From assembly GCA_002841155.1 (NCBI GenBank), contig PHEH01000004.1, forward strand, positions 1 through 64,000: a stretch of DNA of 64,000 nt, in the 5' to 3' direction. Source of the stretch: Alphaproteobacteria bacterium HGW-Alphaproteobacteria-18 (GTDB lineage Bacteria > Pseudomonadota > Alphaproteobacteria > Caulobacterales > Hyphomonadaceae). The translations under genes and the position numbers were made by a program. Positions 1 to 64,000 of this stretch are shown here, piece by piece. The notes below the pieces were generated by a model that ran no database searches, was not told where the DNA came from, and was given only the letters and a program-made list of their open reading frames with translations. Position 1 is the stretch's first letter. Every line of letters starts with the position of its first letter.

Positions 1-1
1 C

Positions 2-136
2 AACGAAGCCGGCCAGCGCGCGGTCGATCGCAGCCTCGGCGTGCAGCCTTCGATCACCATCCGTCCGGGCTGGCCCGTCCGCGTCCTCGTGACAAAGGAC
101 TTCGTCCTGCGTCCCTATCCGGAGACAGCCCCATGA
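2..136 (+). CDS. trbI: conjugal transfer protein TrbI/VirB10, C-terminal fragment (5' end outside window)
   Basis: Frame 2 reads NEAGQRAVDRSLGVQPSITIRPGWPVRVLVTKDFVLRPYPETAP*, a TrbI-type C-terminus; stop overlaps the next ATG. Confidence 0.85.
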   Translation, partial: NEAGQRAVDRSLGVQPSITIRPGWPVRVLVTKDFVLRPYPETAP

Positions 137-369
137 ACCTCCGCCTGGCAAAACTCCGTGACCGCACGCCGGTTAAGCTCACCCTGGCGCTCGATCCGGA
201 AATCGCTGCCGCGCTGCAGGACTATGCGGCGCTCTATCAGGAAACTTATGGCGAAGCCGAGCGCGCAGAAACGCTCGCCGCTGCCATGATCGACATGTTC
301 CTGGCCTCAGACGCCGGGTTCAGACGGGCCCGCAAGGCCCTGCCCACCCCTGCCAGCAAAGGAGACTGA
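133..369 (+). CDS. DUF2274 domain-containing protein
   Basis: 78 aa, MNLRLAKLRDRTPVKLTLALDPEIAAALQDYAALY; usual position directly after trbI. Confidence 0.85.
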   Translation: MNLRLAKLRDRTPVKLTLALDPEIAAALQDYAALYQETYGEAERAETLAAAMIDMFLASDAGFRRARKALPTPASKGD

Positions 370-372
370 CCC

Positions 373-684
373 ATGGCACAGATCGGCGCATTCACCCTCA
401 AGGACGGAACCTGGACCGGAACCATCCGCACACTAACCATCAATGTCAAAGCCCAGCTTGTTCCCAACAAGGACAAGACAAAAGGCGCGCCCGACTTCCG
501 GCTCTATGCCGGCGGCGCGGAACTCGGCGCCGCCTGGCGCGAGGGCTCAAAGGATGGCGAAACGCCGTTTCTTGCCGTCAAGCTCGATGATCCGAGCTTT
601 GCACAGCCGATGCGCGCCGCCTTCTTCGAGAACGAGAAGGCGGGCACCGGCGTCATGGTGTGGAACCGGCCCAGGTCAAACTGA
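373..684 (+). CDS. DUF736 family protein
   Basis: MAQIGAFTLKDGTWTGTIRTLTINVKAQLVPN..., typical ICE cargo family. Confidence 0.85.
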   Translation: MAQIGAFTLKDGTWTGTIRTLTINVKAQLVPNKDKTKGAPDFRLYAGGAELGAAWREGSKDGETPFLAVKLDDPSFAQPMRAAFFENEKAGTGVMVWNRPRSN

Positions 685-725
685 CCCGTCCGGAAGGAGC
701 CGGCGATCGACATAAGGAGACTGCA

Positions 726-920
726 ATGACCCGGTCAGATCTTCAGCGTCTGGACAATGCCATATGGATCGTTGCCCGGCTGATCGATCTGTCCGGCGAG
801 GACTACTGGCCCATTCTGGACCGGCTGGAAATGGAAAGAGAAGCGTTCCTTTCGCGCCAGGACCGGCTCGCGCGGCATCTGGCGCGGACTTCTCTCTCGA
901 ATGGCTCGCGCCAACATTGA
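726..920 (+). CDS. small hypothetical protein of the ICE
   Basis: MTRSDLQRLDNAIWIVARLIDLSGEDYWPILDRLEMEREAFLSRQDRLARHLA; short but follows DUF736 in the same direction. Confidence 0.5.
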   Translation: MTRSDLQRLDNAIWIVARLIDLSGEDYWPILDRLEMEREAFLSRQDRLARHLARTSLSNGSRQH

Positions 921-1061
921 ATGGCCGGCTCTTCCTCCCGGTAGACTTGGCCAGACGCGACCGGAATGCCGAAAACGCGTTCCAGGCAGCAGCAGCGAGG
1001 TTAACGTTCACTCTCAATAATCAAAACGGGGTGGACTTCACGCACAGCGGATGGTACAAAA

Positions 1062-1090
1062 CCTCAGACAAGAAGTGTTTTCGTCCGAGG
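1062..1090. promoter_or_regulatory. imperfect inverted repeat upstream of abiEi-like gene (candidate autorepressor operator)
   Basis: CCTCaGAC-N13-GTCcGAGG, ending 15 bp before the ATG at 1106. Confidence 0.4.
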
Positions 1091-1105
1091 TTTTATAGCA
1101 CGCTG

Positions 1106-1723
1106 ATGCCCGAGAAGATCTCTCAGCGCGACCTGCTCCGGCACTATATGAGCAGCCATAACCTGGCGCGCGCGCGGGAGCTGCGAAACGCAGGCATAAT
1201 GCCCTCTACGCTGTCCCGAGCTGTTGGGAGCGGTGAACTGCTCCGCATAAGCCGGGGCCTGTACCAAGGTCCGGAATCCGGCGGCGAAACAGACATCAAC
1301 CTGGCTGAAGTCGCCAGTCGCGCGCCCCGGGCAGTCATATGTCTGGTATCCGCGCTTGCCTGGCATAACCTGACAGATCAACTCCCGCGCAAGGTTTGGT
1401 TTGCGATCGGATCGAAGGACTGGTCGCCCAGGCTGTCCTATCCGCCCGTCCGGGTGGTTCGCTTCAGGGAGCCCTACTACTCCGAAGGGGTCGAAACACA
1501 CCATATCGGCGGCACCGACGTTCGCATTTACTCAGTCGCCAAGAGCCTCGCCGATGCCTTCCGCAACCCGGGGCTCGTTGATCGCTCGGTCGCGATCGAA
1601 AGCCTCAAGGCAGCCCTTGACCAGCGCAAGGCCCGTCCCGCCGAGCTTCTTGCAGCGGCTTCCCGATACGGCGCGGCCAAAGTCATGGCCCCTTATCTTG
1701 AGGCGCTGACATCCAATGGCTAG
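1106..1723 (+). CDS. abiEi: AbiEi-type antitoxin (type IV TA), HTH N-terminus
   Basis: MPEKISQRDLLRHYMSSHNLARARELRNAGIMPSTLSRAVGSGELLRISRGLYQ...; overlaps downstream AbiEii by 8 nt. Confidence 0.85.
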   Translation: MPEKISQRDLLRHYMSSHNLARARELRNAGIMPSTLSRAVGSGELLRISRGLYQGPESGGETDINLAEVASRAPRAVICLVSALAWHNLTDQLPRKVWFAIGSKDWSPRLSYPPVRVVRFREPYYSEGVETHHIGGTDVRIYSVAKSLADAFRNPGLVDRSVAIESLKAALDQRKARPAELLAAASRYGAAKVMAPYLEALTSNG

Positions 1724-2576
1724 GCAGCCTGTGAACACAGCCGCGTCAGTGCGCCAGCGCCTTCTGAATCTCGCCCGGGAGAATGGCCGGGATTTTCAGA
1801 CCCTTCTTGTCGCGTTCGGGCTGGAGCGCCTGATTTACCGGCTATCCGTGTCGCCCCACAGGGACAGCTTTGTCCTGAAGGGCGGGATGCTGGTTACTCT
1901 CTGGACGTCCGACCCTGGCCGCTTCACCCGGGATATCGATTTTCTTGGGTTCGGCTCTTCAGACGAGGACGCGCTGCGAAACATCTTTGCGAGTATCCTG
2001 TCGTCCGACGCCAATGACGGGCTCCACTATGGCGCCGCGGACCTCACTGTGCGCGACATCCGTGAAGGTCAGATCTATGGAGGGAAACGTCTGCGCACGG
2101 TTGCTACGCTGGACGGTGCCCGGATACCGATCACGATTGATATCGGTTTTGGCGACGCGATCACAGCGCCTGAATATGAGATCATGTACGGGTCGCTTCT
2201 GGATTTCTCCCCCGCCAAAATTCGCGCTTACTCGCCCGCCACGGTGATAGCGGAAAAATTTCAGGCGATTGTCGCGCTTGGCCTGATCAATGGACGCATG
2301 AAGGACTTTTATGACCTTTGGGCTATTCCCAGATCCGTTGAGCTGACATCCTCTCATCTGGCATCTGCTATTCGCGCCACTTTCCTCAGACGAAATACGC
2401 CCGTTCCGGCGGAGCGTCCGGAAGGACTGACGCGCAGTTTTGCAGAGGCCCCGGGAAAGGCCACTCAATGGGCCGCCTTCACCGAAAATACCCGGCTGGA
2501 AGGCAGCTCCCTCTCAGAAACCCTGGACGAAATCTGGTCTGTTCTGGAGCCAGCTATTCGAATTATTGAACGGTAA
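1716..2576 (+). CDS. abiEii: AbiEii-type nucleotidyltransferase toxin
   Basis: FVLKGGMLVTLWTSDPGRFTRDIDFLGFG is the AbiEii KGG..R.T.DID signature. Confidence 0.9.
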   Translation: MARQPVNTAASVRQRLLNLARENGRDFQTLLVAFGLERLIYRLSVSPHRDSFVLKGGMLVTLWTSDPGRFTRDIDFLGFGSSDEDALRNIFASILSSDANDGLHYGAADLTVRDIREGQIYGGKRLRTVATLDGARIPITIDIGFGDAITAPEYEIMYGSLLDFSPAKIRAYSPATVIAEKFQAIVALGLINGRMKDFYDLWAIPRSVELTSSHLASAIRATFLRRNTPVPAERPEGLTRSFAEAPGKATQWAAFTENTRLEGSSLSETLDEIWSVLEPAIRIIER

Positions 2577-2670
2577 CTGTGCCAGGCGTCCGCTGGCGCA
2601 ATCAGGCCGCTGCAGATAAATTATCCGTAGTCTGATATTTTTGAAGCCCGCCGCCTGTAATCAGCACACA

Positions 2671-3942
2671 TCAGATCGCGAGCCCCAGAACCAGCTTATG
2701 CACATGATCCAGCGTCGCGCCTTTTCCATACCGTTCCCGGTCAAGCGCGTGACCAAACAGGTCGCGCCGGATCCGGTCATCAATTCCGGCCGCGAGCATC
2801 CTGTCTTCAAAGGAATGACGCAGAGAATAAAATGAATGCTCAGGCGATTCCCGCAAGCCGTTCTCTTCGAGGTATTTGTTTACAGCCCCGCTGAGCCCGG
2901 CGCTGTTATTCCGGTAACGGGGAAACCCGTCCGGAAAGGCCCTGAAGGCTTCCAGAGACACGCCGGTCAGCGGAATGACGCGCCGGGCGTAGGGGGTTTT
3001 CAGCTGCCGCCCGTCCGGCTCAATCGATATATGCGGAACATCGTGATCAAGACGTATGGTCTGGCGGGTCAGCGCCGCGCCCTCAGAGGGCCGGTATCCG
3101 GTATTGATCATGCCAATGACAATCGCCCGGGCTTCCTCATTGAGCCCGTCCAACGCGCCGGGCGCAAGAACCTTCGTCCTGATCCAGTCCACGCTGAACG
3201 GCGGCCGCGTGCGCTTCTCGCCTTCGCGGAACGAAAGCTCGCCAAGCGGCAGGTCTATACCGAGCCGCTTCATCGTGTTGACGGTCTTCAGGATGTCGCT
3301 GAAGTGAATAAGATCCTTGTTGGCGGTGTTCGGCGTTACCTCTCCGGCTTCGATGCGTTCTAGCCAGTGCTGACGGAAATCAAGCAGGTCATCCCGGGTG
3401 ATTGCCTCAATGGGTTTGTTGCCTGCCACCGCCACGAAGTTGCGAACCGCCTTGATCCTCGGGTTCTTCCATCGGCGCAGCTGGTCCTCGCTCTTGCCCA
3501 GCACCTTTTCCCGCGCGAGGGACCAGTAGAGTTCCAGGCCCGCCTCAACGGTAATCGCGGGCTTCTCGGCTTTTCCGAGCAGTGCCTTTCCTACGACCGG
3601 ATCAGGCTCTCCTCCCGCCTCGAGAACCGCCTCTACACGTTCATATACGTCCTCGAGCGGAAGGCGCGCCACCGAGCTGATTTCGAGGTATCGAAATCCT
3701 TTTACCCGCGCGAGTTCCTGCGCCGCCTCATATCGCATCTCCGCTTCACCGGAGTTGCCCGCCAGGCGCGCTTCCCAAGCCTCGGTCAGCTGAGCCCAGC
3801 CCAGGTCCGCCTTGCTTCGTGCGATGCTTTCAGAATCCGTATGAAGGCTGATCCAGATGATGTCCCGGGGCTCGATCCCGCGATAGCGCCGCGGCACCCG
3901 CCGACGCATCTGATACTTACCGCCCCGCTTGAAAACAGACAT
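2671..3942 (-). CDS. int: tyrosine recombinase / site-specific integrase
   Basis: N-term MSVFKRGGKYQMRRRVPRRYRGIEPRD; C-term INTGYRPSE...YSLRHSFEDRM...LFGHALDRERYG (R..HxxR..H..Y). ORF track start 3978 is a TTG; ATG at 3942 preferred. Confidence 0.9.
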   Translation of the reverse strand: MSVFKRGGKYQMRRRVPRRYRGIEPRDIIWISLHTDSESIARSKADLGWAQLTEAWEARLAGNSGEAEMRYEAAQELARVKGFRYLEISSVARLPLEDVYERVEAVLEAGGEPDPVVGKALLGKAEKPAITVEAGLELYWSLAREKVLGKSEDQLRRWKNPRIKAVRNFVAVAGNKPIEAITRDDLLDFRQHWLERIEAGEVTPNTANKDLIHFSDILKTVNTMKRLGIDLPLGELSFREGEKRTRPPFSVDWIRTKVLAPGALDGLNEEARAIVIGMINTGYRPSEGAALTRQTIRLDHDVPHISIEPDGRQLKTPYARRVIPLTGVSLEAFRAFPDGFPRYRNNSAGLSGAVNKYLEENGLRESPEHSFYSLRHSFEDRMLAAGIDDRIRRDLFGHALDRERYGKGATLDHVHKLVLGLAI

Positions 3943-3956
3943 CGCCGCTCCGCCAG

Positions 3957-3992
3957 TGTGCAGCAAATTGTGCAGCAAAATGTGCAGCAGTT
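3957..3992. repeat. three 12-bp direct repeats TGTGCAGCA(A/G)(A/T)(T/A) upstream of integrase
   Basis: TGTGCAGCAAAT TGTGCAGCAAAA TGTGCAGCAGTT read directly. Confidence 0.8.
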
Positions 3993-4079
3993 CAAGTTCG
4001 ACTGCGTGCAGACCGGAACAATACAGCGCAATTATTTGCGTGTTTTCAGGGTGTTAAAAGCAGAAAGCAGGCTGAAGTC

Positions 4080-4169
4080 TGGCGGAGAGGAAGGGATTCG
4101 AACCCTCGATACGCGTTAACGTATACGCCCTTAGCAGGGGCGCGCCTTCAGCCACTCGGCCACCTCTCC
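4080..4169 (-). tRNA. tRNA-Ser(GCT), including CCA
   Basis: Reverse complement GGAGAGGTGGCCGAGTGGCTGAAGGCGCGCCCCTGCTAAGGGCG...GGTTCGAATCCCTTCCTCTCCGCCA; acceptor stem, long variable arm and GCT anticodon. Confidence 0.95.
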
Positions 4170-4397
4170 AGCGACCAGAACCCCTACAGATCATGGCCAA
4201 AGCGGGCAAGCCTCATTTGTCGTAGAATGCAGTCAATCGCCCCCGATTGAAGGAAAAGATGGGCAAGACTATGCTGTTTCAGGGCCCTGCGGGGCCTAAG
4301 GCTGACTACAGAAGTACTCGCAGCATAGCGCAAAACCCATGCTGACACTTCTCCATATGGAAATTCCACAGGGCAGATCGCCCTCGCCCGCCCCTCT

Positions 4398-5081
4398 TCA
4401 GCTGGCTCGCCGTGGGGACTGGCCAGACCTAAGACGGTTCATCACCACGCCGAGCACGGTCCCTCCTGCGGCCTCGACGGCCCCACGAAGCGCATCCACC
4501 TCACCTGCGCCAGTGCCGTCCGCCTGCACAACCAGCACGACCCCATCGGCCAACGGCGCGAATGTAAGCCCTGCCGCAGAGCGCGACAAGGCTGGCGCGT
4601 CAACGATGGCCCAGTCCGCACTCCGGCGCAGGCCATCCCACCAGGCAGGAGCGGCCCGCATCCCCACACGCACCCCAGGTGCAATCCGTTCATTTCGGAA
4701 GCGGGTAACAAGAAGGCGCAAACCGTCAATCTGGTGCGCCGTCAACAGTTTCGACATTGCAGGAATATTTTCTGATCCGGTCACGGAGTAGATCTGCTCT
4801 GTTCCCAGAGAGGCATCCAGGGGATGACCCGGCCGGCCAACTCCCTTCACAACACCTTTCGAAAAGGCGGTGTAAAGAGTATTATCCCGGAGATCGAGAT
4901 CAATAAGCCAGGTCATCCTGGCTGCACGCGCGGCGGCAATCAGGGCAAAGGACGCCGCAATGCTGCTGGTGCCCTCTCCCTCCTTCGCTGACATGAACAT
5001 CAGGACACGACCACCCGAACGCGGGGTCACCCGCGTTGCGGCCTGCCAGAGGCCGGAAAGATCCTGCCGCAGATCGAGCAT
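4398..5081 (-). CDS. CpsD/CapB/HfsB-like polysaccharide export ATPase-like protein with degenerate Walker A
   Basis: FMSAKEGEGTSSIAASFALIAA...WLIDLDLRDNTLY...ADWAIVDAPAL...VVLVVQADGTGAGEVDA. Confidence 0.7.
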   Translation of the reverse strand: MLDLRQDLSGLWQAATRVTPRSGGRVLMFMSAKEGEGTSSIAASFALIAAARAARMTWLIDLDLRDNTLYTAFSKGVVKGVGRPGHPLDASLGTEQIYSVTGSENIPAMSKLLTAHQIDGLRLLVTRFRNERIAPGVRVGMRAAPAWWDGLRRSADWAIVDAPALSRSAAGLTFAPLADGVVLVVQADGTGAGEVDALRGAVEAAGGTVLGVVMNRLRSGQSPRRAS

Positions 5082-5125
5082 GGCTTGCTTTCACTTGTCC
5101 TGACCGGAGCGCTAGCATGCGATGG

Positions 5126-5140
5126 TTAATTCGTCTTTAG
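5126..5140. promoter_or_regulatory. candidate CtrA-type site
   Basis: TTAA-N7-TTAG at 5126..5140; ATGGTTAA (reverse complement TTAACCAT) overlaps it; upstream of the minus-strand CDS starting at 5081. Confidence 0.35.
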
Positions 5141-5154
5141 GAAAAAAGGTCCCG

Positions 5155-6600
5155 TCAGTGTTGGTGCACGGCGGCGAGCACGGGCAGGCCAACAGTGCGC
5201 TCCAGTGCGCCTGGCGTCACAAATCCCCTTCGGCTAACGGCGTGGACAAGCCCGATCGCAAGCGCCGCAAGCGCTGCCAGCAAGAACGCCGCCAGAGCGG
5301 CCTCAACGCGCAGACTTTCACCGCGCAGGGGGACCGCCGCAGCCTCTACAAGACGCACCTCGCCTGCGCCTTCCCGGGCCAGGTCGCTCCGTGCCCGGGC
5401 ATCTGCGGCGCGCGCCCCAAACCGGCGCGCGGCCTCAGCCGCCACATCACGCCGGCGCTGCAACTCTGCAAGGCCGGGCGCCAATTCCCGCAGTCGCAGA
5501 TCGCGCGCCTCGATGCTGGCGATTTGCGCATTCAACTCCGCCTGCTGACGGCCTGCCGCCTGAGCTTCGGCCTCCAGCCGAGCGATTGCCGCCTGCACTT
5601 CCTGATAGAGAGGGTCTGGCCCCCGGCGGACCGTTCCGGATGGTTCTTTCTGTGTACTCAGCAATCCTTCGATCCGCACGATGCGATTGTCCAGATCGCG
5701 TAGCGCCAGAGAATTGGGCGCAAGGCGCGCGCGCAATTCCTCACGCTGAATATAGAGCTCCTGCAAGCGTTGCCGGGAAGTGTCTTCCACATAATGTGTC
5801 TGCTCCGCGCTCAGGCTGGCAAACCTCCGGCGATAGCTTGCCAGCTCCTCTTCAAGCTGCGCCTTGCGCGCCGACGCAATCATGAGCTGGAGACTTGCCG
5901 CCTCATACAGCCGCTGGTGCGTATCCAATCCCGCTTCCAGCCCATTGATTCCGTTCTGTACCAGATACGCGCGGATCGCCGTTTCGGCATCTTCCACCTC
6001 ACGCTCAAAGCGCTCGCGCTGAGCACTGAAGCTCAAGGCGGGCTCCTCGCCCAGAACGGCTGGACGGAAATCAAGATAGGCCCGCATCAACGCATTCAGC
6101 AATTCGGCCGCCATCGCAGGATCCGCATGGGAAAACCGCAGGCTCACGGCCTGTCCGCCTGGGACAACACCCGTTTCCAGGCCCGCCGCCACCAGTTCAG
6201 TACCGATCCGTTCGCAATCCTTCACGCCGCAGCGGGCAGCAATTTCGGGATAGGCCCGGGCAAGAGTGGTCTTGCCGAGGGCGGCGCGCGCCACGACCGG
6301 ACTGCGCAACAATTCGATTTCAGACTGCGCCATACTCTCGGGGCCAGGGCGTTCATCACCTGAAGACACAAGAAGACGCGCCGTCGCCGTATACTTCTCA
6401 GGCAGCATCAACGCCGCAAAGAGCCCCAGCGCAAACAGCGGCAGAAACACCAGCAGCATCAGCCATTTTGCCCGCCACAGATGCACCAGAACATCGGCCA
6501 CACCCAGGCGCGGTCGCAGGCGCGGAAGCGCCCCCCGGGCGTCAGGCTGGCCGGCATCGGCTGGGGACATGGGCTCGCGCCGCTCCTTGCGGGTACTCAA
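5155..6600 (-). CDS. Wzz/GNVR-domain polysaccharide co-polymerase (HfsA-like)
   Basis: N-terminal TM (WLMLLVFLPLFALGLFAALMLPEKYTATARLLV), long coiled coil, C-terminal TM. Confidence 0.8.
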   Translation of the reverse strand: MSTRKERREPMSPADAGQPDARGALPRLRPRLGVADVLVHLWRAKWLMLLVFLPLFALGLFAALMLPEKYTATARLLVSSGDERPGPESMAQSEIELLRSPVVARAALGKTTLARAYPEIAARCGVKDCERIGTELVAAGLETGVVPGGQAVSLRFSHADPAMAAELLNALMRAYLDFRPAVLGEEPALSFSAQRERFEREVEDAETAIRAYLVQNGINGLEAGLDTHQRLYEAASLQLMIASARKAQLEEELASYRRRFASLSAEQTHYVEDTSRQRLQELYIQREELRARLAPNSLALRDLDNRIVRIEGLLSTQKEPSGTVRRGPDPLYQEVQAAIARLEAEAQAAGRQQAELNAQIASIEARDLRLRELAPGLAELQRRRDVAAEAARRFGARAADARARSDLAREGAGEVRLVEAAAVPLRGESLRVEAALAAFLLAALAALAIGLVHAVSRRGFVTPGALERTVGLPVLAAVHQH

Positions 6601-6726
6601 CCTGTCATGGATGGCACAGCGCGTTTTATATTTCCTTAAGCATCAGGGGGCTGACCCGGCGGGACACCCGCTTCCGCGTCAGGTCGCCCTCTATCGGGCA
6701 CGGGCCACTTCTGGCAAAATGCCACC

Positions 6727-7674
6727 ATGACCCAATATTTCGAACCCATCCCCTATCCGCTCTGGCACAGCGATAAAGCCGCCTTCGCCAGCAAGCTCGG
6801 CAAATCCTTCCGGGAGACCGGCTTTGCCGTCATCACGGGGCACCCTATCGCCCAGGCAGTGATCGACGCCAACCTCGCCGCGACCAAGGCCTTCTTCGCC
6901 CTGCCTGAAGCGGCCAAGGAGCAATACCATGATGCCCCCGGCGGACGTCAGCGCGGCTACACGCCCTTCGGGACGGAAAATGCCAAGGGCCAGGCACAGG
7001 CCGACCTGAAAGAGTTCTGGCACACCGGGCGCGCCCTGCCGCCAGGCTCGCCCTATCGCGCCACGATGAAGGACACGCCCAGCGTGTCCGAAGTGGCCGA
7101 TTTCGACCGCGCTACGCACGCGCTCTATACCGCGCTGGACGATTTCGGCGCCGACCTCCTCAAAGGCGTTGCTCTGCATCTGGGCCTGCCGGAGGATTGG
7201 TTTGCCGACAAGGTGAACTTCGGCAATTCGATCCTGCGTCTGCTTCATTATCCGCCGCAGACGAACCCGCCGCCTGAAGGCTCGGTCCGTGCCGGCGCGC
7301 ATGAAGACATCAACGTCATCACCCTGCTGCTGGGCGCAGAGGAAGCCGGCCTGGAGGTAAAACACCGCTCTGGCGAATGGCTGGCGGTCAACCCGCCCCC
7401 AGGCGCGCTCGTCATCAATTGCGGGGACATGCTCCAGCGCTATACCGGCGGCGTCCTGCCCTCGACCACCCACCGCGTCGTCAACCCCGCCCCGGAACGC
7501 GCCCGCTTCCCGCGCTATTCGACGCCCTTCTTCCTGCACTTCAATCAGGATTTCATGATTGAGGCCCTGCCCGGCTGTCTCGCCGAAGGTGGCAAGGCGC
7601 AGGCGCCAATCACAGCCCAGGAGTTTCTCATGGAGCGCCTGCGCGAAATCGGCCTCGTCAAGGAACGCAGCTGA
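6727..7674 (+). CDS. isopenicillin N synthase family 2-oxoglutarate/Fe(II) oxygenase
   Basis: GFAVITGHPI..., HEDINVITLLLG (HxD), NCGDMLQRYTGGVLPSTTHRV (distal His, R). Confidence 0.9.
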   Translation: MTQYFEPIPYPLWHSDKAAFASKLGKSFRETGFAVITGHPIAQAVIDANLAATKAFFALPEAAKEQYHDAPGGRQRGYTPFGTENAKGQAQADLKEFWHTGRALPPGSPYRATMKDTPSVSEVADFDRATHALYTALDDFGADLLKGVALHLGLPEDWFADKVNFGNSILRLLHYPPQTNPPPEGSVRAGAHEDINVITLLLGAEEAGLEVKHRSGEWLAVNPPPGALVINCGDMLQRYTGGVLPSTTHRVVNPAPERARFPRYSTPFFLHFNQDFMIEALPGCLAEGGKAQAPITAQEFLMERLREIGLVKERS

Positions 7675-7764
7675 GAGCCGGTCTACCTTCCGTTACCGGA
7701 TATGCCCGCTGGCACGAATATTGACTGTTTCCAGACGGCCTGAGCCAATCTGGGAGCCGTTCCA

Positions 7765-8901
7765 ATGCCTGCCATGGGATTTTGCGAGTGGATCGCCGCC
7801 GGCCGCGCCATCGCCGAGGGACAGCTGACCCGGTATGCCGAAAAGGCACACTTTACAGATGAGTTCGAACAGTCGCTCTGCCAGCTGACCGGCGCAAAGC
7901 ATGCCCTCGCCGTGACTTCGGGGACCGGCGCCCTGATCGCCGCGCTGGCCGCCGCCGGCATTGGCCCGGGCGATGAAGTGCTCGTCCCAGCCTATACCTG
8001 GATGGCGACCGCCACGGCGCCCGTGATGGTGGGCGCCGTCCCGATCCTGGTGGATATCAACGAGACCCTGACCATCGACCCTGAAGACATCGAACGGAAA
8101 ATCACGCCCTACACCCGCGCCATCATCCCCGTGCACATGGGCAACGCGCCCTGCGACATGGACGCGATCATGGCGATTGCGAAGAAGCACGGGCTGATCG
8201 TGATCGAGGACGCCTGCCAGTCTGTCGGGGTGACCTATAAAGGCCGCGCGCTCGGCTCGATTGGCCATCTGGGCGCCTTGAGCTTCAACAAGATGAAGAA
8301 CCTCAATATCGGCGAAGGCGGCGCAGTTCTCACCAGCGACGACCAGTATTTCGCCCGCGCCCGCTCCTATCACGATCTGGGCACCATGATCCGGGGCCAT
8401 GAAGACCGCTACAACGAGCCAGCCTTCATCGGCGTCAACATGAAGGTCAACGAGATCCAGAGCGCGATGGCCCAGGTGCAGCTGCGCAAGGTGCTGCCCA
8501 TGCTGGATCGCCAGCGCCAGCGCCGCGCCGTACTGGCGCCAATTCTCGCGGGCAGCTCTCAGTTCAGCGTGACGCCCCACAACGACGCCGAAAGCGCCAT
8601 AAGCCTCACTGTACTGGCCCCCACACAGGAAGCCGCCATCGCTCTGGAATCGCGCAAAGGCATCTGGAACCGCCTGCGCGACAATTCCAAACACATCTAC
8701 ACCAATTGGGAACCCATCCTCGCCAAACGCACCTTTCATCCCAAAATGAACCCCTGGGCCTGGGCGAAGCGCGAGATCACCTACACGCCGGATATGTGCG
8801 CCCGCACGCTCGACATTCTGGAGCGCACCTGCGTGGTGAACCTCGGCCTCAAATACCCCACATGCGTTATGCGCCAGGTCGCGCAGGGGCTGGCACGCTG
8901 A
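7765..8901 (+). CDS. DegT/DnrJ/EryC1/StrS family PLP aminotransferase
   Basis: TSGTGALIAALAAAGIGPGDEVLVPAYTWMATA...VIEDACQSVG...LSFNKMKNLNIGEGGAVLT. Confidence 0.9.
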   Translation: MPAMGFCEWIAAGRAIAEGQLTRYAEKAHFTDEFEQSLCQLTGAKHALAVTSGTGALIAALAAAGIGPGDEVLVPAYTWMATATAPVMVGAVPILVDINETLTIDPEDIERKITPYTRAIIPVHMGNAPCDMDAIMAIAKKHGLIVIEDACQSVGVTYKGRALGSIGHLGALSFNKMKNLNIGEGGAVLTSDDQYFARARSYHDLGTMIRGHEDRYNEPAFIGVNMKVNEIQSAMAQVQLRKVLPMLDRQRQRRAVLAPILAGSSQFSVTPHNDAESAISLTVLAPTQEAAIALESRKGIWNRLRDNSKHIYTNWEPILAKRTFHPKMNPWAWAKREITYTPDMCARTLDILERTCVVNLGLKYPTCVMRQVAQGLAR

Positions 8902-8987
8902 CTCGTCCTCGCTGAGGATCGGCAATCAAAAAAAACCCGGCCGCAAATGACTGCGCCCGGGGTTCTCTTATTTGTTCTTTGTACGTC

Positions 8988-10529
8988 TTATTTTGCTTCG
9001 TAGTCGCGCGCCAGCTCATCAAACAGGCGCACACCATAGCCCACGGCGCCTTTGGGATCGACCGCATTACCCGAATTCTGCCACGCCATCGCTGCGATAT
9101 CGAGATGCACGAAAGGCGTTTCTTTCTTCGCCCATTCCATGACGAAGGCAGCCCCGAAAGATGCGCCCGGCGCGCCGTCGCCCATATTCTTCACATCCGC
9201 CACATCGCTCTTGAGTGCGCTAAACGTATTGGGATGCACGGGCAGGCGCCATAATGCCTCACCGGAGGCATCCGCCGCAGCAAGGAACCTGTCGGCCAGC
9301 GCATCATCCCTGGTAAAGAGGCCGGCATAGTCAGACCCAAGAGCGCCGCCCACCGCGCCGGTCAGCGTCGCAATCGTCACAGCCAGTTTCGGCTTGTAGG
9401 TTTCCTGCGCCCACCACAAACCATCGGCCAGAACAAGGCGCCCTTCCGCATCCGTGTTGATAATCTCGATGGTCTTGCCGCTCATGGAGGTTAGCACGTC
9501 GCCGGGCCGGATTGCATTGCCGTCCGGCATATTCTCAGCCAGCGGCAGAACAGCCACGGCATTCACCTTCGCGTTCCGTTTCGCCAGCGTCAGGATCGCC
9601 CCTGCCGAAGCCGCTGCGCCTGCCATATCCATCCGCATACGCCACATATTGGCACTCGGCTTGATCGAGATGCCGCCAGTGTCAAACGTGATCCCCTTGC
9701 CCACAAAGGCAATCGGCGCCTCGCTCGCAGCGCCGCCTTTATACTCAACCGCCACAAGGCGCGGCGGGCGGGCCGATCCCTGCCCTGTTCCATACAGCGC
9801 GCCCATGCCGAGCGCTTCGATCTGCGCCTCGTCCAGTACGGTCACCGTAACATTCGGCACCCCCTGGAACATCTCCACCACCTGATCGGCAAACCAGGCT
9901 GGCGACTTGATGTTGGACGGCGTGGAGATCAGGTCCCGCGCGAAGAACACCCCCTCCGTGACGGCGCGGGCATCGCTCTCCCAGGCGCGGCGGGCAGCAT
10001 TTGCGTCCGGCGCCAGAAAGGTCAGGGTGACCGTTGGCTCAGCGGCCGGCTTGGCCGTCGCACGCCATTTGCCAAAATCATAGGCGCCCAGCATCGCGCC
10101 CTGCGCCGCGATGGCGGCGTCCTGCGCCACATCGGCTGCGTCGGGCACAACAACATTCACATTGGCCTTCCAGGCGGACGTGCCTCTGCCAACCGTGCCG
10201 CCATAGGTCTGCAGGTCAGTGGCACTTTTCAGGCCCTCGCCCGTACCTACCAGCAGAACCGCGCTGAACGGGCCAACGCCATAGAGCGTCAGCGTCTGCC
10301 CCATGGCGCCTTTGAAACTCGCCATCGTGATCGCCTCGGCAATCGCCCCCTTGGCGGCGCGGTCGGCCTCTTTGGAAAGGCCCTCCAACTCGCCGCCCTT
10401 GCCCACAGGCAGCACAAAAACGCCCTTCGACGGCCGCTCTGCCTTGGCAAACTCAATGGCCGGCACATCGGCGGCAGCGGGCATGGCCAGCGCCAACACT
10501 GACAGACCAGCGATGATCCATCGTTTCAT
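8988..10529 (-). CDS. M17 leucyl aminopeptidase family protein with signal peptide
   Basis: MKRWIIAGLSVLALAMPAAADVPA signal peptide; VGKGITFDTGGISIKP and NTDAEGRLVLADG M17 motifs. Confidence 0.85.
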   Translation of the reverse strand: MKRWIIAGLSVLALAMPAAADVPAIEFAKAERPSKGVFVLPVGKGGELEGLSKEADRAAKGAIAEAITMASFKGAMGQTLTLYGVGPFSAVLLVGTGEGLKSATDLQTYGGTVGRGTSAWKANVNVVVPDAADVAQDAAIAAQGAMLGAYDFGKWRATAKPAAEPTVTLTFLAPDANAARRAWESDARAVTEGVFFARDLISTPSNIKSPAWFADQVVEMFQGVPNVTVTVLDEAQIEALGMGALYGTGQGSARPPRLVAVEYKGGAASEAPIAFVGKGITFDTGGISIKPSANMWRMRMDMAGAAASAGAILTLAKRNAKVNAVAVLPLAENMPDGNAIRPGDVLTSMSGKTIEIINTDAEGRLVLADGLWWAQETYKPKLAVTIATLTGAVGGALGSDYAGLFTRDDALADRFLAAADASGEALWRLPVHPNTFSALKSDVADVKNMGDGAPGASFGAAFVMEWAKKETPFVHLDIAAMAWQNSGNAVDPKGAVGYGVRLFDELARDYEAK

Positions 10530-10643
10530 AGGGGTCTCCTTCTTTGTTCTAATATTACATTTGCCTCGGAAAAATCGGCCTGCCTGTCCAGCCTTTTTGA
10601 GGCAGGGATTATGCAAATCCGGGCACACGCAATTGGTTGCCAC

Positions 10644-11279
10644 TCAGCCGGCGAGGAAGGCCTTCAGCGCCTCGGACGTGTCAAAGGCATGGTCGGGTCC
10701 GGCGGCTTTGAGCGCATCAATCGGCGCAAACCCCCAGCTGACGGCCACGCAGCGGATGCCCACTGCCCGCGCCGCATCAATATCCCGGATCTCGTCGCCC
10801 ACGGCGAGGGTCCGCGCAGGATCGGCTTTCAGCCGTTTCATCACATCGCGGAAATGCTTGGCCTTGCCAAACATGCCCGCACCACAGCTCCAGGCAGAAA
10901 TCCGTGAACTGATCTCCGGCCCCAGCGCCCGGCGCACCACGGCCTCGGCATTGGAAGACACAACCGCCACCGGAATGCCCTTGGCCATCAGCGCGTCCAG
11001 AAGGTCCAGCGTGCCTTCAAACAGCGGAAAGGTCTCCGCCGCCTGCGCCCGCTTGCGGGCATAAACCGCGATCATCGGCAGCTTCCAGCCGGGAATGCCC
11101 AGCGATGCCATCACCTCGCGCGGCGGATGCCCCCGCATCGCCTCCTGCTCCTCATGGCTGGGAAGCCGGAACCGGAACTTCTGAGACAGCTCCGGCAACA
11201 ACGCCCGAAAGAAGCTCACACTGTCGGCCAGCGTGCCATCAAAATCGAAGATGATGAGATCAGGTTTCACGGGAGGCAC
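10644..11279 (-). CDS. HAD family hydrolase (phosphoglycolate phosphatase-like)
   Basis: LIIFDFDGTLADS...VAVVSSNAEA...TLAVGDEIRDIDAARAVGI. Confidence 0.9.
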   Translation of the reverse strand: MPPVKPDLIIFDFDGTLADSVSFFRALLPELSQKFRFRLPSHEEQEAMRGHPPREVMASLGIPGWKLPMIAVYARKRAQAAETFPLFEGTLDLLDALMAKGIPVAVVSSNAEAVVRRALGPEISSRISAWSCGAGMFGKAKHFRDVMKRLKADPARTLAVGDEIRDIDAARAVGIRCVAVSWGFAPIDALKAAGPDHAFDTSEALKAFLAG

Positions 11280-11287
11280 CGTTTAAG

Positions 11288-11326
11288 CCCCCTCTCCCCT
11301 GGGAGAGGGGGTTGGGGGTGAGGGAG
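11288..11326. repeat. REP-like palindrome, left flank of DUF559 gene
   Basis: CCCCCTCTCCCCTGGGAGAGGGGGTTGGGGGTGAGGG. Confidence 0.8.
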
Positions 11327-11377
11327 CACTGAACTCTCCCCACAGAGCATCCCTGGCGGTGCAAAGCCCCAAACCAT

Positions 11378-11722
11378 TCAGATCTCCAACACTTCACAGA
11401 CAGTCGCCATAACATGGTCCTTGCTCATTGCCGTCTCCGCGTCGATGCGGAGAAAGCGCCATCCCATCTTTTCTATTTCTTTCTGTCTGGATTGGTCGGC
11501 AAGCCGCACGGCTTCAAGGCTATGGATACCTCCATCAATCTCTATAACCAACCTCGCGCGTTCAATCGCAAAATCAACCACGAACCCGGCGATGGGGTGC
11601 TGTCTCCGCACCGGGTAGCCTCGCGCTCGCAGTTGGCGCAATGCCTGCCACGCTATGTCTTCCGGCGCGTTGGCCTGCTGCCTCAGCCGTCGCGCTCGAT
11701 ATATGGTTGGATCTCTTGTCAT
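11378..11722 (-). CDS. DUF559 domain-containing (Vsr-like) endonuclease
   Basis: MTRDPTIYRARRLRQQANAPEDIAWQALRQLRARGYPVRRQHPIAGFVVDFAIERARLVIEIDGGIH; ATG at 11722 preferred. Confidence 0.8.
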   Translation of the reverse strand: MTRDPTIYRARRLRQQANAPEDIAWQALRQLRARGYPVRRQHPIAGFVVDFAIERARLVIEIDGGIHSLEAVRLADQSRQKEIEKMGWRFLRIDAETAMSKDHVMATVCEVLEI

Positions 11723-11767
11723 ATCCTGCGCTTCCCGCAAGCTCACCCTTTTGCCGGAATGTCGCGC

Positions 11768-11803
11768 CCCCTCACCCCCGCCCCTCTCCCAAGGGAGAGG
11801 GGT
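11768..11803. repeat. REP-like palindrome, right flank of DUF559 gene, inverted relative to 11288..11326
   Basis: CCCTCACCCCCGCCCCTCTCCCAAGGGAGAGGGG; reverse complement matches the left copy. Confidence 0.8.
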
Positions 11804-11814
11804 TGTCGCTGTTG

Positions 11815-12627
11815 TCAAATCAGCCCCGCCAGTGGTGAACTCGGATCAGCATACCGTTTCTTTGGCATCCGCCCGGCCAGATACGCCTCGCGCCCCGCGA
11901 TCACCGCATGCTTCATCGCCCGCGCCATGCGTACGGGGTCTTTGGCCTGCGCGATGGCGGTGTTCATCAGCACGCCGTCACAGCCGAGTTCCATGGCAAT
12001 CGCCGCGTCTGACGCCGTGCCGACGCCCGCGTCGACGATCACCGGAACGCGCGCGGCCTCAATGATCAGGCGGATGTTCACCGGGTTCATGATGCCAAGC
12101 CCGGAACCGATCAGCGACCCCAGCGGCATGATCGCCACGCAGCCTGCCTCTTCCAGCAGCCGCGCATAAACCGGATCATCCGAACAATAGACCATCACCT
12201 CGAACCCGTCCTTGATCAGCGCCTCAGCGGCCTGAAGGGTTTCGGGCATGTTGGGATAGAGCGTCTTCTGGTCGGCCAGCACTTCGAGCTTCACAAGGTT
12301 CCACCCGCCCGCCTCGCGCGCCAGGCGCAGCGTCCGCACGGCTTCCTCAGCGGTGTAGCAGCCGGCCGTATTGGGCAGGAAAGTGAACTCGTCGGGTTTC
12401 ACATGATCGGTCAGGCGCGGCTCGTTGGGATTGGAAAGGTTCACCCGGCGCAGCGCCACGGTGACGATCTCGGCCCCCGCCGCGCGCGCAGCGTCCGCGT
12501 TCTGCTCATAAGAGGCATATTTGCCGGTGCCCACGATCAGGCGCGAGGCATAGCGCTTGCCGGCGATGACCAGCGGGTCGTCAGACAGATTCGGGGAGGA
12601 CGGGTTCTGGGAGGCGGTGTCGGGCAC
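11815..12627 (-). CDS. thiG: thiazole synthase
   Basis: [14 protein letters not shown]...[13 protein letters not shown]...[40 protein letters not shown]...[32 protein letters not shown]. Confidence 0.95.
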
Positions 12628-12743
12628 GGGAAGTGTCTCCTGACTGAACTTGGAAAAAAGAGCCGCAGGGCGGCGCGTGGTTAGAGTTTTCTTGGAGGAT
12701 TTGGGCGCCTCGTTGGAGGAATCGTTGGAGTTTTTTTCGCCCC

Positions 12744-12962
12744 TTATCCCCCACCCACGAACTGAACAATCTCCAGCCGATCCCCCTCGGTGAGCACCGT
12801 CATGGCATGTTCGGATTTGGGGACAATCTCGAGATTACGTTCCACCGCAACGCTGCGCGGGTCGCGCCCGGTCTCGCCGGATATCCGGTGGACAAGCTGC
12901 GCAATCGTGGTGCCGGGGGCAATCTCGAGCACTTCACCATTCAGCGTGATCTGCATCACCAA
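12744..12962 (-). CDS. thiS: sulfur carrier protein ThiS
   Basis: [10 protein letters not shown]...[12 protein letters not shown] ubiquitin-like GG C-terminus. Confidence 0.9.
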
Positions 12963-13019
12963 AATTCCCTGACTGTTGCCCTCTTGCCACGCTGGCCGTT
13001 ACAGCGCAAACGAAGGCGC

Positions 13020-13463
13020 ATGTCGAAACCGGTATATGTCCTCGGCGGGCCGAACCTCAACCTTTTGGGTACGCGCGAGCCGGAAATCTACGGGCGGGAT
13101 ACGCTCGAAGATATCCACGCCCGACTCGCGGCGCTCGCTGACGGCGTGGCAATTGTCGCGCGTCAGACGAATTCTGAAGGTGAGCTCGTGTCCTGGGTGC
13201 AGGAGGCGGCCCGCGAAGGCCGGGCCCTCATCCTCAATGCGGCCGCCTATACGCACACGTCGATCGCGCTGCATGACGCCTTGAAAACATTGAAAATTCC
13301 ACTAATCGAAGTGCACCTGTCGAACCCCGCCGCGCGTGAGGCTTTCCGGCATGTGAATTACGTCGCGCCTGTTGCAGTTGGGACGATTGCCGGGCTAGGT
13401 GCCTATGGATATGAACTCGCGCTGAGCGCGGCCCTGAAGCTATCGGGAGAGGCTAGGAGCTAA
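13020..13463 (+). CDS. aroQ: type II 3-dehydroquinate dehydratase
   Basis: [21 protein letters not shown]...[16 protein letters not shown]...[15 protein letters not shown]. Confidence 0.95.
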
Positions 13464-13465
13464 AG

Positions 13466-13936
13466 ATGAGTACTGCCAAGAACAAGCTGGACACGGGGCT
13501 GATCCGGGAACTCGCAGCCATCCTTCGGGAAGCTGACCTCGGAGAACTCGAAGTCGAACATGAAGGCCTGCGCGTGCGGGTTTCAAAGCCTGCCGCTCCG
13601 ACCATCATGCACGCCGCACCAGCCCACGCGCCTGCCGCGATGCCGGCTCCGGCTGCCCTCGCCGCCCCGGCGGCTGCGCCCGTTGCGGCTGTGGCGAGTT
13701 CCGACAATGCGGTGAAATCCCCAATGGTTGGAACGGTTTATCTCTCGCCCGATCCCAATTCCAAGGCCTACATCAACATTGGCGACAAGGTGAAAAAGGG
13801 CGACACGCTCATGCTCATCGAGGCCATGAAGACGTTCAACCCCGTCGAAGCCGACCGCGCAGGCACAGTGAAGGCAATCTATGTCGACAACGCCCAGCCG
13901 GTCGAATACGGCGAAGCGCTGGTACTGATCGAGTAG
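13466..13936 (+). CDS. accB: acetyl-CoA carboxylase biotin carboxyl carrier protein
   Basis: [20 protein letters not shown]...[15 protein letters not shown] biotinylation motif. Confidence 0.95.
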
Positions 13937-13937
13937 C

Positions 13938-15311
13938 ATGACGGCTCCGCGTCCCATCCAGAAGGTCCTGATTGCCAATCGCGGTGAGATCGCCCTGCGA
14001 ATCCACCGCGCCTGCAAGGAAATGGGCCTCTCCACCGTCGTCGTTCACTCCGAGGCGGACCGCGATGCCATGGCCGTGCGCCTGGCCGACGAAAGCGTCT
14101 GCATCGGTCCGGCCCCCTCGTCAGAGAGCTATCTTAAGAAATCCCGCATCCTGGCGGCCGCTGAAATCACTGGCGCCGACGCGATTCACCCCGGCTACGG
14201 CTTCCTGTCGGAGAACGCCCAGTTTGCCGAGATGGTTGAAGCTCATGGGCTGGCCTTCATCGGGCCCACGGCCGAGCATATCCGCGTCATGGGCGACAAG
14301 ATCGCCGCCAAACAGGCCATGATCGAGGCCGGTGTGCCCTGCGTGCCGGGCTCCGACGGCGCCATCGAATCAATCGCCGAGGCCAAGAAAGCCGCCAAGA
14401 AAATCGGCTTTCCGGTGCTCGTGAAGGCCTCTGCTGGCGGCGGTGGCCGCGGCATGAAGCTCGCCATGACCGAGGCCGATCTCGAAAACGCTGTGAAAAC
14501 AGCCAAGACCGAATCGAAAGCCGCTTTCGGTGACGACGCCGTCTATCTCGAGAAATACCTCCAGGGCCCGCGCCATATCGAGATCCAGGTGATCGCCGAT
14601 ACACACGGCAACGTCGCCCATCTCTGGGAGCGCGACTGTTCCCTCCAACGCCGCAACCAGAAAGTCTTCGAAGAAGCCCCCTCGCCGGCCCTGAACCAGG
14701 TGCAGCGCGAGGAAATCGGGGGAATCGTGTCGCGCGCCATGCAGAAGCTCGGCTATCGCGGCGCCGGTACAATCGAGTTCCTCTACGAAGACGGCCGCTT
14801 CTATTTCATCGAAATGAACACCCGCCTGCAAGTGGAGCACCCGGTCACCGAGATGATCACGGGCATCGACCTTGTGCGCGAGCAGATCCGCATCGCCGAC
14901 GGCAAAGCCCTCTCCTTCCGCCAGGAAGACGTGATGCTCGTCGGCCATGCCATCGAGTGTCGCATCAATGCCGAACATCCGGAAACCTTCGTGCCCTCGC
15001 CGGGCCTGATTACCGAGTTCCATGCCCCCGGCGGCCCGGACGTGCGCCTCGATAGCGCCGCCTATGCCGGATACCGTATCCCGCCACATTACGACTCGCT
15101 GATCGGCAAGCTCATCGTGCACGGGCGCACCCGCCGCGAATGCCTGATGCGGCTCAAGCGCGCCTTGCAGGAAATGGTAGTCGGCGGCGTCCACACGACG
15201 CTCGACCTGCATCGCCGCCTCGTCGACAACGATGATGTCCAGGCGGGGGATTACAACATCCACTGGCTTGAGAAATTCCTGGCCGAGAACAAGTTGCCGG
15301 CGGGCGAATAG
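13938..15311 (+). CDS. accC: acetyl-CoA carboxylase biotin carboxylase subunit
   Basis: [22 protein letters not shown]...[12 protein letters not shown]...[18 protein letters not shown]. Confidence 0.97.
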
Positions 15312-15369
15312 CCCGCCCGTCATCCCGCCACGTTTACAGCCGGCGCGGCGCAACCCATATCTCTAGGCC

Positions 15370-16146
15370 ATGTCAGCCCGCTTCGGACCAGAAGATCTCC
15401 TCGCCTGCTATCGCCGGGGCGTTTTCCCAATGGCGGATTCGCGCGACGACCCTAGGCTATTCCTGGTCGATCCCGACTTCCGGGGCATCCTGCCGCTCGA
15501 CGCTTTTCATATCCCCAAACGTCTGAAGCGCCGGATATGTCAGGATCCATTCCGGGTTACCTTCGACACCGCCTTCACGCGTGTCGTCGAAGCCTGTGGC
15601 GAGCCGCATGACAACCGCCCGAACACCTGGATCAATTCACCGATCGTGAACCTCTACAGCGCGCTGCACCGGCAGGGCTTTGCCCACTCGGTCGAGTGTT
15701 GGGAGGGCGATCAGCTGGTTGGAGGGCTCTACGGCGTTGCGATCGGCGGCGCGTTCTTTGGCGAGAGCATGTTCTCCCGCGCGACAGACGCTTCAAAAAT
15801 TGCTCTGGTCCATCTCGCCGCGCGCCTGATCGACCGGGGTTATGTCTTGCTGGACGCACAGTTCCACAATCCACACCTGGTTCAGTTCGGATTGGTCGAA
15901 ATCGGCCGGGATGCCTTCAAGGCGCGCCTGAAAGCGGCTCTCAAGGTCTATGCAGATTTTCATGGAGGCTCCGGAGAGCTTCCATCCGATCAGTCGATGG
16001 GAATCTCGTTATCAAGTGGAGTTTCCGATTCGGTCACGCCTGCGGGCAGGTCATCGTACAACGGCTCGACGCTCTCAGGTATGGTCACGCGGTCCGGCAG
16101 TTTCACCGGATCGGGCGCCGTGCAGCGGATCACCCAGATATCGTAA
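15370..16146 (+). CDS. aat: leucyl/phenylalanyl-tRNA-protein transferase
   Basis: LLACYRRGVFPMA...VDPDFRGILPLDAFHIPKRL...GGLYGVAIGGAFFGESMFSRATDASKIALVHL; C-terminal tail overlaps the convergent DUF2155 gene. Confidence 0.9.
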   Translation: MSARFGPEDLLACYRRGVFPMADSRDDPRLFLVDPDFRGILPLDAFHIPKRLKRRICQDPFRVTFDTAFTRVVEACGEPHDNRPNTWINSPIVNLYSALHRQGFAHSVECWEGDQLVGGLYGVAIGGAFFGESMFSRATDASKIALVHLAARLIDRGYVLLDAQFHNPHLVQFGLVEIGRDAFKARLKAALKVYADFHGGSGELPSDQSMGISLSSGVSDSVTPAGRSSYNGSTLSGMVTRSGSFTGSGAVQRITQIS

Positions 16147-16544
16147 ACCGGATGCTCAAGCGCATTGAGGCCCGGCGAAGAGGCATACATCCAGCCTGAA
16201 AAGAGGATCGGATTCTCAGCGGCTGACGGCGGTATATCCTTCGCAGCAGCGGCCGCTTCCATCGTCTCGACAGCCACGGGCTGAGTCGACGCGATGCGCA
16301 GGAACGCCGCGCTTTCGGGCACTTCTTCAGGCGGCGCCTGATAGCACGTCTTCAGTTCCACGCGCAGCGACCCATAAACCACCGGCTCGCCAACCTTCAC
16401 GACTATGTCCGTCGACCGGCCGGTAATCTTGTCGAGCGCGCGCAGGGTTGCCTGATTCCTCTGCGCCATCGTGCTCGCCGAAGCGGTCAGCGCGATGACC
16501 GCCGCAAGACCTGTACATACCAGAAGGCGCGAAGCACTTTTCAT
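15990..16544 (-). CDS. DUF2155 domain-containing protein
   Basis: KITGRSTDIVVKVGEPVVYGSLRVELKTCYQAPPEE...FSGWMYASSPGLNALEHPVYDIWVIRC. Confidence 0.9.
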   Translation of the reverse strand: MKSASRLLVCTGLAAVIALTASASTMAQRNQATLRALDKITGRSTDIVVKVGEPVVYGSLRVELKTCYQAPPEEVPESAAFLRIASTQPVAVETMEAAAAAKDIPPSAAENPILFSGWMYASSPGLNALEHPVYDIWVIRCTAPDPVKLPDRVTIPESVEPLYDDLPAGVTESETPLDNEIPID

Positions 16545-17086
16545 TCAACAGCTCCATCAAAAGGAACTTCAGGGGAATCAATCGGGCCGAGATCATCGCC
16601 CGCAGAAGAGGTGCTTCTGCCACTCTCGCTACCCCCACCACCCGCAGCAAAAGACGCAAACAGGGTCAGCAGATCGACGCTGCCACGCGTATACTGGATT
16701 TCGCCCGTGCCATCCTGCGCAATGTTGTCAAACCCTGCGCCGGGCTCCAGTGCGATATAGGCCCCGCCCAGCAGGCCATCGGTTGAGATGCGGGCATCGG
16801 TATCGTCCGGCAGTTCCCACTTGGTATCGAGGGCCAGCTTGAGAACAGCCTCAAAAGTTCGCGGGTCACCCTCAATTGACTTTACAACGCCGGCCTTCAC
16901 GCCGGCGATGCGCACATCCGAGCCGCGCGAAATGCCGGACACACTATTGAAGCGCGCGGTCACTTCATACTGATTTGCCCCAATGCCGCTGGAATCACCA
17001 CCACGGGCAAGCGCAAACCAGAGAAAGACCCCGGCGACACCGATAACAATTGCCCCGATCAGCGTCTCGAAAAATGATTCACGCAT
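16541..17086 (-). CDS. MlaD family lipid-transport protein
   Basis: Single TM plus MCE domain: YEVTARFNSVSGISRGSDVRIAGVKAGVVKSI...GLLGGAYIALEPG. Confidence 0.9.
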   Translation of the reverse strand: MRESFFETLIGAIVIGVAGVFLWFALARGGDSSGIGANQYEVTARFNSVSGISRGSDVRIAGVKAGVVKSIEGDPRTFEAVLKLALDTKWELPDDTDARISTDGLLGGAYIALEPGAGFDNIAQDGTGEIQYTRGSVDLLTLFASFAAGGGGSESGRSTSSAGDDLGPIDSPEVPFDGAVE

Positions 17087-17471
17087 CCGGTGTCCACGCC
17101 TCGTAATCGGAGTCTGAGCGCTGGCGTTCCCGTTTGCTGGACATCGCGCCCTTCGGCTTCACAGCATAAGGCGTGCCGGTCATGTTTGGGGTATGGTCGG
17201 TTTCCCAGTCGCGGCGCTCAAGCGGCATCTTGGTAGGCGGCGCGTCCAAGGTGTGGTGCAGCCAGCCATGCCAGTCTGCGGGCACTTTCGAGGGCTCCGC
17301 GAGACCATGATACATAACATAGCGGCGGCGGCGGCCTTCCAGGGAAGGCTTCCGTTCTTCGAAGTAGCGATTGCCATACTCGTCGGTGCCAACAGCGTTT
17401 GAACGCCGTTTGATGTCGAAGGCGGCTCCGACGGTATTTCCGCTCCACCAGGTGAATATCTGCTTCAGCAT
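17079..17471 (-). CDS. NADH:ubiquinone oxidoreductase subunit NDUFA12 family protein
   Basis: VGTDEYGNRYFEERK...RRYVMYHGLAEPSKVPADWHGWLHHTLDAPP. Confidence 0.95.
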   Translation of the reverse strand: MLKQIFTWWSGNTVGAAFDIKRRSNAVGTDEYGNRYFEERKPSLEGRRRRYVMYHGLAEPSKVPADWHGWLHHTLDAPPTKMPLERRDWETDHTPNMTGTPYAVKPKGAMSSKRERQRSDSDYEAWTPDA

Positions 17472-17554
17472 CTGAGGCTTTCCTGACCGTGTTTGATGGC
17501 CGCAATATGGCGATGCCAATATGGCGATGATGGGCGATTAATCCATCCATCAAG

Positions 17555-17680
17555 GGCAGGCAATGCGCCCCACGCGCGCGGGGCCCGGGATTGCAGGCAA
17601 CACGCTGTTTTACCTGCCTCAAAACCGGTTGCCGCAAGGGAGGCAACCGGGCACCCTGAGCCGGAGTGATTCGGCAGGAG
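17555..17680 (+). promoter_or_regulatory. structured 5' leader upstream of TSCPD-domain gene
   Basis: Stems: GGCAGG(17555)/CCTGCC(17613); GCAAT+GCCCC/GGGGC+ATTGC; CCGGTTGCC-GCAAGGGA-GGCAACCGG (17625..17650, 9 bp perfect); GCCG/CGGC followed by AGGAG. Confidence 0.5.
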
Positions 17681-17690
17681 GCACGGGACA

Positions 17691-19943
17691 GTGGCAGCAA
17701 AATCGCATGCGGAAATCCTCGAAGCCGCCGAATCTGACGGTCTTGTCTCCCGCGAAGTGCGGATGCGCGACATTTCCCGCTGCGCAGGCCGCGCGCTTCA
17801 ACCGCTGACACCAGCCGCCCTTGAGCAGGTCCGCTCGGCCTGGTCTGCCGCGAATCTTCTTGGTGTGTCCCAGCTTGCAACGGCCGAGATGCTCGAACGC
17901 CTCGGTGAAGCGCCCCGCAATGCCGAACTCGCCGAAGCCATCGCCGCCGGCCTGCCGCAGGACGTGCTGGAGGAAGCTCTCCGCCAACCCGGCGGCATCC
18001 AGAAAACCGCTGCCGCCCTGCGCGCCGCCGCTGTCAGCACGCCTTCGCCCCGCCCCGGCATGTTCGAAACCGGCCACCTTGACGGCGCCCTCAGCGCCGC
18101 GCTCGACGCCCTGCTCGACGAGGGCGCCGAGATTCACCTCGCCCGCGCGCCCCTGCCAGACGCCGCCACCCGCTGCCGCGTGATTGATGTCGCCGCCGCC
18201 GTCGGCCCGAACGGCCTTGAGGCAGACTATCTGGTCTCCTCGTCCGATGCGGCGGGCCGGTCTCTTCCGGATGGCGTGCTGGTGATCGCGGGTCTGGGCG
18301 CCGCCGTCATGTCGCTGGGCCTCGACTATGCTTCTGAAAGCGGCATTGCCGCAGGCGCCGCCCTGACCGCGCTCGTGCGCTCCGCCGCAACCGGCGCCGC
18401 TTTCCCCGCAGCGCAGGCACGCGTCCTCGGCCTTGAGGCGATCAAGGCAGGCGGCCGCCGCGCCTGTCAGGTCGCCATCCTGCCGCTCATGGATCTCGCC
18501 AGCCTCCTGCCAGACTGCGAAAGCGAAGGCGCCGCGCCCGTGCGCACAGTGCTCGCCTATGGCGAAGAGGCCCCCTCGCTTGGCCGCGCAGCCCGGCTTG
18601 GCCTTGCGCGCCGCGCGCCCGAACACCTCCCCGTGCTGCTCGGCCGGCTTGCCAGCGCCGGGGAACAGGACCTTGACGCCGCCCTCGGCCGCACCAAGCT
18701 GCGCGACCGGGGCTTCAGCGACGACGCCATCGAGCGCGTCACCCGCGCCATCGGCGATGGCCTGCCGCTCAACGCCGCCTTCTCCCGCTGGGTGCTGGGA
18801 GACGAGATCATCAGCAATGACCTGCGCCTGTCTCCGGACCGGTTTGATTCAGATGGCCGCGCGCTGCTCTCAGCCGTAGGCTTCTCGAAGAAAGATATCG
18901 CGGCAGCCGAAGAAGCCATTGATGGCGCGGTGGAAGATATCGCCGGCAAGGGCCTCGCAGGCGCCGGCCTCTCACTGAACATCTCGATGGACGCAGAGCT
19001 GCGCTTCACCTCAGCGGCCGCCCGCGCGCTCAATGGCATGACCATGCTGCGCGTGCCCGCTCGGGAAGGCCTGAAAATGGCTGAGGCGGCTATGGCCGCT
19101 GACCTCTCCGTCCTGCTGACCGGCCACCGCACGCCGCCTTCTGAAGATGTGCGCGAGCGTATGGAACAGATCCTGTCCCTGGCTGACGAAATTGCCGAAG
19201 AGGCAGACGCCCTGCCTGACCTTCCGGTCCTGAGCGAGGCTGGACCACCTGTCCGCCGCACGCGTCTGCCCGATCGGCGCAAGGGTTACATCCAGAAGGC
19301 GACCGTGGGGGGCCACAAGGTCTATCTCCACACCGGCGAATTCGATGATGGCAGCCTCGGCGAGATCTTCATCGACATGCACAAAGAGGGTGCCGCCTTC
19401 CGCAGCCTGATGAACAATTTCGCCATCTCGGTGTCCCTCGGCCTGCAATATGGCGTGCCGCTGGAAGAGTATGCCGACGCCTTCGTGTTCACCCGGTTCG
19501 AACCGGCCGGTGAAGTGACCGGCAATGACCGGATCACCAAGGCAACCTCGATCCTCGACTATATCTTCCGCGAACTTGCCCTCTCCTATCTGGGCCGCGA
19601 TGACCTTGCTGAAGCCGATGTCACCCATGATGGCCTCGGCCGGGGCGCAGGGGACGCCACCCGCAGCGCGCAGACCGCCGCCTTCACCACCGAAGCGGCC
19701 CAGATCATCTCGCGCGGCTTTTCCCGTGGCCAGCTGCCGGACAATATCGTTATCCTGAACAAACGCCGCGCCGAGAAGGCGTCCGAAGAGCCTGAAGCCA
19801 ATGAGGAAGGCATGATCGACCTCACACCGGTCTATCTGGCCCAGCCCTGTCCGGCCTGTGGAAGCTTTACCTTGTTTGAGGCTTCCCCGGATGGCCATCA
19901 GGCCTGCGACACCTGCGGCGAGGAATGCAGGGCCACTCAGTAA
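17691..19943 (+). CDS. TSCPD domain-containing protein: NrdJ-type C-terminal tail on an Ala-rich N-terminal region without recognisable RNR catalytic motifs
   Basis: GTG start after AGGAG; C-term [81 protein letters not shown]... CPACGSF...CDTCG. Confidence 0.8.
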
Positions 19944-20105
19944 GCCAGGGAGGCGAGTGACCCCGGCTGATCTTCCCGTCCCGAGGGGAAATTAACTATG
20001 CCGCGGCGTCAGAATGTATTGCACGGCAGCAACAGTTACCGGCCTTTTACACTTCTTACTGTTTGTTCAGTTTAGACTTTTCAGAATTGCCATTATCCAA
20101 GTCAT

Positions 20106-20846
20106 ATGTTCGCGTCACAAGTGCGTCTCATCTCCCTGGCCGGCGTCATGTCGGCTGCGTTTGCCACAACGGCTCTGGCACAAAGCCAGCCCGTAGCATG
20201 GTCTCCCAGCTATGGGGGTGCCTGCGCAGACTGTGATCTCTCCGGCCGCAACCTTTCGGGATGGACGCTGAACGGCGCAAACTATTCCGGCGCCCGCTTC
20301 GATTATGCCTTCATGCGCGGGGTGCGGGCCACGGCCGTCAATATGCAGAGCGCCAATGTCACGGGCGCAGATCTTCGCGGCGCCGATCTCACCAGCGCGC
20401 GCTTTGCCGACGCGGTGTTCAACAATGCCCGCATGCAGGATGTGCTCGCCTCTGGCGCGGATTTCCGCCGCGCGCGGATGCAGGGCGCAAACCTTGAACG
20501 GGCGCGCCTGATCGGGGTGAACTTCGAGGGCGCCTCCCTCCTCTTCGCCCGGCTGGAAACGGCTGACCTCTCCGGGGCAAACGGCACCGGCATGATCCTG
20601 GACCGGGCAAATCTGCGCGGCACGATCTTCGACGGGGCAAACCTCTCTGAAGCAAGCCTCTCAGGGGCAGACGTTACAGGCGCCTCCTTCCGCGATGCCC
20701 GTCTCCCCAGCGCGGACCTCACCGGCGTTACCGGCTCCGAATCAGCTGATTTCGCCGGCGCCTGTGGCTCGCTCTCAACCCGCCTGCCAGCCGATCTGCG
20801 TCTGCCACTGTGCGATGTTCCGGACGTCATCAGCAAAGAAGACTGA
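20106..20846 (+). CDS. secreted pentapeptide repeat protein
   Basis: Signal peptide MFASQVRLISLAGVMSAAFATTALAQ followed by A(D/N)LxxA repeats. Confidence 0.9.
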   Translation: MFASQVRLISLAGVMSAAFATTALAQSQPVAWSPSYGGACADCDLSGRNLSGWTLNGANYSGARFDYAFMRGVRATAVNMQSANVTGADLRGADLTSARFADAVFNNARMQDVLASGADFRRARMQGANLERARLIGVNFEGASLLFARLETADLSGANGTGMILDRANLRGTIFDGANLSEASLSGADVTGASFRDARLPSADLTGVTGSESADFAGACGSLSTRLPADLRLPLCDVPDVISKED

Positions 20847-20872
20847 GCCGTTCCTGACACCCTCAGAAAGCA

Positions 20873-20901
20873 AAACCGCCGGGCTCAACACCCGGCGGTT
20901 T
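20873..20901. terminator. bidirectional rho-independent terminator
   Basis: AAACCGCCGGG-CTCAACA-CCCGGCGGTTT flanked by A and T tracts, between convergent genes. Confidence 0.85.
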
Positions 20902-20931
20902 GTTTTTGGGCCTGAGGCGCGGGGTGAGGCT

Positions 20932-22857
20932 TTAAGCCTTCACCACCGGCGCGAGGCGGATGTTCAGCTCTTTCAGCTGGCGCTCGTCCACCGGGCTCGG
21001 CGCGCCCATCAGCAGGTCACGGGCCTGCTGGTTCATCGGGAAGAGAATCACATCGCGCAGGCTGTCAGTCTCGGCCAGCAGCATGACGATGCGGTCCACG
21101 CCGGGCGCGATGCCGCCATGTGGCGGCGCGCCGAAACGGAAGGCGTTCAGCATGCCGCCAAACTTCGCCTCAACCACTTCAGGCCCATACCCGGCAATCT
21201 CGAACGCCTTCAGCATCACATCCGGACGATGGTTCCGGATGGCGCCAGAGGAGAGCTCCACACCGTTACACACAATGTCATACTGGAACGCCTTGAGGGC
21301 GAGCTGCTTTTCGGCCGTGTCGGCCGCCAGCAGCGCGTCCATGCCGCCCTGAGGCATCGAGAACGGGTTGTGGCTGAAATCGACCTTCTTGTTGTCTTCG
21401 TCCCATTCATACATCGGGAAATCGACAATCCAGCAGAAGCGGAACACGCCCGGCTCGATCAGCCCGAGTTCCTCGCCGATGCGGATACGCGCCTGGCCCT
21501 GCAGCTTCACGGCAGCGGTCTTGTCGCCCGCCGAGAAGAACAGCGCGTCGCCCGCTTTTACGCCCGCATGGGCGGCCATTGCCACAACCGTGAGTTTGTC
21601 GAGAAACTTCGCGATTGGGCCAGTCGCTTTGAGTTTGCGATACTGTGCTAAGTCACCCGCCAAGCAAGGTTTATTGTACATGCTAGTTACTAGCGCTGCA
21701 GCCAACATTAGATCGGTATGTGAATAAACGTCACCAGGTTCTTCACTCTCCTCGAATTTAACGTATCCGAGACCGGGTGCCTGCATTTCCTTTTGAGCCC
21801 AAGCGTTCATCTTATCAAAGAAGCTGCGGGGTTGGGCTGCGACATTGGGAGCCGGGATGGCGCGCACGATCCCGCCTTTCTCAATCAAGCCTTTAAATGC
21901 TTTGAATTGGACGTCGTCCCTCGCAAAGAAATCTGTAACATCGCTACAGATGATCGGGTTACGCAGGTCCGGCTTGTCGACGCCGTATTTCAGCATCGCC
22001 TCGGCATAAGGAATGTGCGGGAACGGGCCTTCGGGCACGGTGCGCCCCTTGCCTTCCCAGTCGGCGAATTCCTCGAACACGCCGCGCATGACGGGCTCGA
22101 TGGCGCCGAACACGTCTTCCTGCGTCACAAAGCTCATCTCGATATCGAGCTGGTAGAACTCGCCAGGGCTACGGTCAGCGCGGGCGTCTTCATCCCGGAA
22201 GCAGGGCGCGATCTGGAAGTAGCGGTCAAAACCCGACACCATCAAGAGCTGCTTGAACTGCTGGGGCGCCTGAGGCAGCGCGTAGAACTCGCCCGGATGC
22301 AGGCGGCTAGGCACCAGGAAGTCACGCGCGCCTTCGGGGCTCGAAGCGGTCAGGATCGGCGTCTGGTATTCGGTGAAGCCCTGCTCAGTCATCCGGCGGC
22401 GCAGGCTGGAAATCACCTGGCTGCGCAGGATCATGTTCTTGTGCAGCTGCTCCCGGCGCAGGTCCAGATAGCGGTGCTTGAGGCGGATTTCTTCAGGGTA
22501 TGAATGATCCCCGAAAACCGGCATTGGCAGCTCGGCGGCTTCGGACTGAACCGAAACCTCCCCGCCCACCACTTCGATCTCGCCGGTCGCGAGATTCGCG
22601 TTCACGAGTTCGGCGTCCCGGGCAACGACCTTGCCTTCGACCGTGATCACGCTTTCCGCGCGCAGCCGCTCAACCGTCGCAAAGCCCGGCGAACCGGGGT
22701 TAAAGACAATCTGTGTGAGCCCGTAATGATCGCGCAGGTCGATGAACATCACCCCGCCATGGTCGCGGCGGCGGTGCAGCCAGCCTGAAATCTTTACGGT
22801 TTCTCCCACATGGGATTTGCGCAGCTCGCCGCAGGTATGGGTGCGATAGGCATGCAT
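20932..22857 (-). CDS. aspS: aspartyl-tRNA synthetase with an apparent in-frame insertion
   Basis: [52 protein letters not shown]...[21 protein letters not shown]. Confidence 0.97.
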
Positions 22858-22955
22858 CGGGCGAAATCTCCGGAAATTCGCTGAAGTCAGAAAGAAGCGG
22901 CGTAGGGCACAGACCCCCTCGCCTTTGTCAAGTTGGTGCGATAAGCGCTCAAGGG

Positions 22956-24122
22956 ATGACTGACAACACCTTGACCCCCATCACAGAGCAGTCGGCGCTG
23001 GAAGATCTCTGCGGACAGCTCGCCGAATCCGAATTTGTCTGCGTGGACACCGAGTTCCACCGGGAGACGACCTATTGGCCGGAGCTGTGCCTGATTCAGG
23101 CCTCCGCCCCAGGCGTCGAGGGCTTGATCGACCCCCGCGCGGAAGATCTCGACATCCGGCCTTTCCTGGACCTGATCGCCTCCGACCGGCAAACCAAGGT
23201 ATTCCACGCCGCCCGGCAGGATATCGAAATCTTCAACCGCCTGATCGGCCACCCGCCCGGCCCGGTTTTCGACACCCAGGTCGCCGCCATGGCGCTCGGC
23301 TTTGGTGATTCGATTTCCTACGACAACCTGATCCAGCGGGTCCTGCGCAAGCATATCGACAAATCCAGCCAGTTTACCGACTGGATGCGCCGCCCCCTCA
23401 GCCATAAACAGCTCATCTATGCGCTGGGGGACGTGACCCACCTGCGCGACGCCTATCTGAAGATGCGCGACGAGCTTGAAAAGGCCGGCCGCATGAACTG
23501 GGTGCGCGAGGAAATGGCCGAACTCGAAGACCCGGCCACCTACGACACCGATCCGATGAATGCCTGGCAGCGGCTGAAACTGCGCATGCCCAAGAAAGAC
23601 TATGCCGCCATCGTGGTCGCCGTCGCCGCCTGGCGCGAGCGCACGGCGCAGGAGCTCGACAAGCCCCGCCGCCGTATCCTCAAGGATGACGCCATCCAGG
23701 AAATCGCCGCCCAGAAACCGCGCTCGGAAGACGACTTCAACCAGCTGCGCGCGGTGCCCAACGGCTTCATCCGCTCCAAGCATGGCCAGGGCCTCGTCGA
23801 CGCCATCAAGGAAGCCATGGCTGATCCTGACGCCTTCTCGCCAGAGCTGACCCGCCCGGTTCAGAACGCCCAGATCCCGGCAGGCGCGCCGGAGCTGCTC
23901 AAGGTGCTCCTCAAGCACGTCTCGGACGAAAACAATGTCGTGCCCCGTCTCATCGCCAATTCCAGCGACATCGACCGGATTGCCCGCGGCGAGACCAGCG
24001 ATGACATCGCAGCCATGACCGGCTGGCGCTATGACATGTTCGGCCAGAAGGCGATTGCGCTTCTTTCCGGCAAGCTGGCGGTATCCTTCAATGGAGGACA
24101 GGTCCGCCTGTTCGACGTCTGA
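22956..24122 (+). CDS. rnd: ribonuclease D
   Basis: [22 protein letters not shown]...[20 protein letters not shown] exonuclease plus HRDC-like C-terminus. Confidence 0.95.
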
Positions 24123-24129
24123 GCCGCCG

Positions 24130-25617
24130 CTAGCGAACCAGCGTTGCCGACTTCAGCCTCAGCATGTTCGACGCCTGCGCCAGGCGGCGCTCCACCGTTT
24201 CGGAAATCAGGTTGGCGTCCTTGCGATTGACCTGAAGCGTCAGGGTGTCCCCTTCCAGGTGCAGCGACGCGCGCTTCAGGATCGGGCCGGAGCGACCGGA
24301 GAACACCGCGCCCAGACGCATCAGCAGACCGATCTGCTTTGCCCGCTCGGCCTGCTGCTCCGTGGTCAGCATGATGTGCTCGTTGGGGCGCTTGAAATCC
24401 TTTTCATACCGGCAGCCAATGGCATGCGCGATCATCGCCCGCTCGGGATGCGTCACGCCCAGATACGGCGCCCGCAGGGCCTGATCATAGGCCATCTCGG
24501 CGCGGTGGTCGGGATGGAAACGCCCGGCGCTGTCAGCCATCATGCAGGCCGCCATCTCGATACGGATGTCTGCCGCCGGCGAACCGAAAAGATCATTCTG
24601 GGGCACCAGCGCCGGCGAAATGAATTCATGCAGCGCCCGCCCGAAGCCGATCTGGTTGTGATCAAGGCGCGCATAGGCGATAATACCATCTGTCAACGGA
24701 TCATCAAGATCCATTTCAAGCAGATCATGCAGAACCCCTTCGCGCACCCCTGCCGCGGAGATCGTGACGCCTTCCAGCGTGCCCTGGGAGAGGATTTCTT
24801 CGATCAGGATCGCCGCCATCGGGAAGTGCCGGGCGCGCCGCTTGTCGATGGCCTCCACCTGCTGGCGCGCCCCGGCATTCGTGAGGGAGTCGATGCAAAG
24901 CTTCGCCGCGCGCGCCACCTGTCCCTCGTTGATATGGAAGCCCTGCAAGACGTGGAGGGGATATTTGTCCATCTCCATGACCAGCCGCCCAAAGGCCCGC
25001 CACGCGCCGCCGACGGCATAGAAACGCCCGCTGACGCCGTTCAGCGCTTCGCTCGCCTTCAGCGCGTCCCGGATGCGTTTACGCAGCTCCTTGGGATCAC
25101 TGACGATATCACCAAGCGCCAACGGGCCCAGCATCAGGCTCTCACCGGCGTCCGGCCCTTTTTTAAGGCCGATGCGTTTCAGCTCAAGGCTCGATCCGCC
25201 CAGATCGCCGATCAGGCCCATCGGATTATGGATGCTGAGATCCACCCCCCGCGCCGACAGCCGCGCCTCATCCTCACCGCTGAGCAGGCGCACCGGCCGG
25301 CCAAGGATTCTGCCTGCCTTCTTGAGGAAGGCATCGCCATCCCCCGCCATACGCACGGCCGCAGTTGCCACAGCCTGATAGGTCTCGACATTCAGAGCCC
25401 GCAGAATGGCGCGATAACGGCTCAGCGCCTTCAGCGCCGCCTCAACCCCCTTAGGCGAGAGATGCCCGGTCTTGGGCACGCCCTCGCCAAGGCCCGCCAT
25501 CACCTTCTCATTGAAAGTCTGGAGGATCGACGCGCCCATCACCTCACAGATGACGAGACGTACCGAGTTTGACCCGATGTCGATGATGCCCGCAAGCCTG
25601 GACTTGGGGAAACTCAT
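24130..25617 (-). CDS. ppx: exopolyphosphatase (Ppx/GppA family)
   Basis: GIIDIGSNSVRLVICEVMG...GEDEARLSARGV...GLIGDLGGSSLEL. Confidence 0.92.
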   Translation of the reverse strand: MSFPKSRLAGIIDIGSNSVRLVICEVMGASILQTFNEKVMAGLGEGVPKTGHLSPKGVEAALKALSRYRAILRALNVETYQAVATAAVRMAGDGDAFLKKAGRILGRPVRLLSGEDEARLSARGVDLSIHNPMGLIGDLGGSSLELKRIGLKKGPDAGESLMLGPLALGDIVSDPKELRKRIRDALKASEALNGVSGRFYAVGGAWRAFGRLVMEMDKYPLHVLQGFHINEGQVARAAKLCIDSLTNAGARQQVEAIDKRRARHFPMAAILIEEILSQGTLEGVTISAAGVREGVLHDLLEMDLDDPLTDGIIAYARLDHNQIGFGRALHEFISPALVPQNDLFGSPAADIRIEMAACMMADSAGRFHPDHRAEMAYDQALRAPYLGVTHPERAMIAHAIGCRYEKDFKRPNEHIMLTTEQQAERAKQIGLLMRLGAVFSGRSGPILKRASLHLEGDTLTLQVNRKDANLISETVERRLAQASNMLRLKSATLVR

Positions 25618-27791
25618 TTCGGAGAGGTCTCACGATAGGACAGGCGCGGCGGCAGGCTGACCTCCAGCGCGCTGCCCCGCCCCGAAAGGCTGGGATTGTC
25701 CATGAAATATCCGTGTGCTGAGAATGAGGTTTCGGGGGATGTAACGTTGAATCGCTCATACACCCCATCCGAGTGCATCAGCCATGACTGGCGTTCATCA
25801 TTCAGATTGGCCACCATGATCTGGTTGAGCACCTGGCGGTGAACCGTAGGCGTTGTAATCGGCACAAGCACTTCCACCCGCCGCGTCAGATTGCGCGGCA
25901 TCCAGTCCGCCGAAGACATGAAAACCTTCGCATTGGCAGACGGCAAGGCCTCGCCATTGGCAAAGCAGATAATGCGGGAATGTTCAAGGAAGCGCCCCAC
26001 GATACTCTTTACCGTGATGTTATCTGAAAAACCCGGAATGCCCGGCCGCAGGCAGCAGATACCGCGCACGACGAGAACAACCGGCACACCTGCCTGGCTC
26101 GCCTTGTAGAGCGCATCAATGACATCGGGATCAACCAGGCTGTTCATCTTCGCCCAGACCCCGCTCGGCTTGCCCTTCCGGGCCGCCTGGGCCTCCAGCT
26201 CGATCATCTCGATCAGTTGTTTCTTCAGCGTCACCGGCGACATCCCGATGATTTCGAAGGCTGGCGAGGTCTCCGGCGGCTCGCGATAGGCGGTCACATA
26301 GTTGAACAGGCGGTTGGCATCGCGCCCCAGCGCCTGATCTGCCGTAAACAGCGAAAGGTCGGTATAGATCCGCGCATTTGTCGGGTGATAATTCCCGGTC
26401 CCATAATGCGTGTACGTCCGAAGATCATTGCCTTCCCGGCGGACGACCAGGGACACCTTGGCATGCGTCTTGTACTCGATGAAGCCATAGACAACCTGCA
26501 CGCCCGCGCGCTCAAGATCCCGTGCCAGGCGCAGGTTTGCCTCCTCATCGAACCGCGCCTTGATCTCCACCAGCGCCGTCACGCTCTTGCCGGACTCGGC
26601 TGCTTCAATCAGTGCGCCGACGATGGGTGAATTCACCGTCGTGCGATACAGCGTCTGCTTGATCGCCACGACCTGCGGATCGGCCGCCGCCTGGCGCACA
26701 AACTCGACCACCACATCGAAGCTCTCGAAAGGATGGTGAACAAGAATGTCCTTGGCGCGCACCGCCGCAAAAATATCTCCGCCCATATCCCGAATGCGTT
26801 CGGGATAGCGCGGCTCATAGGCGGGAAACAGAAGCTCGGGGCGATCATCCACGATCAGCTCAGACAGGCGCGCCATGCCGAGGATGCCATCATAGAGCAC
26901 AATATCGGAAGGCTCGGCCCCGATCTCGCGCATGATGAATTCCCGCAACTTGTCCGGCGCGCTGGACTGCATCCGCAGGCGGACGATCCGCCCTCTCCGG
27001 CGCTGCTTCAGAAGAACCTCGAACTCCCGGATCAGATCTTCGGATTCTTCCTCGATCTCGATATCGCTGTCGCGCACGATGCGAAACAGGCACCGTCCTT
27101 CTTCCTTGAACCCCGGAAACAGGGTTCCCAGGAACATTCCGATCACCTCTTCCAGAGGAATGAACCGGATGCCGGGCTTGGTACCCGTCTGTAGGCGGAT
27201 GAACCGGCGCACAAAGGTCGGCATCGGCACAATGCCCACCTGCCCTTCCCCGCCCGTTTCGGAGGTAAGGTCAAAGGCAATCGTGAAGCCAAGGTTGGGA
27301 ATGAACGGAAACGGATGCGCCGGGTCCACCGCCAGCGGCGTCAGGATCGGGAAGATGTTCGTGTTGAAATAGTCCTGAAGCTCCGCGCGCTCCTTGCGGG
27401 TAAGGTCGCGAGGCTCCAGCACATGAATGTTCTCGCCGATCATGGCGGCTTTCAGTTTGCGCCACTGTTCCTGCTGCGCGGCGATGAGCTTGAGCGAGGC
27501 CGCCTCGATCTCTGCCACCTGCTGGGAAGGGGTCAGCCCGTCCTGGCTCTGCTTGGTCACGCCCGCGCGCACCTGCTCGCGGATACCGGCATAGCGCACC
27601 ATGTCGAACTCATCGAGATTGCTCGCCGAGATCGACAGGAAGCGCAGCCGCTCCAGCAGCGGATGGGCGGGGTTGTCCGCCTCATCCAGCACACGCTGGT
27701 TGAACTGCAACCAGGACAGCTCCCGGTTCAGAAATCGCTGCGGTGACGACATGAGCTGTCTGTTTGCGCGCTGCTGTTGCCCGTCCGGCAT
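25614..27791 (-). CDS. ppk1: polyphosphate kinase 1
   Basis: RFLNRELSWLQFNQRVLDEA...KQTLYRTTVNSPIVGALIEAAESGKSVTALVEIKARFDEEANL...THAKVSLVVRREG. Confidence 0.97.
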   Translation of the reverse strand: MPDGQQQRANRQLMSSPQRFLNRELSWLQFNQRVLDEADNPAHPLLERLRFLSISASNLDEFDMVRYAGIREQVRAGVTKQSQDGLTPSQQVAEIEAASLKLIAAQQEQWRKLKAAMIGENIHVLEPRDLTRKERAELQDYFNTNIFPILTPLAVDPAHPFPFIPNLGFTIAFDLTSETGGEGQVGIVPMPTFVRRFIRLQTGTKPGIRFIPLEEVIGMFLGTLFPGFKEEGRCLFRIVRDSDIEIEEESEDLIREFEVLLKQRRRGRIVRLRMQSSAPDKLREFIMREIGAEPSDIVLYDGILGMARLSELIVDDRPELLFPAYEPRYPERIRDMGGDIFAAVRAKDILVHHPFESFDVVVEFVRQAAADPQVVAIKQTLYRTTVNSPIVGALIEAAESGKSVTALVEIKARFDEEANLRLARDLERAGVQVVYGFIEYKTHAKVSLVVRREGNDLRTYTHYGTGNYHPTNARIYTDLSLFTADQALGRDANRLFNYVTAYREPPETSPAFEIIGMSPVTLKKQLIEMIELEAQAARKGKPSGVWAKMNSLVDPDVIDALYKASQAGVPVVLVVRGICCLRPGIPGFSDNITVKSIVGRFLEHSRIICFANGEALPSANAKVFMSSADWMPRNLTRRVEVLVPITTPTVHRQVLNQIMVANLNDERQSWLMHSDGVYERFNVTSPETSFSAHGYFMDNPSLSGRGSALEVSLPPRLSYRETSPK

Positions 27792-27819
27792 CGGTTACCC
27801 CTGCTCCGGCGCCCGGCTT

Positions 27820-28551
27820 TCAGCCGGCGCCCTCGTCTTCTTCGCGGTCTTCATCCAAACCTTCAAGCACCAAGCGGGCAAGCGCCAGCCCCGGTGCCTT
27901 TCCGGCTATGCTCACTGCCCCGCTGAGCCTGTCCATAAGCGTCTCAATCGCCTCATACGACAGGTCAATACGCGGCACGAGGTAATTGATCGTCTCCGGC
28001 GACAGTTTCATGAAACGCCGGGCCGCTGCGGCCCGAAGCCGCGCCCGCACATGCGCCTCGTCCGGCTGGCCAATTTCGGCCACCGGCATGGAATTAAGCC
28101 GCGAGCGCAGATCCGCGATGCCCGTCCGCCAGGACGCTGCCCCGGTATGCGCCACCAGCAACACCCGCCCGCCCTTGGCCGCAACCATGTTGTAAAACAG
28201 GAGGAACGGTTCCTCCCGCTTGGCCACAATCAGGTCCACATCATCGAGCGCCACATGTCCGCCCGCCAGCGCGTCCAGCGCGCCAAGCTTCAGTCCGCCA
28301 AACTCTGCCGCCGTCAGATACTGCCCGCCAAACCGGCCCGCCCAGGCCCGCGCCAGATAGGTCAGCCCGCACCGCGCCGGCCCGGTCACGCACAGCGCAT
28401 GTGTTGCCCAGGCTTCGGGCCGGCTGGCCAGCTGAACCGCCGCCTGATTCGGCCCGCCACAAATCAACCCGTCCCAATGCGCCACTGGCACAGGAAAGGA
28501 GAGCAATGGCTGGGCCGGGACGTCCTGCGATCCGTTTTTATCAGACGTCAC
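27820..28551 (-). CDS. hdaA: DnaA-related regulatory protein (HdaA-like)
   Basis: Short DnaA AAA+ relative: CVTGPARCGLTYLARAWAGRFGG...VALDDVDLIVAKREEPFLLFYNMVAAKGGRVLLVAHTGAASW...DLRSRLNSMPVAEI; next to ppk1. Confidence 0.75.
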   Translation of the reverse strand: MTSDKNGSQDVPAQPLLSFPVPVAHWDGLICGGPNQAAVQLASRPEAWATHALCVTGPARCGLTYLARAWAGRFGGQYLTAAEFGGLKLGALDALAGGHVALDDVDLIVAKREEPFLLFYNMVAAKGGRVLLVAHTGAASWRTGIADLRSRLNSMPVAEIGQPDEAHVRARLRAAAARRFMKLSPETINYLVPRIDLSYEAIETLMDRLSGAVSIAGKAPGLALARLVLEGLDEDREEDEGAG

Positions 28552-29690
28552 TGGATACCAGTCGTTGAGACAGCCGAGCGAAGCGTCAGCTTGCCGTCTT
28601 CCCGGTTGAGGGTCACCCCGCGCTGGACGAGGTCGCTGCGCAGGCGGTTCTCGTCGCCTGCATAGGCAAACGAGACCAGCGCCCCTTCACGGGCCACCGC
28701 CTTGGTCCGGAAATCCGACACCAACGGCGACCGCGCCAGCGCGCCGCGCAGCGTGTTCCACTCAGCCAAAGAAGTGAAACGCACCGATGCATCCACATTC
28801 GTCCGGCTGCCATCGCGCACAATGGAGGCTTCTTTCCAGGTCTCGCCAAGCAGGGTGGTCACCGCCTTTGCAGCGTCTGCCAGTGTCGCTGCCGGCGGTG
28901 TCGCGCCTACCGGCTCGTTGCCGGAAGCGGTCACCGAAGAGATCACGACACGCCAGGCACCATCCCGGCCTTGCAATTCGGCAATCAGCGCACGGCGCGC
29001 ATTTAACGGCACAGCTTCAGCTGAGATTTCGGGCCAGGCGCTGTAAGCTGTGTAGAAATTACCAGACGCGGTCACATAAGGCGCCAGCGCGCCATTGTTG
29101 CGCTCCCCGAAGGCGCCCCGCCACGCATCTGCGACAGAAGCGGTTGTTGTGACCGGCACCATCAGCGCCAGCGGCGCCTGACTGTCGAGATACGGGACTT
29201 TAAGCGCATCAAGATGCGCCCGGACCACCTGCGGATTGAGGACGACGGCAAGTTTACCGCGATACCGTCCCGCGCCTGCCGTTTCTTCCTGCACATCGAC
29301 TGCCGCCGTGAAGCGCGAGGCAAGTGCGGCATCTATCGGTATGCCACCAGCCACATTCCGGTCTGAGGCCAATGTGATCTTGTTAATCAGCGCCCGTGCC
29401 GCAGCAATCCGCGCCGAAGCCATTGCAGCCTCGCGCGCTTGCAGCACAGTCGCAGCCTGCTGATCCACCTCAATGTCGCGGATGGTGTAGACATCGCGCG
29501 TGTCAGCCAAAGCCAGCGGCGCAGCACCGAAAATCAGGAACGCGGCGGCCAGTATCCATCGAATCATCGGGTTCGGACTCCTTGTCAGGCCTTCTTCTAA
29601 CAAGGCCATGCGGCGGCGGAAACCGCGAGCTTCATCTGAAATCCCGGATACGTCGCAATTATGGCGATGCGGTTGCAGGCTGCCCGGCAC
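28548..29690 (-). CDS. DUF2066 domain-containing protein
   Basis: VYTIRDIEVDQQAATVLQAREAAMASARIAAARALINKIT; ATG may be downstream of ORF-track start. Confidence 0.75.
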   Translation of the reverse strand: MPGSLQPHRHNCDVSGISDEARGFRRRMALLEEGLTRSPNPMIRWILAAAFLIFGAAPLALADTRDVYTIRDIEVDQQAATVLQAREAAMASARIAAARALINKITLASDRNVAGGIPIDAALASRFTAAVDVQEETAGAGRYRGKLAVVLNPQVVRAHLDALKVPYLDSQAPLALMVPVTTTASVADAWRGAFGERNNGALAPYVTASGNFYTAYSAWPEISAEAVPLNARRALIAELQGRDGAWRVVISSVTASGNEPVGATPPAATLADAAKAVTTLLGETWKEASIVRDGSRTNVDASVRFTSLAEWNTLRGALARSPLVSDFRTKAVAREGALVSFAYAGDENRLRSDLVQRGVTLNREDGKLTLRSAVSTTGIQ

Positions 29691-29793
29691 GGCTGCAAAT
29701 CGATCCGCATTGCCGGTATTCGCCTTTCCGGTTTTTCATCTTCCATTCAGGTCAGGGTTGCGAGACACTTCCCATCTGGATGGAGCGGGAGTC

Positions 29794-30228
29794 ATGGGCA
29801 ATCTGGACGACTACAATGATCGTCTGCGAAAACAGAACCTCGGCATGCCGGTCGGACCACCGACCAACGCCGCTCAAATGGCAGCAGACATGGCGGCGGA
29901 TGCACAGCGCCGCGCCCTCGCACCCCGCCGCACAGGCGGCGCGTCTTATTCCAATTCTACCGATCACAGCGTCGGCGATCTGTTCAAGGTATTGGCGATT
30001 TCTCTCCCGATCTGTGTCGTCGGCATCGCCGTCCTGAATATCTTCTCAGGAGACCTTGGATTCCTGGGCTGGATCGCCGCTCTGGCCGGAGGCACATTTG
30101 CCATCGGAAGCATGGGAATCCTGGTGAAGCGGGCCCTTGTTTGGGTGCTGAGCCAGATCGTAATCGGCATCGCCATCACCCTCGGCGCCATCGGACGGCT
30201 CATCACCCGCCCCTTCCGCCGCCGCTGA
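29794..30228 (+). CDS. small membrane protein
   Basis: MGNLDDYNDRLRKQNLGM... two TM stretches. Confidence 0.6.
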   Translation: MGNLDDYNDRLRKQNLGMPVGPPTNAAQMAADMAADAQRRALAPRRTGGASYSNSTDHSVGDLFKVLAISLPICVVGIAVLNIFSGDLGFLGWIAALAGGTFAIGSMGILVKRALVWVLSQIVIGIAITLGAIGRLITRPFRRR

Positions 30229-30317
30229 AGGCCACTCTCCTGCATATCCTTCACTGGAACTCGGCCCGGTCTCATGCTAACGCGCCGGAACTGGCAAGCT
30301 GAGGGGGCAAGAAGCCG

Positions 30318-31346
30318 ATGAGCGCAGCATCCAAACCGCCCCTGTCCTACCGCGATGCCGGCGTCGATATCGAGGCTGGCGAACGGCTCGTCGATGCCAT
30401 CTCGCCGATGGCAAAGGCCACCGCCCGCGCCGGCGTAATGGGCGGCCTCGGCGGGTTCGGCGCGCTGTTTGATCTCAAGGCCGCAGGCTTTTCCGATCCG
30501 ATCCTCGTTTCCGGCACAGATGGCGTCGGCACCAAGCTGATGCTCGCCTTCGAGACCGGCATTCACAACACGGTTGGCATCGACCTTGTCGCCATGTGCG
30601 CCAATGATGTGCTGGCCCAGGGCGCAGAGCCGCTGTTTTTCCTGGACTATTTTGCCACCGGCAAACTCGAAGGCGGCATCGCAGAAGCCGTCATCGCCGG
30701 CATCGCGGAAGGCTGCCGCCGGTCGGGCTGCGCCCTTGTGGGCGGCGAAACGGCCGAAATGCCCGGCATGTACCCGCCCGGCCATTATGACCTTGCCGGC
30801 TTCGTCGTCGGCGCCGTGGACCGCGACAAGGTGCTGCCCCGCATGGGCGACATGGCCCCCGGCGACGTGCTGATCGGCGTTGCCTCCTCCGGTCCCCATT
30901 CCAACGGCTATTCGCTGATCCGCCGCATCGTGGAGCGCGAGGGCCTTTTCTATGGCGGCCCCTCGCCCTTCTCCAATTCCGAGACACTAGGCGAAGCCCT
31001 GCTGACGCCCACGCGCCTCTACGCGCCGCTCGTTATGCCGCTGATCCGGTCAGGTCGTATCAAGGGCCTCGCCCACATCACCGGCGGCGGCATCACCGAG
31101 AACACCCCCCGCATGTGTCCGGATGAACTCGTCCCCCGCATTGACCGCGCCGCCTGGACCCCGCCCCCGGTATTCCAGTGGTTGCAGGAAGCTGGCGGCG
31201 TCGCTTTGGAAGAGATGCACCGCACCTTCAACATGGGCATCGGCCTCGTCCTGGCTGTCAGTCCGGCTGACGCAGACGCGGTGATGGCAGACCTCAAAGC
31301 CGCCGGTGAAGACCCACGCGTCCTCGGTGAGCTTGCCAGCGCATGA
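30318..31346 (+). CDS. purM: phosphoribosylformylglycinamidine cyclo-ligase
   Basis: SYRDAGVDIEAGERLVDAI...GTDGVGTKLMLAFE...VGGETAEMPGMYPPGHYDLAGFVVG. Confidence 0.97.
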   Translation: MSAASKPPLSYRDAGVDIEAGERLVDAISPMAKATARAGVMGGLGGFGALFDLKAAGFSDPILVSGTDGVGTKLMLAFETGIHNTVGIDLVAMCANDVLAQGAEPLFFLDYFATGKLEGGIAEAVIAGIAEGCRRSGCALVGGETAEMPGMYPPGHYDLAGFVVGAVDRDKVLPRMGDMAPGDVLIGVASSGPHSNGYSLIRRIVEREGLFYGGPSPFSNSETLGEALLTPTRLYAPLVMPLIRSGRIKGLAHITGGGITENTPRMCPDELVPRIDRAAWTPPPVFQWLQEAGGVALEEMHRTFNMGIGLVLAVSPADADAVMADLKAAGEDPRVLGELASA

Positions 31347-31930
31347 CGCGCCTGAAACTGGCGATCCTGATTTCGGGCCGTGGCTCGAATATGGAAGCGC
31401 TGCTGAGCGCCGCGCAGGACCCTGCCTATCCGGCAAAGCCCGTGCTGGTTGCCTCAAACCGCCCGGACGCCAAAGGCCTCGAAACGGCCGCCGCCGCCGG
31501 CATTCCCACCCTTGCCATCGACCACAAACTCTATGGCAAGGACCGCGAAGCCTTCGAACGCGCGCTGGATACGGCGCTGACCGAGGCGGGCACCGAAATC
31601 ATCGCGCTCGCCGGTTTCATGCGCGTGCTGACCCCCTGGTTCGTCACCCGCTGGGAAGGCCGGATGATCAACATCCACCCCTCGCTCCTGCCCAAATACA
31701 AAGGCCTCGACACCCATCAGCGCGCCATCGACGCGGGCGATACTGAGGCAGGCTGCACGGTCCACTGGGTCAGCGCGGGGGTCGATGAAGGCGAGATTAT
31801 CGCGCAGGCCACCGTACCCATCTTGCCGGGCGATACCGCAGACACACTCGCCGCCCGCACCCTGCCGGAAGAACACAGGCTCTATCCCCGCGCCCTCGCG
31901 CTCGCCTGCGAGAAGATAAAAACTGCTTGA
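31343..31930 (+). CDS. purN: phosphoribosylglycinamide formyltransferase
   Basis: LAILISGRGSNMEALL...LAGFMRVLTPWFV...INIHPSLLPKYKGLDTHQRAIDAGDTEAGCTVHWV. Confidence 0.97.
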   Translation: MTRLKLAILISGRGSNMEALLSAAQDPAYPAKPVLVASNRPDAKGLETAAAAGIPTLAIDHKLYGKDREAFERALDTALTEAGTEIIALAGFMRVLTPWFVTRWEGRMINIHPSLLPKYKGLDTHQRAIDAGDTEAGCTVHWVSAGVDEGEIIAQATVPILPGDTADTLAARTLPEEHRLYPRALALACEKIKTA

Positions 31931-31959
31931 AAACAAAAGGGTTGGGAGGCCCGGAATTC

Positions 31960-32982
31960 ATGAGCCAATTGCAGCAGATCGTCCTCGCCCAGTATTGCGA
32001 CGGCCCGCCAAAGCCCTCTGACTTCCGCCTTGAAACCCTGCCCCTGCCGGAGCCGAAGGACGGCCAGTTCCGCGTGGCCCATGTCTGGTGCTCGGTCGAT
32101 CCCGGCACACGCTCGCGCCTTTCGGGCGGAGACAGCTACGCCGCCGCCCTGCCACTCGGCAGACCCATTGACGGCTTCAGCGTCGGCATCATTGACGCCT
32201 CCAGCAATCCTGACTGGCCGGTTGGCACCAAGGTGTTCTGCGCCGGTGGCTGGAAAACCCATTCGATCCAGTCCGGCAAGGGCTTCATCGGCAAGGTGAT
32301 GGACGTTCCGGGCGTGCCGCTGTCGGCCTGGATCGGCGTGCTGGGCGTGCCGGGGCTGACGGCCTGGTTTGGCGTGAAGGATGTCGCCCGGTTCAAGGAA
32401 GGCGATGCGGTCCTCGTCACCTCCGCCGCCGGACCTGTAGGCGCCACAGCAGGACAGCTCGCAAAAGCCTGGGGCGCCTCGAAGGTTGTTGGCGTCGCGG
32501 GCAGCGACGAGAAGTGCCGTTGGCTGGTGTCCGAAGCGGGCTTTGACGCTGCGATCAACTACAAGACCGCTGCCGATCTTTCTGGCGCGATTGCTGCCGA
32601 ATTCCCCAAGGGCGTCGATGTCCTGTTCGACAATGTGGGGAATGCGATGGTCGATACCGTGCTGCCGCTGATGGCGCTGAACGGGCGGATCTGCATTTCG
32701 GGCCAGGTTGCCGATTATAACCTCAAACCTGAGGACACGCCGGGCATTGTCCACACCAAACCCTTCATCACCCACCGGGTGAACATGCAGGGGCTGGTGG
32801 TGTTCGATTTTGCGCGCGCTTTCCCCGAAGCCCTTGGTTCCATGGCGAAAATGATCGCCTCAAGCGCCCTGAAAATTCAGGAAGACCGTTTCGAGGGCAT
32901 CGCGGCCATGCCCGAAGCCTTCTGCGGACTGTTCCGGGGGGAAAATACTGGCCGGCGGGTCGTGAAAGTCGGCGCCGAATAG
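31960..32982 (+). CDS. NADP-dependent MDR-family oxidoreductase
   Basis: AWIGVLGVPGLTAWFGVKDVARFKEGDAVLVTSAAGPVGATAGQLAKAWG. Confidence 0.9.
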   Translation: MSQLQQIVLAQYCDGPPKPSDFRLETLPLPEPKDGQFRVAHVWCSVDPGTRSRLSGGDSYAAALPLGRPIDGFSVGIIDASSNPDWPVGTKVFCAGGWKTHSIQSGKGFIGKVMDVPGVPLSAWIGVLGVPGLTAWFGVKDVARFKEGDAVLVTSAAGPVGATAGQLAKAWGASKVVGVAGSDEKCRWLVSEAGFDAAINYKTAADLSGAIAAEFPKGVDVLFDNVGNAMVDTVLPLMALNGRICISGQVADYNLKPEDTPGIVHTKPFITHRVNMQGLVVFDFARAFPEALGSMAKMIASSALKIQEDRFEGIAAMPEAFCGLFRGENTGRRVVKVGAE

Positions 32983-32988
32983 CGAGGT

Positions 32989-33414
32989 CTAGTCGTCGTC
33001 GTCCTCGTCATCGCCCTTGCCGAGCAGGCTGGAGAGGATGAGGCCGGCAATTGCAGCGATGACCATCGCCTGTTTGCCGCCACCTTCCCCACCCGTCAGG
33101 GCGGATAACATCTGGTTCTGAGTGTCCTGACGGGCGCGCGCTGCGGCTTCTTCAGCCCGCTGGTCAGCGTCCGCCTTCAGCGACATGAAAAGGAGGATAG
33201 CCCCGCCCATCAGCGCGAAGCCGAGCGCGATAAAAGCAGCCGCTTCCCACGGGCTCATCCGCTCGGCAAGGAACAGCGCAAGGGCCACAACCGCAGCAAT
33301 ATATGCGGTCAGCAGCATCAGGCCGACCACGGCGGCCGCGCCAAGGCCCTTGATGCCACGGCTCACCTGAGCCTCGACCTTGTTCTGCAAAAGGGAGGAT
33401 AGGGCAGAGAGCAT
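32989..33414 (-). CDS. phage holin family/YqjE-like membrane protein
   Basis: Two central TM helices; acidic DDEDDDD tail. Confidence 0.6.
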   Translation of the reverse strand: MLSALSSLLQNKVEAQVSRGIKGLGAAAVVGLMLLTAYIAAVVALALFLAERMSPWEAAAFIALGFALMGGAILLFMSLKADADQRAEEAAARARQDTQNQMLSALTGGEGGGKQAMVIAAIAGLILSSLLGKGDDEDDDD

Positions 33415-33758
33415 CAGCGGCGGATCAGCAGCGATGCAATGAAGCCCGCGCCAAAGGCAAGCAGCAGGGTCTGCACGGGATTGGCGCTGGTCTGCACCCC
33501 CAGCGTCTTCTCCAGCGTGGCGGCCTGTTTGTGGATCTGCTTCAGCGCGCGGCGGGCATCCTTGAGGATTTCCTCACTTATGTCTTCTGCTTTAGTTGCA
33601 ACAGTTTCCACGGCTTCCTCTGCCGTCTCCTCAGCTTCAGCGAGGGCGGCCAGGATCTCGTCAACCTCCGACCGGAGCGCGGTCAGCCGGGCCTCAAGGT
33701 CAGCAGTGCCTTGTTTCGGGGCGGTTTTTGCGGGCGCTTTGGGCATGGGAGGGCTCAC
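33414..33758 (-). CDS. DUF883/YqjD-like protein
   Basis: Coiled-coil body with C-terminal GFIASLLIRR TM/ribosome-binding-like tail. Confidence 0.6.
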   Translation of the reverse strand: MSPPMPKAPAKTAPKQGTADLEARLTALRSEVDEILAALAEAEETAEEAVETVATKAEDISEEILKDARRALKQIHKQAATLEKTLGVQTSANPVQTLLLAFGAGFIASLLIRR

Positions 33759-33865
33759 CTGAAACTCAAAATTCTAGAACGATGGTCTATCAGATGTGGG
33801 TTGTGTTTGGGTGAAGGTTAATTGGTAAATTCCATACCCACCTTAAGCATTTGCGCGTCAAAAGC

Positions 33866-33932
33866 CGGACAAACCGGGACACTTCGGGACAATCCAGGAC
33901 AGATCGGGACAACTCAGGACACTTCCGGACAC
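33866..33932. repeat. seven-unit 10-bp-period GGACA array
   Basis: GGACA at 33867, 33877, 33887, 33897, 33907, 33917, 33927, exact 10-bp spacing. Confidence 0.95.
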
Positions 33933-33933
33933 G

Positions 33934-33967
33934 AAAAAGCCGGAGGCGGGCGTCCCTGCCTCCGGCT
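33934..33967 (-). terminator. rho-independent terminator for ndk
   Basis: Minus strand AGCCGGAGGC-N10-GCCTCCGGCT followed by TTTT. Confidence 0.85.
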
Positions 33968-33999
33968 CTGATCTGGTGCCCGAGGGCAACCAAATTGGG

Positions 34000-34422
34000 T
34001 TAGCTCGTGAGGTCAGCCTCGGAGAAGAACTGCGCGATTTCGAGCGCGGCGTTCTCAGCCGAATCCGAACCATGCACCGAGTTCTCGCCAATCGATTTGG
34101 CGAAGAGTTTGCGGATGGTGCCGTCGGCGGCGTCAGCCGGGTTGGTGGCGCCCATCACTTCGCGGTATTTCGTGATGGCGTCTTCGGCTTCGAGAACCTG
34201 AACGACGACCGGGCCGGAGATCATGAAGTCGACCAGCTCGCCGAAGAAGGGGCGCGCGGAGTGGACCGCATAGAAACGCTCGGCCTGGGCGCGGGTCATC
34301 TGGATGCGGCGCTGGCCGATGATGCGCAGGCCGGCTTTCTCGATCACGGCATTGATGGCGCCGGTCAGGTTACGCTCGGTGGCGTCGGGCTTGATGATGG
34401 AAAAGGTGCGCTGCGCGGCCAT
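34000..34422 (-). CDS. ndk: nucleoside-diphosphate kinase
   Basis: [35 protein letters not shown]...[18 protein letters not shown]...VHGSDS. Confidence 0.97.
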
Positions 34423-34574
34423 GAGGGGCTTCCTGTAGTCATTCGTTGTTTCGGTGGATTTGCGCGGCCTATAGCTGCGCGCAGCCGCCGGGGCAAGCGT
34501 CGATCGGCGCGCTTGCGCAGAGGCGAGGCAGGGCGTAGGGCGGCCCTTATCCACAAGTGAGGAGCCAAATATCC

Positions 34575-34910
34575 ATGAGCGACCTTCCCCCCTGCCCGAA
34601 ATGCGGCTCCACCCTCACCTATGAAGACGGCGCCCTGCTGGTCTGCCCCGAATGCGCCCATGAATGGGCGCCGGGCGAAGCAGCCGCGGACGGGCCCAAA
34701 GTGGTCAAGGACTCGGTCGGCAACCCGCTCGCCGATGGCGACACGGTGACCGTGATCAAGGATCTGAAGGTGAAGGGCTCCTCCCTCGTCGTGAAGCGCG
34801 GCACCAAGGTGAAGAACATCCGCCTCGTGGACGGGGATCACGACATCGACTGCAAGATCGACGGCGTCGGCGCGATGGGATTGAAGTCGGAGTTTGTGAA
34901 GAAGGTTTGA
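34575..34910 (+). CDS. yjdM: zinc ribbon PhnA/YjdM family protein
   Basis: [27 protein letters not shown]...[25 protein letters not shown]. Confidence 0.9.
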
Positions 34911-34921
34911 GGGGCGCGCCC

Positions 34922-35380
34922 ATGACCATCACGGTTCGCGAAGGGCAACCGGCAGATGCAGATGCCGCCATCAACACGCTGCGCCGTTCTATTGCTCAGC
35001 TCTGCCTGCCTGACCATGGCCATGATCCCGAAACGCTTGAAAGCTGGCTGGCGAACAAAACGAAAGCCTCATGGCATGACTGGCTGAGCCGGACCGACCG
35101 ATCGGTCTTTGTTGCGGAGAAAGACGGCCTTATCCTTGGCGTGGGCATGATCAGCGCCGCTGGCGAAGTGATGCTGACCTATGTCGATCCGGACGCGCGG
35201 TTTGCCGGCATCAGCAAGAAGTTGCTTACCCGCATGGAACGCGCCGCGTCCGAGCGCGGCCTTGAGCGATGCTTCCTTGAAAGCACAAAGACGGCGCTGA
35301 ACTTTTATCTCGCCTGCGGATACGCCCTGGTCAACACTGGAGAGAGCGAGCTGCGCCTTGAGAAGCGGGTTGGCGGTTAG
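34922..35380 (+). CDS. GNAT family N-acetyltransferase
   Basis: VAEKDGLILGVGMISAAGEVMLTYVDPDARFAGISKKLLTRMERAASERGLERCFLESTKTALNFYLACGY. Confidence 0.85.
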   Translation: MTITVREGQPADADAAINTLRRSIAQLCLPDHGHDPETLESWLANKTKASWHDWLSRTDRSVFVAEKDGLILGVGMISAAGEVMLTYVDPDARFAGISKKLLTRMERAASERGLERCFLESTKTALNFYLACGYALVNTGESELRLEKRVGG

Positions 35381-35442
35381 CCCAACCTTAATTTTGAGTC
35401 AGGATACGGATCATCTGATTTCCGGACAACCGCTCTCCGTTT

Positions 35443-35508
35443 CGTCACCCCGGAATTTGCGAGAGCAAATGTCCGGGGCCAGCGGCATCGCGTGAACCGG
35501 GGATGACG
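35443..35508. repeat. REP-like hairpin element
   Basis: CGTCACCCCGG...CCGGGGATGACG outer arms with inner ATTTGC-GAGA-GCAAAT hairpin. Confidence 0.75.
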
Positions 35509-35561
35509 GAACTGAAAGCCATGTTCTATACTGCGCGGGATTGAACAATGCCCCCAACCTT

Positions 35562-35679
35562 CGTCACACTCGATGGCCGAAAGGCCATCTGAGTGCCCAG
35601 CTCCTGCCATCGCCGCATGTGCCTGTGGCAGCGTTCGGAGCTGGGCACTCAGATGCGCTGTCGCGCATCGAGTGTGACG
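35562..35679. repeat. cloverleaf-like inverted-repeat element
   Basis: P1 CGTCACACTC/GAGTGTGACG; P2 GATGGCC-GAAA-GGCCATC; P3 TGAGTGCCCAGCTCC/GGAGCTGGGCACTCA; P4 GATGCGC-TGTC-GCGCATC. Confidence 0.85.
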
Positions 35680-35762
35680 AGGGGGCAGGGTTTGGTTCGG
35701 GGTGTTGGCGGGTATCGCTGTGCAAGTTCCGTTATGACGAACACGGAGGGGTTTGGGAGAAG

Positions 35763-36236
35763 TTAAACCCCCGCCTCTTTCCAGCCGCCACGCTCCGTCT
35801 GCTGAAAATAGCGGGTGACTAATCCCGCGTCTTTGGCGGCTTTGAACTGGGCGCGGGCTTTGTTGCGGGTGCCGGTGTCGGAATCCTCGAACATCACCAT
35901 GCAGCGTTTGAAGGCCGCGTCGACCGGGGCCTCCACGCCGTCCATCAGCATCAGGGCGTCGGCGCTGTTGGCGTTGGTGAGTTTGGCCGAGAGCAGCACC
36001 GGCTGGCGGGCGACATCCAGCCCCGGCGCATCGGCCTGGCCATGTGGCAGGAACGACGCGTCGTCAAAGGTCCAGAGCACGGCGTCGAGCTTGGCGAGGC
36101 GCTCAGCGCGCGGCGAGACGGCCAGCACACGCCAGCCGACCTCAAGGCATTTCTGCAAAAGCGGCGCGGCCGCCTCCTCCAGCGCGCTGCGCGAGAGATG
36201 GTAGAACCACCATTCGGGGGCTGCTGGCTGAGACAT
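35763..36236 (-). CDS. holC: DNA polymerase III chi subunit
   Basis: EWWFYHLSRSALEEAAAPLLQKCLEVGWRVLAVSPRAERLAKLDAVLWTFDDASFLPHG. Confidence 0.92.
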   Translation of the reverse strand: MSQPAAPEWWFYHLSRSALEEAAAPLLQKCLEVGWRVLAVSPRAERLAKLDAVLWTFDDASFLPHGQADAPGLDVARQPVLLSAKLTNANSADALMLMDGVEAPVDAAFKRCMVMFEDSDTGTRNKARAQFKAAKDAGLVTRYFQQTERGGWKEAGV

Positions 36237-36329
36237 CCGCGCTCCGCTTAACGGCACATCCTTCGACTTCGCTCAGGATGAGCCAGGTTGCAAGCGTAGT
36301 GAGGTGTTTTGGGTACGCCCCCATCCGTT

Positions 36330-36367
36330 CGTCACCCTCAGACGGGCTTTGCCCGTCGAGGGTGACG
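36330..36367. repeat. long hairpin between pepA and holC
   Basis: CGTCACCCTC-a-GACGGGC-TTT-GCCCGTC-GAGGGTGACG. Confidence 0.85.
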
Positions 36368-36386
36368 CGGATGGAGCGCGCGGCGG

Positions 36387-37853
36387 TTACGCCTCGTAGT
36401 TATCCACGATCCAGCGGCTGAGCAGGCGTGGGCCGTAGCCGGCAGCCCAGCTTGGGTCGGTCGGCGCTTTGTCGCCTTCGACCCAGGCGACACCGGCGAT
36501 ATCAAGGTGGGCCCAGCGGACGCCGTCCTTGATGAAGCGCTTGAGGAACTGCGCCGCCGTGATCGAGCCGGCCGCGCGGCCGCCGATATTGCGCATGTCA
36601 GCAAACTTCGACTTGATCAGCGAGTCATATTCCGGGCCCATCGGCAGACGCCAGACGCGCTCGCCTTCGGCAAGGCCCGCCTTGGTGAGTTCGTCAGCGA
36701 GGCTGTCATCATTGCAGAAGAGGCCGGCATGGTGGTGGCCGAGGGAGATGACGATGGCGCCGGTCAGCGTGGCGAGGTCCACGATGGCTTTCGGCTTGAA
36801 ATGCTCCTGCGCGTACCAGAGCACATCACAGAGAACGAGGCGGCCTTCGGCGTCCGTGTTCTGGACTTCGATGGTCTGGCCAGACGCCGAGCGGAGAATG
36901 TCGCCGGGGCGGATGGCATTGCCATCGGGCATGTTCTCGACAAGGCCGATGAGGCCGACGACGTTGACCTTTGCCTTGGCTTGAGCCAGCGCCCGCATTG
37001 CGCCGGTGACAGCCGCCGCCCCGCCCATATCGCCGCGCATTTCTTCCATGCCGGGGCCAGGCTTCAGCGAGACGCCGCCGGTATCAAAGCAGACGCCCTT
37101 GCCGACGAGGATGACCGGATCATCGCCCGGCTTGCCGCCATTCCATTTCATGATGCCAAGCTGGCTCTCCTTGACCGAGCCCTGGCCGACGCCGAGCAGC
37201 GCGCCCATGCCAAGCTTTGCCATCTGCTTCTCGCCGAGGATCTCGACCTCGACGCCAAGCGCGCCCAGTTCCTTGATCTTCTCGGCAAAGCTTTCCGGGT
37301 GGAGGTCGTTTGGCGGCATGTTGACAAGGTCGCGCGCCAGATAGGTGCCATCTGTCGCCGCGTCGAGCAGGACATAGGCGGCCTTGGCGGCCTTGGGATC
37401 GTCGCAGACGATGGTGAGGGTGGACAGGCTCGGCTTCTGGTCGGGCTTCAGCTTGGTGAAATAGCCGTCAAAACGGTAGGCGGCGAGCTTGGCGCCAGCG
37501 GCGACGCGGGCAGCTTCCTCAGCGGTGTGGACGGCGATGGAGGCGGATTTGAAGCCGGAAGAGGCAAACGCCTTGATAAAATGGCCCCCGATATTTTCCA
37601 TGGCGCGGGCGTCGCGCTTCTTGGGTTTACCGCCCCCCAGGACGACCGCGCGGCGCGCATCCGAGCCCTTGGGAAGCACAACCAGGGCCTGCTGGCCGAC
37701 TTTTCCGTCAAAGCGCCCGCCTTCGATGGACTCCGAAATCAGGCCATTGGAGGCTTTGTCGAGCGCTTCTGCGCTACCGGGCAGACCTGCCCCTTCATCA
37801 GCGATGAAAGCGGCGATGTCGGCCTTTGCGGCTTCTGCGAATGTAATCTTCAT
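36387..37853 (-). CDS. pepA: leucyl aminopeptidase
   Basis: VGKGVCFDTGGVSLKPGPGMEEMRGDMGGAAAV...NTDAEGRLVLCDVLWYAQ. Confidence 0.95.
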   Translation of the reverse strand: MKITFAEAAKADIAAFIADEGAGLPGSAEALDKASNGLISESIEGGRFDGKVGQQALVVLPKGSDARRAVVLGGGKPKKRDARAMENIGGHFIKAFASSGFKSASIAVHTAEEAARVAAGAKLAAYRFDGYFTKLKPDQKPSLSTLTIVCDDPKAAKAAYVLLDAATDGTYLARDLVNMPPNDLHPESFAEKIKELGALGVEVEILGEKQMAKLGMGALLGVGQGSVKESQLGIMKWNGGKPGDDPVILVGKGVCFDTGGVSLKPGPGMEEMRGDMGGAAAVTGAMRALAQAKAKVNVVGLIGLVENMPDGNAIRPGDILRSASGQTIEVQNTDAEGRLVLCDVLWYAQEHFKPKAIVDLATLTGAIVISLGHHHAGLFCNDDSLADELTKAGLAEGERVWRLPMGPEYDSLIKSKFADMRNIGGRAAGSITAAQFLKRFIKDGVRWAHLDIAGVAWVEGDKAPTDPSWAAGYGPRLLSRWIVDNYEA

Positions 37854-37914
37854 GTATGGAAACTCCGTTTGGAGCGGAAACTAAGCATCGACGCGCCAAG
37901 CGCAACTCGTTAGC
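37848..37914. repeat. 67-bp direct repeat, copy 1 (pepA start region)
   Basis: CTTCATGTATGGAAACTCCGTTTGGAGCGGAAACTAAGCATCGACGCGCCAAGCGCAACTCGTTAGC. Confidence 0.95.
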
Positions 37915-38024
37915 GAGTTAACAACTGCCAATACTGTGCTGTTTTCTGAATTCGGGTGCGCATTCAGCCTGCATCCGCAGCAGACTCAAGCCCGGAAGGG
38001 CAACGGCCCGAGCCTGGCGAATCG

Positions 38025-39833
38025 CTAGCTGGCTTTCCGTCCTGAGAGGAATGGCGCCTGGTCTGCGTGCGCCGGCGAAGGGGCTGATCCCATGGCTGGC
38101 ACTTTGCTGCGGCGGACATCAACGGAGAACCGGGAGATGAGCTCAGCCAGATGCTGTGCCTCACGCGCCAGTGTATGGGTGGCCGCCGTGGTCTCTTCCA
38201 CCATGGCTGCGTTCTGCTGGGTCGAGGCGTCCATCTCACCCACGGCAGAGTTGATCTCTCCGAAAGAAGCCGCCTGCTGTTTCGAGACAGTGTAGATTTC
38301 GCTGACCAGATCACTGATTTCCGAGACCTTGGCGGAGATTTGCTTGAATGCGTCCCCTGTCTGGGCAACCAGGGCGACCCCGCTGCTGACCTGGCTGGTG
38401 GAGGTTTGAATCAGCGTCTCGATTTCCTTGGCGGCATCAGCGGACCGCTGGGCAAGCGCCCGGACTTCCGTGGCGACCACCGCGAACCCCCTGCCAGCTT
38501 CCCCGGCGCGGGCCGCCTCAACCCCGGCATTCAGGGCCAGCAGGTTGGTCTGGAAGGCAATTTCATCAATCACGCTGGTAATGCTCTGGATTTGCAGCGC
38601 CGAAGAGGAAATGTCTTCCATCGCCTTGACGGCAGAGCGCGCCACGGCGCCGCCATCGTCAGCCTCTTGACGGGCACTTTCCACGACCATCTTTGTCTGG
38701 CCCGCCTGTTCCGCAGAACTGCGCACGGTGCCATTGATCTGGCCTATTGCGTGGGCAGTTTCGCTGAGGGCGGCGGCCTGGCGTTCCGTTCGCACCGAAA
38801 GGTTCTCAGCCGCGCCGGCAATCTCCCGGACACCGCTTTCCACGCCATGCACAACCCCCTGGATGTCTTTCAGCAATGTGCGAAGTGTGACGACGGTTGC
38901 GTTGAAGTTCCGGCGGAGCTGCTCATAGCCGTCGGCAAAGGGACGCTCTATTTCACAGGTCAGATTACCAGAGGAAAGGGCGCCCAACCCGTCCGCCAGA
39001 GCTTCTACGATTTCAGCCTGTTCGGCGCGGACACGCTCGCTTTCGGCCTCGGCAAGTTTCCTTTGGGCGGCGGCTTTCGCTTCCGCGGCCGCTTGGGAAT
39101 TCCGCGCTGTTTCGAGATCTTGGAGCGTCTGCTTGAGGGCGGCGGCCTCTCGCTCGATTTCAGCGCGGGCAGTAACTTCTTTATGCTGGGCCTCGGCGGT
39201 CTTGAGACGCTCGGCCTCAAGGTCTGCCAGCGTGGCTTTAAGCTTCTCGGACTCCCGCTCGATCTCGGCGCGCACGAGTTCTGCATCGCCCTGACGCTGC
39301 TCTGCTGCCGAAGCGTAGACCTGGACCGAGCGAACCACGAGACAAAGTCCGACGGTTTCCACGCCCAGAATGATCGCGTGCATCGCCAGACGGCCAAAGC
39401 TCGATCCGCCAGGGTAAATGAAATCCGATGCGGCAAAGTTGAGTACAATATGGTGAACCGCCACAAATGCCGCTGCGGCGATGATGACGGTGATCATCCG
39501 GAAACCGCTCAGCAGGGCCAGCGCCGCGAAGAAGTACATATGGGCATCGATCTGCCAGGGATGGCCACTCAGGGCCAACACAAGCAGGGCAGCCTGGGCC
39601 ATGATGGTGACGCCCATGACGACCGATCCGGCCTGCCCCTGGATCACATACCGCGCGATCACCGAAATCAGGGCGACCCCCAACGATCCGGCAATCAGGA
39701 GGAATACCGGTGCGCCGGCCAGCAAGGCAGCGCCGGCAGCAATGGGTATATGGAAGAAGGAATACAGCAGGAAAAGTGTCGGGGTAGAGGCTGTTTTCAA
39801 CGTGCCGAACAATGTCAACTCCCTAAGCACCAA
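38025..39833 (-). CDS. methyl-accepting chemotaxis protein with polytopic N-terminal membrane sensor
   Basis: [22 protein letters not shown] membrane region; [48 protein letters not shown] signalling hairpin. Confidence 0.95.
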
Positions 39834-40216
39834 GCGTTTGGCAGAAAACCCGCTTCCAGAATTGCCCTGGCCAGAAAGAATTCTATGGCGATGCAGGCGC
39901 CAATCGCGGCAATAGCAGTCATTGCCCGGACGGTCCGGTGCTGCGCCGTATGGAAGCGCTCGCGTCCCGTTACACCCGGCCTGGTGCCAGCCATTGTCTG
40001 ATTGTCCCCCGGCACTCCATGATTCCCCGCTCAGCAGGCTAAACTCATGGTTTAAAGGGAATATCCGTCAGAACACTTACGAATGAATTAAGCAAGAATG
40101 GCTGCAGGCAGGCCCGCCTTCCCTCAGGCATCGCTGACACGACAGCTCCAGCGCAGGGATCAGGACACGCCAGGGATAGCGGGTCAGGGGCGCCAAGGCA
40201 GGCGCCGTAAACGGCG

Positions 40217-40283
40217 CTTCATGTGTGGAAACTCCGTTTGGAGCGGAAACTAAGCATCGACGCGCCAAGCGCAACTCGTTAGC
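40217..40283. repeat. 67-bp direct repeat, copy 2 (upstream of lptF)
   Basis: 66/67 identical to 37848..37914; CTGCCAATAC also shared at same offset downstream. Confidence 0.95.
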
Positions 40284-40342
40284 TAAAGAATTGCTGCCAA
40301 TACCGGTTCGTTTCTGGACGATTGAGTGCTCACGCCCCTTTT

Positions 40343-41485
40343 ATGACGAAGATCCAGCTGCATCTATTCCGGCAGGTCCTCCAGGCCGTGCTGATTATCG
40401 TCGGGAGTCTGGTGATGGTCGCCCTGTTGGCACAGGGGCTGTCGCGTACCGATCTGATTCTTGAAAACCGGCAGTCGGCGATCACCTATTTCTATATTGT
40501 GATGCTGGGCTCGCCGCAGGTGATTGCCCTGCTGCTGCCGCTGGCGCTGTTTGTGGCGGGTGTCTGGGCGCTGAACCGGATTCACAAGGATTCGGAAATT
40601 GTCGTGGCGCAGGCCGCCGGCATGACCCGCTGGCAGGTGGCCTCGCCTGTCTTGCGCCTCGCCGTAATGTGCATGGTGGTGCATCTGGGGGTGAACCTCT
40701 GGGTCCAGCCGATGTCGCAGCGGGCCATGCGCGAGGCCGTCGCCGAGGCGCGGGCAGACCTTGCCGCCGCGGTGTTCCGGGCAGGCCAGTTCACGTCCAA
40801 TGGCGAACGGCTGACATTCTACGCCCGTGACCAGATCGGCGGAGAACTGCGCGGTGTGTTGATCTCCGACATGACCGACCCTGACTATCCGACCGACATC
40901 CTGGCGCGCTCAGCGGCACTGGTGACGGTGGAGGGCCGGCCAACCCTGCTGCTGCGCGATGCGCTGAGCCAGCAGCTGGATTCCAACCAGCAGCTCTCCG
41001 TGCTTGAGTTCGATCAATACATGTTCGACCTCACAGACTTCATGAAAGAGGATTCCGAACTGGTGCTGAAGGCATCGGACAAGTTCCTGCATGAACTCTT
41101 ATTCGTCGACCGAAAGAATTACTTTGAAAACAAGGAGGCGGATGGCTTCCTGGCGGAAGCTGTGGCGCGCCTGACCTCCCCCTTGCTGAATATTGTCATG
41201 GCTTTGCTGGCGATTTTCGCGGTGCTTGGCGGTGATTTCAGCCGGCAGGGATATGGCAAGCGGATCGGACTGGCGACCGGAGGGGCGATCCTTGTGCTGG
41301 TGGTGCACCTGGCGCTGCAATCTGCGGCAGGGGCTGACCCCGAGCTGAATGTCGCCCTGTGGATCGTACCGTTACTGGTCGGCGGTGTCCTGGGCTGGAT
41401 CTACTTTGGACGCGGCGCCCGGATTGGCCGCAAGCCGCGCGTTGCCCAGCCCTCACCGGACTACACTCCGGGAGCGCGCACCTGA
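40343..41485 (+). CDS. lptF: LPS export permease LptF
   Basis: IQLHLFRQVLQAVLIIVGSLVMVALLAQGLSRTDLILE...LPLALFVAGVWALNRIHKDSEIVVAQAAGMTRW. Confidence 0.93.
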   Translation: MTKIQLHLFRQVLQAVLIIVGSLVMVALLAQGLSRTDLILENRQSAITYFYIVMLGSPQVIALLLPLALFVAGVWALNRIHKDSEIVVAQAAGMTRWQVASPVLRLAVMCMVVHLGVNLWVQPMSQRAMREAVAEARADLAAAVFRAGQFTSNGERLTFYARDQIGGELRGVLISDMTDPDYPTDILARSAALVTVEGRPTLLLRDALSQQLDSNQQLSVLEFDQYMFDLTDFMKEDSELVLKASDKFLHELLFVDRKNYFENKEADGFLAEAVARLTSPLLNIVMALLAIFAVLGGDFSRQGYGKRIGLATGGAILVLVVHLALQSAAGADPELNVALWIVPLLVGGVLGWIYFGRGARIGRKPRVAQPSPDYTPGART

Positions 41486-42606
41486 TGCCGATGTTCTCCC
41501 GAATCCAGCGGTATATCCTGCGCGAATGCCTCTCGGGCCTGCTTCTGGTGCTGGGTATCCTTCTGCTGGCGATCATGATGATCGACGTTGTGGAGCAGCT
41601 GCGCACGATTGGCGGGGACGTACAGATCACGCTTCTGGACGCGCTCAGGTTGTCGCTGATGAAACTGCCAATGATTGTCGAGCAGACGCTGCCCTTTGCG
41701 CTGCTGGCGGCGACGATGATGGCGTTCACGCGCCTCAACCGGCGCTCGGAACTGTCGATTATCCGGGCAAGTGGGCTATCAGCCTGGCGGTTTCTGACCC
41801 CGGTTATCGTGCTGGGCCTGGTGCTGGGCCTGTTCTCGTCATTGGCGCTGAACCCTTTTGCCGCCCGGCTGACCCAGTCCTTTGAGGCAGAGCGGGCGCG
41901 GCTGCTGAACATCGGGCGCGGGACCGTTGCCGTGGCCGAAACGGGTATCTGGCTGCGCCAGGGCGACGATGCGAGCCAGTATGTGATCCATGCGCGGCGG
42001 GTCGAAGACGGTGGCAGAACGTTGCTTGATGTGAAGCTCATCGAGGAGCAGCGCCTGTATAATGGCCGCCAGCCAACCAATGATTTTGCCTTCGTGCGCC
42101 GCATTGATGCCGAACGGGCCGTGCTGAATGACGGCTTCTGGCAGCTGGAAAACCTGGTCGAGAACCTGCCAAACAAGGTGCCCGAGCGGCGCGAAACACT
42201 GGCGATTCCGACCTCGCTGGACGCTGTGCGGCTGCTGGACGAGTTTGCCTCCCCCAATACGATCGGTTTCTGGGAATTACCCCGCTTTATCTCCGAGACC
42301 CGCGCCGCCGGCCTCGACACTTCGCGTTATACGATGCGTCTTTTCTCCCTTACGGCGACTCCGGTGCTTTTTACCGCAATGGCGCTGATCGGGGCCCTCG
42401 CCTGCCTGCGGCTTCAGCGTCTCGGGGGCACCTCCAGACTGCTCGCAACAGGGGTGCTGGCGGCCATTGGGCTTTATTTCTTCACGCAATTTTCCTCCAG
42501 CCTGGGGGCCACCGGCGCCGCGCCAGCCATCGTGGCGGCCTGGTCTCCACCGCTGTTTGTGCTGTTCGTCAGCCTGGCTTTCATCGCCTACCGGGAAGAC
42601 GGCTGA
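41485..42606 (+). CDS. lptG: LPS export permease LptG
   Basis: RIQRYILRECLSGLLLVLGILLLAIMMIDVVEQLR...LPFALLAATMMAFTRLNRRSELSIIRASGLSAWRFL. Confidence 0.93.
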   Translation: MPMFSRIQRYILRECLSGLLLVLGILLLAIMMIDVVEQLRTIGGDVQITLLDALRLSLMKLPMIVEQTLPFALLAATMMAFTRLNRRSELSIIRASGLSAWRFLTPVIVLGLVLGLFSSLALNPFAARLTQSFEAERARLLNIGRGTVAVAETGIWLRQGDDASQYVIHARRVEDGGRTLLDVKLIEEQRLYNGRQPTNDFAFVRRIDAERAVLNDGFWQLENLVENLPNKVPERRETLAIPTSLDAVRLLDEFASPNTIGFWELPRFISETRAAGLDTSRYTMRLFSLTATPVLFTAMALIGALACLRLQRLGGTSRLLATGVLAAIGLYFFTQFSSSLGATGAAPAIVAAWSPPLFVLFVSLAFIAYREDG

Positions 42607-42676
42607 GCCGTAGCGGCCTTGACAGCCCCTGCCGCTACAGACCATCTCTGCCGCCCTTGAAGAGGTGGACCCCTGC

Positions 42677-45259
42677 ATGAAACTTGTCGTCGTCGAGTCT
42701 CCGGCAAAGGCCAAAACGATCAACAAGTACCTGGGGAAGGACTATAAAGTCCTCGCCTCCTACGGTCACATCCGCGATCTGCCGTCGAAAAACGGCTCGG
42801 TTGACCCCGAAAACGACTTCGAAATGGTCTGGGAGGCCGATGCCAAGTCCGCCAAGCGGATCTCCGACATCGCCAACGCCCTGAAAGACGCCGACACGCT
42901 GATCCTGGCGACTGACCCGGATCGCGAGGGCGAGGCCATCTCCTGGCACCTGGTCGAGGCGCTGCGCAAGCGCCGGGCGCTCAAGAAAGATGTCGCCATC
43001 GAGCGCGTCGTGTTCAACGCCATCACCAAGAGCGCCGTCACCCAGGCGATGGAGCATCCGCGCGCCATCGATGCCGAACTGGTCGATGCCTATCTGGCGC
43101 GCCGGGCGCTGGACTATCTGGTGGGCTTCAATCTCTCCCCGGTCCTCTGGCGCAAGCTGCCGGGCTCCCGCTCGGCCGGCCGCGTTCAGTCTGTGGCGCT
43201 GCGCATCGTGTGCGACCGCGAGAACGAAATCGAGAGCTTCCGGGCGCAGGAATACTGGAACATCCTGGCGCAGCTGCGCGCCCCCGATGGCACCGCTTTC
43301 GAAGCGCGCCTGCACAGCCTGGATGGCGAGACGCTGAAGAAATTCACCCTCGGCAATCAGGGCGACGCAAACCGCGCGCTGGAGATCGTCAAGGTCGGCG
43401 GCTATTCGGTCACCAGCGTCGAAGCCAAGCCCGTCAAGCGCAATCCGCCCCCGCCCTTCATTACCTCCACGCTGCAACAGGAAGCCAGCCGCAAGCTCGG
43501 CTTCAACGCCAAGCGCACGATGCAGGCCGCCCAGAAGCTCTACGAAGAAGGCCGCATCACCTATATGCGGACCGATGGCGTCAACATGGCCGAGGAAGCC
43601 TATGTCGCCGCGCGCAGCATGATCCAGACCAATTACGGCGCGCGCTACCTGCCGGAAAACACCCGCCGCTATTCCTCCAAGGCGAAGAACGCGCAGGAGG
43701 CCCACGAGGCCGTGCGTCCGACCGACTTCAATCTGCGCCCGGAAGATTATCACGGCGACGGCGACCTGAAGAAGCTCTACACCCTGATCTGGCGCCGGGC
43801 TGTTGCCTCCCAGATGGAAACCGCTCTCTTCGAGCGCACCACCATCGACCTTGCCTCCAGGGACAAGCGCGCCGGCCTGCGGGCCACCGGTCAGGTGCTG
43901 GTGTTTGACGGCTTCATCAAGCTCTATGCCGAAGGCCATGATGCCGGGGACGATGATGACGACGCCGAAGGCCGCCTGCCGAAAATGTCTGAAGGTCAGC
44001 ATGCGGACCTCCTGAAGGCGGACGCCAACCAGTCCTTCACCCAGCCGCCCCCGCGCTATACCGAGGCCTCGCTCGTCAAGCGCCTCGAAGAACTCGGCAT
44101 CGGGCGCCCCTCCACCTATGCCTCCACCATGTCGACGCTGGAAGACCGGGGCTATGTCCGCATCGAGGGCAAGGCGCTGGTGCCGGAAGATAAAGGCCGC
44201 CTAGTCACCGCTTTCCTCGAAAACTTCTTTGCACGCTATGTGGAATATGATTTCACCGCAGGTCTCGAAGAAAAGCTCGACGTCATCTCCGATGGCAAGC
44301 TCGACTGGAAAGCCTTCCTGCGCGAGTTCTGGGAGCAATTTGCCGCCGACATCGACGGCACCAAGGATCTGCGTGTTTCCGCCGTGCTCGACGCACTGAA
44401 CGAGGCGCTCGGCGCCTATGTGTTCCCGCGCACCGACGCCGACGGCAATGCGATCGAAAACCCGCGCCAGTGCCCGCTCTGCAAAGAGGGCGAGCTGTCG
44501 ATGAAACTCGGCAAGTTCGGCGCCTTTGTCGGCTGCTCACGCCATCCTGAATGTAAGTACACCCGCCAGTTTTCCTCCGAGGGCGGAGAAGGCAGCGCCA
44601 TCAGCCCGGACGGCAACGAGATCGGCCTGCATCCTGATACCGGCGCGATGATCCTGCTCAAATCGGGCCGGTTTGGCCCCTATGTGGAAATGGCCAATGG
44701 CGAAAAGCCCAAGCGCGCCAGCCTCGCCAAGGCAGACAATGCCGCCGAGCTCTCGCTGGACCGCGCCGTCGAACTGCTCAGCCTGCCGCGCGAAGTTGGC
44801 CCCCACCCGGAAGATGGCGAGATGATCCTCGCCAATTTCGGCCGCTTCGGGCCTTACGTTCAGCATGGCAAGACCTACGCAAACCTCAAAGACCCGCGCG
44901 ACGTGTTCACCATCGGCGTCAACCACGCCGTCTCGCTGATCGAAGACAAGAAAGCCCGCGGCTCAACGCGCGCGGGGGCAACGGCGCTGAAATCCCTCGG
45001 CGACCACCCCGATGGCGGCGCCCTCGAAGTGTTCGAGGGCCGGTATGGGCCCTATGTCAAATGGGGGAAGGTCAACGCCACCCTGCCCAAGGAAATCACG
45101 CCGGATGTGGTGACGCTTGAGCAGGCCATCGAACTGGTAAACGCCAAAGGCGGCAGCACAAAGAAGAAAGCCCCGGCCAAGAAGGCGGCCGCGAAGAAAC
45201 CGGCTGCGAAGAAAGCCGCGCCGAAGAAGAAGCCGGCGGCGAAGAAGGCTGAGGAGTAG
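42677..45259 (+). CDS. topA: DNA topoisomerase I
   Basis: MKLVVVESPAKAKTINKYLGKDYKVLASYGHIRDLPSK...ITYMRTDGVNM; Lys/Ala-rich C-terminus. Confidence 0.98.
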   Translation: MKLVVVESPAKAKTINKYLGKDYKVLASYGHIRDLPSKNGSVDPENDFEMVWEADAKSAKRISDIANALKDADTLILATDPDREGEAISWHLVEALRKRRALKKDVAIERVVFNAITKSAVTQAMEHPRAIDAELVDAYLARRALDYLVGFNLSPVLWRKLPGSRSAGRVQSVALRIVCDRENEIESFRAQEYWNILAQLRAPDGTAFEARLHSLDGETLKKFTLGNQGDANRALEIVKVGGYSVTSVEAKPVKRNPPPPFITSTLQQEASRKLGFNAKRTMQAAQKLYEEGRITYMRTDGVNMAEEAYVAARSMIQTNYGARYLPENTRRYSSKAKNAQEAHEAVRPTDFNLRPEDYHGDGDLKKLYTLIWRRAVASQMETALFERTTIDLASRDKRAGLRATGQVLVFDGFIKLYAEGHDAGDDDDDAEGRLPKMSEGQHADLLKADANQSFTQPPPRYTEASLVKRLEELGIGRPSTYASTMSTLEDRGYVRIEGKALVPEDKGRLVTAFLENFFARYVEYDFTAGLEEKLDVISDGKLDWKAFLREFWEQFAADIDGTKDLRVSAVLDALNEALGAYVFPRTDADGNAIENPRQCPLCKEGELSMKLGKFGAFVGCSRHPECKYTRQFSSEGGEGSAISPDGNEIGLHPDTGAMILLKSGRFGPYVEMANGEKPKRASLAKADNAAELSLDRAVELLSLPREVGPHPEDGEMILANFGRFGPYVQHGKTYANLKDPRDVFTIGVNHAVSLIEDKKARGSTRAGATALKSLGDHPDGGALEVFEGRYGPYVKWGKVNATLPKEITPDVVTLEQAIELVNAKGGSTKKKAPAKKAAAKKPAAKKAAPKKKPAAKKAEE

Positions 45260-45324
45260 CTGTTCAGCCTCCCTTCAGCTTTCCTCTGCCCGTATGCGGA
45301 GGAATCTGACGGGACCTCAACGCC

Positions 45325-45663
45325 ATGCTCCTGCCCGCCCTGTTTTCGGCGATTGCCCTGATCGGCACACCGGTCGGCTCAACCAGTCCGTATGACATGG
45401 ACATCTATGTACGAGACAAAGCGCGCGAGACCGTGTTCATGGCCTCGCCCGGCATGGCTGATGCCGGCGCGCTTCCCGTCTTCCGCATCTGCTATCGTAG
45501 CGCCGCCTCGACCCCTGCGCCGGACGCCCTCAATGTGCATATCGGCACGCGCACGCAGCGGCTCACCCAAGGCAGGTGCAGCTTCTTCGCAGGCGACCAG
45601 ATAGACCTCGCCCTTGGGAACGGCGAGGGCACGGTCCGCGCAAGCATCACGCTGCTGCGTTGA
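45325..45663 (+). CDS. small secreted hypothetical protein
   Basis: Signal-like N-terminus, two Cys (RICYRS, QGRCSFF). Confidence 0.6.
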   Translation: MLLPALFSAIALIGTPVGSTSPYDMDIYVRDKARETVFMASPGMADAGALPVFRICYRSAASTPAPDALNVHIGTRTQRLTQGRCSFFAGDQIDLALGNGEGTVRASITLLR

Positions 45664-45729
45664 GATTGACACCGGCGGAGGCTCACGCAACCTCCAGAGA
45701 GATTGAGTCGTGGGGACGCAAAGTAGGTC

Positions 45730-46095
45730 ATGATCCGGAAAATCCTGCTGGCATTCATCGCCGCCGCGCTGGCGTTCCCGCTTTCCGCGTTCGCCCAGGT
45801 GCCCCCGCCCATCCGCGTCACGGCCAAGGGCAAGGAAGTCGTGCCTGTGCTGGTCAGCCAGCCTTTGCCAGAAGGGGCGCAATTGCTCTCCACGCCGGTT
45901 TTGCAGGTGTGTCATGGCGGCGGAAACGCGGTGAACGCAGTGATCCTCTCGGGCGACCTGGACTTTGACGAAACCGACAACATCGAAACCGTTGTGGTGC
46001 CCGGCCAGTGCGTGTTCATCTCGGCGCGCCTCGTGCGCCTGACGACGAATACAGACGGCGCCAGTACGGCCATCCTCGTGCAACTGGTACGCTAG
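45730..46095 (+). CDS. small secreted hypothetical protein
   Basis: Signal peptide MIRKILLAFIAAALAFPLSAFAQ, two Cys (QVCHGG, PGQCVFI). Confidence 0.65.
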   Translation: MIRKILLAFIAAALAFPLSAFAQVPPPIRVTAKGKEVVPVLVSQPLPEGAQLLSTPVLQVCHGGGNAVNAVILSGDLDFDETDNIETVVVPGQCVFISARLVRLTTNTDGASTAILVQLVR

Positions 46096-46154
46096 AAACG
46101 GCTTTCGCATAAAAGGCCGCGCAATTGGGCGCGAATTCGCCTATATCCGGCTCC

Positions 46155-48449
46155 ATGAGTTTTCCAGATAGACAGACTGTCCTTGATTTTCTGAAAGAAA
46201 ATCCGGACGCCACCACGAAAGCCGATATCGCTCGGGGCCTTAAAGTGAAGGGCCTGGAGCGGGCAACCCTGCGCGATGTGCTCAAGGAACTTGAGGAAGA
46301 GGGCAAGCTGGAGCGCACCGGCAAGCGCAGCTTTGCGCAGACCAACCGCCCGCCCCCGTCCGGCCTCGTCGAATTTACCCGCCTCACCAAAGAGGGCGAT
46401 CTTGTCGGCCAGTGCGTCGGCGAAAGCGGCCTCTTCGGGCCCGAGCTCGTCTATGGCGGCCCCTCGGGCAAGAGCCGGGGCCGCGCGCCGGGCAAGGGCG
46501 ACCGGGCGATCTGCAAGATCGTGCCGCGCGAGGATGGAGAATGGCGCGCCTATGTCATCACCCTGCTCGAAAAACGCCTCAGCGACCGGATCGTCGGCCT
46601 TTATGAACACGCCCCGCGCGGCGGCCGGGTCATCCCCGCCAGCCGCAAGGAGCGGCGCGAGTTGCTGATCCAGGAAGGCGACCGCAAGGGCGCCAAGGAT
46701 GGCGACCTCGTGATTGCCGAGCCAAAGCCCGAAGGCCGCCGCCAGCTTGGCCCGCCACTCGGCGTGGTCAAGGAAGTGATCGGCCATATCACCGATGCGC
46801 GCTCGGCGAGCCTCATCGCGATCTATGCGCATGATATTCCCGTCGACTTTCCCGAAGCGGCGCTGATTGAAGCGCGCGAGAAAGAGCCCGCAGACGCTCC
46901 GCGGACGGATCTTCGCAACACCCCCCTCATCACCATCGACCCGCATGACGCGCGCGACCATGACGATGCCGTCTGGGCCGAGCAAATGGAAGACGGCGGC
47001 TGGAAAGTGATCGTGGCGATTGCCGATGTGGCCGCCTATGTCACCGAAGGCTCAGCCCTCGACAAGGAAGCGGAAAAGCGCGGCAACTCGACCTATTTCC
47101 CGGACCGGGTCGTCCCTATGCTGCCATTTGAGCTGTCGGCAGATGCCTGCTCGCTGCGCGAGAATGAAGACCGGCCATGCCTGGCGGTGGAGATGGTCTT
47201 CTCTGCCGATGGCCATAAGAAACGCCACCGCTTCCTGCGCGCCACGATGCGCTCGGCGGCAAAGCTTTCGTATGAAGAGGCGCAGGACGCCATTGATGGC
47301 AAGCCCGGCGGCAAGGGCGAGGAGCTGCTGGAAACTGTGCTGAAGCCACTTTGGGGCGCCTATGCGGCCGTCTCCAAAGCGCGCGACATCCGCAGCCCGC
47401 TCGACCTCGACATGCCAGAGCGCCGGATCATGTTCACGCCCGAGGGCGAGCTTGACGGCATCGTCACAAAAGTGCGCCTCGACGCGCACCGCCTGATCGA
47501 AGAGTTCATGATCCAGGCCAACGTCGCCGCCGCCGAAACGCTGGAGCAGAAGAACAGCCCCGTCATGTACCGCGTGCATGACACGCCGTCGGACGCGAAA
47601 GTGGCGGCGTTTGCCGAGTTCCTGCAAACGCTCGACATGAAATGGAATATCGGGGAACGTCCGCAGACGCAGAAGTTCAATCGCCTGCTCGCCGAAATCC
47701 GCGGCGGGGACTATGAAGGCATGATCTCGCAGATGGTGCTGCGCACGCAGGCCCAGGCGATCTATTCGGAAGAAAACCTCGGCCACTTCGGCCTCAACCT
47801 TCCCAAGTACGCCCACTTCACCTCGCCCATCCGGCGGTATGCTGACCTTGTCGTCCACCGCGCGCTGATCCGGGCGCATGACTTTGGCCCCGATGGCCTC
47901 TCAGAGCGCGCCGCTGCGCGCCTCGAAGAGATCGCCGAGCATATCTCGATGACCGAGCGCCGCTCGATGGCGGCTGAGCGCGACGCGACCGACCGCTATC
48001 TGGCGATCTTCCTGTCAGACCGCGTGGGCGCCGAGTTTGATGGCCGCATCACGGGCGTCACGCCGGCCGGTCTCTTCGTCTCGCTGGCCGGATCGGGCGC
48101 CGATGGCTTCGTGCCGATTTCCTCGATTTCAGAAGACTACTGGATTCATGACGAGGCGGCTGTCGCCGTTTATGCGCGGGGCTCGGGCAAGACCTTCTCC
48201 ATCGGCCAGATCGTCCGTGTAAAGCTGCGCGAAGTGACGCCGCTTCAGGGCGGGCTGCTGTTGGAGATGCTGTCGGAGCCGCTGCCTGCGCCGCCGGGCC
48301 GACAGGCCGCGCGCCAGGCGATCACCCGCGAGCGCGGCGGCCCGCGCAGCCGCAGTGGTGGCGGCGGCGGCAGTGGCCCGCCCCGCAGAGGCAAGCCGAA
48401 ATTCGACAAACGCACGCTGCCCAAGAAGGGCAAGCCGAAGCGGCGATAG
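46155..48449 (+). CDS. rnr: ribonuclease R
   Basis: TIDPHDARDHDDAVWAEQ...GNSTYFPDRVVPMLPFELSADACSLRENEDRPCLAVEM...YAHFTSPIRRYADLVVHRAL. Confidence 0.97.
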   Translation: MSFPDRQTVLDFLKENPDATTKADIARGLKVKGLERATLRDVLKELEEEGKLERTGKRSFAQTNRPPPSGLVEFTRLTKEGDLVGQCVGESGLFGPELVYGGPSGKSRGRAPGKGDRAICKIVPREDGEWRAYVITLLEKRLSDRIVGLYEHAPRGGRVIPASRKERRELLIQEGDRKGAKDGDLVIAEPKPEGRRQLGPPLGVVKEVIGHITDARSASLIAIYAHDIPVDFPEAALIEAREKEPADAPRTDLRNTPLITIDPHDARDHDDAVWAEQMEDGGWKVIVAIADVAAYVTEGSALDKEAEKRGNSTYFPDRVVPMLPFELSADACSLRENEDRPCLAVEMVFSADGHKKRHRFLRATMRSAAKLSYEEAQDAIDGKPGGKGEELLETVLKPLWGAYAAVSKARDIRSPLDLDMPERRIMFTPEGELDGIVTKVRLDAHRLIEEFMIQANVAAAETLEQKNSPVMYRVHDTPSDAKVAAFAEFLQTLDMKWNIGERPQTQKFNRLLAEIRGGDYEGMISQMVLRTQAQAIYSEENLGHFGLNLPKYAHFTSPIRRYADLVVHRALIRAHDFGPDGLSERAAARLEEIAEHISMTERRSMAAERDATDRYLAIFLSDRVGAEFDGRITGVTPAGLFVSLAGSGADGFVPISSISEDYWIHDEAAVAVYARGSGKTFSIGQIVRVKLREVTPLQGGLLLEMLSEPLPAPPGRQAARQAITRERGGPRSRSGGGGGSGPPRRGKPKFDKRTLPKKGKPKRR

Positions 48450-48464
48450 ACCTGAACTGAGACA

Positions 48465-48634
48465 TTTCCCCCTCCACCCCTTCGGGGCACCTCCCCCGCT
48501 TCGCAGGGGAGGATGAGGTTGCACCGAGACGCCCTCTTGTCCTCCCCTGCGAAGCGGGGGGTGAGGCGGAACAGGCATCGCGCTGCGATGTCCCGCCGAA
48601 CGACGCTGCAACGCAGCGAGACGGAGGGGGGTGC
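48465..48634. repeat. REP/BIME-like composite repeat (order B-A)
   Basis: TTTCCCCCTCCACCCCTTCGGGGCACCTCCCCCGCTTCGCAGGGGAGGAT then inverted TCCTCCCCTGCGAAGCGG...GACGGAGGGG. Confidence 0.8.
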
Positions 48635-48690
48635 GGCCTGACCCGGCGTCACTGTTTTCAGAGGCCGCGATTCGCCTTTAAGATCACCAC

Positions 48691-49416
48691 ATGTCCGGCA
48701 TGCTCAAATCCGCGTTCGATAAAGAAGAAGACGGCGACGTCATCATCCGGGGAAAGCCGAGCCTGCGTCCCAAGGATGCGGCGACGCTGATCCTTGTGCG
48801 GCGCGACCAGGCCCAGCCGCGCGTGCTGATGGGCAAGCGCGCGGGCACCAACGCCTTCATGCCCGACAAATACGTGTTCCCCGGCGGGCGGGTAGACCCC
48901 CATGACGGCAAGGCGCTTGCCTGGCAGGAGCTGCGCCCCGATGTGGAGCACAAGCTGCGCCTGCTGTCGCGCCGCCTGCCCCGCTCGATGGCGCTGACCG
49001 CGATTCGCGAGCTGTTTGAGGAAACCGGCCTGATCATGGGCCGCTCGGCCGAAATGCCCGACACCTGCCCCATCGGCTGGGAAGATTTCCACAGGATGGA
49101 TATTGCGCCCGATCTTGCCCCGCTGACCTTCATCGGCCGGGCCGTCACCCCACCTTACCGCCCCCGGCGCTTTGATGCGCGCTTCTTCATGGCCGAGGCC
49201 GAGGAAGCCCTGATCGACGAGCGCCCCCCGGTGGACGGGGCGGAGCTGTCAGACCTGCAATGGGTGACGCTGGCGGACGCCATGAAGCTCGACCTGCCCT
49301 CGGTCACCCGGTTCATGCTGGAAGAGATCGGCGAGCGGTTGGCCAAACCGGCGGAGGATCACCGCCCACCCTATCTGCGCTGGACCCGTAGCGGGCATCA
49401 GACCGACCGTCTGTGA
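48691..49416 (+). CDS. NUDIX hydrolase
   Basis: VFPGGRVDPHDGKALAWQE...ALTAIRELFEETGLIMG. Confidence 0.88.
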   Translation: MSGMLKSAFDKEEDGDVIIRGKPSLRPKDAATLILVRRDQAQPRVLMGKRAGTNAFMPDKYVFPGGRVDPHDGKALAWQELRPDVEHKLRLLSRRLPRSMALTAIRELFEETGLIMGRSAEMPDTCPIGWEDFHRMDIAPDLAPLTFIGRAVTPPYRPRRFDARFFMAEAEEALIDERPPVDGAELSDLQWVTLADAMKLDLPSVTRFMLEEIGERLAKPAEDHRPPYLRWTRSGHQTDRL

Positions 49417-49424
49417 CCCGGCGG

Positions 49425-49470
49425 TGTCCCGCAACTGTCTCTGATTGTCCTGAAGTGTCCCGATTTGTCC
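49425..49470. repeat. five-unit TGTCC/T array, ~10-bp period
   Basis: TGTCY at 49425, 49436, 49446, 49456, 49466; reverse complement of the 33.9-kb GGACA array motif. Confidence 0.9.
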
Positions 49471-49563
49471 CGCGTATGACCGCCTCAGACCGCTTGACTT
49501 CCCCCGGCAGGCTCGTCAATAAGCGCGTTTTCCAGATTCACCCCTGATCAGAAGGGCCGCGAC

Positions 49564-49731
49564 ATGGCCAAACCCGCAACCATCAAAATCCGCCTCAATT
49601 CGACGGCTGATACCGGCTTTTTCTATGTGACGAAGAAGAACCCGCGCACGATGACCGAGAAAATGGTCCAGCGGAAGTATGATCCCGTCGCCAAGAAGCA
49701 CGTCGACTTCAAAGAAGGCAAGATCAAGTAA
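49564..49731 (+). CDS. rpmG: 50S ribosomal protein L33
   Basis: [55 protein letters not shown]. Confidence 0.97.
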
Positions 49732-49760
49732 GATCTCTGTCTCTATTGGATTTTTTTTGA

Positions 49761-49786
49761 AAACCCGCGCCTCACCGCGCGGGTTT
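49761..49786. terminator. rho-independent terminator between rpmG and MFS gene
   Basis: AAACCCGCGC-CTCACC-GCGCGGGTTT with T tract. Confidence 0.9.
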
Positions 49787-49799
49787 TTCGTATCCGGGA

Positions 49800-51026
49800 T
49801 CAGCGCTCCGGGCGCCCGTCATGCAGCTTGCGCGCATCCCGCAGCTTCGGGAACAGGAAGGCCGAAACCCCTGCGATACCAATCGCGGCGATTCCCCCGC
49901 CCACCACCGTCACCACCGGCCCCAGCGCCGCCGCCATGAATCCGGCCCGCGCCTCCCCCAGCTCATTCGACGCCCCCACAAAGATCGAGTTGACCGCATT
50001 CACGCGCCCCCTGACCTGATCCGGCGTCCAGACCTGCACCAGAATCTCGCGGATATAGACCGACACCATGTCAAACCCGCCAACGAGGATGAGCGCCAGG
50101 ATCGACACCCAGGCGAGGGTCGAGGCGCCAAACACCGCCGTGGCAAGCCCAAACAGGGCGACCGCCCCCAGCAGTATCCACCCGGCATAATCCCGGATCG
50201 GGAAAGCCGTGATGATCGCGATGGCGATGATCGCCCCCACACCCGGCGCCGCGCGCAGCAGGCCAAGCCCCAGCTCGCCGACATCCAGGATATCCCGCGC
50301 ATAAACCGGCATCAGGGCAATCGCCCCGCCCAGCAGCACGGCGAAGAGATCGAGCGTGATCGCGCCGAGGACGATCTTCTGCTTCCAGATATAGCTGAAG
50401 CCCCCGAGCAGGCTGGACAGGGTCGTAGGGGCCTTGTCGATCTGCTGGACGGGCTTGGGGATCGTCAGGATGAGCGTGGCGCCCACTGCAAAGAGGGCCG
50501 TGGCGGTGCCATAGGCAGCCACGGGCGAGAGGCCATAGAGCAGCCCGCCCGCCACCGGCCCGGCAATCGTCGCCAGCTGCCAGGACGAGCTGATCCAGCC
50601 AACCGCGTTGGGAAACACCTCCCGCGGCACCAGATTGACCGCCAGGCTGGTCGAGGCCGGACCATAGAAGGCGCGGGCGACACCAAACATCGTCAACACG
50701 CTCAGCACCAGCACCGGCGCGAACTGATCACTCGTGGCGAGGTAGAGGATCGCCCCCGCACAGGCCATCATGAGCAGCATGGCGCTGCCCATCACGAGGC
50801 GCCGGCCGATCCGGTCTGCGGTGTTACCGGTGACCACCACGAGGCAGAGCGCCGGGAGGAACTGGACTAGGCCAATCCAGCCGAGTAGCGCCGGATCGCG
50901 CGTCGCGTCATAGATCTGCCAACCGACCGCGACCGAGAGCACCTGCACCGAGAAAGAGGTGAAGAAACGCGATATGAAATAGCGGGTGTAGGACGAATAC
51001 CGGAACGCTTCGAAACGGTCAGACAT
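49800..51026 (-). CDS. MFS transporter
   Basis: Multiple TM segments; SVAVGWQIYDATRDPALLGWIGLVQFLPALCLVVVTGNTADRIGRR. Confidence 0.92.
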   Translation of the reverse strand: MSDRFEAFRYSSYTRYFISRFFTSFSVQVLSVAVGWQIYDATRDPALLGWIGLVQFLPALCLVVVTGNTADRIGRRLVMGSAMLLMMACAGAILYLATSDQFAPVLVLSVLTMFGVARAFYGPASTSLAVNLVPREVFPNAVGWISSSWQLATIAGPVAGGLLYGLSPVAAYGTATALFAVGATLILTIPKPVQQIDKAPTTLSSLLGGFSYIWKQKIVLGAITLDLFAVLLGGAIALMPVYARDILDVGELGLGLLRAAPGVGAIIAIAIITAFPIRDYAGWILLGAVALFGLATAVFGASTLAWVSILALILVGGFDMVSVYIREILVQVWTPDQVRGRVNAVNSIFVGASNELGEARAGFMAAALGPVVTVVGGGIAAIGIAGVSAFLFPKLRDARKLHDGRPER

Positions 51027-51087
51027 GAACGCGCAGGCTCCAGGGCAGCTGGTCAGCCGCTGTGAGCCCGCCGGGGCGCCAAGTCAA

Positions 51088-52455
51088 TCAGGCCGCGATG
51101 CTCTCGACGCGGTTCCGCCCGCCGGTCTTGGCCTGGTAGAGCGCGGTGTCGGCGCGGTGCATCAGATCGTCGCCCGTATCGCCTGCACCCTGGAGCGTGG
51201 AGACGCCGGCGCTGACCGTGATGCGCAGGCTGAGCGTGCCCCCAAGGGCCGGAAATTCCTCGGCTGCAACCGCCTTGCGGATACGCTCTGCGGCAGCGCA
51301 GGCCAGATCGCCCGGCGTGTTGGGCATCAGGACGACAAACTCTTCCCCGCCGGTGCGGCAGACAACATCCGTTGGCCGGACATTCGCCCGCAGGCGCTTG
51401 CCGATTTCCCGCAACACATCATCCCCGGCCTGGTGGCCATGGGTATCGTTGACGGCTTTGAAATGGTCGATGTCGGTCATCATCAGCGACAGGGGCTCAT
51501 TGCCGCGCACGGCGCGCTGCATGAACTGTTCGAGCTGGCCGTTCATATAGCGGCGATTGTGCAGGCCGGTGAGCTGGTCGATCACCGAGAGTTCAAGGCC
51601 CCGGTCCACCCGCTGGCGCAGGATGTCGATATACCGGGTACGGCGCGTCTGGGTGCGGATGCGGGCGGCCAGCTCCTGCCGGTCAATCGGGATTGTGATC
51701 ATGTCGCTTGCGCCGATCTCAAGGCCCTTGAGGGCGATGGCCCGGTCATGCGGATCGCAGATAAGGATCACCGAGATGGCCCGTGTGACCGGGTTCATCT
51801 TGAAATGCGCGATCATCTTCAAGGGATCAAAGCTGCGGGCAAACAGGGAAAGGATCAGGACATCGACCCGCTCGGCGGCGAGATCGCCCATGTCGCCGGC
51901 TTCCATAAGCGTGGTCGCCTTGTGGCCCTGCGCCCGCAGAAGATTGGCCAGCCGCCCGGAGGAGCGCGCATCATCGTCCACAATGAAGATGCGCGAAGGC
52001 CGGTCGATCTCGTCGCGGTTGAGCTCTTCCATTGCGCCGGAGCGGATGCCGCTCGCCTCACGCTGGCGCAATTCGGAGGCCACTGTGTTGTAGCGCATCA
52101 GGGCGGTGATGCGGGAGTTGAGCAGGAAGTCGTCCACCGGCTTGGTGAGGAAGTCCTCCGCGCCGGCGGCAAGACCTTTGACACGGTCTTCCATTTCGCT
52201 GAGGGCGGTGACCATGACAACGGGGATATAGGAGGTCGCCGGATCAGCCTTCAGCCGCTCGCAGACTTCATACCCGTCCATGCCCGGCATCATGACATCC
52301 AGCAGGATGATCTCGGGGTGTTCGCGCTGGGCGATTTCCAGCGCCTGGGCGCCATTCTCGGCCATCAGGACGGTGTGATACTGCGCCTCAAGCTTGGCCT
52401 GAAGCAAACGGCGGTTTGCCTCGATATCATCAACAACGAGAATGCGGGCAGTCAT
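51088..52455 (-). CDS. pleD: PleD-type response regulator diguanylate cyclase (REC-REC-GGDEF)
   Basis: ILVVDDIEANRRLLQAKLEAQ...LLDVMMPGMDGYEVCERLK...RPTDVVCRTGGEEFVVLMPNT (RxxD I-site, GGEEF). Confidence 0.95.
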   Translation of the reverse strand: MTARILVVDDIEANRRLLQAKLEAQYHTVLMAENGAQALEIAQREHPEIILLDVMMPGMDGYEVCERLKADPATSYIPVVMVTALSEMEDRVKGLAAGAEDFLTKPVDDFLLNSRITALMRYNTVASELRQREASGIRSGAMEELNRDEIDRPSRIFIVDDDARSSGRLANLLRAQGHKATTLMEAGDMGDLAAERVDVLILSLFARSFDPLKMIAHFKMNPVTRAISVILICDPHDRAIALKGLEIGASDMITIPIDRQELAARIRTQTRRTRYIDILRQRVDRGLELSVIDQLTGLHNRRYMNGQLEQFMQRAVRGNEPLSLMMTDIDHFKAVNDTHGHQAGDDVLREIGKRLRANVRPTDVVCRTGGEEFVVLMPNTPGDLACAAAERIRKAVAAEEFPALGGTLSLRITVSAGVSTLQGAGDTGDDLMHRADTALYQAKTGGRNRVESIAA

Positions 52456-52844
52456 GCCGCCGGTTCCTTGGGCATCAGCGCTTCGACGGCGCGGATGAAG
52501 GAGGCAATCTGGATGGGTTTGGAGAGATAGCCCTCACAGCCGGCTTCCCGCACGCGCTGCTCATCGGCGCGCATGGCAAAGGCAGTAACGGCGAGAACGG
52601 GAATATGGGCGACCTTTTTGTCGTCCTTCAGCCAGCGGGTGATGTCGAGGCCCGAGACTTCCGGGAGCTGGATATCCATGATGATGAGGTCGGGAAGCTC
52701 CTTGCGGGCAATTTCCACGGCTTTGGCCCCATCACGGCACTGGAAGGTCGTGAAGCCGTATGCGCCCAACAGGTCGCAAAAGAGGCGCATGTTGAGTTCA
52801 TTGTCCTCAACAACAAGCACCTTTCCGGATCGCTTCTTGACCAT
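52452..52844 (-). CDS. divK: cell-cycle response regulator DivK
   Basis: KVLVVEDNELNMRLFCDLLGAYGF...PDLIIMDIQLPEVSGLDITRWLK; operon with pleD. Confidence 0.95.
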   Translation of the reverse strand: MVKKRSGKVLVVEDNELNMRLFCDLLGAYGFTTFQCRDGAKAVEIARKELPDLIIMDIQLPEVSGLDITRWLKDDKKVAHIPVLAVTAFAMRADEQRVREAGCEGYLSKPIQIASFIRAVEALMPKEPAA

Positions 52845-52910
52845 CGATATCCGATTAGTTGACGATTCGCGCGGGCGTGGGTCCGCCAGCTTCAGCTATA
52901 CTGCAAATTA

Positions 52911-52925
52911 TTAACGCGCCTTTAC
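52911..52925. promoter_or_regulatory. candidate CtrA box in divK/dinB intergenic region
   Basis: TTAA-CGCGCCT-TTAC (TTAA-N7-TTAA with one mismatch). Confidence 0.5.
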
Positions 52926-52982
52926 GCTTGCCGCTGGGCAGGTTTGCGGCAAGCCCCGGAACATGGCAGGAACATATTCGCT

Positions 52983-54257
52983 ATGTCGAGTCTTTGCCGC
53001 GATTGCCAGTACAGGAGCGAGGCCGAACTCGCCGCCTGCCCCGCCTGTGGCAGCCGCAGGATCGTGTCTCACGGCGCCCTTTTCAACCTGGCAATCGCGC
53101 ATGTCGACTGTGACGCCTTCTACGCCTCGGTCGAAAAGCGAGACAATCCAACGCTCAAGGACAAGCCGCTGATCGTGGGCGGCGGCCAGCGCGGGGTGGT
53201 GACAACCTGCTGCTACATCGCCCGCCTCTATGGCGTGCGCTCGGCCATGCCGATGTTCAAGGCGCTGAAAGCCTGCCCGGACGCGGTCGTCGTGCCGCCC
53301 GACTTCCGGAAATACCGGGACGCGGCCAAAGCGATTCGCGCCGAAATGGACCATCTCACCCCCCTGGTGCAGCAGGTTTCGATTGATGAGGCCTATCTCG
53401 ACCTCGCCGGAACCGAGCGCCTGCACGGCGCCCCGCCCGCCGCGAGCCTTGCCCGATTGGCCCGGAATGTGGAGCGGGAGGTCGGCGTCACGGTCTCCGT
53501 TGGCCTCTCGGCCAACAAGTTCCTGGCCAAGACCGCCAGCGAACTCGACAAGCCGCGCGGCTTTGCCGTGCTCGCGCCGGAGGAGGCCGAGGCCTTTCTG
53601 GCGCCCCATCCGGTCGGCTTCCTGCACGGGGTGGGCCCCAAATTCGCCGAGTCACTCGGCAAGGACGGGTTCTACACCATCGAGGACATCCAGAAAGCGG
53701 ACCTCAAAAGCCTGATCCGGCGTTATGGCGAGACCGGCGACTGGCTGAAACGCTGCGCCCATGGCCGCGACAATCGCAAAGTGAACCCGCACGAGGACCG
53801 CAAATCGGTCTCCAGCGAGACGACCTTCTTTGAGGACACCGCCGACATCGGGATTCTTGAGGACCATCTCTGGCGCCTCAGCGTGAAAACCGCCGACCGG
53901 GCCAAGGCCGAAGGCGTTTCCGGCCGCGTGGTAACCCTGAAACTGAAGACGTCTGACTTCCACCCGCTGACGCGGCGCCTCTCCCTCACCGAGCCGACAC
54001 AGCTAGCCCAGGAAGTGTTCCGGGCCGCCCGGCCGCTCCTCCTGAAAGAGGTAACGGGCCGCGTGAAATACCGCCTGATCGGCGTGGGCCTGTCGGAGCT
54101 GTCCGATTTCCGCGCGGATAGGACAGACCTTATCGACCCCAAAGTGGCCAAGCGCGCGGCCGCCGAACGCGCGTCAGACCTTGCCCGGGCCAAGTTCGGC
54201 ACCGGCGCCGTCGTCACCGGCCGGGCGGCGAAATCTGTGAAGAAACGGGAGGGCTGA
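52983..54257 (+). CDS. dinB: DNA polymerase IV with N-terminal zinc-ribbon extension
   Basis: CRDCQYRSEAELAACPACGSR...IAHVDCDAFYASVEKRDNPTLKDKPLIVGGG...VSIDEAYLDL. Confidence 0.95.
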   Translation: MSSLCRDCQYRSEAELAACPACGSRRIVSHGALFNLAIAHVDCDAFYASVEKRDNPTLKDKPLIVGGGQRGVVTTCCYIARLYGVRSAMPMFKALKACPDAVVVPPDFRKYRDAAKAIRAEMDHLTPLVQQVSIDEAYLDLAGTERLHGAPPAASLARLARNVEREVGVTVSVGLSANKFLAKTASELDKPRGFAVLAPEEAEAFLAPHPVGFLHGVGPKFAESLGKDGFYTIEDIQKADLKSLIRRYGETGDWLKRCAHGRDNRKVNPHEDRKSVSSETTFFEDTADIGILEDHLWRLSVKTADRAKAEGVSGRVVTLKLKTSDFHPLTRRLSLTEPTQLAQEVFRAARPLLLKEVTGRVKYRLIGVGLSELSDFRADRTDLIDPKVAKRAAAERASDLARAKFGTGAVVTGRAAKSVKKREG

Positions 54258-54312
54258 CTCTGCCGCTGCGGCAGGTTAGGACGAGCCCGAACACTTTTGA
54301 GGAGCCTGCCCC

Positions 54313-54774
54313 ATGTCCACGCCCGAAGCCCGCCTTGACGCCCTTGGCATTGAACTGCCCGTGCCGATGAAACCGGTGGCCACCTATGTGCCTTTTGTCA
54401 TCACTGGCAACATGCTGTTCGTGTCCGGGCAGGTCTCGGCCACCGCAGAAGGCCGCATCCTCGGCCGCCTCGGCGAGAATATGGAACTTTCGGCCGGCCA
54501 GCAGGCCGCGCGCGTCTGCGGCATCAACCTCATCTCGCAGGCCAAGGCCGCCGTCGGCGAGCTCAGCCGCATCAAGCGCGTCGTGAAGCTGGGCGGTTTC
54601 GTCAATGCCGCGCCAAGCTTCATCGACATCCCGCAGGTCGTGAATGGCTGCTCGGACCTGATGGTGGAAGTATTCGGGCCGGAAGTCGGTGCGCATGCCC
54701 GCTCGGCCGTTGCCTGCCCCACCCTGCCGCTGGGCGTTGCGGTGGAAATTGACGCCATCTTCGAGATCGCCTGA
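54313..54774 (+). CDS. RidA family protein
   Basis: PVATYVPFVITGNMLFVSGQVS...PARSAVACPTLPLGVAVEIDAIFEIA-like RidA C-terminus. Confidence 0.9.
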   Translation: MSTPEARLDALGIELPVPMKPVATYVPFVITGNMLFVSGQVSATAEGRILGRLGENMELSAGQQAARVCGINLISQAKAAVGELSRIKRVVKLGGFVNAAPSFIDIPQVVNGCSDLMVEVFGPEVGAHARSAVACPTLPLGVAVEIDAIFEIA

Positions 54775-54782
54775 GGCATAAA

Positions 54783-55517
54783 ATGGCCCGCCGCTTTGCC
54801 CTGAAGGAATTCGCCTACGCCCATCGCGGGCTCTGGACGAAAGACGGCCTGCCGGAGAACTCTCTAGGTAGCTTCAGGGCGGCGGCGGATGCCGGGCTCG
54901 GCATCGAGTTTGACCTACGCCCCTCGGCCGATGGCGAGGTGATGGTGTTCCATGACGCGGGGCTGGCACGGATGACCGGCGCTGAGGGCGAGTTTGAGGC
55001 TTTGCCGGCCCGCAGACTTCAGGACCACCGCCTGAATGGCGGGGACGAGCCGGTCCCTTCCTTCGATGATCTCCTGTCCCTCTGGACGCAGGATCTTCCC
55101 ATGCTGGCGGAAATGAAGATCGATGGGGGCACCGATCCGGTCGCCTTTGCCAAAACAGTCGGCGCGCGGCTGCTCGAGTGGCCCGGCCTTGCCGCCGCCA
55201 TGAGCTTTTCCGACATCGCGGTGCGCGCGCTTCCCGAGGGATTGATGCGCGGCCAGCTGATCGCCCCAAGCGCGCAATATGGCGAAGCCTATTTCGACGC
55301 CTTCGCCGAGCGGGCGATGGCCGATGGCATCGATTACCTCGCCGTCCACTACACAGACGCCGCGCGCGCGGCGGCGGCCACCGCCGGCAAGGACATGCCC
55401 TTTGCCGTCTGGACGGTGCGGGCGCAGGCCGATCTCGCCGCCCTGGCGCCTTACCGTCCGGCGCTGATCTTTGAACACTTCAGTCCGGCGCTGGCGCTGG
55501 ACGCCTTCGCGCCCTAG
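54783..55517 (+). CDS. glycerophosphodiester phosphodiesterase family protein
   Basis: YAHRGLWTKDGLPENSLGSFRAAADAGLGIEFDLRPSADGEVMVFHD. Confidence 0.92.
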   Translation: MARRFALKEFAYAHRGLWTKDGLPENSLGSFRAAADAGLGIEFDLRPSADGEVMVFHDAGLARMTGAEGEFEALPARRLQDHRLNGGDEPVPSFDDLLSLWTQDLPMLAEMKIDGGTDPVAFAKTVGARLLEWPGLAAAMSFSDIAVRALPEGLMRGQLIAPSAQYGEAYFDAFAERAMADGIDYLAVHYTDAARAAAATAGKDMPFAVWTVRAQADLAALAPYRPALIFEHFSPALALDAFAP

Positions 55518-55528
55518 ATTTGAGGGTC

Positions 55529-56692
55529 ATGGACGCCGCCCTCCCCCAGATCAGCTCTGTCTCCACCCTCGCCGGCATTGATCCGGCCGAATGGAATGGC
55601 GTCGCCAATCCGCTGGGGCTGCCCTACGACCCGTTCCTGAGCTGGGAATTCCTCGAAGCCATGGAAAGCTCCGGCGCGGCCACGCCCCGGACCGGCTGGC
55701 GCGGCGCCCATATTCTGGTGCGCGATGGCAATGACCGCCTGCGCGCCGCCATGCCGATGTGGTTCAAATACCATTCGCGCGGCGAGTTCGTATTCGACCA
55801 GTCCTGGGCCGAGGCCTGGGAACGCGCCGGGGGAAGCTACTATCCCAAACTCCTCTGCGCCGTGCCGTTCACGCCGGTCACCGGCCGCCGCCGCCTCGTT
55901 GCGCCGGGGCCGGACGCGGAGATCTACCGCGCCGCCCTGCTCGACGGCGCCCTGCAACTGGCCGAGCAGACGGGGGTTTCCTCGCTCCACATCAACTTCA
56001 TCGAGGACGAAGAAGTTCCGCAGCTGGAAAAGACCGGCTTCCTGCCGCGCACAGACCAGCAGTTTCACTGGCGCAATGACGGGTACGGATCATTTGACGA
56101 TTTCCTCGCCAGCCTGTCCTCAGAAAAACGCAAGAACCTGCGCAAGGAACGCGCCAAGGCGCAGGCCGGCCTCACCTTCCGCCATGTGCAGGGCGAGGAG
56201 ATCACCGAAGACCATCTCGACATCTTCTTTGCCTTCTACATGGACACGGGCAACCGCAAATGGGGCTCGCCCTACCTGACCCGCAAGACCTTCTCGATCC
56301 TCCGGGAGCGGATGGCTAAGAATATCCTCTTTATCTTTGCCTGCGAGGGAGATGAGATTATCGCCGGCGCCATGAACCTTGTCGGCTCCGAAACGCTCTA
56401 TGGCCGCTATTGGGGCACGCTGGACGGGCGGCCGATGCTGCATTTCGAGACCTGCTATTACCAGGCCATCGACTACGCCATCGCGCACGGCCTCAAAACG
56501 GTGGAGGCCGGGGCGCAGGGCGGCCACAAGCTCGCCCGCGGCTACGCCCCCGTCCTCACCCGCTCGGCCCACTGGATTGCCCATCCGGGGTTTCGCGACG
56601 CTGTGGCTGATTACCTTGAGCGGGAACGGGCAGCGGTTGACGAAGATTTCGGCTACCTAAAAGAGAGAACCCCGTTTAAGAAAGGGGAATGA
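55529..56692 (+). CDS. GNAT/FemAB-like (peptidogalycan biosynthesis) family protein
   Basis: LPYDPFLSWEFLEAMESSGAATPRTGWRGAHILV...EDEEVPQLEKTGFLPRTDQQFHWRNDGYGSFDDFLASLSSEKRKNLRKER. Confidence 0.9.
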   Translation: MDAALPQISSVSTLAGIDPAEWNGVANPLGLPYDPFLSWEFLEAMESSGAATPRTGWRGAHILVRDGNDRLRAAMPMWFKYHSRGEFVFDQSWAEAWERAGGSYYPKLLCAVPFTPVTGRRRLVAPGPDAEIYRAALLDGALQLAEQTGVSSLHINFIEDEEVPQLEKTGFLPRTDQQFHWRNDGYGSFDDFLASLSSEKRKNLRKERAKAQAGLTFRHVQGEEITEDHLDIFFAFYMDTGNRKWGSPYLTRKTFSILRERMAKNILFIFACEGDEIIAGAMNLVGSETLYGRYWGTLDGRPMLHFETCYYQAIDYAIAHGLKTVEAGAQGGHKLARGYAPVLTRSAHWIAHPGFRDAVADYLERERAAVDEDFGYLKERTPFKKGE

Positions 56693-57252
56693 GCGGGGCA
56701 GTCACTATCAGACGATGCGCAAGCGCGGAGGAAGCGGCGATTGTGTGCGCCCTGCTGAATGATGCGGGCATTCCAGCCAGTCTGGAAAACTGGCATCATG
56801 CAATGATCGACTGGGGCGCGCTTCAGGCATTGGGCGGTGTCGGTGTTCTGGTGCCCGCCGGTCAGTTCGACGACGCGAGGCGGGCGATCATCGAATACGC
56901 CGAGAGCGCCGAAGACCGCCTTTCGGCCGAGTTCCCAAAACTGGAAGACTATCCGCTGAAACCAAAACGGCTTCGCTACTACATCCTTCTCGCCTACTAT
57001 ACCGGCTTGGCCTATCTGCCGCTGATCGTCATCCCTGCCCTGATCGCAGGAGGTCTCAGAGTGTCCGCCGATGCAAAAATCTACGGCTTTGACTGGTCAC
57101 TCATACCCTTGCACTTCAACTGGATAGATTGGCTGGCACTCGCGCTCGCGCAAATATTCGCCGCAGCTTACTTCCTTGTCCCTCTATCGGTTTTCGTGTT
57201 TCTTGCACGCCGGTTCCTGAATCAGAGAGCAAGGCAGAAGCAGAGCGCATGA
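56689..57252 (+). CDS. DUF2007-like N-terminus plus two-TM protein
   Basis: ALLNDAGIPASLENWHHAMIDWGALQALGGVGVLVPAGQFDDARRAI. Confidence 0.65.
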   Translation: MSGAVTIRRCASAEEAAIVCALLNDAGIPASLENWHHAMIDWGALQALGGVGVLVPAGQFDDARRAIIEYAESAEDRLSAEFPKLEDYPLKPKRLRYYILLAYYTGLAYLPLIVIPALIAGGLRVSADAKIYGFDWSLIPLHFNWIDWLALALAQIFAAAYFLVPLSVFVFLARRFLNQRARQKQSA

Positions 57253-57683
57253 CCCTTCACGCAGCCTACGACCCCGACAACATCTTTGCCAAAATCCTGC
57301 GCGGCGACATGCCGTGTCTGAAGGTCTTCGAAGATGACGTCGCCCTCGCCTTCATGGATGTGTTTCCCCAAAGCGAAGGTCACACGCTGGTGATCCCCAA
57401 GGGTATCCAGGCCCGCAATTTTCTCGACATGCCGCCCGATTATCTCGGCAGCTATATGCTGCGCGTGCAGCGGGTGGCCAAGGCGGTAGAATGGGGCCTG
57501 AAGCCGGACGGGCTGCGCGTCATTCAGTTCAACGGCGCGCCGGCCGGGCAGACGGTGTTCCATCTGCACTTTCACATCATCCCGGTGTGGGAAGGAAAGG
57601 AACTCGGCCGTCACGGCGCCGGCACGATGGCAAAACCGGAAGAGCTGGAACCGATTGCAGTAAAGATCCGCGCGGCGATTTGA
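57249..57683 (+). CDS. HIT family protein
   Basis: IFAKILRGDMPCLKVFEDD...TVFHLHFHIIPVW (HxHxH). Confidence 0.95.
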   Translation: MTLHAAYDPDNIFAKILRGDMPCLKVFEDDVALAFMDVFPQSEGHTLVIPKGIQARNFLDMPPDYLGSYMLRVQRVAKAVEWGLKPDGLRVIQFNGAPAGQTVFHLHFHIIPVWEGKELGRHGAGTMAKPEELEPIAVKIRAAI

Positions 57684-57701
57684 GGGAAGTTCAGGCCTCG
57701 C

Positions 57702-57840
57702 CTTCATCCTCCCCTGCGAAGCGGAGGAGGTGGCAGACGGCGTTCGCCGGCTGACGGAGGGGGCCTGCAACGGCGAAGTTTCCCCCTCCGCCCCTGCGGG
57801 GCACCTCCCCCGCTTCGCAGGGGAGGATAGAGTTGCGCCC
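57702..57840. repeat. REP/BIME-like composite repeat (order A-B)
   Basis: TCCTCCCCTGCGAAGCGG...GACGGAGGGGG then TTTCCCCCTCCGCCCCTGCGGGGCACCTCCCCCGCTTCGCAGGGGAGGAT. Confidence 0.8.
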
Positions 57841-57852
57841 GGCGAAGCCGGA

Positions 57853-59361
57853 TCAGATCCCCAGTTTGGCCTTCAGGATATCGTTCACAGCCTTCGGATT
57901 GGCCTTGCCGCCCGAGGCTTTCATCACCTGACCGACAAACCAGCCGAGCGTCTGGGGCTTGTCTTTCACCTTGGCGACCTGATCGGGATTGGCCGCGATG
58001 ATCTCATCGACAACCTTCTCGATGGCGCCGGTATCGGTCACCTGTTTGAGGCCATGCTTCTCGACGATGGCAGCGGCCTCGCCTTCATCCGCAATCATCC
58101 GGGCAAAGACATCCTTGGCGATCTTGCCGCTGATCGTGTCGTTCGAGATCAGCTCGATCAGTCCGCCGAGCGCAGGGGCCGAAACCGGGCTCTCTGAAAG
58201 CTCGAGGCCTTCCTTGTTGAGATAGCCGAACAGCTCCTGCGTCACCCAGTTGGCGGTGAGCTTTGCGTCGCGCCCCTTGGCAGCTTCCTCGAAGAAAGCG
58301 GCCTTATCCGCATCGGATGTCAGCACGCCGGCATCATAGCGGGAGAGGCCATAGTCTTTCTCGAAGCGCGCGCGCTTCTGGTCTGGCAGTTCCGGCAGCG
58401 AGGCCCGGATTTCCTCGATCCAGGCTTGCTCGACTTCCAGCGGCAGAAGGTCCGGGTCCGGAAAATAGCGATAGTCATGCGCGTCTTCCTTCGAGCGCAT
58501 CGAGCGGGTCTCGCCCTTCACCGGATCGAAGAGGCGCGTCTCCTGATCCACCTTGCCGCCGCCTTCGATGATCTCGATCTGGCGGCGGGCCTCATATTCG
58601 ATGGCCTGTTGAATGAAGCGGTAGGAGTTCATGTTCTTGAGTTCGCAGCGCGTGCCCAGATGTTTGAAATCGCCGGTCTCGCGGAATTTCTCATACTGGC
58701 CCGGCTTGCAGACCGAGACGTTCACATCGGCGCGCAGATTGCCCTTCTCCATGTCCCCGTCACAGGTGCCCAGCGCGATCACGATAGCGCGCAGCTTCTT
58801 CACATAGGCGGCTGCCTCCGCCGGCGAGCGGATGTCGGGCTTGGAGACGATCTCCATCAGCGCGACGCCCGAGCGGTTGAGGTCCACATAGGTCGAGTTC
58901 GGGTCCATGTCGTGGATCGACTTGCCCGCATCCTGTTCCAGGTGGAGACGCTCGATACGGCAGGGGAAGGAGTAATCCTCCTTGCCCGGCACCTCGACAT
59001 CCACCTCGATCTCGCCCTCACCGACGATGGGGTGGGCGAACTGGCTGATCTGATAGCCCTGCGGGAGGTCTGGATAGAAATAGTTCTTCCGGTCAAAGCG
59101 GCTGTAGGTGTTGATCTCAGCCTTCAGGCCAAGGCCGGTACGGATCGCCTGCTCGACACAGAAGCGGTTGATCACCGGCAGCATGCCCGGCATCGCGGCG
59201 TCCACGAGGGAGACGTTGCAGTTGGGATCGGCGCCAAAGGTCGTCGACGCGCCGGAGAACAGCTTCGCATTCGACGCCACCTGGGCGTGGATTTCGAGCC
59301 CCATGACGACTTCCCAGTCGCCGGTTTCGCCTTTGATGCGGAAGGGGGTGCGTTCGGTCAT
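57853..59361 (-). CDS. gatB: Asp-tRNA(Asn)/Glu-tRNA(Gln) amidotransferase subunit B
   Basis: [50 protein letters not shown]. Confidence 0.97.
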
Positions 59362-59536
59362 CGCTTCTCTCAATCAATCCTGCACAGATTCAGGGCTCTT
59401 CTAACCCTCCCCGGCGGGGCCTGTCGAGCGACGCTGACACCGCAGGGCGGCGGCCAGTTGAACAGCGCCGGAATGGGGTTCATATTGCCCATTGCTCAGG
59501 CCAGATCAGCTGGATGGAGCGAAGGGCAGGACGCGC

Positions 59537-59941
59537 ATGCTGTTCAAGATGATCCTTGAGGGCGCCCGCGAGGAAGAACGCGGCATTGCGCGGGGTTTCC
59601 TGAAACATATCGTGGCGGGATTTGCGGGCGGTTTGGCCCTGGGCGGCGTGCTGGTTGCGGGCATTTTCCTGATGTTCAGCGGCCTGGACCTGGACGTGCC
59701 GTTGGTTTTCGTGGCGGCCATGCTACTGCAATTCGGCCCCATCGGCGGGCTGATCGGGGCGGGCGTCTATCTCTCCCGCATCACGGATCGCAGCCGCGAG
59801 GAAGACATCCACAAAGACGAGGACGAGGACGACGGCGACGACGAGCCGCGCGGCGGCACCAGAGCACCCGCCATCAAGGCCAGGCCTGCGCGCCGCGCCC
59901 CTCGCCCGCCTAGATCTTCCCCTCTTCCCGTGCCCGCCTGA
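59537..59941 (+). CDS. hypothetical membrane protein
   Basis: Two TM segments, acidic DEDEDDGDDE tail. Confidence 0.55.
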   Translation: MLFKMILEGAREEERGIARGFLKHIVAGFAGGLALGGVLVAGIFLMFSGLDLDVPLVFVAAMLLQFGPIGGLIGAGVYLSRITDRSREEDIHKDEDEDDGDDEPRGGTRAPAIKARPARRAPRPPRSSPLPVPA

Positions 59942-60395
59942 CGCGCTCGGCGCGGGCGGCCATCTTCTCCTTTACCGAAGCAGATGACGATACACGGGTC
60001 GGCGCTTCCTCTTCTGACGTGGGAAGGGGCGCAGGCTCTGCCATGTCGGCTTCCTCTGGTTCCAGCTTTCCCTCGGCGATCAGCTTGCGGCGGCGCGCAG
60101 CCACCCGCGCTTCGCGCTCCATGTGGGCCTTGCTTTTGCCGCCGAGAAGGCCACCCAGCCTGCCTTTTCGGGCAGAGGGTTGTCCGCGGGATTCAAGGTC
60201 AGCTGCGTCTTCCTTCCGGCGCTTGAGCACCGTTGAAATGCGCCAGGAAACATAGGCAGCAACTAGAACGCAGACGAGCAGCATCATGCGCATTTCCGGC
60301 GCGAAGAGGCTGTAGCCATTCTGCGCCAGAATACCGGCCATCACCACGAGACCGAGGCCGAGGATAATTGCGAAAATTGTAAAGTAACGGACCAT
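59910..60395 (-). CDS. hypothetical membrane protein
   Basis: MVRYFTIFAIILGLGLVVMAG..., charged C-terminus; 32-nt convergent overlap with neighbour. Confidence 0.6.
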   Translation of the reverse strand: MVRYFTIFAIILGLGLVVMAGILAQNGYSLFAPEMRMMLLVCVLVAAYVSWRISTVLKRRKEDAADLESRGQPSARKGRLGGLLGGKSKAHMEREARVAARRRKLIAEGKLEPEEADMAEPAPLPTSEEEAPTRVSSSASVKEKMAARAERVRRAREEGKI

Positions 60396-60405
60396 GTGGC
60401 CCAGA

Positions 60406-61878
60406 TTACCACCAGCGATCCGGCTTGGCCACAAAGCCAGCTGCATCTTCCAGCGCGCCGCCCACCCGGAAACAGGCCGTCTCGTCCAGCGCCTTGCCGA
60501 TCACCTGCAGGCCAAGGGGCAATCCGCTCGCTGAAAGCCCGGCCGGAACCGAGATGCCCGGCAGGCCGGCAAGGTTTGCCGTCACGGTGAACACATCCAT
60601 CAGATACATCTCAAGCGGGTCGCCCGACTTTTCACCAAACGCAAAAGCGGTCGACGGACAGGCCGGTGTCAGGATCGCGTCGCACGTCTCGAAGGCGTCG
60701 ACGAAATCCTGGAAAATCTTGGCACGGACCTTCTGCGCCCGGAGGTAATAGGCATCGTAATAGCCCGAGGAGAGCACATAGGTGCCGATCATCAGGCGGC
60801 GTTGCACTTCCTTGCCGAAGCCGCTGGCGCGGGAGGCTTCATAAGTCTGCGTCAGGTTATTGCCTTCCACGCGCGCGCCATAGCGCATGCCATCATAGCG
60901 GGCGAGGTTGGACGAGGCTTCTGCCGGAGCGACGATGTAATAGGCCGGCAAGGCATATTTCGTGTGCGGCAGGGAGATGTCGACGATCTCGGCGCCGGCC
61001 GCCTTCAGCCAGGCAATGCCCTGCTGCCACAGCGCGTCGATCTCTTCAGAGAGCCCTTCAATCCGGTATTCCTTCGGAATGCCGATCTTCATGCCTTTGA
61101 CACCCTTGCGCACATCGGCGCGCCAGTCAGGCGTTTCGATATTCAGCGAGGTGGAATCCTTGGGATCATGGCTGCACATGATTTCCAGAAGGAGGGCTGA
61201 GTCCTCCACCGTCTTGGCAATGGGGCCGGCCTGATCCAGCGAGGAGGCGAACGCCACCATGCCATAACGGCTGGCGCGGCCATAGGTTGGCTTGATGCCG
61301 ACCGTGCCGGTGAAGGAGGCAGGCTGGCGGATCGAGCCGCCGGTGTCGGACGCCGTCGCTGCCAGGCAGAGATTGCCCGAAACCGCCGCCGCCGAGCCGC
61401 CTGAGGAACCGCCCGGTGTCAGCCCAGCATTGTCGCCCTTGCGGCGCCAGGGATTGATCGGCGGGCCAAAGCGCGAGGTCTCGTTGGACGAGCCCATGGC
61501 GAACTCGTCCATGTTGAGCTTGCCCAGCATGACGGCGCCTTCATCCCAGAGGTTCTGGGTAACAGTGGACTCATAGGTCGGCGTGAATTCGCCCAGAATG
61601 TTCGAACAAGCGGTCGTGCGTACGCCCTTGGTGCAATAGAGATCCTTGATGCCCAGCGGCGCGCCTTCCAGCCGGCCGCCCTCGCCCTTGGCGATGCGGG
61701 CATCGGAGGCCTTGGCCATTTCCATGGCCTTTTCCGGCGTCTCGACGACATACGCATTCAGGATGCGCGCCTTTTCCATCGCCTGGAGAAATGCCCCTGT
61801 GATCTCGGCAGAGGAAAACTGCTTGGATTTCAGGCCATCGAGCGCGGCAGCAAGGGTCAGGTCGGTCAGGTCGGTCAT
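60406..61878 (-). CDS. gatA: Asp-tRNA(Asn)/Glu-tRNA(Gln) amidotransferase subunit A
   Basis: [24 protein letters not shown]...[36 protein letters not shown]. Confidence 0.97.
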
Positions 61879-62016
61879 CGGGAAATCCCATAGAGAATAA
61901 CCTCCGCCTGCTAGGCCCCAACGCCCGAAAGTTCAAGTGTCCGTGAGGCCGCTTGCTGCGGTTGCGGGGCGGGTGCAAGCTGGGCTCATGCCTCACTGCT
62001 ACATCCGGAGCATTCC

Positions 62017-62454
62017 ATGTTGAAGCCTGCTGCCTTCCTTGCCGCCGCCATTGTGCTGGCGTCCTGCACCTCGATGCCCGGTAAGCCTGTGCCTCGCGGC
62101 ATAGCCGCCTATGAGGGCGATCCCCGCCTCGGTGAGCCGGCCAACAGCATCTGCTTTGCCTCGACCATTGACGGCTTCAGCGCCAACAAGGATCGCACGG
62201 TCATCCTTCGCGATGGCCGCAAGGAATACCTGGTTGAAGTGCTCGGCGCCTGCCCGGAACTGGAATTTGCCCAGGCCATCGGGATCGACGCGCGCACCAG
62301 CTGCCTGACCCGCAGCGACGCCCTGATCGTCTCAAGCTCCCTGATGGGCCAAACCACAACCGTTGGGCCCAATCGCTGCCTGATCAAGGATATCTACACC
62401 TGGAACTCAAAGGCTGAGGCCAAAGAAGACGCTGAAGCGGCCCCTGCCGAATAA
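62017..62454 (+). CDS. lipoprotein, DUF6491-like
   Basis: Lipobox VLASCTSMPG; NSICFASTIDGFS...CLTRSDALIVSSS. Confidence 0.7.
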   Translation: MLKPAAFLAAAIVLASCTSMPGKPVPRGIAAYEGDPRLGEPANSICFASTIDGFSANKDRTVILRDGRKEYLVEVLGACPELEFAQAIGIDARTSCLTRSDALIVSSSLMGQTTTVGPNRCLIKDIYTWNSKAEAKEDAEAAPAE

Positions 62455-62499
62455 TTTTCCCGGCCGGCCCGATGGCATGCGCCGCGCGGCGTGCTAGCT

Positions 62500-62892
62500 A
62501 TGCCCCTTATGGTCACATCATCTGGGGGCACGCGCGTCGAGGTCAAAACCTCGCCCCTTCACGGACGCGGATTGTTTGCTTCAACGGATATTCCGGCCGG
62601 CGCGTTGCTTGGCGTCTACCCGCTGCTGATCCTGTCTCACGAAGACATTGAGCAGCTGAAGCCTACCCGGCTCTACCACTATGTTTTCTACGTCGATGAG
62701 CGCGAGGACGGCGCCGTGCGTGCCGCAGTCGCCTTCGGCAAGATCTCCATGTGCAATCACAGCCCTGACGCCAACGCAGACTTCTACGTTGACGCAGACG
62801 CAGAAACCGTCACCCTGACCTCGCGTGTCGCCTTGAAAACAGGCGATGAAATTCTCATTGATTACGAAGACTTTGCTGACGAGGCGCTTTGA
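62500..62892 (+). CDS. SET domain-containing protein
   Basis: VEVKTSPLHGRGLFASTDIPAGALLGVYP...MCNHSPDANADFYVDADAETVTLTSRVALKTGDEILIDYEDF. Confidence 0.9.
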   Translation: MPLMVTSSGGTRVEVKTSPLHGRGLFASTDIPAGALLGVYPLLILSHEDIEQLKPTRLYHYVFYVDEREDGAVRAAVAFGKISMCNHSPDANADFYVDADAETVTLTSRVALKTGDEILIDYEDFADEAL

Positions 62893-62940
62893 GCCCCGCA
62901 GCTGGCCACACGGCCGATCAAAAAAATTGGAGGAAAACAC

Positions 62941-64000
62941 ATGAGCCAGACCGTTCCCGCTACCGGCCTGCAACTGCGCAGCCTTGTCACCAAAGACGGC
63001 AAGCTGGAGCTTTCGCTCGCCGAAGTCGCTGTGCCCGAGCCCGGCCCGGATGATGTGGTGATCCAGATCGAGGCGACCCCGATCAACCCGTCCGATCTCG
63101 GCCTCCTCGTCGGCGGCGCCGATATGAGCACGGCGAAAGCCTCCGGGACCAAGGATCGCCCGGTCATCACCGCCGATGTGCCCCCGCCTGCCCTGCGCGC
63201 GATGGCCGCGCGGCTCGACCTCTCCATGCCCGTCGGCAATGAGGGCGCCGGTATCGTCGTGAAGGCTGGCTCATCGCCCACCGCTCAGGCCCTGCTCGGC
63301 AAGCGCGTGACCGGTCTTGGCGGCGAGATGTATGCCCAGTACCGGATGCTGAATGTGGCGCAGGTGATGGAGCTGCCCGCTGGCGCCACCTCGCGTGATG
63401 GCGCCTCCTGCTTCGTCAATCCGCTGACAGCGCTCTCCTTTGTGGAGACCATGCGCGCTGAAGGTCGCAAGGGCATCGTCCACACAGCGGCCGCCTCAAA
63501 CCTTGGCCAGATGCTGGTGAAGATCTGCCAGAAGGACAATGTCCCGCTGGTCAACATCGTCCGCAAGAAGGAGCAGGCCGATCTCCTGAAAGGCCTCGGC
63601 GCGAAATACATCGTCGATTCGACCTCGCCGAACTTCATGGAAGAACTGATTGTCGCCCTGGCCGAAACCGACACGACACTCGGCTTTGACGCCATCGGCG
63701 GCGGCCCGCTCGCCGGCCAGCTGCTGATCGCCATGGAAGCGGCCGCGAGCCGCAAGATGAAAGAGTTCAGCCGCTATGGCTCGGGCCAGGAAACGCAGGT
63801 CTATATCTATGGCCGGCTCGACATGTCGCCGACCCTGGTGCCGCCCGGCGTGGGCTTTGCCTGGAACCTGTCGGGCTACCTGCTGACACCTTTCCTGCAA
63901 AAGGCAGGCGCCGAGGTGCGCGCCAAGATGCGTCAGCGCGTGATGGACGAACTGACCACCACCTTCGCCAGCCACTACACCGCCGAAATCTCACTCGCCG
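62941..64000 (+). CDS. zinc-binding dehydrogenase family protein (3' end outside window)
   Basis: MSQTVPATGLQLRSLVTKDGKLELSLAEVAVPEPGPDDVVIQIEATPINPSDLG; open to window end. Confidence 0.85.
   Translation, partial: MSQTVPATGLQLRSLVTKDGKLELSLAEVAVPEPGPDDVVIQIEATPINPSDLGLLVGGADMSTAKASGTKDRPVITADVPPPALRAMAARLDLSMPVGNEGAGIVVKAGSSPTAQALLGKRVTGLGGEMYAQYRMLNVAQVMELPAGATSRDGASCFVNPLTALSFVETMRAEGRKGIVHTAAASNLGQMLVKICQKDNVPLVNIVRKKEQADLLKGLGAKYIVDSTSPNFMEELIVALAETDTTLGFDAIGGGPLAGQLLIAMEAAASRKMKEFSRYGSGQETQVYIYGRLDMSPTLVPPGVGFAWNLSGYLLTPFLQKAGAEVRAKMRQRVMDELTTTFASHYTAEISLA

Follow-up and report, generated by a model that had tools for sequence, protein, structure and literature searches.

The window analysed here, a stretch of 64,000 nucleotides from a Hyphomonas assembly, carries seven exact copies of GGACA in the gap between two genes (Table 1). 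Every step from one copy to the next is exactly 10 bp, and the intervening spacers are six different 5-base words (AACCG, CTTCG, ATCCA, GATCG, ACTCA, and CTTCC), as the first-pass annotation of this DNA had described. The gene on one side is presumably ndk, a name taken from that annotation and from sequence knowledge; homologues are present in 42 of 42 Hyphomonas genomes. On the other side lies a gene for a putative DUF883-like protein, whose name also comes from the annotation. Both genes are on the minus strand, so that in their direction the motif reads TGTCC. It begins directly past the T run of the ndk terminator, and its location between this terminator and the DUF883-like gene is as originally reported. 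No sigma-70-like promoter was found at the site. The corresponding RNA is not structured (fold z about -0.5 on both strands) and matched no Rfam family at E values up to 1.

A second array, of three exact units on the opposite strand, lies in the gap upstream of a gene that we take to be rpmG and just after a gene for what is presumably a NUDIX-type hydrolase, both named from sequence knowledge. Two imperfect units extend it. In relatives, the same gap holds ~8 units in the genome G427, ~3 GGCCA-type units in G448, and a mere trace in G431.

Table 1. Coordinates of the two GGACA arrays of the window and of the features beside them
Feature	Positions	Strand	Basis or remark
Putative DUF883-like membrane-anchored protein, 111 aa	33414..33746	-	ORF; downstream of the ndk array
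ndk array, 7 x GGACA at 10-bp spacing	33867..33931	+	TGTCC on the minus strand
Intrinsic terminator of ndk, GCCGGAGGC hairpin and T run	33934..33968	-	Sequence reading; stem in the fold of 33850-33970
ndk, nucleoside diphosphate kinase (presumed)	34000..34422	-	ORF and homology; upstream of the array in the TGTCC direction
NUDIX-type hydrolase gene (presumed)	48691..49416	+	ORF; ends just upstream of the second array
Imperfect units extending the second array, TGTCC at 49425 and TGTCT at 49436, 10-11 bp apart	49425..49445	-	Sequence reading
Second array, 3 exact GGACA units	49446..49470	-	Reads TGTCC on the plus strand
rpmG, ribosomal protein L33 (presumed)	49564..49731	+	ORF; downstream of the second array

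Other repeats were also seen in the window. Positions 45179-45247 contain a 15-18 bp tandem repeat (AAGAAGCCGGCCGCG), probably encoding a lysine/alanine-rich protein tail, and two short tandem duplications, both imperfect, are found at 20575-20642 and 32310-32376 (30 and 36 bp).

Enrichment and placement of the arrays

Within the window, GGACAN5GGACA pairs occur 8 times, 6 of them in the ndk array and 2 in the second array, compared to 0.10 expected from dinucleotide shuffles (the largest count in any shuffle was 1). The first-pass annotation had called for a genome-wide search and had allowed that the motif might be no more frequent than chance. In the whole assembly (G000; 3.88 Mb in 48 contigs), we observed 183 overlapping exact triples, 95 on the plus and 88 on the minus strand, and 0 for the reversed pattern, so that chance frequency can be set aside. 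Runs of 3-9 GGACA units numbered 42 in 1.27 Mb of G000 and contained 109 triples; scaling from these 42 runs gives ~70 arrays per genome. In the same 1.27 Mb, five permuted control pentamers never reached a run of 3 units, and none gave more than 6 pairs. The total count of GGACA there was 2272, of which 193 were inside arrays, versus 2025 expected; outside arrays, the count of 2079 corresponds to background. Given that permuted pentamers form no triple runs and that isolated GGACA stays at background, what is enriched is the array, not the pentamer.

Exact triples are present in six of 42 Hyphomonas species (G000, 183; G427, 150; G443, 146; G430, 74; G431, 6; and G448, 3), and none were found in the other 63 genomes of the family that were searched (105 in total). 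A class-wide sample of 387 genomes contained six others with one to three triples, all isolated. When one base of the core was freed, the count rose to 47 in G448 (GGNCA, with 0 in the control) and to 12 in G431; the other 36 congeners gave 0-4, the same as the reversed control. These 36 species do without arrays, which are thus dispensable there. A literature search on Hyphomonas repeats, and on GGACA repeats in connection with phage repressors, returned nothing relevant.

Most arrays lie outside genes (34 of 42 in G000 and 24 of 33 in G427), although only ~13% of the DNA does; these placements come from a simple codon-usage gene caller, and some calls, including a few of those within genes, may be wrong. 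Many arrays start no more than ~30 bp past the stop codon of the gene before them or, as in the ndk case, immediately behind a terminator. Between tandem genes, TGTCC is co-directional with the genes in 26 cases and opposite in 11 (P 0.02). Among 55 classified intergenic arrays, 9 are located between convergent genes, and 9 arrays are in divergent gaps. Inside genes, 14 arrays are in the GGACA sense versus 3 in the TGTCC sense, a bias to which the stop codons in TGTCC-sense spacers, TGATC for one, contribute.

The distance from an array to the downstream co-directional start ranged from 2 to 353 bp, and no promoter geometry shared among arrays was found. Given this range, the arrays in convergent gaps, and the ndk site with no sigma-70-like promoter, we rejected a role as promoter operators. 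Neither a functional theme nor a common regulator was found among the neighbouring genes, which are mixed housekeeping genes and include what we take, from sequence knowledge, to be dnaK, ftsZ-lpxC, rpoH, and rpmG. The link to replichore, origin, or terminus raised by the first-pass annotation was not borne out: over the 0-2.97 Mb that we mapped of the complete G427 chromosome, 28 plus-strand and 36 minus-strand arrays are interspersed, with no replichore polarity. Over the same interval, no regular spacing of arrays was detected (CV of 1.15 versus 0.98 for random placement, P 0.08).

Inheritance of cores and spacers

All 19 of the G000 arrays for which a G427 orthologue could be recovered have an array there. 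Because many of these G427 regions had been chosen for holding arrays, the unbiased support is smaller than 19/19; the G427 sites reached by synteny or on a regular grid all carried arrays too. Between the 19 orthologous arrays, identity was 0.95 for the core, 0.83 and 0.82 for the two flanks, and 0.58 for the spacer, this last value being low partly because gain and loss of units misaligns neighbours. Intergenic arrays do gain and lose units. At the ndk site, orthologous arrays are found in G427, G430, G443, and G448 (as a TGGCC variant in the latter), with unit number differing by one between G430 and G443; the array is degenerate in G431 and deleted in G437.

Identical spacers were adjacent 6 times, compared to 3.4 expected (P 0.12), and 3 times versus 3.2 expected when array L044, with its four consecutive identical spacers, was left out. 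Spacer bigrams common to different arrays were seen 4 times versus 5.7 expected. Since adjacent spacers are no more alike than random and shared spacer pairs are not in excess, neither slippage nor block copying accounts for the arrays. This agrees with the original view that the repeats are not the product of simple slippage; neighbouring units are not near-identical, as they would be in unstable simple repeats, and it is the cores, not the spacers, that are conserved. The spacers are nevertheless constrained, with 57 distinct words among 147 units versus 77 expected under independence. In large part, this is because 117 of the 147 units have TG, CG, or CA, a flexible pyrimidine-purine step, at positions 6-7.

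The masked 400-bp flanks of 31 of 40 arrays share nothing. Among the nine with matches, two are a neighbouring pair, and seven adjoin a separate palindromic repeat. This repeat, a palindromic mosaic (CCCCACCCCAACCCTCCCCATAGTCATGGGGAGGGG and relatives) accompanied by short repeated ORFs, was seen at L044, L058, L067, L070, L079, and L085, at contig ends and in the interior of G000 contigs, and is probably the cause of several contig breaks near arrays.

Arrays inside genes revealed how the motif came about. In thiL, array-bearing members of the clade match the cores at 21-25 of 25 bases. Three outgroup species match them at only 5-9 of 25 bases, yet match the spacers at 19-21 of 29. Because the outgroups share the spacers, which are the gene's own ancestral sequence, and not the cores, the motif was built in place by point substitutions. 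Across the array, residues were kept at, for example, the F-A, G, E-L, and W-G positions, and other amino acids changed. In G448, two of the same thiL units read GGCCA. G437 thiL retains 14 of 25 core bases and 23 of 29 spacer bases, a decayed array, and this species has lost the arrays at ndk, rnhB, and thiL, that is, at all three sites checked. In rnhB, the array adds ~10-14 residues in frame, at a place where other Hyphomonas have no such insertion. Empty-site comparison showed an insertion in rnhB and none in thiL; taken together, the two genes indicate that arrays can arise by substitution and by added units.

The early-branching G431 has few exact arrays and degenerate 10-11-bp units. 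It also contains a 20-bp dispersed element, CTCAAAAATACACGGTTTGA, in 18 copies, which occurs at several array sites, including ndk and rnhB, and is absent from the 41 other Hyphomonas genomes. At L280-L297, this element is often preceded by degenerate TGNCC units. Nothing else in the data points as strongly to some copying of sequence.

Arrays in viral contigs

Stretches with four exact GGACA units numbered at least 120 in viral contigs, compared to 52 and 71 for two permuted cores. Three different spacers were present in 42 of the 80 GGACA loci retained from these stretches, and in 9 of 52 and 31 of 71 control loci, the latter core being GGAAC. Because the GGAAC control is also rich in variable-spacer arrays, the phage parallel is not specific to GGACA; the excess seen with GGACA is moderate and not unique to it. 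The 31 GGAAC arrays with 10-bp units and variable spacers (L470-L540) were noted in their own right, and phages may commonly carry phased arrays with cores other than GGACA.

Several viral GGACA arrays are in or beside genes for primase, replication initiation, DnaB helicase, or terminase. Such replication and packaging surroundings are where phased initiator or terminase sites are known. The arrays at L298, L339, and L309, in or beside replication-initiation or primase genes, resemble iteron origins. At L307, L330, L363, and similar loci, two divergent arrays ~26-38 bp apart are located near the 3' end of a primase gene; the small gene that follows looks like one for a ribbon-helix-helix protein, and the one tested had no PHROG match. 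Arrays near terminase genes were seen at L312 and L315. No relatives of the proteins encoded next to phage arrays were found in the Hyphomonas DNA sampled.

Probable phased binding sites, alternatives, and known systems

We consider it probable, at about 0.6, that a single clade-specific DNA-binding protein uses the arrays as cooperative sites in helical phase. In the 19 orthologous arrays and in thiL, core and phase are conserved and the spacer is free, as in a cooperative phased binding array. Judging from the sequence, this pattern, together with an origin by substitution, a shift in dialect, and loss, would be expected for sites tracked by a co-evolving DNA-binding protein, and the suggestion made for the ndk array in the first-pass annotation, a putative cooperative binding array on one face of the DNA, appears to be the best-fitting reading. 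The 10-bp unit would consist of TGTCC, then usually TG, CG, or CA, and then three looser bases. With one subunit bound per unit, 3-9 of them would align or polymerise over 30-90 bp, all on the same face of the DNA; we infer this arrangement, a subunit for each turn, from the 10-bp phase. The force that conserves the arrays would then be a protein binding as a multimer. Rather than controlling particular promoters, this protein would act on the chromosome, in the packing, marking, transfer, or replication of DNA, since arrays are found behind stop codons, in convergent gaps, and within genes and keep no set distance to a start. We counted against a binding array the rnhB insertion and the CTCAAAAATACACGGTTTGA element of G431, which look more like copying, as well as the gain and loss of units, the lack of a theme among neighbouring genes, the dispensability in 36 congeners, and the unspecific phage parallel.

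The copying that these two cases resemble is the basis of an alternative that we regard as unlikely, in which the arrays are a selfish repeat family with no host role whose units or whole arrays are copied by transposition or template switching, like REP/BIME or the Rickettsia palindromic elements. The in-frame units added to rnhB, the 18 copies of an element confined to G431 at some array sites, the strong restriction to one clade, and the lack of a functional theme are all in line with it, but most array flanks share nothing, shared spacer bigrams are not in excess, and array sites are stable between species. Moreover, in thiL only the cores changed and the spacers remained ancestral, which copying cannot do. 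Alternatively, the arrays could be marks for preferred DNA uptake or for packaging by a gene transfer agent, accumulating by molecular drive wherever they are tolerated. Dialects, in-gene arrays that alter amino acids, the absence of positional logic, the clade limit, the loss in one species, and the phage arrays near terminase genes would all suit such marks, and the uptake sequences of Neisseriaceae likewise have species dialects, which match the phylogeny (PMC3630211). Nevertheless, enrichment is confined to runs of at least 3 units and does not extend to isolated GGACA, and ~70 arrays leave tens of kb unmarked; we find this explanation rather improbable.

We give little credence to an RNA element in the 3' region of transcripts, such as a loading site for Rho, with UCC recurring every 10 nt, or a signal that limits antisense transcription. 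Array starts often within ~30 bp of a stop codon or terminator, the predominant TGTCC orientation between tandem genes, and the GGACA-sense bias within genes would agree with it; however, 11 tandem arrays are opposite, 9 are in divergent gaps, and 3 are TGTCC-sense inside genes, and the ndk array is neither structured as RNA nor a member of an Rfam family. Rho needs neither an exact 10-bp phase nor a fixed TGTCC core. A minisatellite, an unstable tandem repeat growing by replication slippage, is hardly credible: the tandem layout, the unit numbers that vary between species, as between G430 and G443 at ndk, and the four identical spacers of L044 are what it would produce, but adjacent spacers are no more alike than random, and the same core recurs at ~70 unrelated loci with 95% conservation versus 58% for the spacer. 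Binding by MraZ, a conserved ring-forming regulator, has next to no probability. Its sites share the architecture of a short core, a ~5-bp spacer, and direct repeats, and mraZ is found in the genus, but in 41 of 42 Hyphomonas genomes, array-free ones included. We ruled it out on inspecting eight mraZ promoters (G000, G427, G448, G437, G431, G443, G430, and G442; the box was seen at L572 around 4000-4350 and in its relatives), all of which keep 10-bp direct repeats of GCCCAT and have no GGACA array.

Returning to a clade-specific protein on phased sites, the phage arrays suggest a possible phage origin for it. A wider picture, which we offer tentatively and with little conviction, is that of a chromosome-marking system in which one such protein would form short filaments on the ~70 phased arrays and serve the chromosome as a whole, for instance in packing, DNA transfer, or origin-like control. 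A phage initiator or packaging protein may have been its source; the sites would come in dialects, and selection would rewrite housekeeping genes to hold them. The six array-bearing species, with near-intact, dialect-shifted, and decayed arrays, together with a relative that has lost them, make the binder findable by comparison and pulldown.

Several known systems resemble the arrays in part. KOPS-type replication-oriented motifs are likewise short and dispersed over the chromosome, but the arrays have no replichore polarity in G427 over 0-2.97 Mb. REP/BIME, RUP, and the Rickettsia palindromic elements also occur in many dispersed intergenic copies, some of them in-frame within genes; these are palindromic and have a sequence common along their full length, whereas GGACA arrays lack a palindrome and common flanks, and their spacers are not copied from one array to another. 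Uptake sequences of Neisseriaceae and Pasteurellaceae are similarly dispersed in and between genes, limited to clades, and divided into dialects. Those known consist of individual 10-12-mers that occur thousands of times. In the arrays, by contrast, the single word is not enriched (2079 versus 2025), only phased runs of at least 3.

MraZ boxes consist of a short core with a ~5-bp spacer in direct repeats at 10-bp spacing, and MraZ is multimeric. The likeness to GGACA arrays is thus in short-core direct repeats spaced by one helical turn. However, the MraZ box is a single short one (three repeats here) in its own promoter, with GCCCAT as the core in Hyphomonas, and GGACA arrays number ~70 per genome, reach 9 units, and are absent from the mraZ promoter. 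Iteron and operator arrays, such as lambda O-type origins, the sites of ribbon-helix-helix proteins of the ParR/omega kind, and terminase sites, are also phased direct repeats with variable spacers; they occur once or twice per replicon beside the gene for the binder, unlike the ~70 dispersed arrays of Hyphomonas, for which no linked binder was found. To our knowledge, no known system matches ~70 phased arrays per chromosome with a conserved core, a free spacer, dialects between sister species, and the override of coding sequence seen in thiL. Known precedents are phased direct-repeat sites at individual promoters, centromeres, and origins, on the one hand, and dispersed motifs with dialects, in the form of single uptake words, on the other; the GGACA arrays combine the two.

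Follow-up and report, generated by a model that had tools for sequence, protein, structure and literature searches.

The window analysed here (a stretch of 64,000 nucleotides, taken as a whole) contains at 35562-35679 a member of a dispersed repeat family of Hyphomonas, in which the two hairpins facing each other almost never share the same stem. The element is probably a head-to-head pair of CGTC-tagged REP sequences whose halves fold on themselves and carry unlike stems, like-armed pairs arising but being lost as long hairpins. The rule of unlike arms is nearly absolute, and it extends to many stem types, which combine freely, as well as to genomes without detected SbcCD.

Read from the outside in, a unit of the family consists of the tag CGTC, a hairpin with the stem C-N-CTC-GAYSSSC or a variant of it, a loop of 3-4 bases, a return strand from which one T bulges, and the tail CCCA. 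The features of the window are as follows.

35562-35679, no strand assigned: whole element, a head-to-head pair of CGTC-tagged hairpin repeats with CGTC outermost at both ends.
35562-35599, plus strand: left unit, with tag CGTC, bulged hairpin CACTC GATGGCC GAAA GGCCATC T GAGTG and tail CCCA.
35572-35589, plus strand: left arm, stem type GATGGCC and loop GAAA, with no column pair having more than one mispaired cell in 35 copies.
35590, plus strand: additional T, which bulges out of the left hairpin if the hairpin includes the N pair 35568-35594 (alignment columns 8-34, Watson-Crick in 35/35 copies with four pair types).
35600-35641, no strand assigned: central spacer between the units, mostly unconserved, with no selection visible on pairing across it.
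35642-35679, minus strand: right unit, inverted, from the outside in tag CGTC, hairpin GATGCGC GACA GCGCATC and tail CCCA.
35652-35669, minus strand: right arm, stem type GATGCGC and loop GACA in the outside-in reading.
36329-36368, no strand assigned: single hairpin between holC and pepA, a collapsed relic of a full pair that three related genomes keep at the orthologous position.

Among the inverted repeats of the window, the element is the longest, with arms of 62 nt that are 79% complementary, and the family model R1 matches it at 35561-35680 (117 bits, E 1.4e-24). The original prediction had described a cloverleaf here, and all of its stems were found letter for letter: the outer 10-bp stem CGTCACACTC (35562-35571) and GAGTGTGACG (35670-35679), the left side hairpin GATGGCC-GAAA-GGCCATC (35572-35589), the long central stem TGAGTGCCCAGCTCC (35590-35604) and GGAGCTGGGCACTCA (35637-35651), the inner stem TGCCA (35605-35609) and TGGCA (35626-35630), and the right side hairpin, GATGCGC-TGTC-GCGCATC in forward-strand letters (35652-35669). 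The flanking strands TGCCCCC (35549-35555) and GGGGGCA (35681-35687), suggested as an added outer stem, are also present, but they are private to the window copy and lie beyond the family boundary CGTC...GACG, outside which the other copies are nearly unconserved; this stem was therefore rejected as a component of the family. The window copy folds far better than shuffled sequences with both RNA (z -9.9) and DNA (z -10.7) parameters. As single-stranded DNA its predicted minimum-free-energy (MFE) structure is indeed the cloverleaf, whereas as RNA it is a single long rod in which the left and right arms pair together; a role of the element as RNA may exist. Nearby, at 35443-35510, there is a second CGTC-like hairpin (CGTCACCCCGGAATTTGC...GCAAATGTCCGGGG) with a 37-nt core that recurs in many Hyphomonas genomes, and two more near-perfect inverted repeats, based on CCTCCCCCGCTTCGCAGGGGAGG, are located at 57706-57828 and 48493-48560.

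The homologous copies that the original prediction called for are dispersed across Hyphomonas and its family. The genome of the window has six full copies, and 11 of its 12 half-unit matches sit in head-to-head pairs. The element model matches 30 of 42 Hyphomonas genomes and 49 of the 105 Hyphomonadaceae genomes searched, in 5 of 10 genera, with copy numbers from none to about 30 per genome. Among named genomes, both-strand matches to the element pattern were limited to Hyphomonas and Hyphomonadaceae records, which places the window in a Hyphomonas genome; Rhodococcus and Arthrobacter gave single-strand matches, regarded as chance. Plasmid and viral collections contained no copy, and in an Rfam search of the window the element matched no curated model, the only hit being a tRNA. 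From 177 copies, 167 (334 halves) were parsed automatically; the 10 others were inspected by eye, and no like-armed copy was seen where two arms could be read. Conservation sets in abruptly with the C of CGTC, a C in 280/284 halves. Both halves have CCA after the hairpin in 133 of the 167 copies, as does at least one unit type of the window copy. The loops, on one strand of each half, have the form G..A in 241/334 halves and never T..C. By crude ORF calls, 121 of 129 placed intergenic copies lie between convergent (60) or codirectional (61) genes, and 8 between divergent ones.

The alignment of 35 copies points to selection for folding within each half. Cells were paired in 99.8% and 99.3% of cases in the two side hairpins, each of which had six pairs with compensated changes on both sides. 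When the hairpins are extended through N, both retain pairing in 35/35 copies, with three or four types of pair, whereas placing N in the outer or the central stem gives standard pairs in only 20/35. Over the whole set, N is Watson-Crick paired within its own hairpin in 318/334 halves; its pairing across the outer stem is limited to 49/167 copies. Pairing of the left arm with the right one, as in the rod, scored below all 500 shuffles. Pairing in the central stem was not better than in random re-pairing of halves within genomes, being slightly worse at some positions, and the outer CGTCA/TGACG hardly varies and thus is uninformative. The original claim that the side hairpins differ in sequence yet stay paired, as expected under selection for structure, was borne out by the covariation within each of them; the accompanying claim of a four-way junction as the conserved form was not, the outer and central stems having no support from covariation. 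Selection is visible in these sequences on two hairpins, each half apparently being selected to fold on itself, and not on the junction. The reading that suits the element best is that of two inverted REP hairpins forming a pair.

The hairpin sequences of the window copy differ in accordance with a family-wide rule and not by accident. The left and right stems are different in 166/167 parsed copies, while 19.5 +- 3.9 like-armed copies would be expected from global re-pairing of halves and 27.5 +- 4.3 from re-pairing within genomes, with a minimum of 11 in 10,000 trials. Since copies are not independent, the shuffle figures overstate the certainty, but the rule still holds when one copy is retained per combination per genome (1/112 alike vs 9.9 +- 2.7 expected). 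Stems at distance one are scarce too (4 vs 17.4 expected). In the sole exception, from G011, the like-armed halves differ at N, in the loop and in the tail. In a second genus together with one genome of a third, 0/47 copies were alike against 5.2 +- 2.0 expected. Perfect palindromes could be under-represented in some of the assemblies, which are short-read; single-contig genomes (G039 and G040) obey the rule as well. The search model, though built from unlike-armed copies, does not compare the two arms in its scoring, and the arms were absent from the founding pattern.

The same rule might result from inheritance, if a few unlike-armed master elements had spread. Orthologous copies do retain their arm types over long divergence, and arm types are common to paralogous copies. 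However, 46 distinct stem combinations occur over several genera, and the types combine in triangles (GATGGCC-GATGCGC in 28 copies, GATGGCC-GACGGGC in 9, and GATGCGC-GACGGGC in 9), yet a single alike pair is seen, which makes such a founder effect rather improbable. Two disjoint founder lineages of halves were likewise rejected, since they do not account for the rule when stem types form triangles.

What the unlike arms do to folding was predicted for the 167 copies using ViennaRNA with DNA and RNA parameters. As single-stranded DNA, the MFE structure is a cloverleaf in 145/167 real copies, in 107 +- 4 after random re-pairing of arms, and in 0/167 when either arm is copied over the other, all of these being rods; like arms are complementary by construction, so the zero is partly built in and the informative part is the excess of real pairings over random ones. 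With RNA parameters the cloverleaf numbers were 103, 74.5 +- 3 and 0, respectively. In these predictions, unlike arms keep two hairpins apart, as opposed to one hairpin of about 43 bp. The excess of cloverleaves in single-stranded DNA would also agree with a true four-way junction, in single-stranded DNA, a DNA cruciform or RNA, as the functional object with all four stems under selection, but we find this very improbable given the behavior of N and the central stem and the near-invariance of the outer one. The data support the notion of two hairpins barred from pairing with one another, but not that of a conserved four-way junction. The coincidence of the rule with the distinction between two-hairpin and one-long-hairpin folding turns an old question into a test of stability and activity of like- versus unlike-armed elements.

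A plausible course of events can be outlined for the preferred reading, that of a REP pair from which like-armed forms are lost. The element is a dispersed non-coding repeat, and most copies lie between convergent or same-direction genes. Exchange or conversion between halves would generate like-armed pairs, whose folding into a single long hairpin would cause their loss, be it through the instability of palindromes during replication or through failure of the long hairpin to function. Likeness is weakly avoided beyond the arms as well (N alike in 49 copies vs 66 +- 4.8 expected; z of -2 to -3 for the spacer), hence the arms may not be its sole target, and this fits palindrome instability. Within genomes there is no trade-off between the arm distance and divergence elsewhere (rho -0.09, p 0.30), although a simple threshold on the stability of the long hairpin predicts one; this result does not fit palindrome instability.

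In the survey of CGTC-tagged REPs by Di Nocera, De Gregorio and Rocco (2013; PMC3733652), the preference for heterodimers "has no obvious explanation", and protection from SbcCD was suggested. By that suggestion, like-armed pairs form long hairpins, SbcCD cuts them, and unlike-armed pairs survive. It is in agreement with the predicted folding of every copy with like arms as one long hairpin, with the references to SbcCD and deletion frequency in PMC3733652, and with the existence of collapsed copies. However, the distribution of the nuclease in Hyphomonas is patchy: SbcD is above the cut-off in only 4/42 genomes, and SbcC follows the same pattern, with the addition of G021 and, marginally, G011. 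Moreover, in 12 element-bearing genomes with neither SbcC nor SbcD above the cut-off, 0/88 copies were alike against 19.9 +- 3.6 expected. Clearance by SbcCD alone is therefore, in our opinion, improbable. Since diverged SbcCD-like nucleases could escape the SbcC and SbcD models, other nucleases could act, and slippage needs no nuclease, these data count against SbcCD as the sole agent but leave palindrome instability in general untouched. Hyphomonas thus offers a natural system in which the suspected nuclease appears to be absent.

Loss of a half is illustrated by the site between holC and pepA. Three related genomes (G023, G010 and G017) have a full pair there, while the genome of the window retains just the outer CGTCAC fused to the right hairpin, the outcome of a deletion between short repeats; other genomes carry unrelated repeats at this site. 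The hairpin at 36329-36368 is thus a pair collapsed into a single hairpin by deletion between short direct repeats, and single hairpins are, at least sometimes, relics of pairs. A separate repeat, ATCCTTCGACTTCGCTCAGGATGAGC (36258-36283 of the window), is also found at the holC-pepA site in relatives, being inverted in G011. At the site of the window element itself, G023 has a half relic and G017 has nothing. In several species, a conserved motif, CACGGAGGGGTTTGGG (35736-35758 of the window; 2114-2136 of L166), follows elements or half relics at this locus.

It is from dispersal only that we infer mobility. Occupancy of sites varies between species, but no clean empty sites were found among those compared, the flank search being confounded by flanks that in some species are repeats themselves. 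Flanking target duplications, proposed originally as a mark of mobile copies, did not emerge, with no excess of boundary direct repeats over 142 copies. The usual REP transposase is RAYT, and a search for it (Y1_Tnp) found none in the copy-rich genomes G000 (that of the window), G023, G017, G010 and G034, nor in G039 and G040. The element could be a miniature transposon, mobilised by an enzyme that would recognise its two unlike ends, each folded, in the single-stranded form of the DNA. Dispersed copies with bulged hairpins, the predominance of G..A loops on one strand per half, and the wide range of copy numbers are compatible with this possibility; the lack of Y1_Tnp, of a clean empty site and of target duplications speaks against it, although IS200/IS605-like and RAYT enzymes, which recognise hairpins in single-stranded DNA, produce no such duplications. 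On balance we find a miniature transposon doubtful. It is also unlikely that activity requires unlike arms, with an enzyme other than RAYT acting on the single-stranded elements only if they form two orthogonal hairpins side by side; if this were true, CGTC REP pairs would constitute a separate class of mobile or processed elements with their own enzyme. In genome G039, the pair lies within a dispersed repeat of ~0.6-1.0 kb (L252-L258) with a small possible reading frame that has no Pfam match.

Among known repeats, the Hyphomonas element fits the CGTC-tagged REPs, which include dRS3 of Neisseria and RPE-4 and RPE-6 of Rickettsia (PMC3733652). These occur mostly in Alphaproteobacteria, between convergent and unidirectional genes, and form mostly head-to-head dimers, commonly heterodimers, with spacers of 20-100 bp; the outer CGTC tag, the CCA tail, the head-to-head dimers with spacers in this range, the gene context and the lack of a dedicated transposase are shared with the Hyphomonas element (PMC3733652). 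Hyphomonas is not named in the main text of that survey. The stem of the described REPs has 8-9 bp and starts with complementary A-T pairs, and the loop has 4-5 nt (PMC3733652), whereas the Hyphomonas stem is longer (12 paired positions and a one-base bulge), the loop has 3-4 nt, the first stem position in the types near that of the window is A opposite C (relatives such as L109 and L112 do have CGTCAT...ATCCA), and heterodimers are nearly absolute with many stem types. Thus the tag, the tail and the pairing match but the longer bulged stem does not, and we class the element as a head-to-head heterodimeric variant of the CGTC-tagged REPs. In P. fluorescens, single REPs were also reported as relics of pairs, and the GTAG-1 dimers of P. 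putida are mostly homodimers (PMC3733652). MITEs with terminal inverted repeats are similarly palindromic, intergenic and 110-180 nt in size, but for the Hyphomonas element neither a target duplication nor a parent transposon was found, and its visibly selected parts are the two hairpins. REPINs and the RAYT-linked GTAG REPs (PMC3116915) also consist of two inverted REP hairpins with a spacer and are dispersed and extragenic; unlike them, the Hyphomonas element has no GTAG tag, and its copy-rich genomes lack RAYT. Finally, in contrast to the BIMEs of E. coli and the GTAG-3 dimers, the Hyphomonas halves differ in their stems, and the several stem types can be combined freely with one another.
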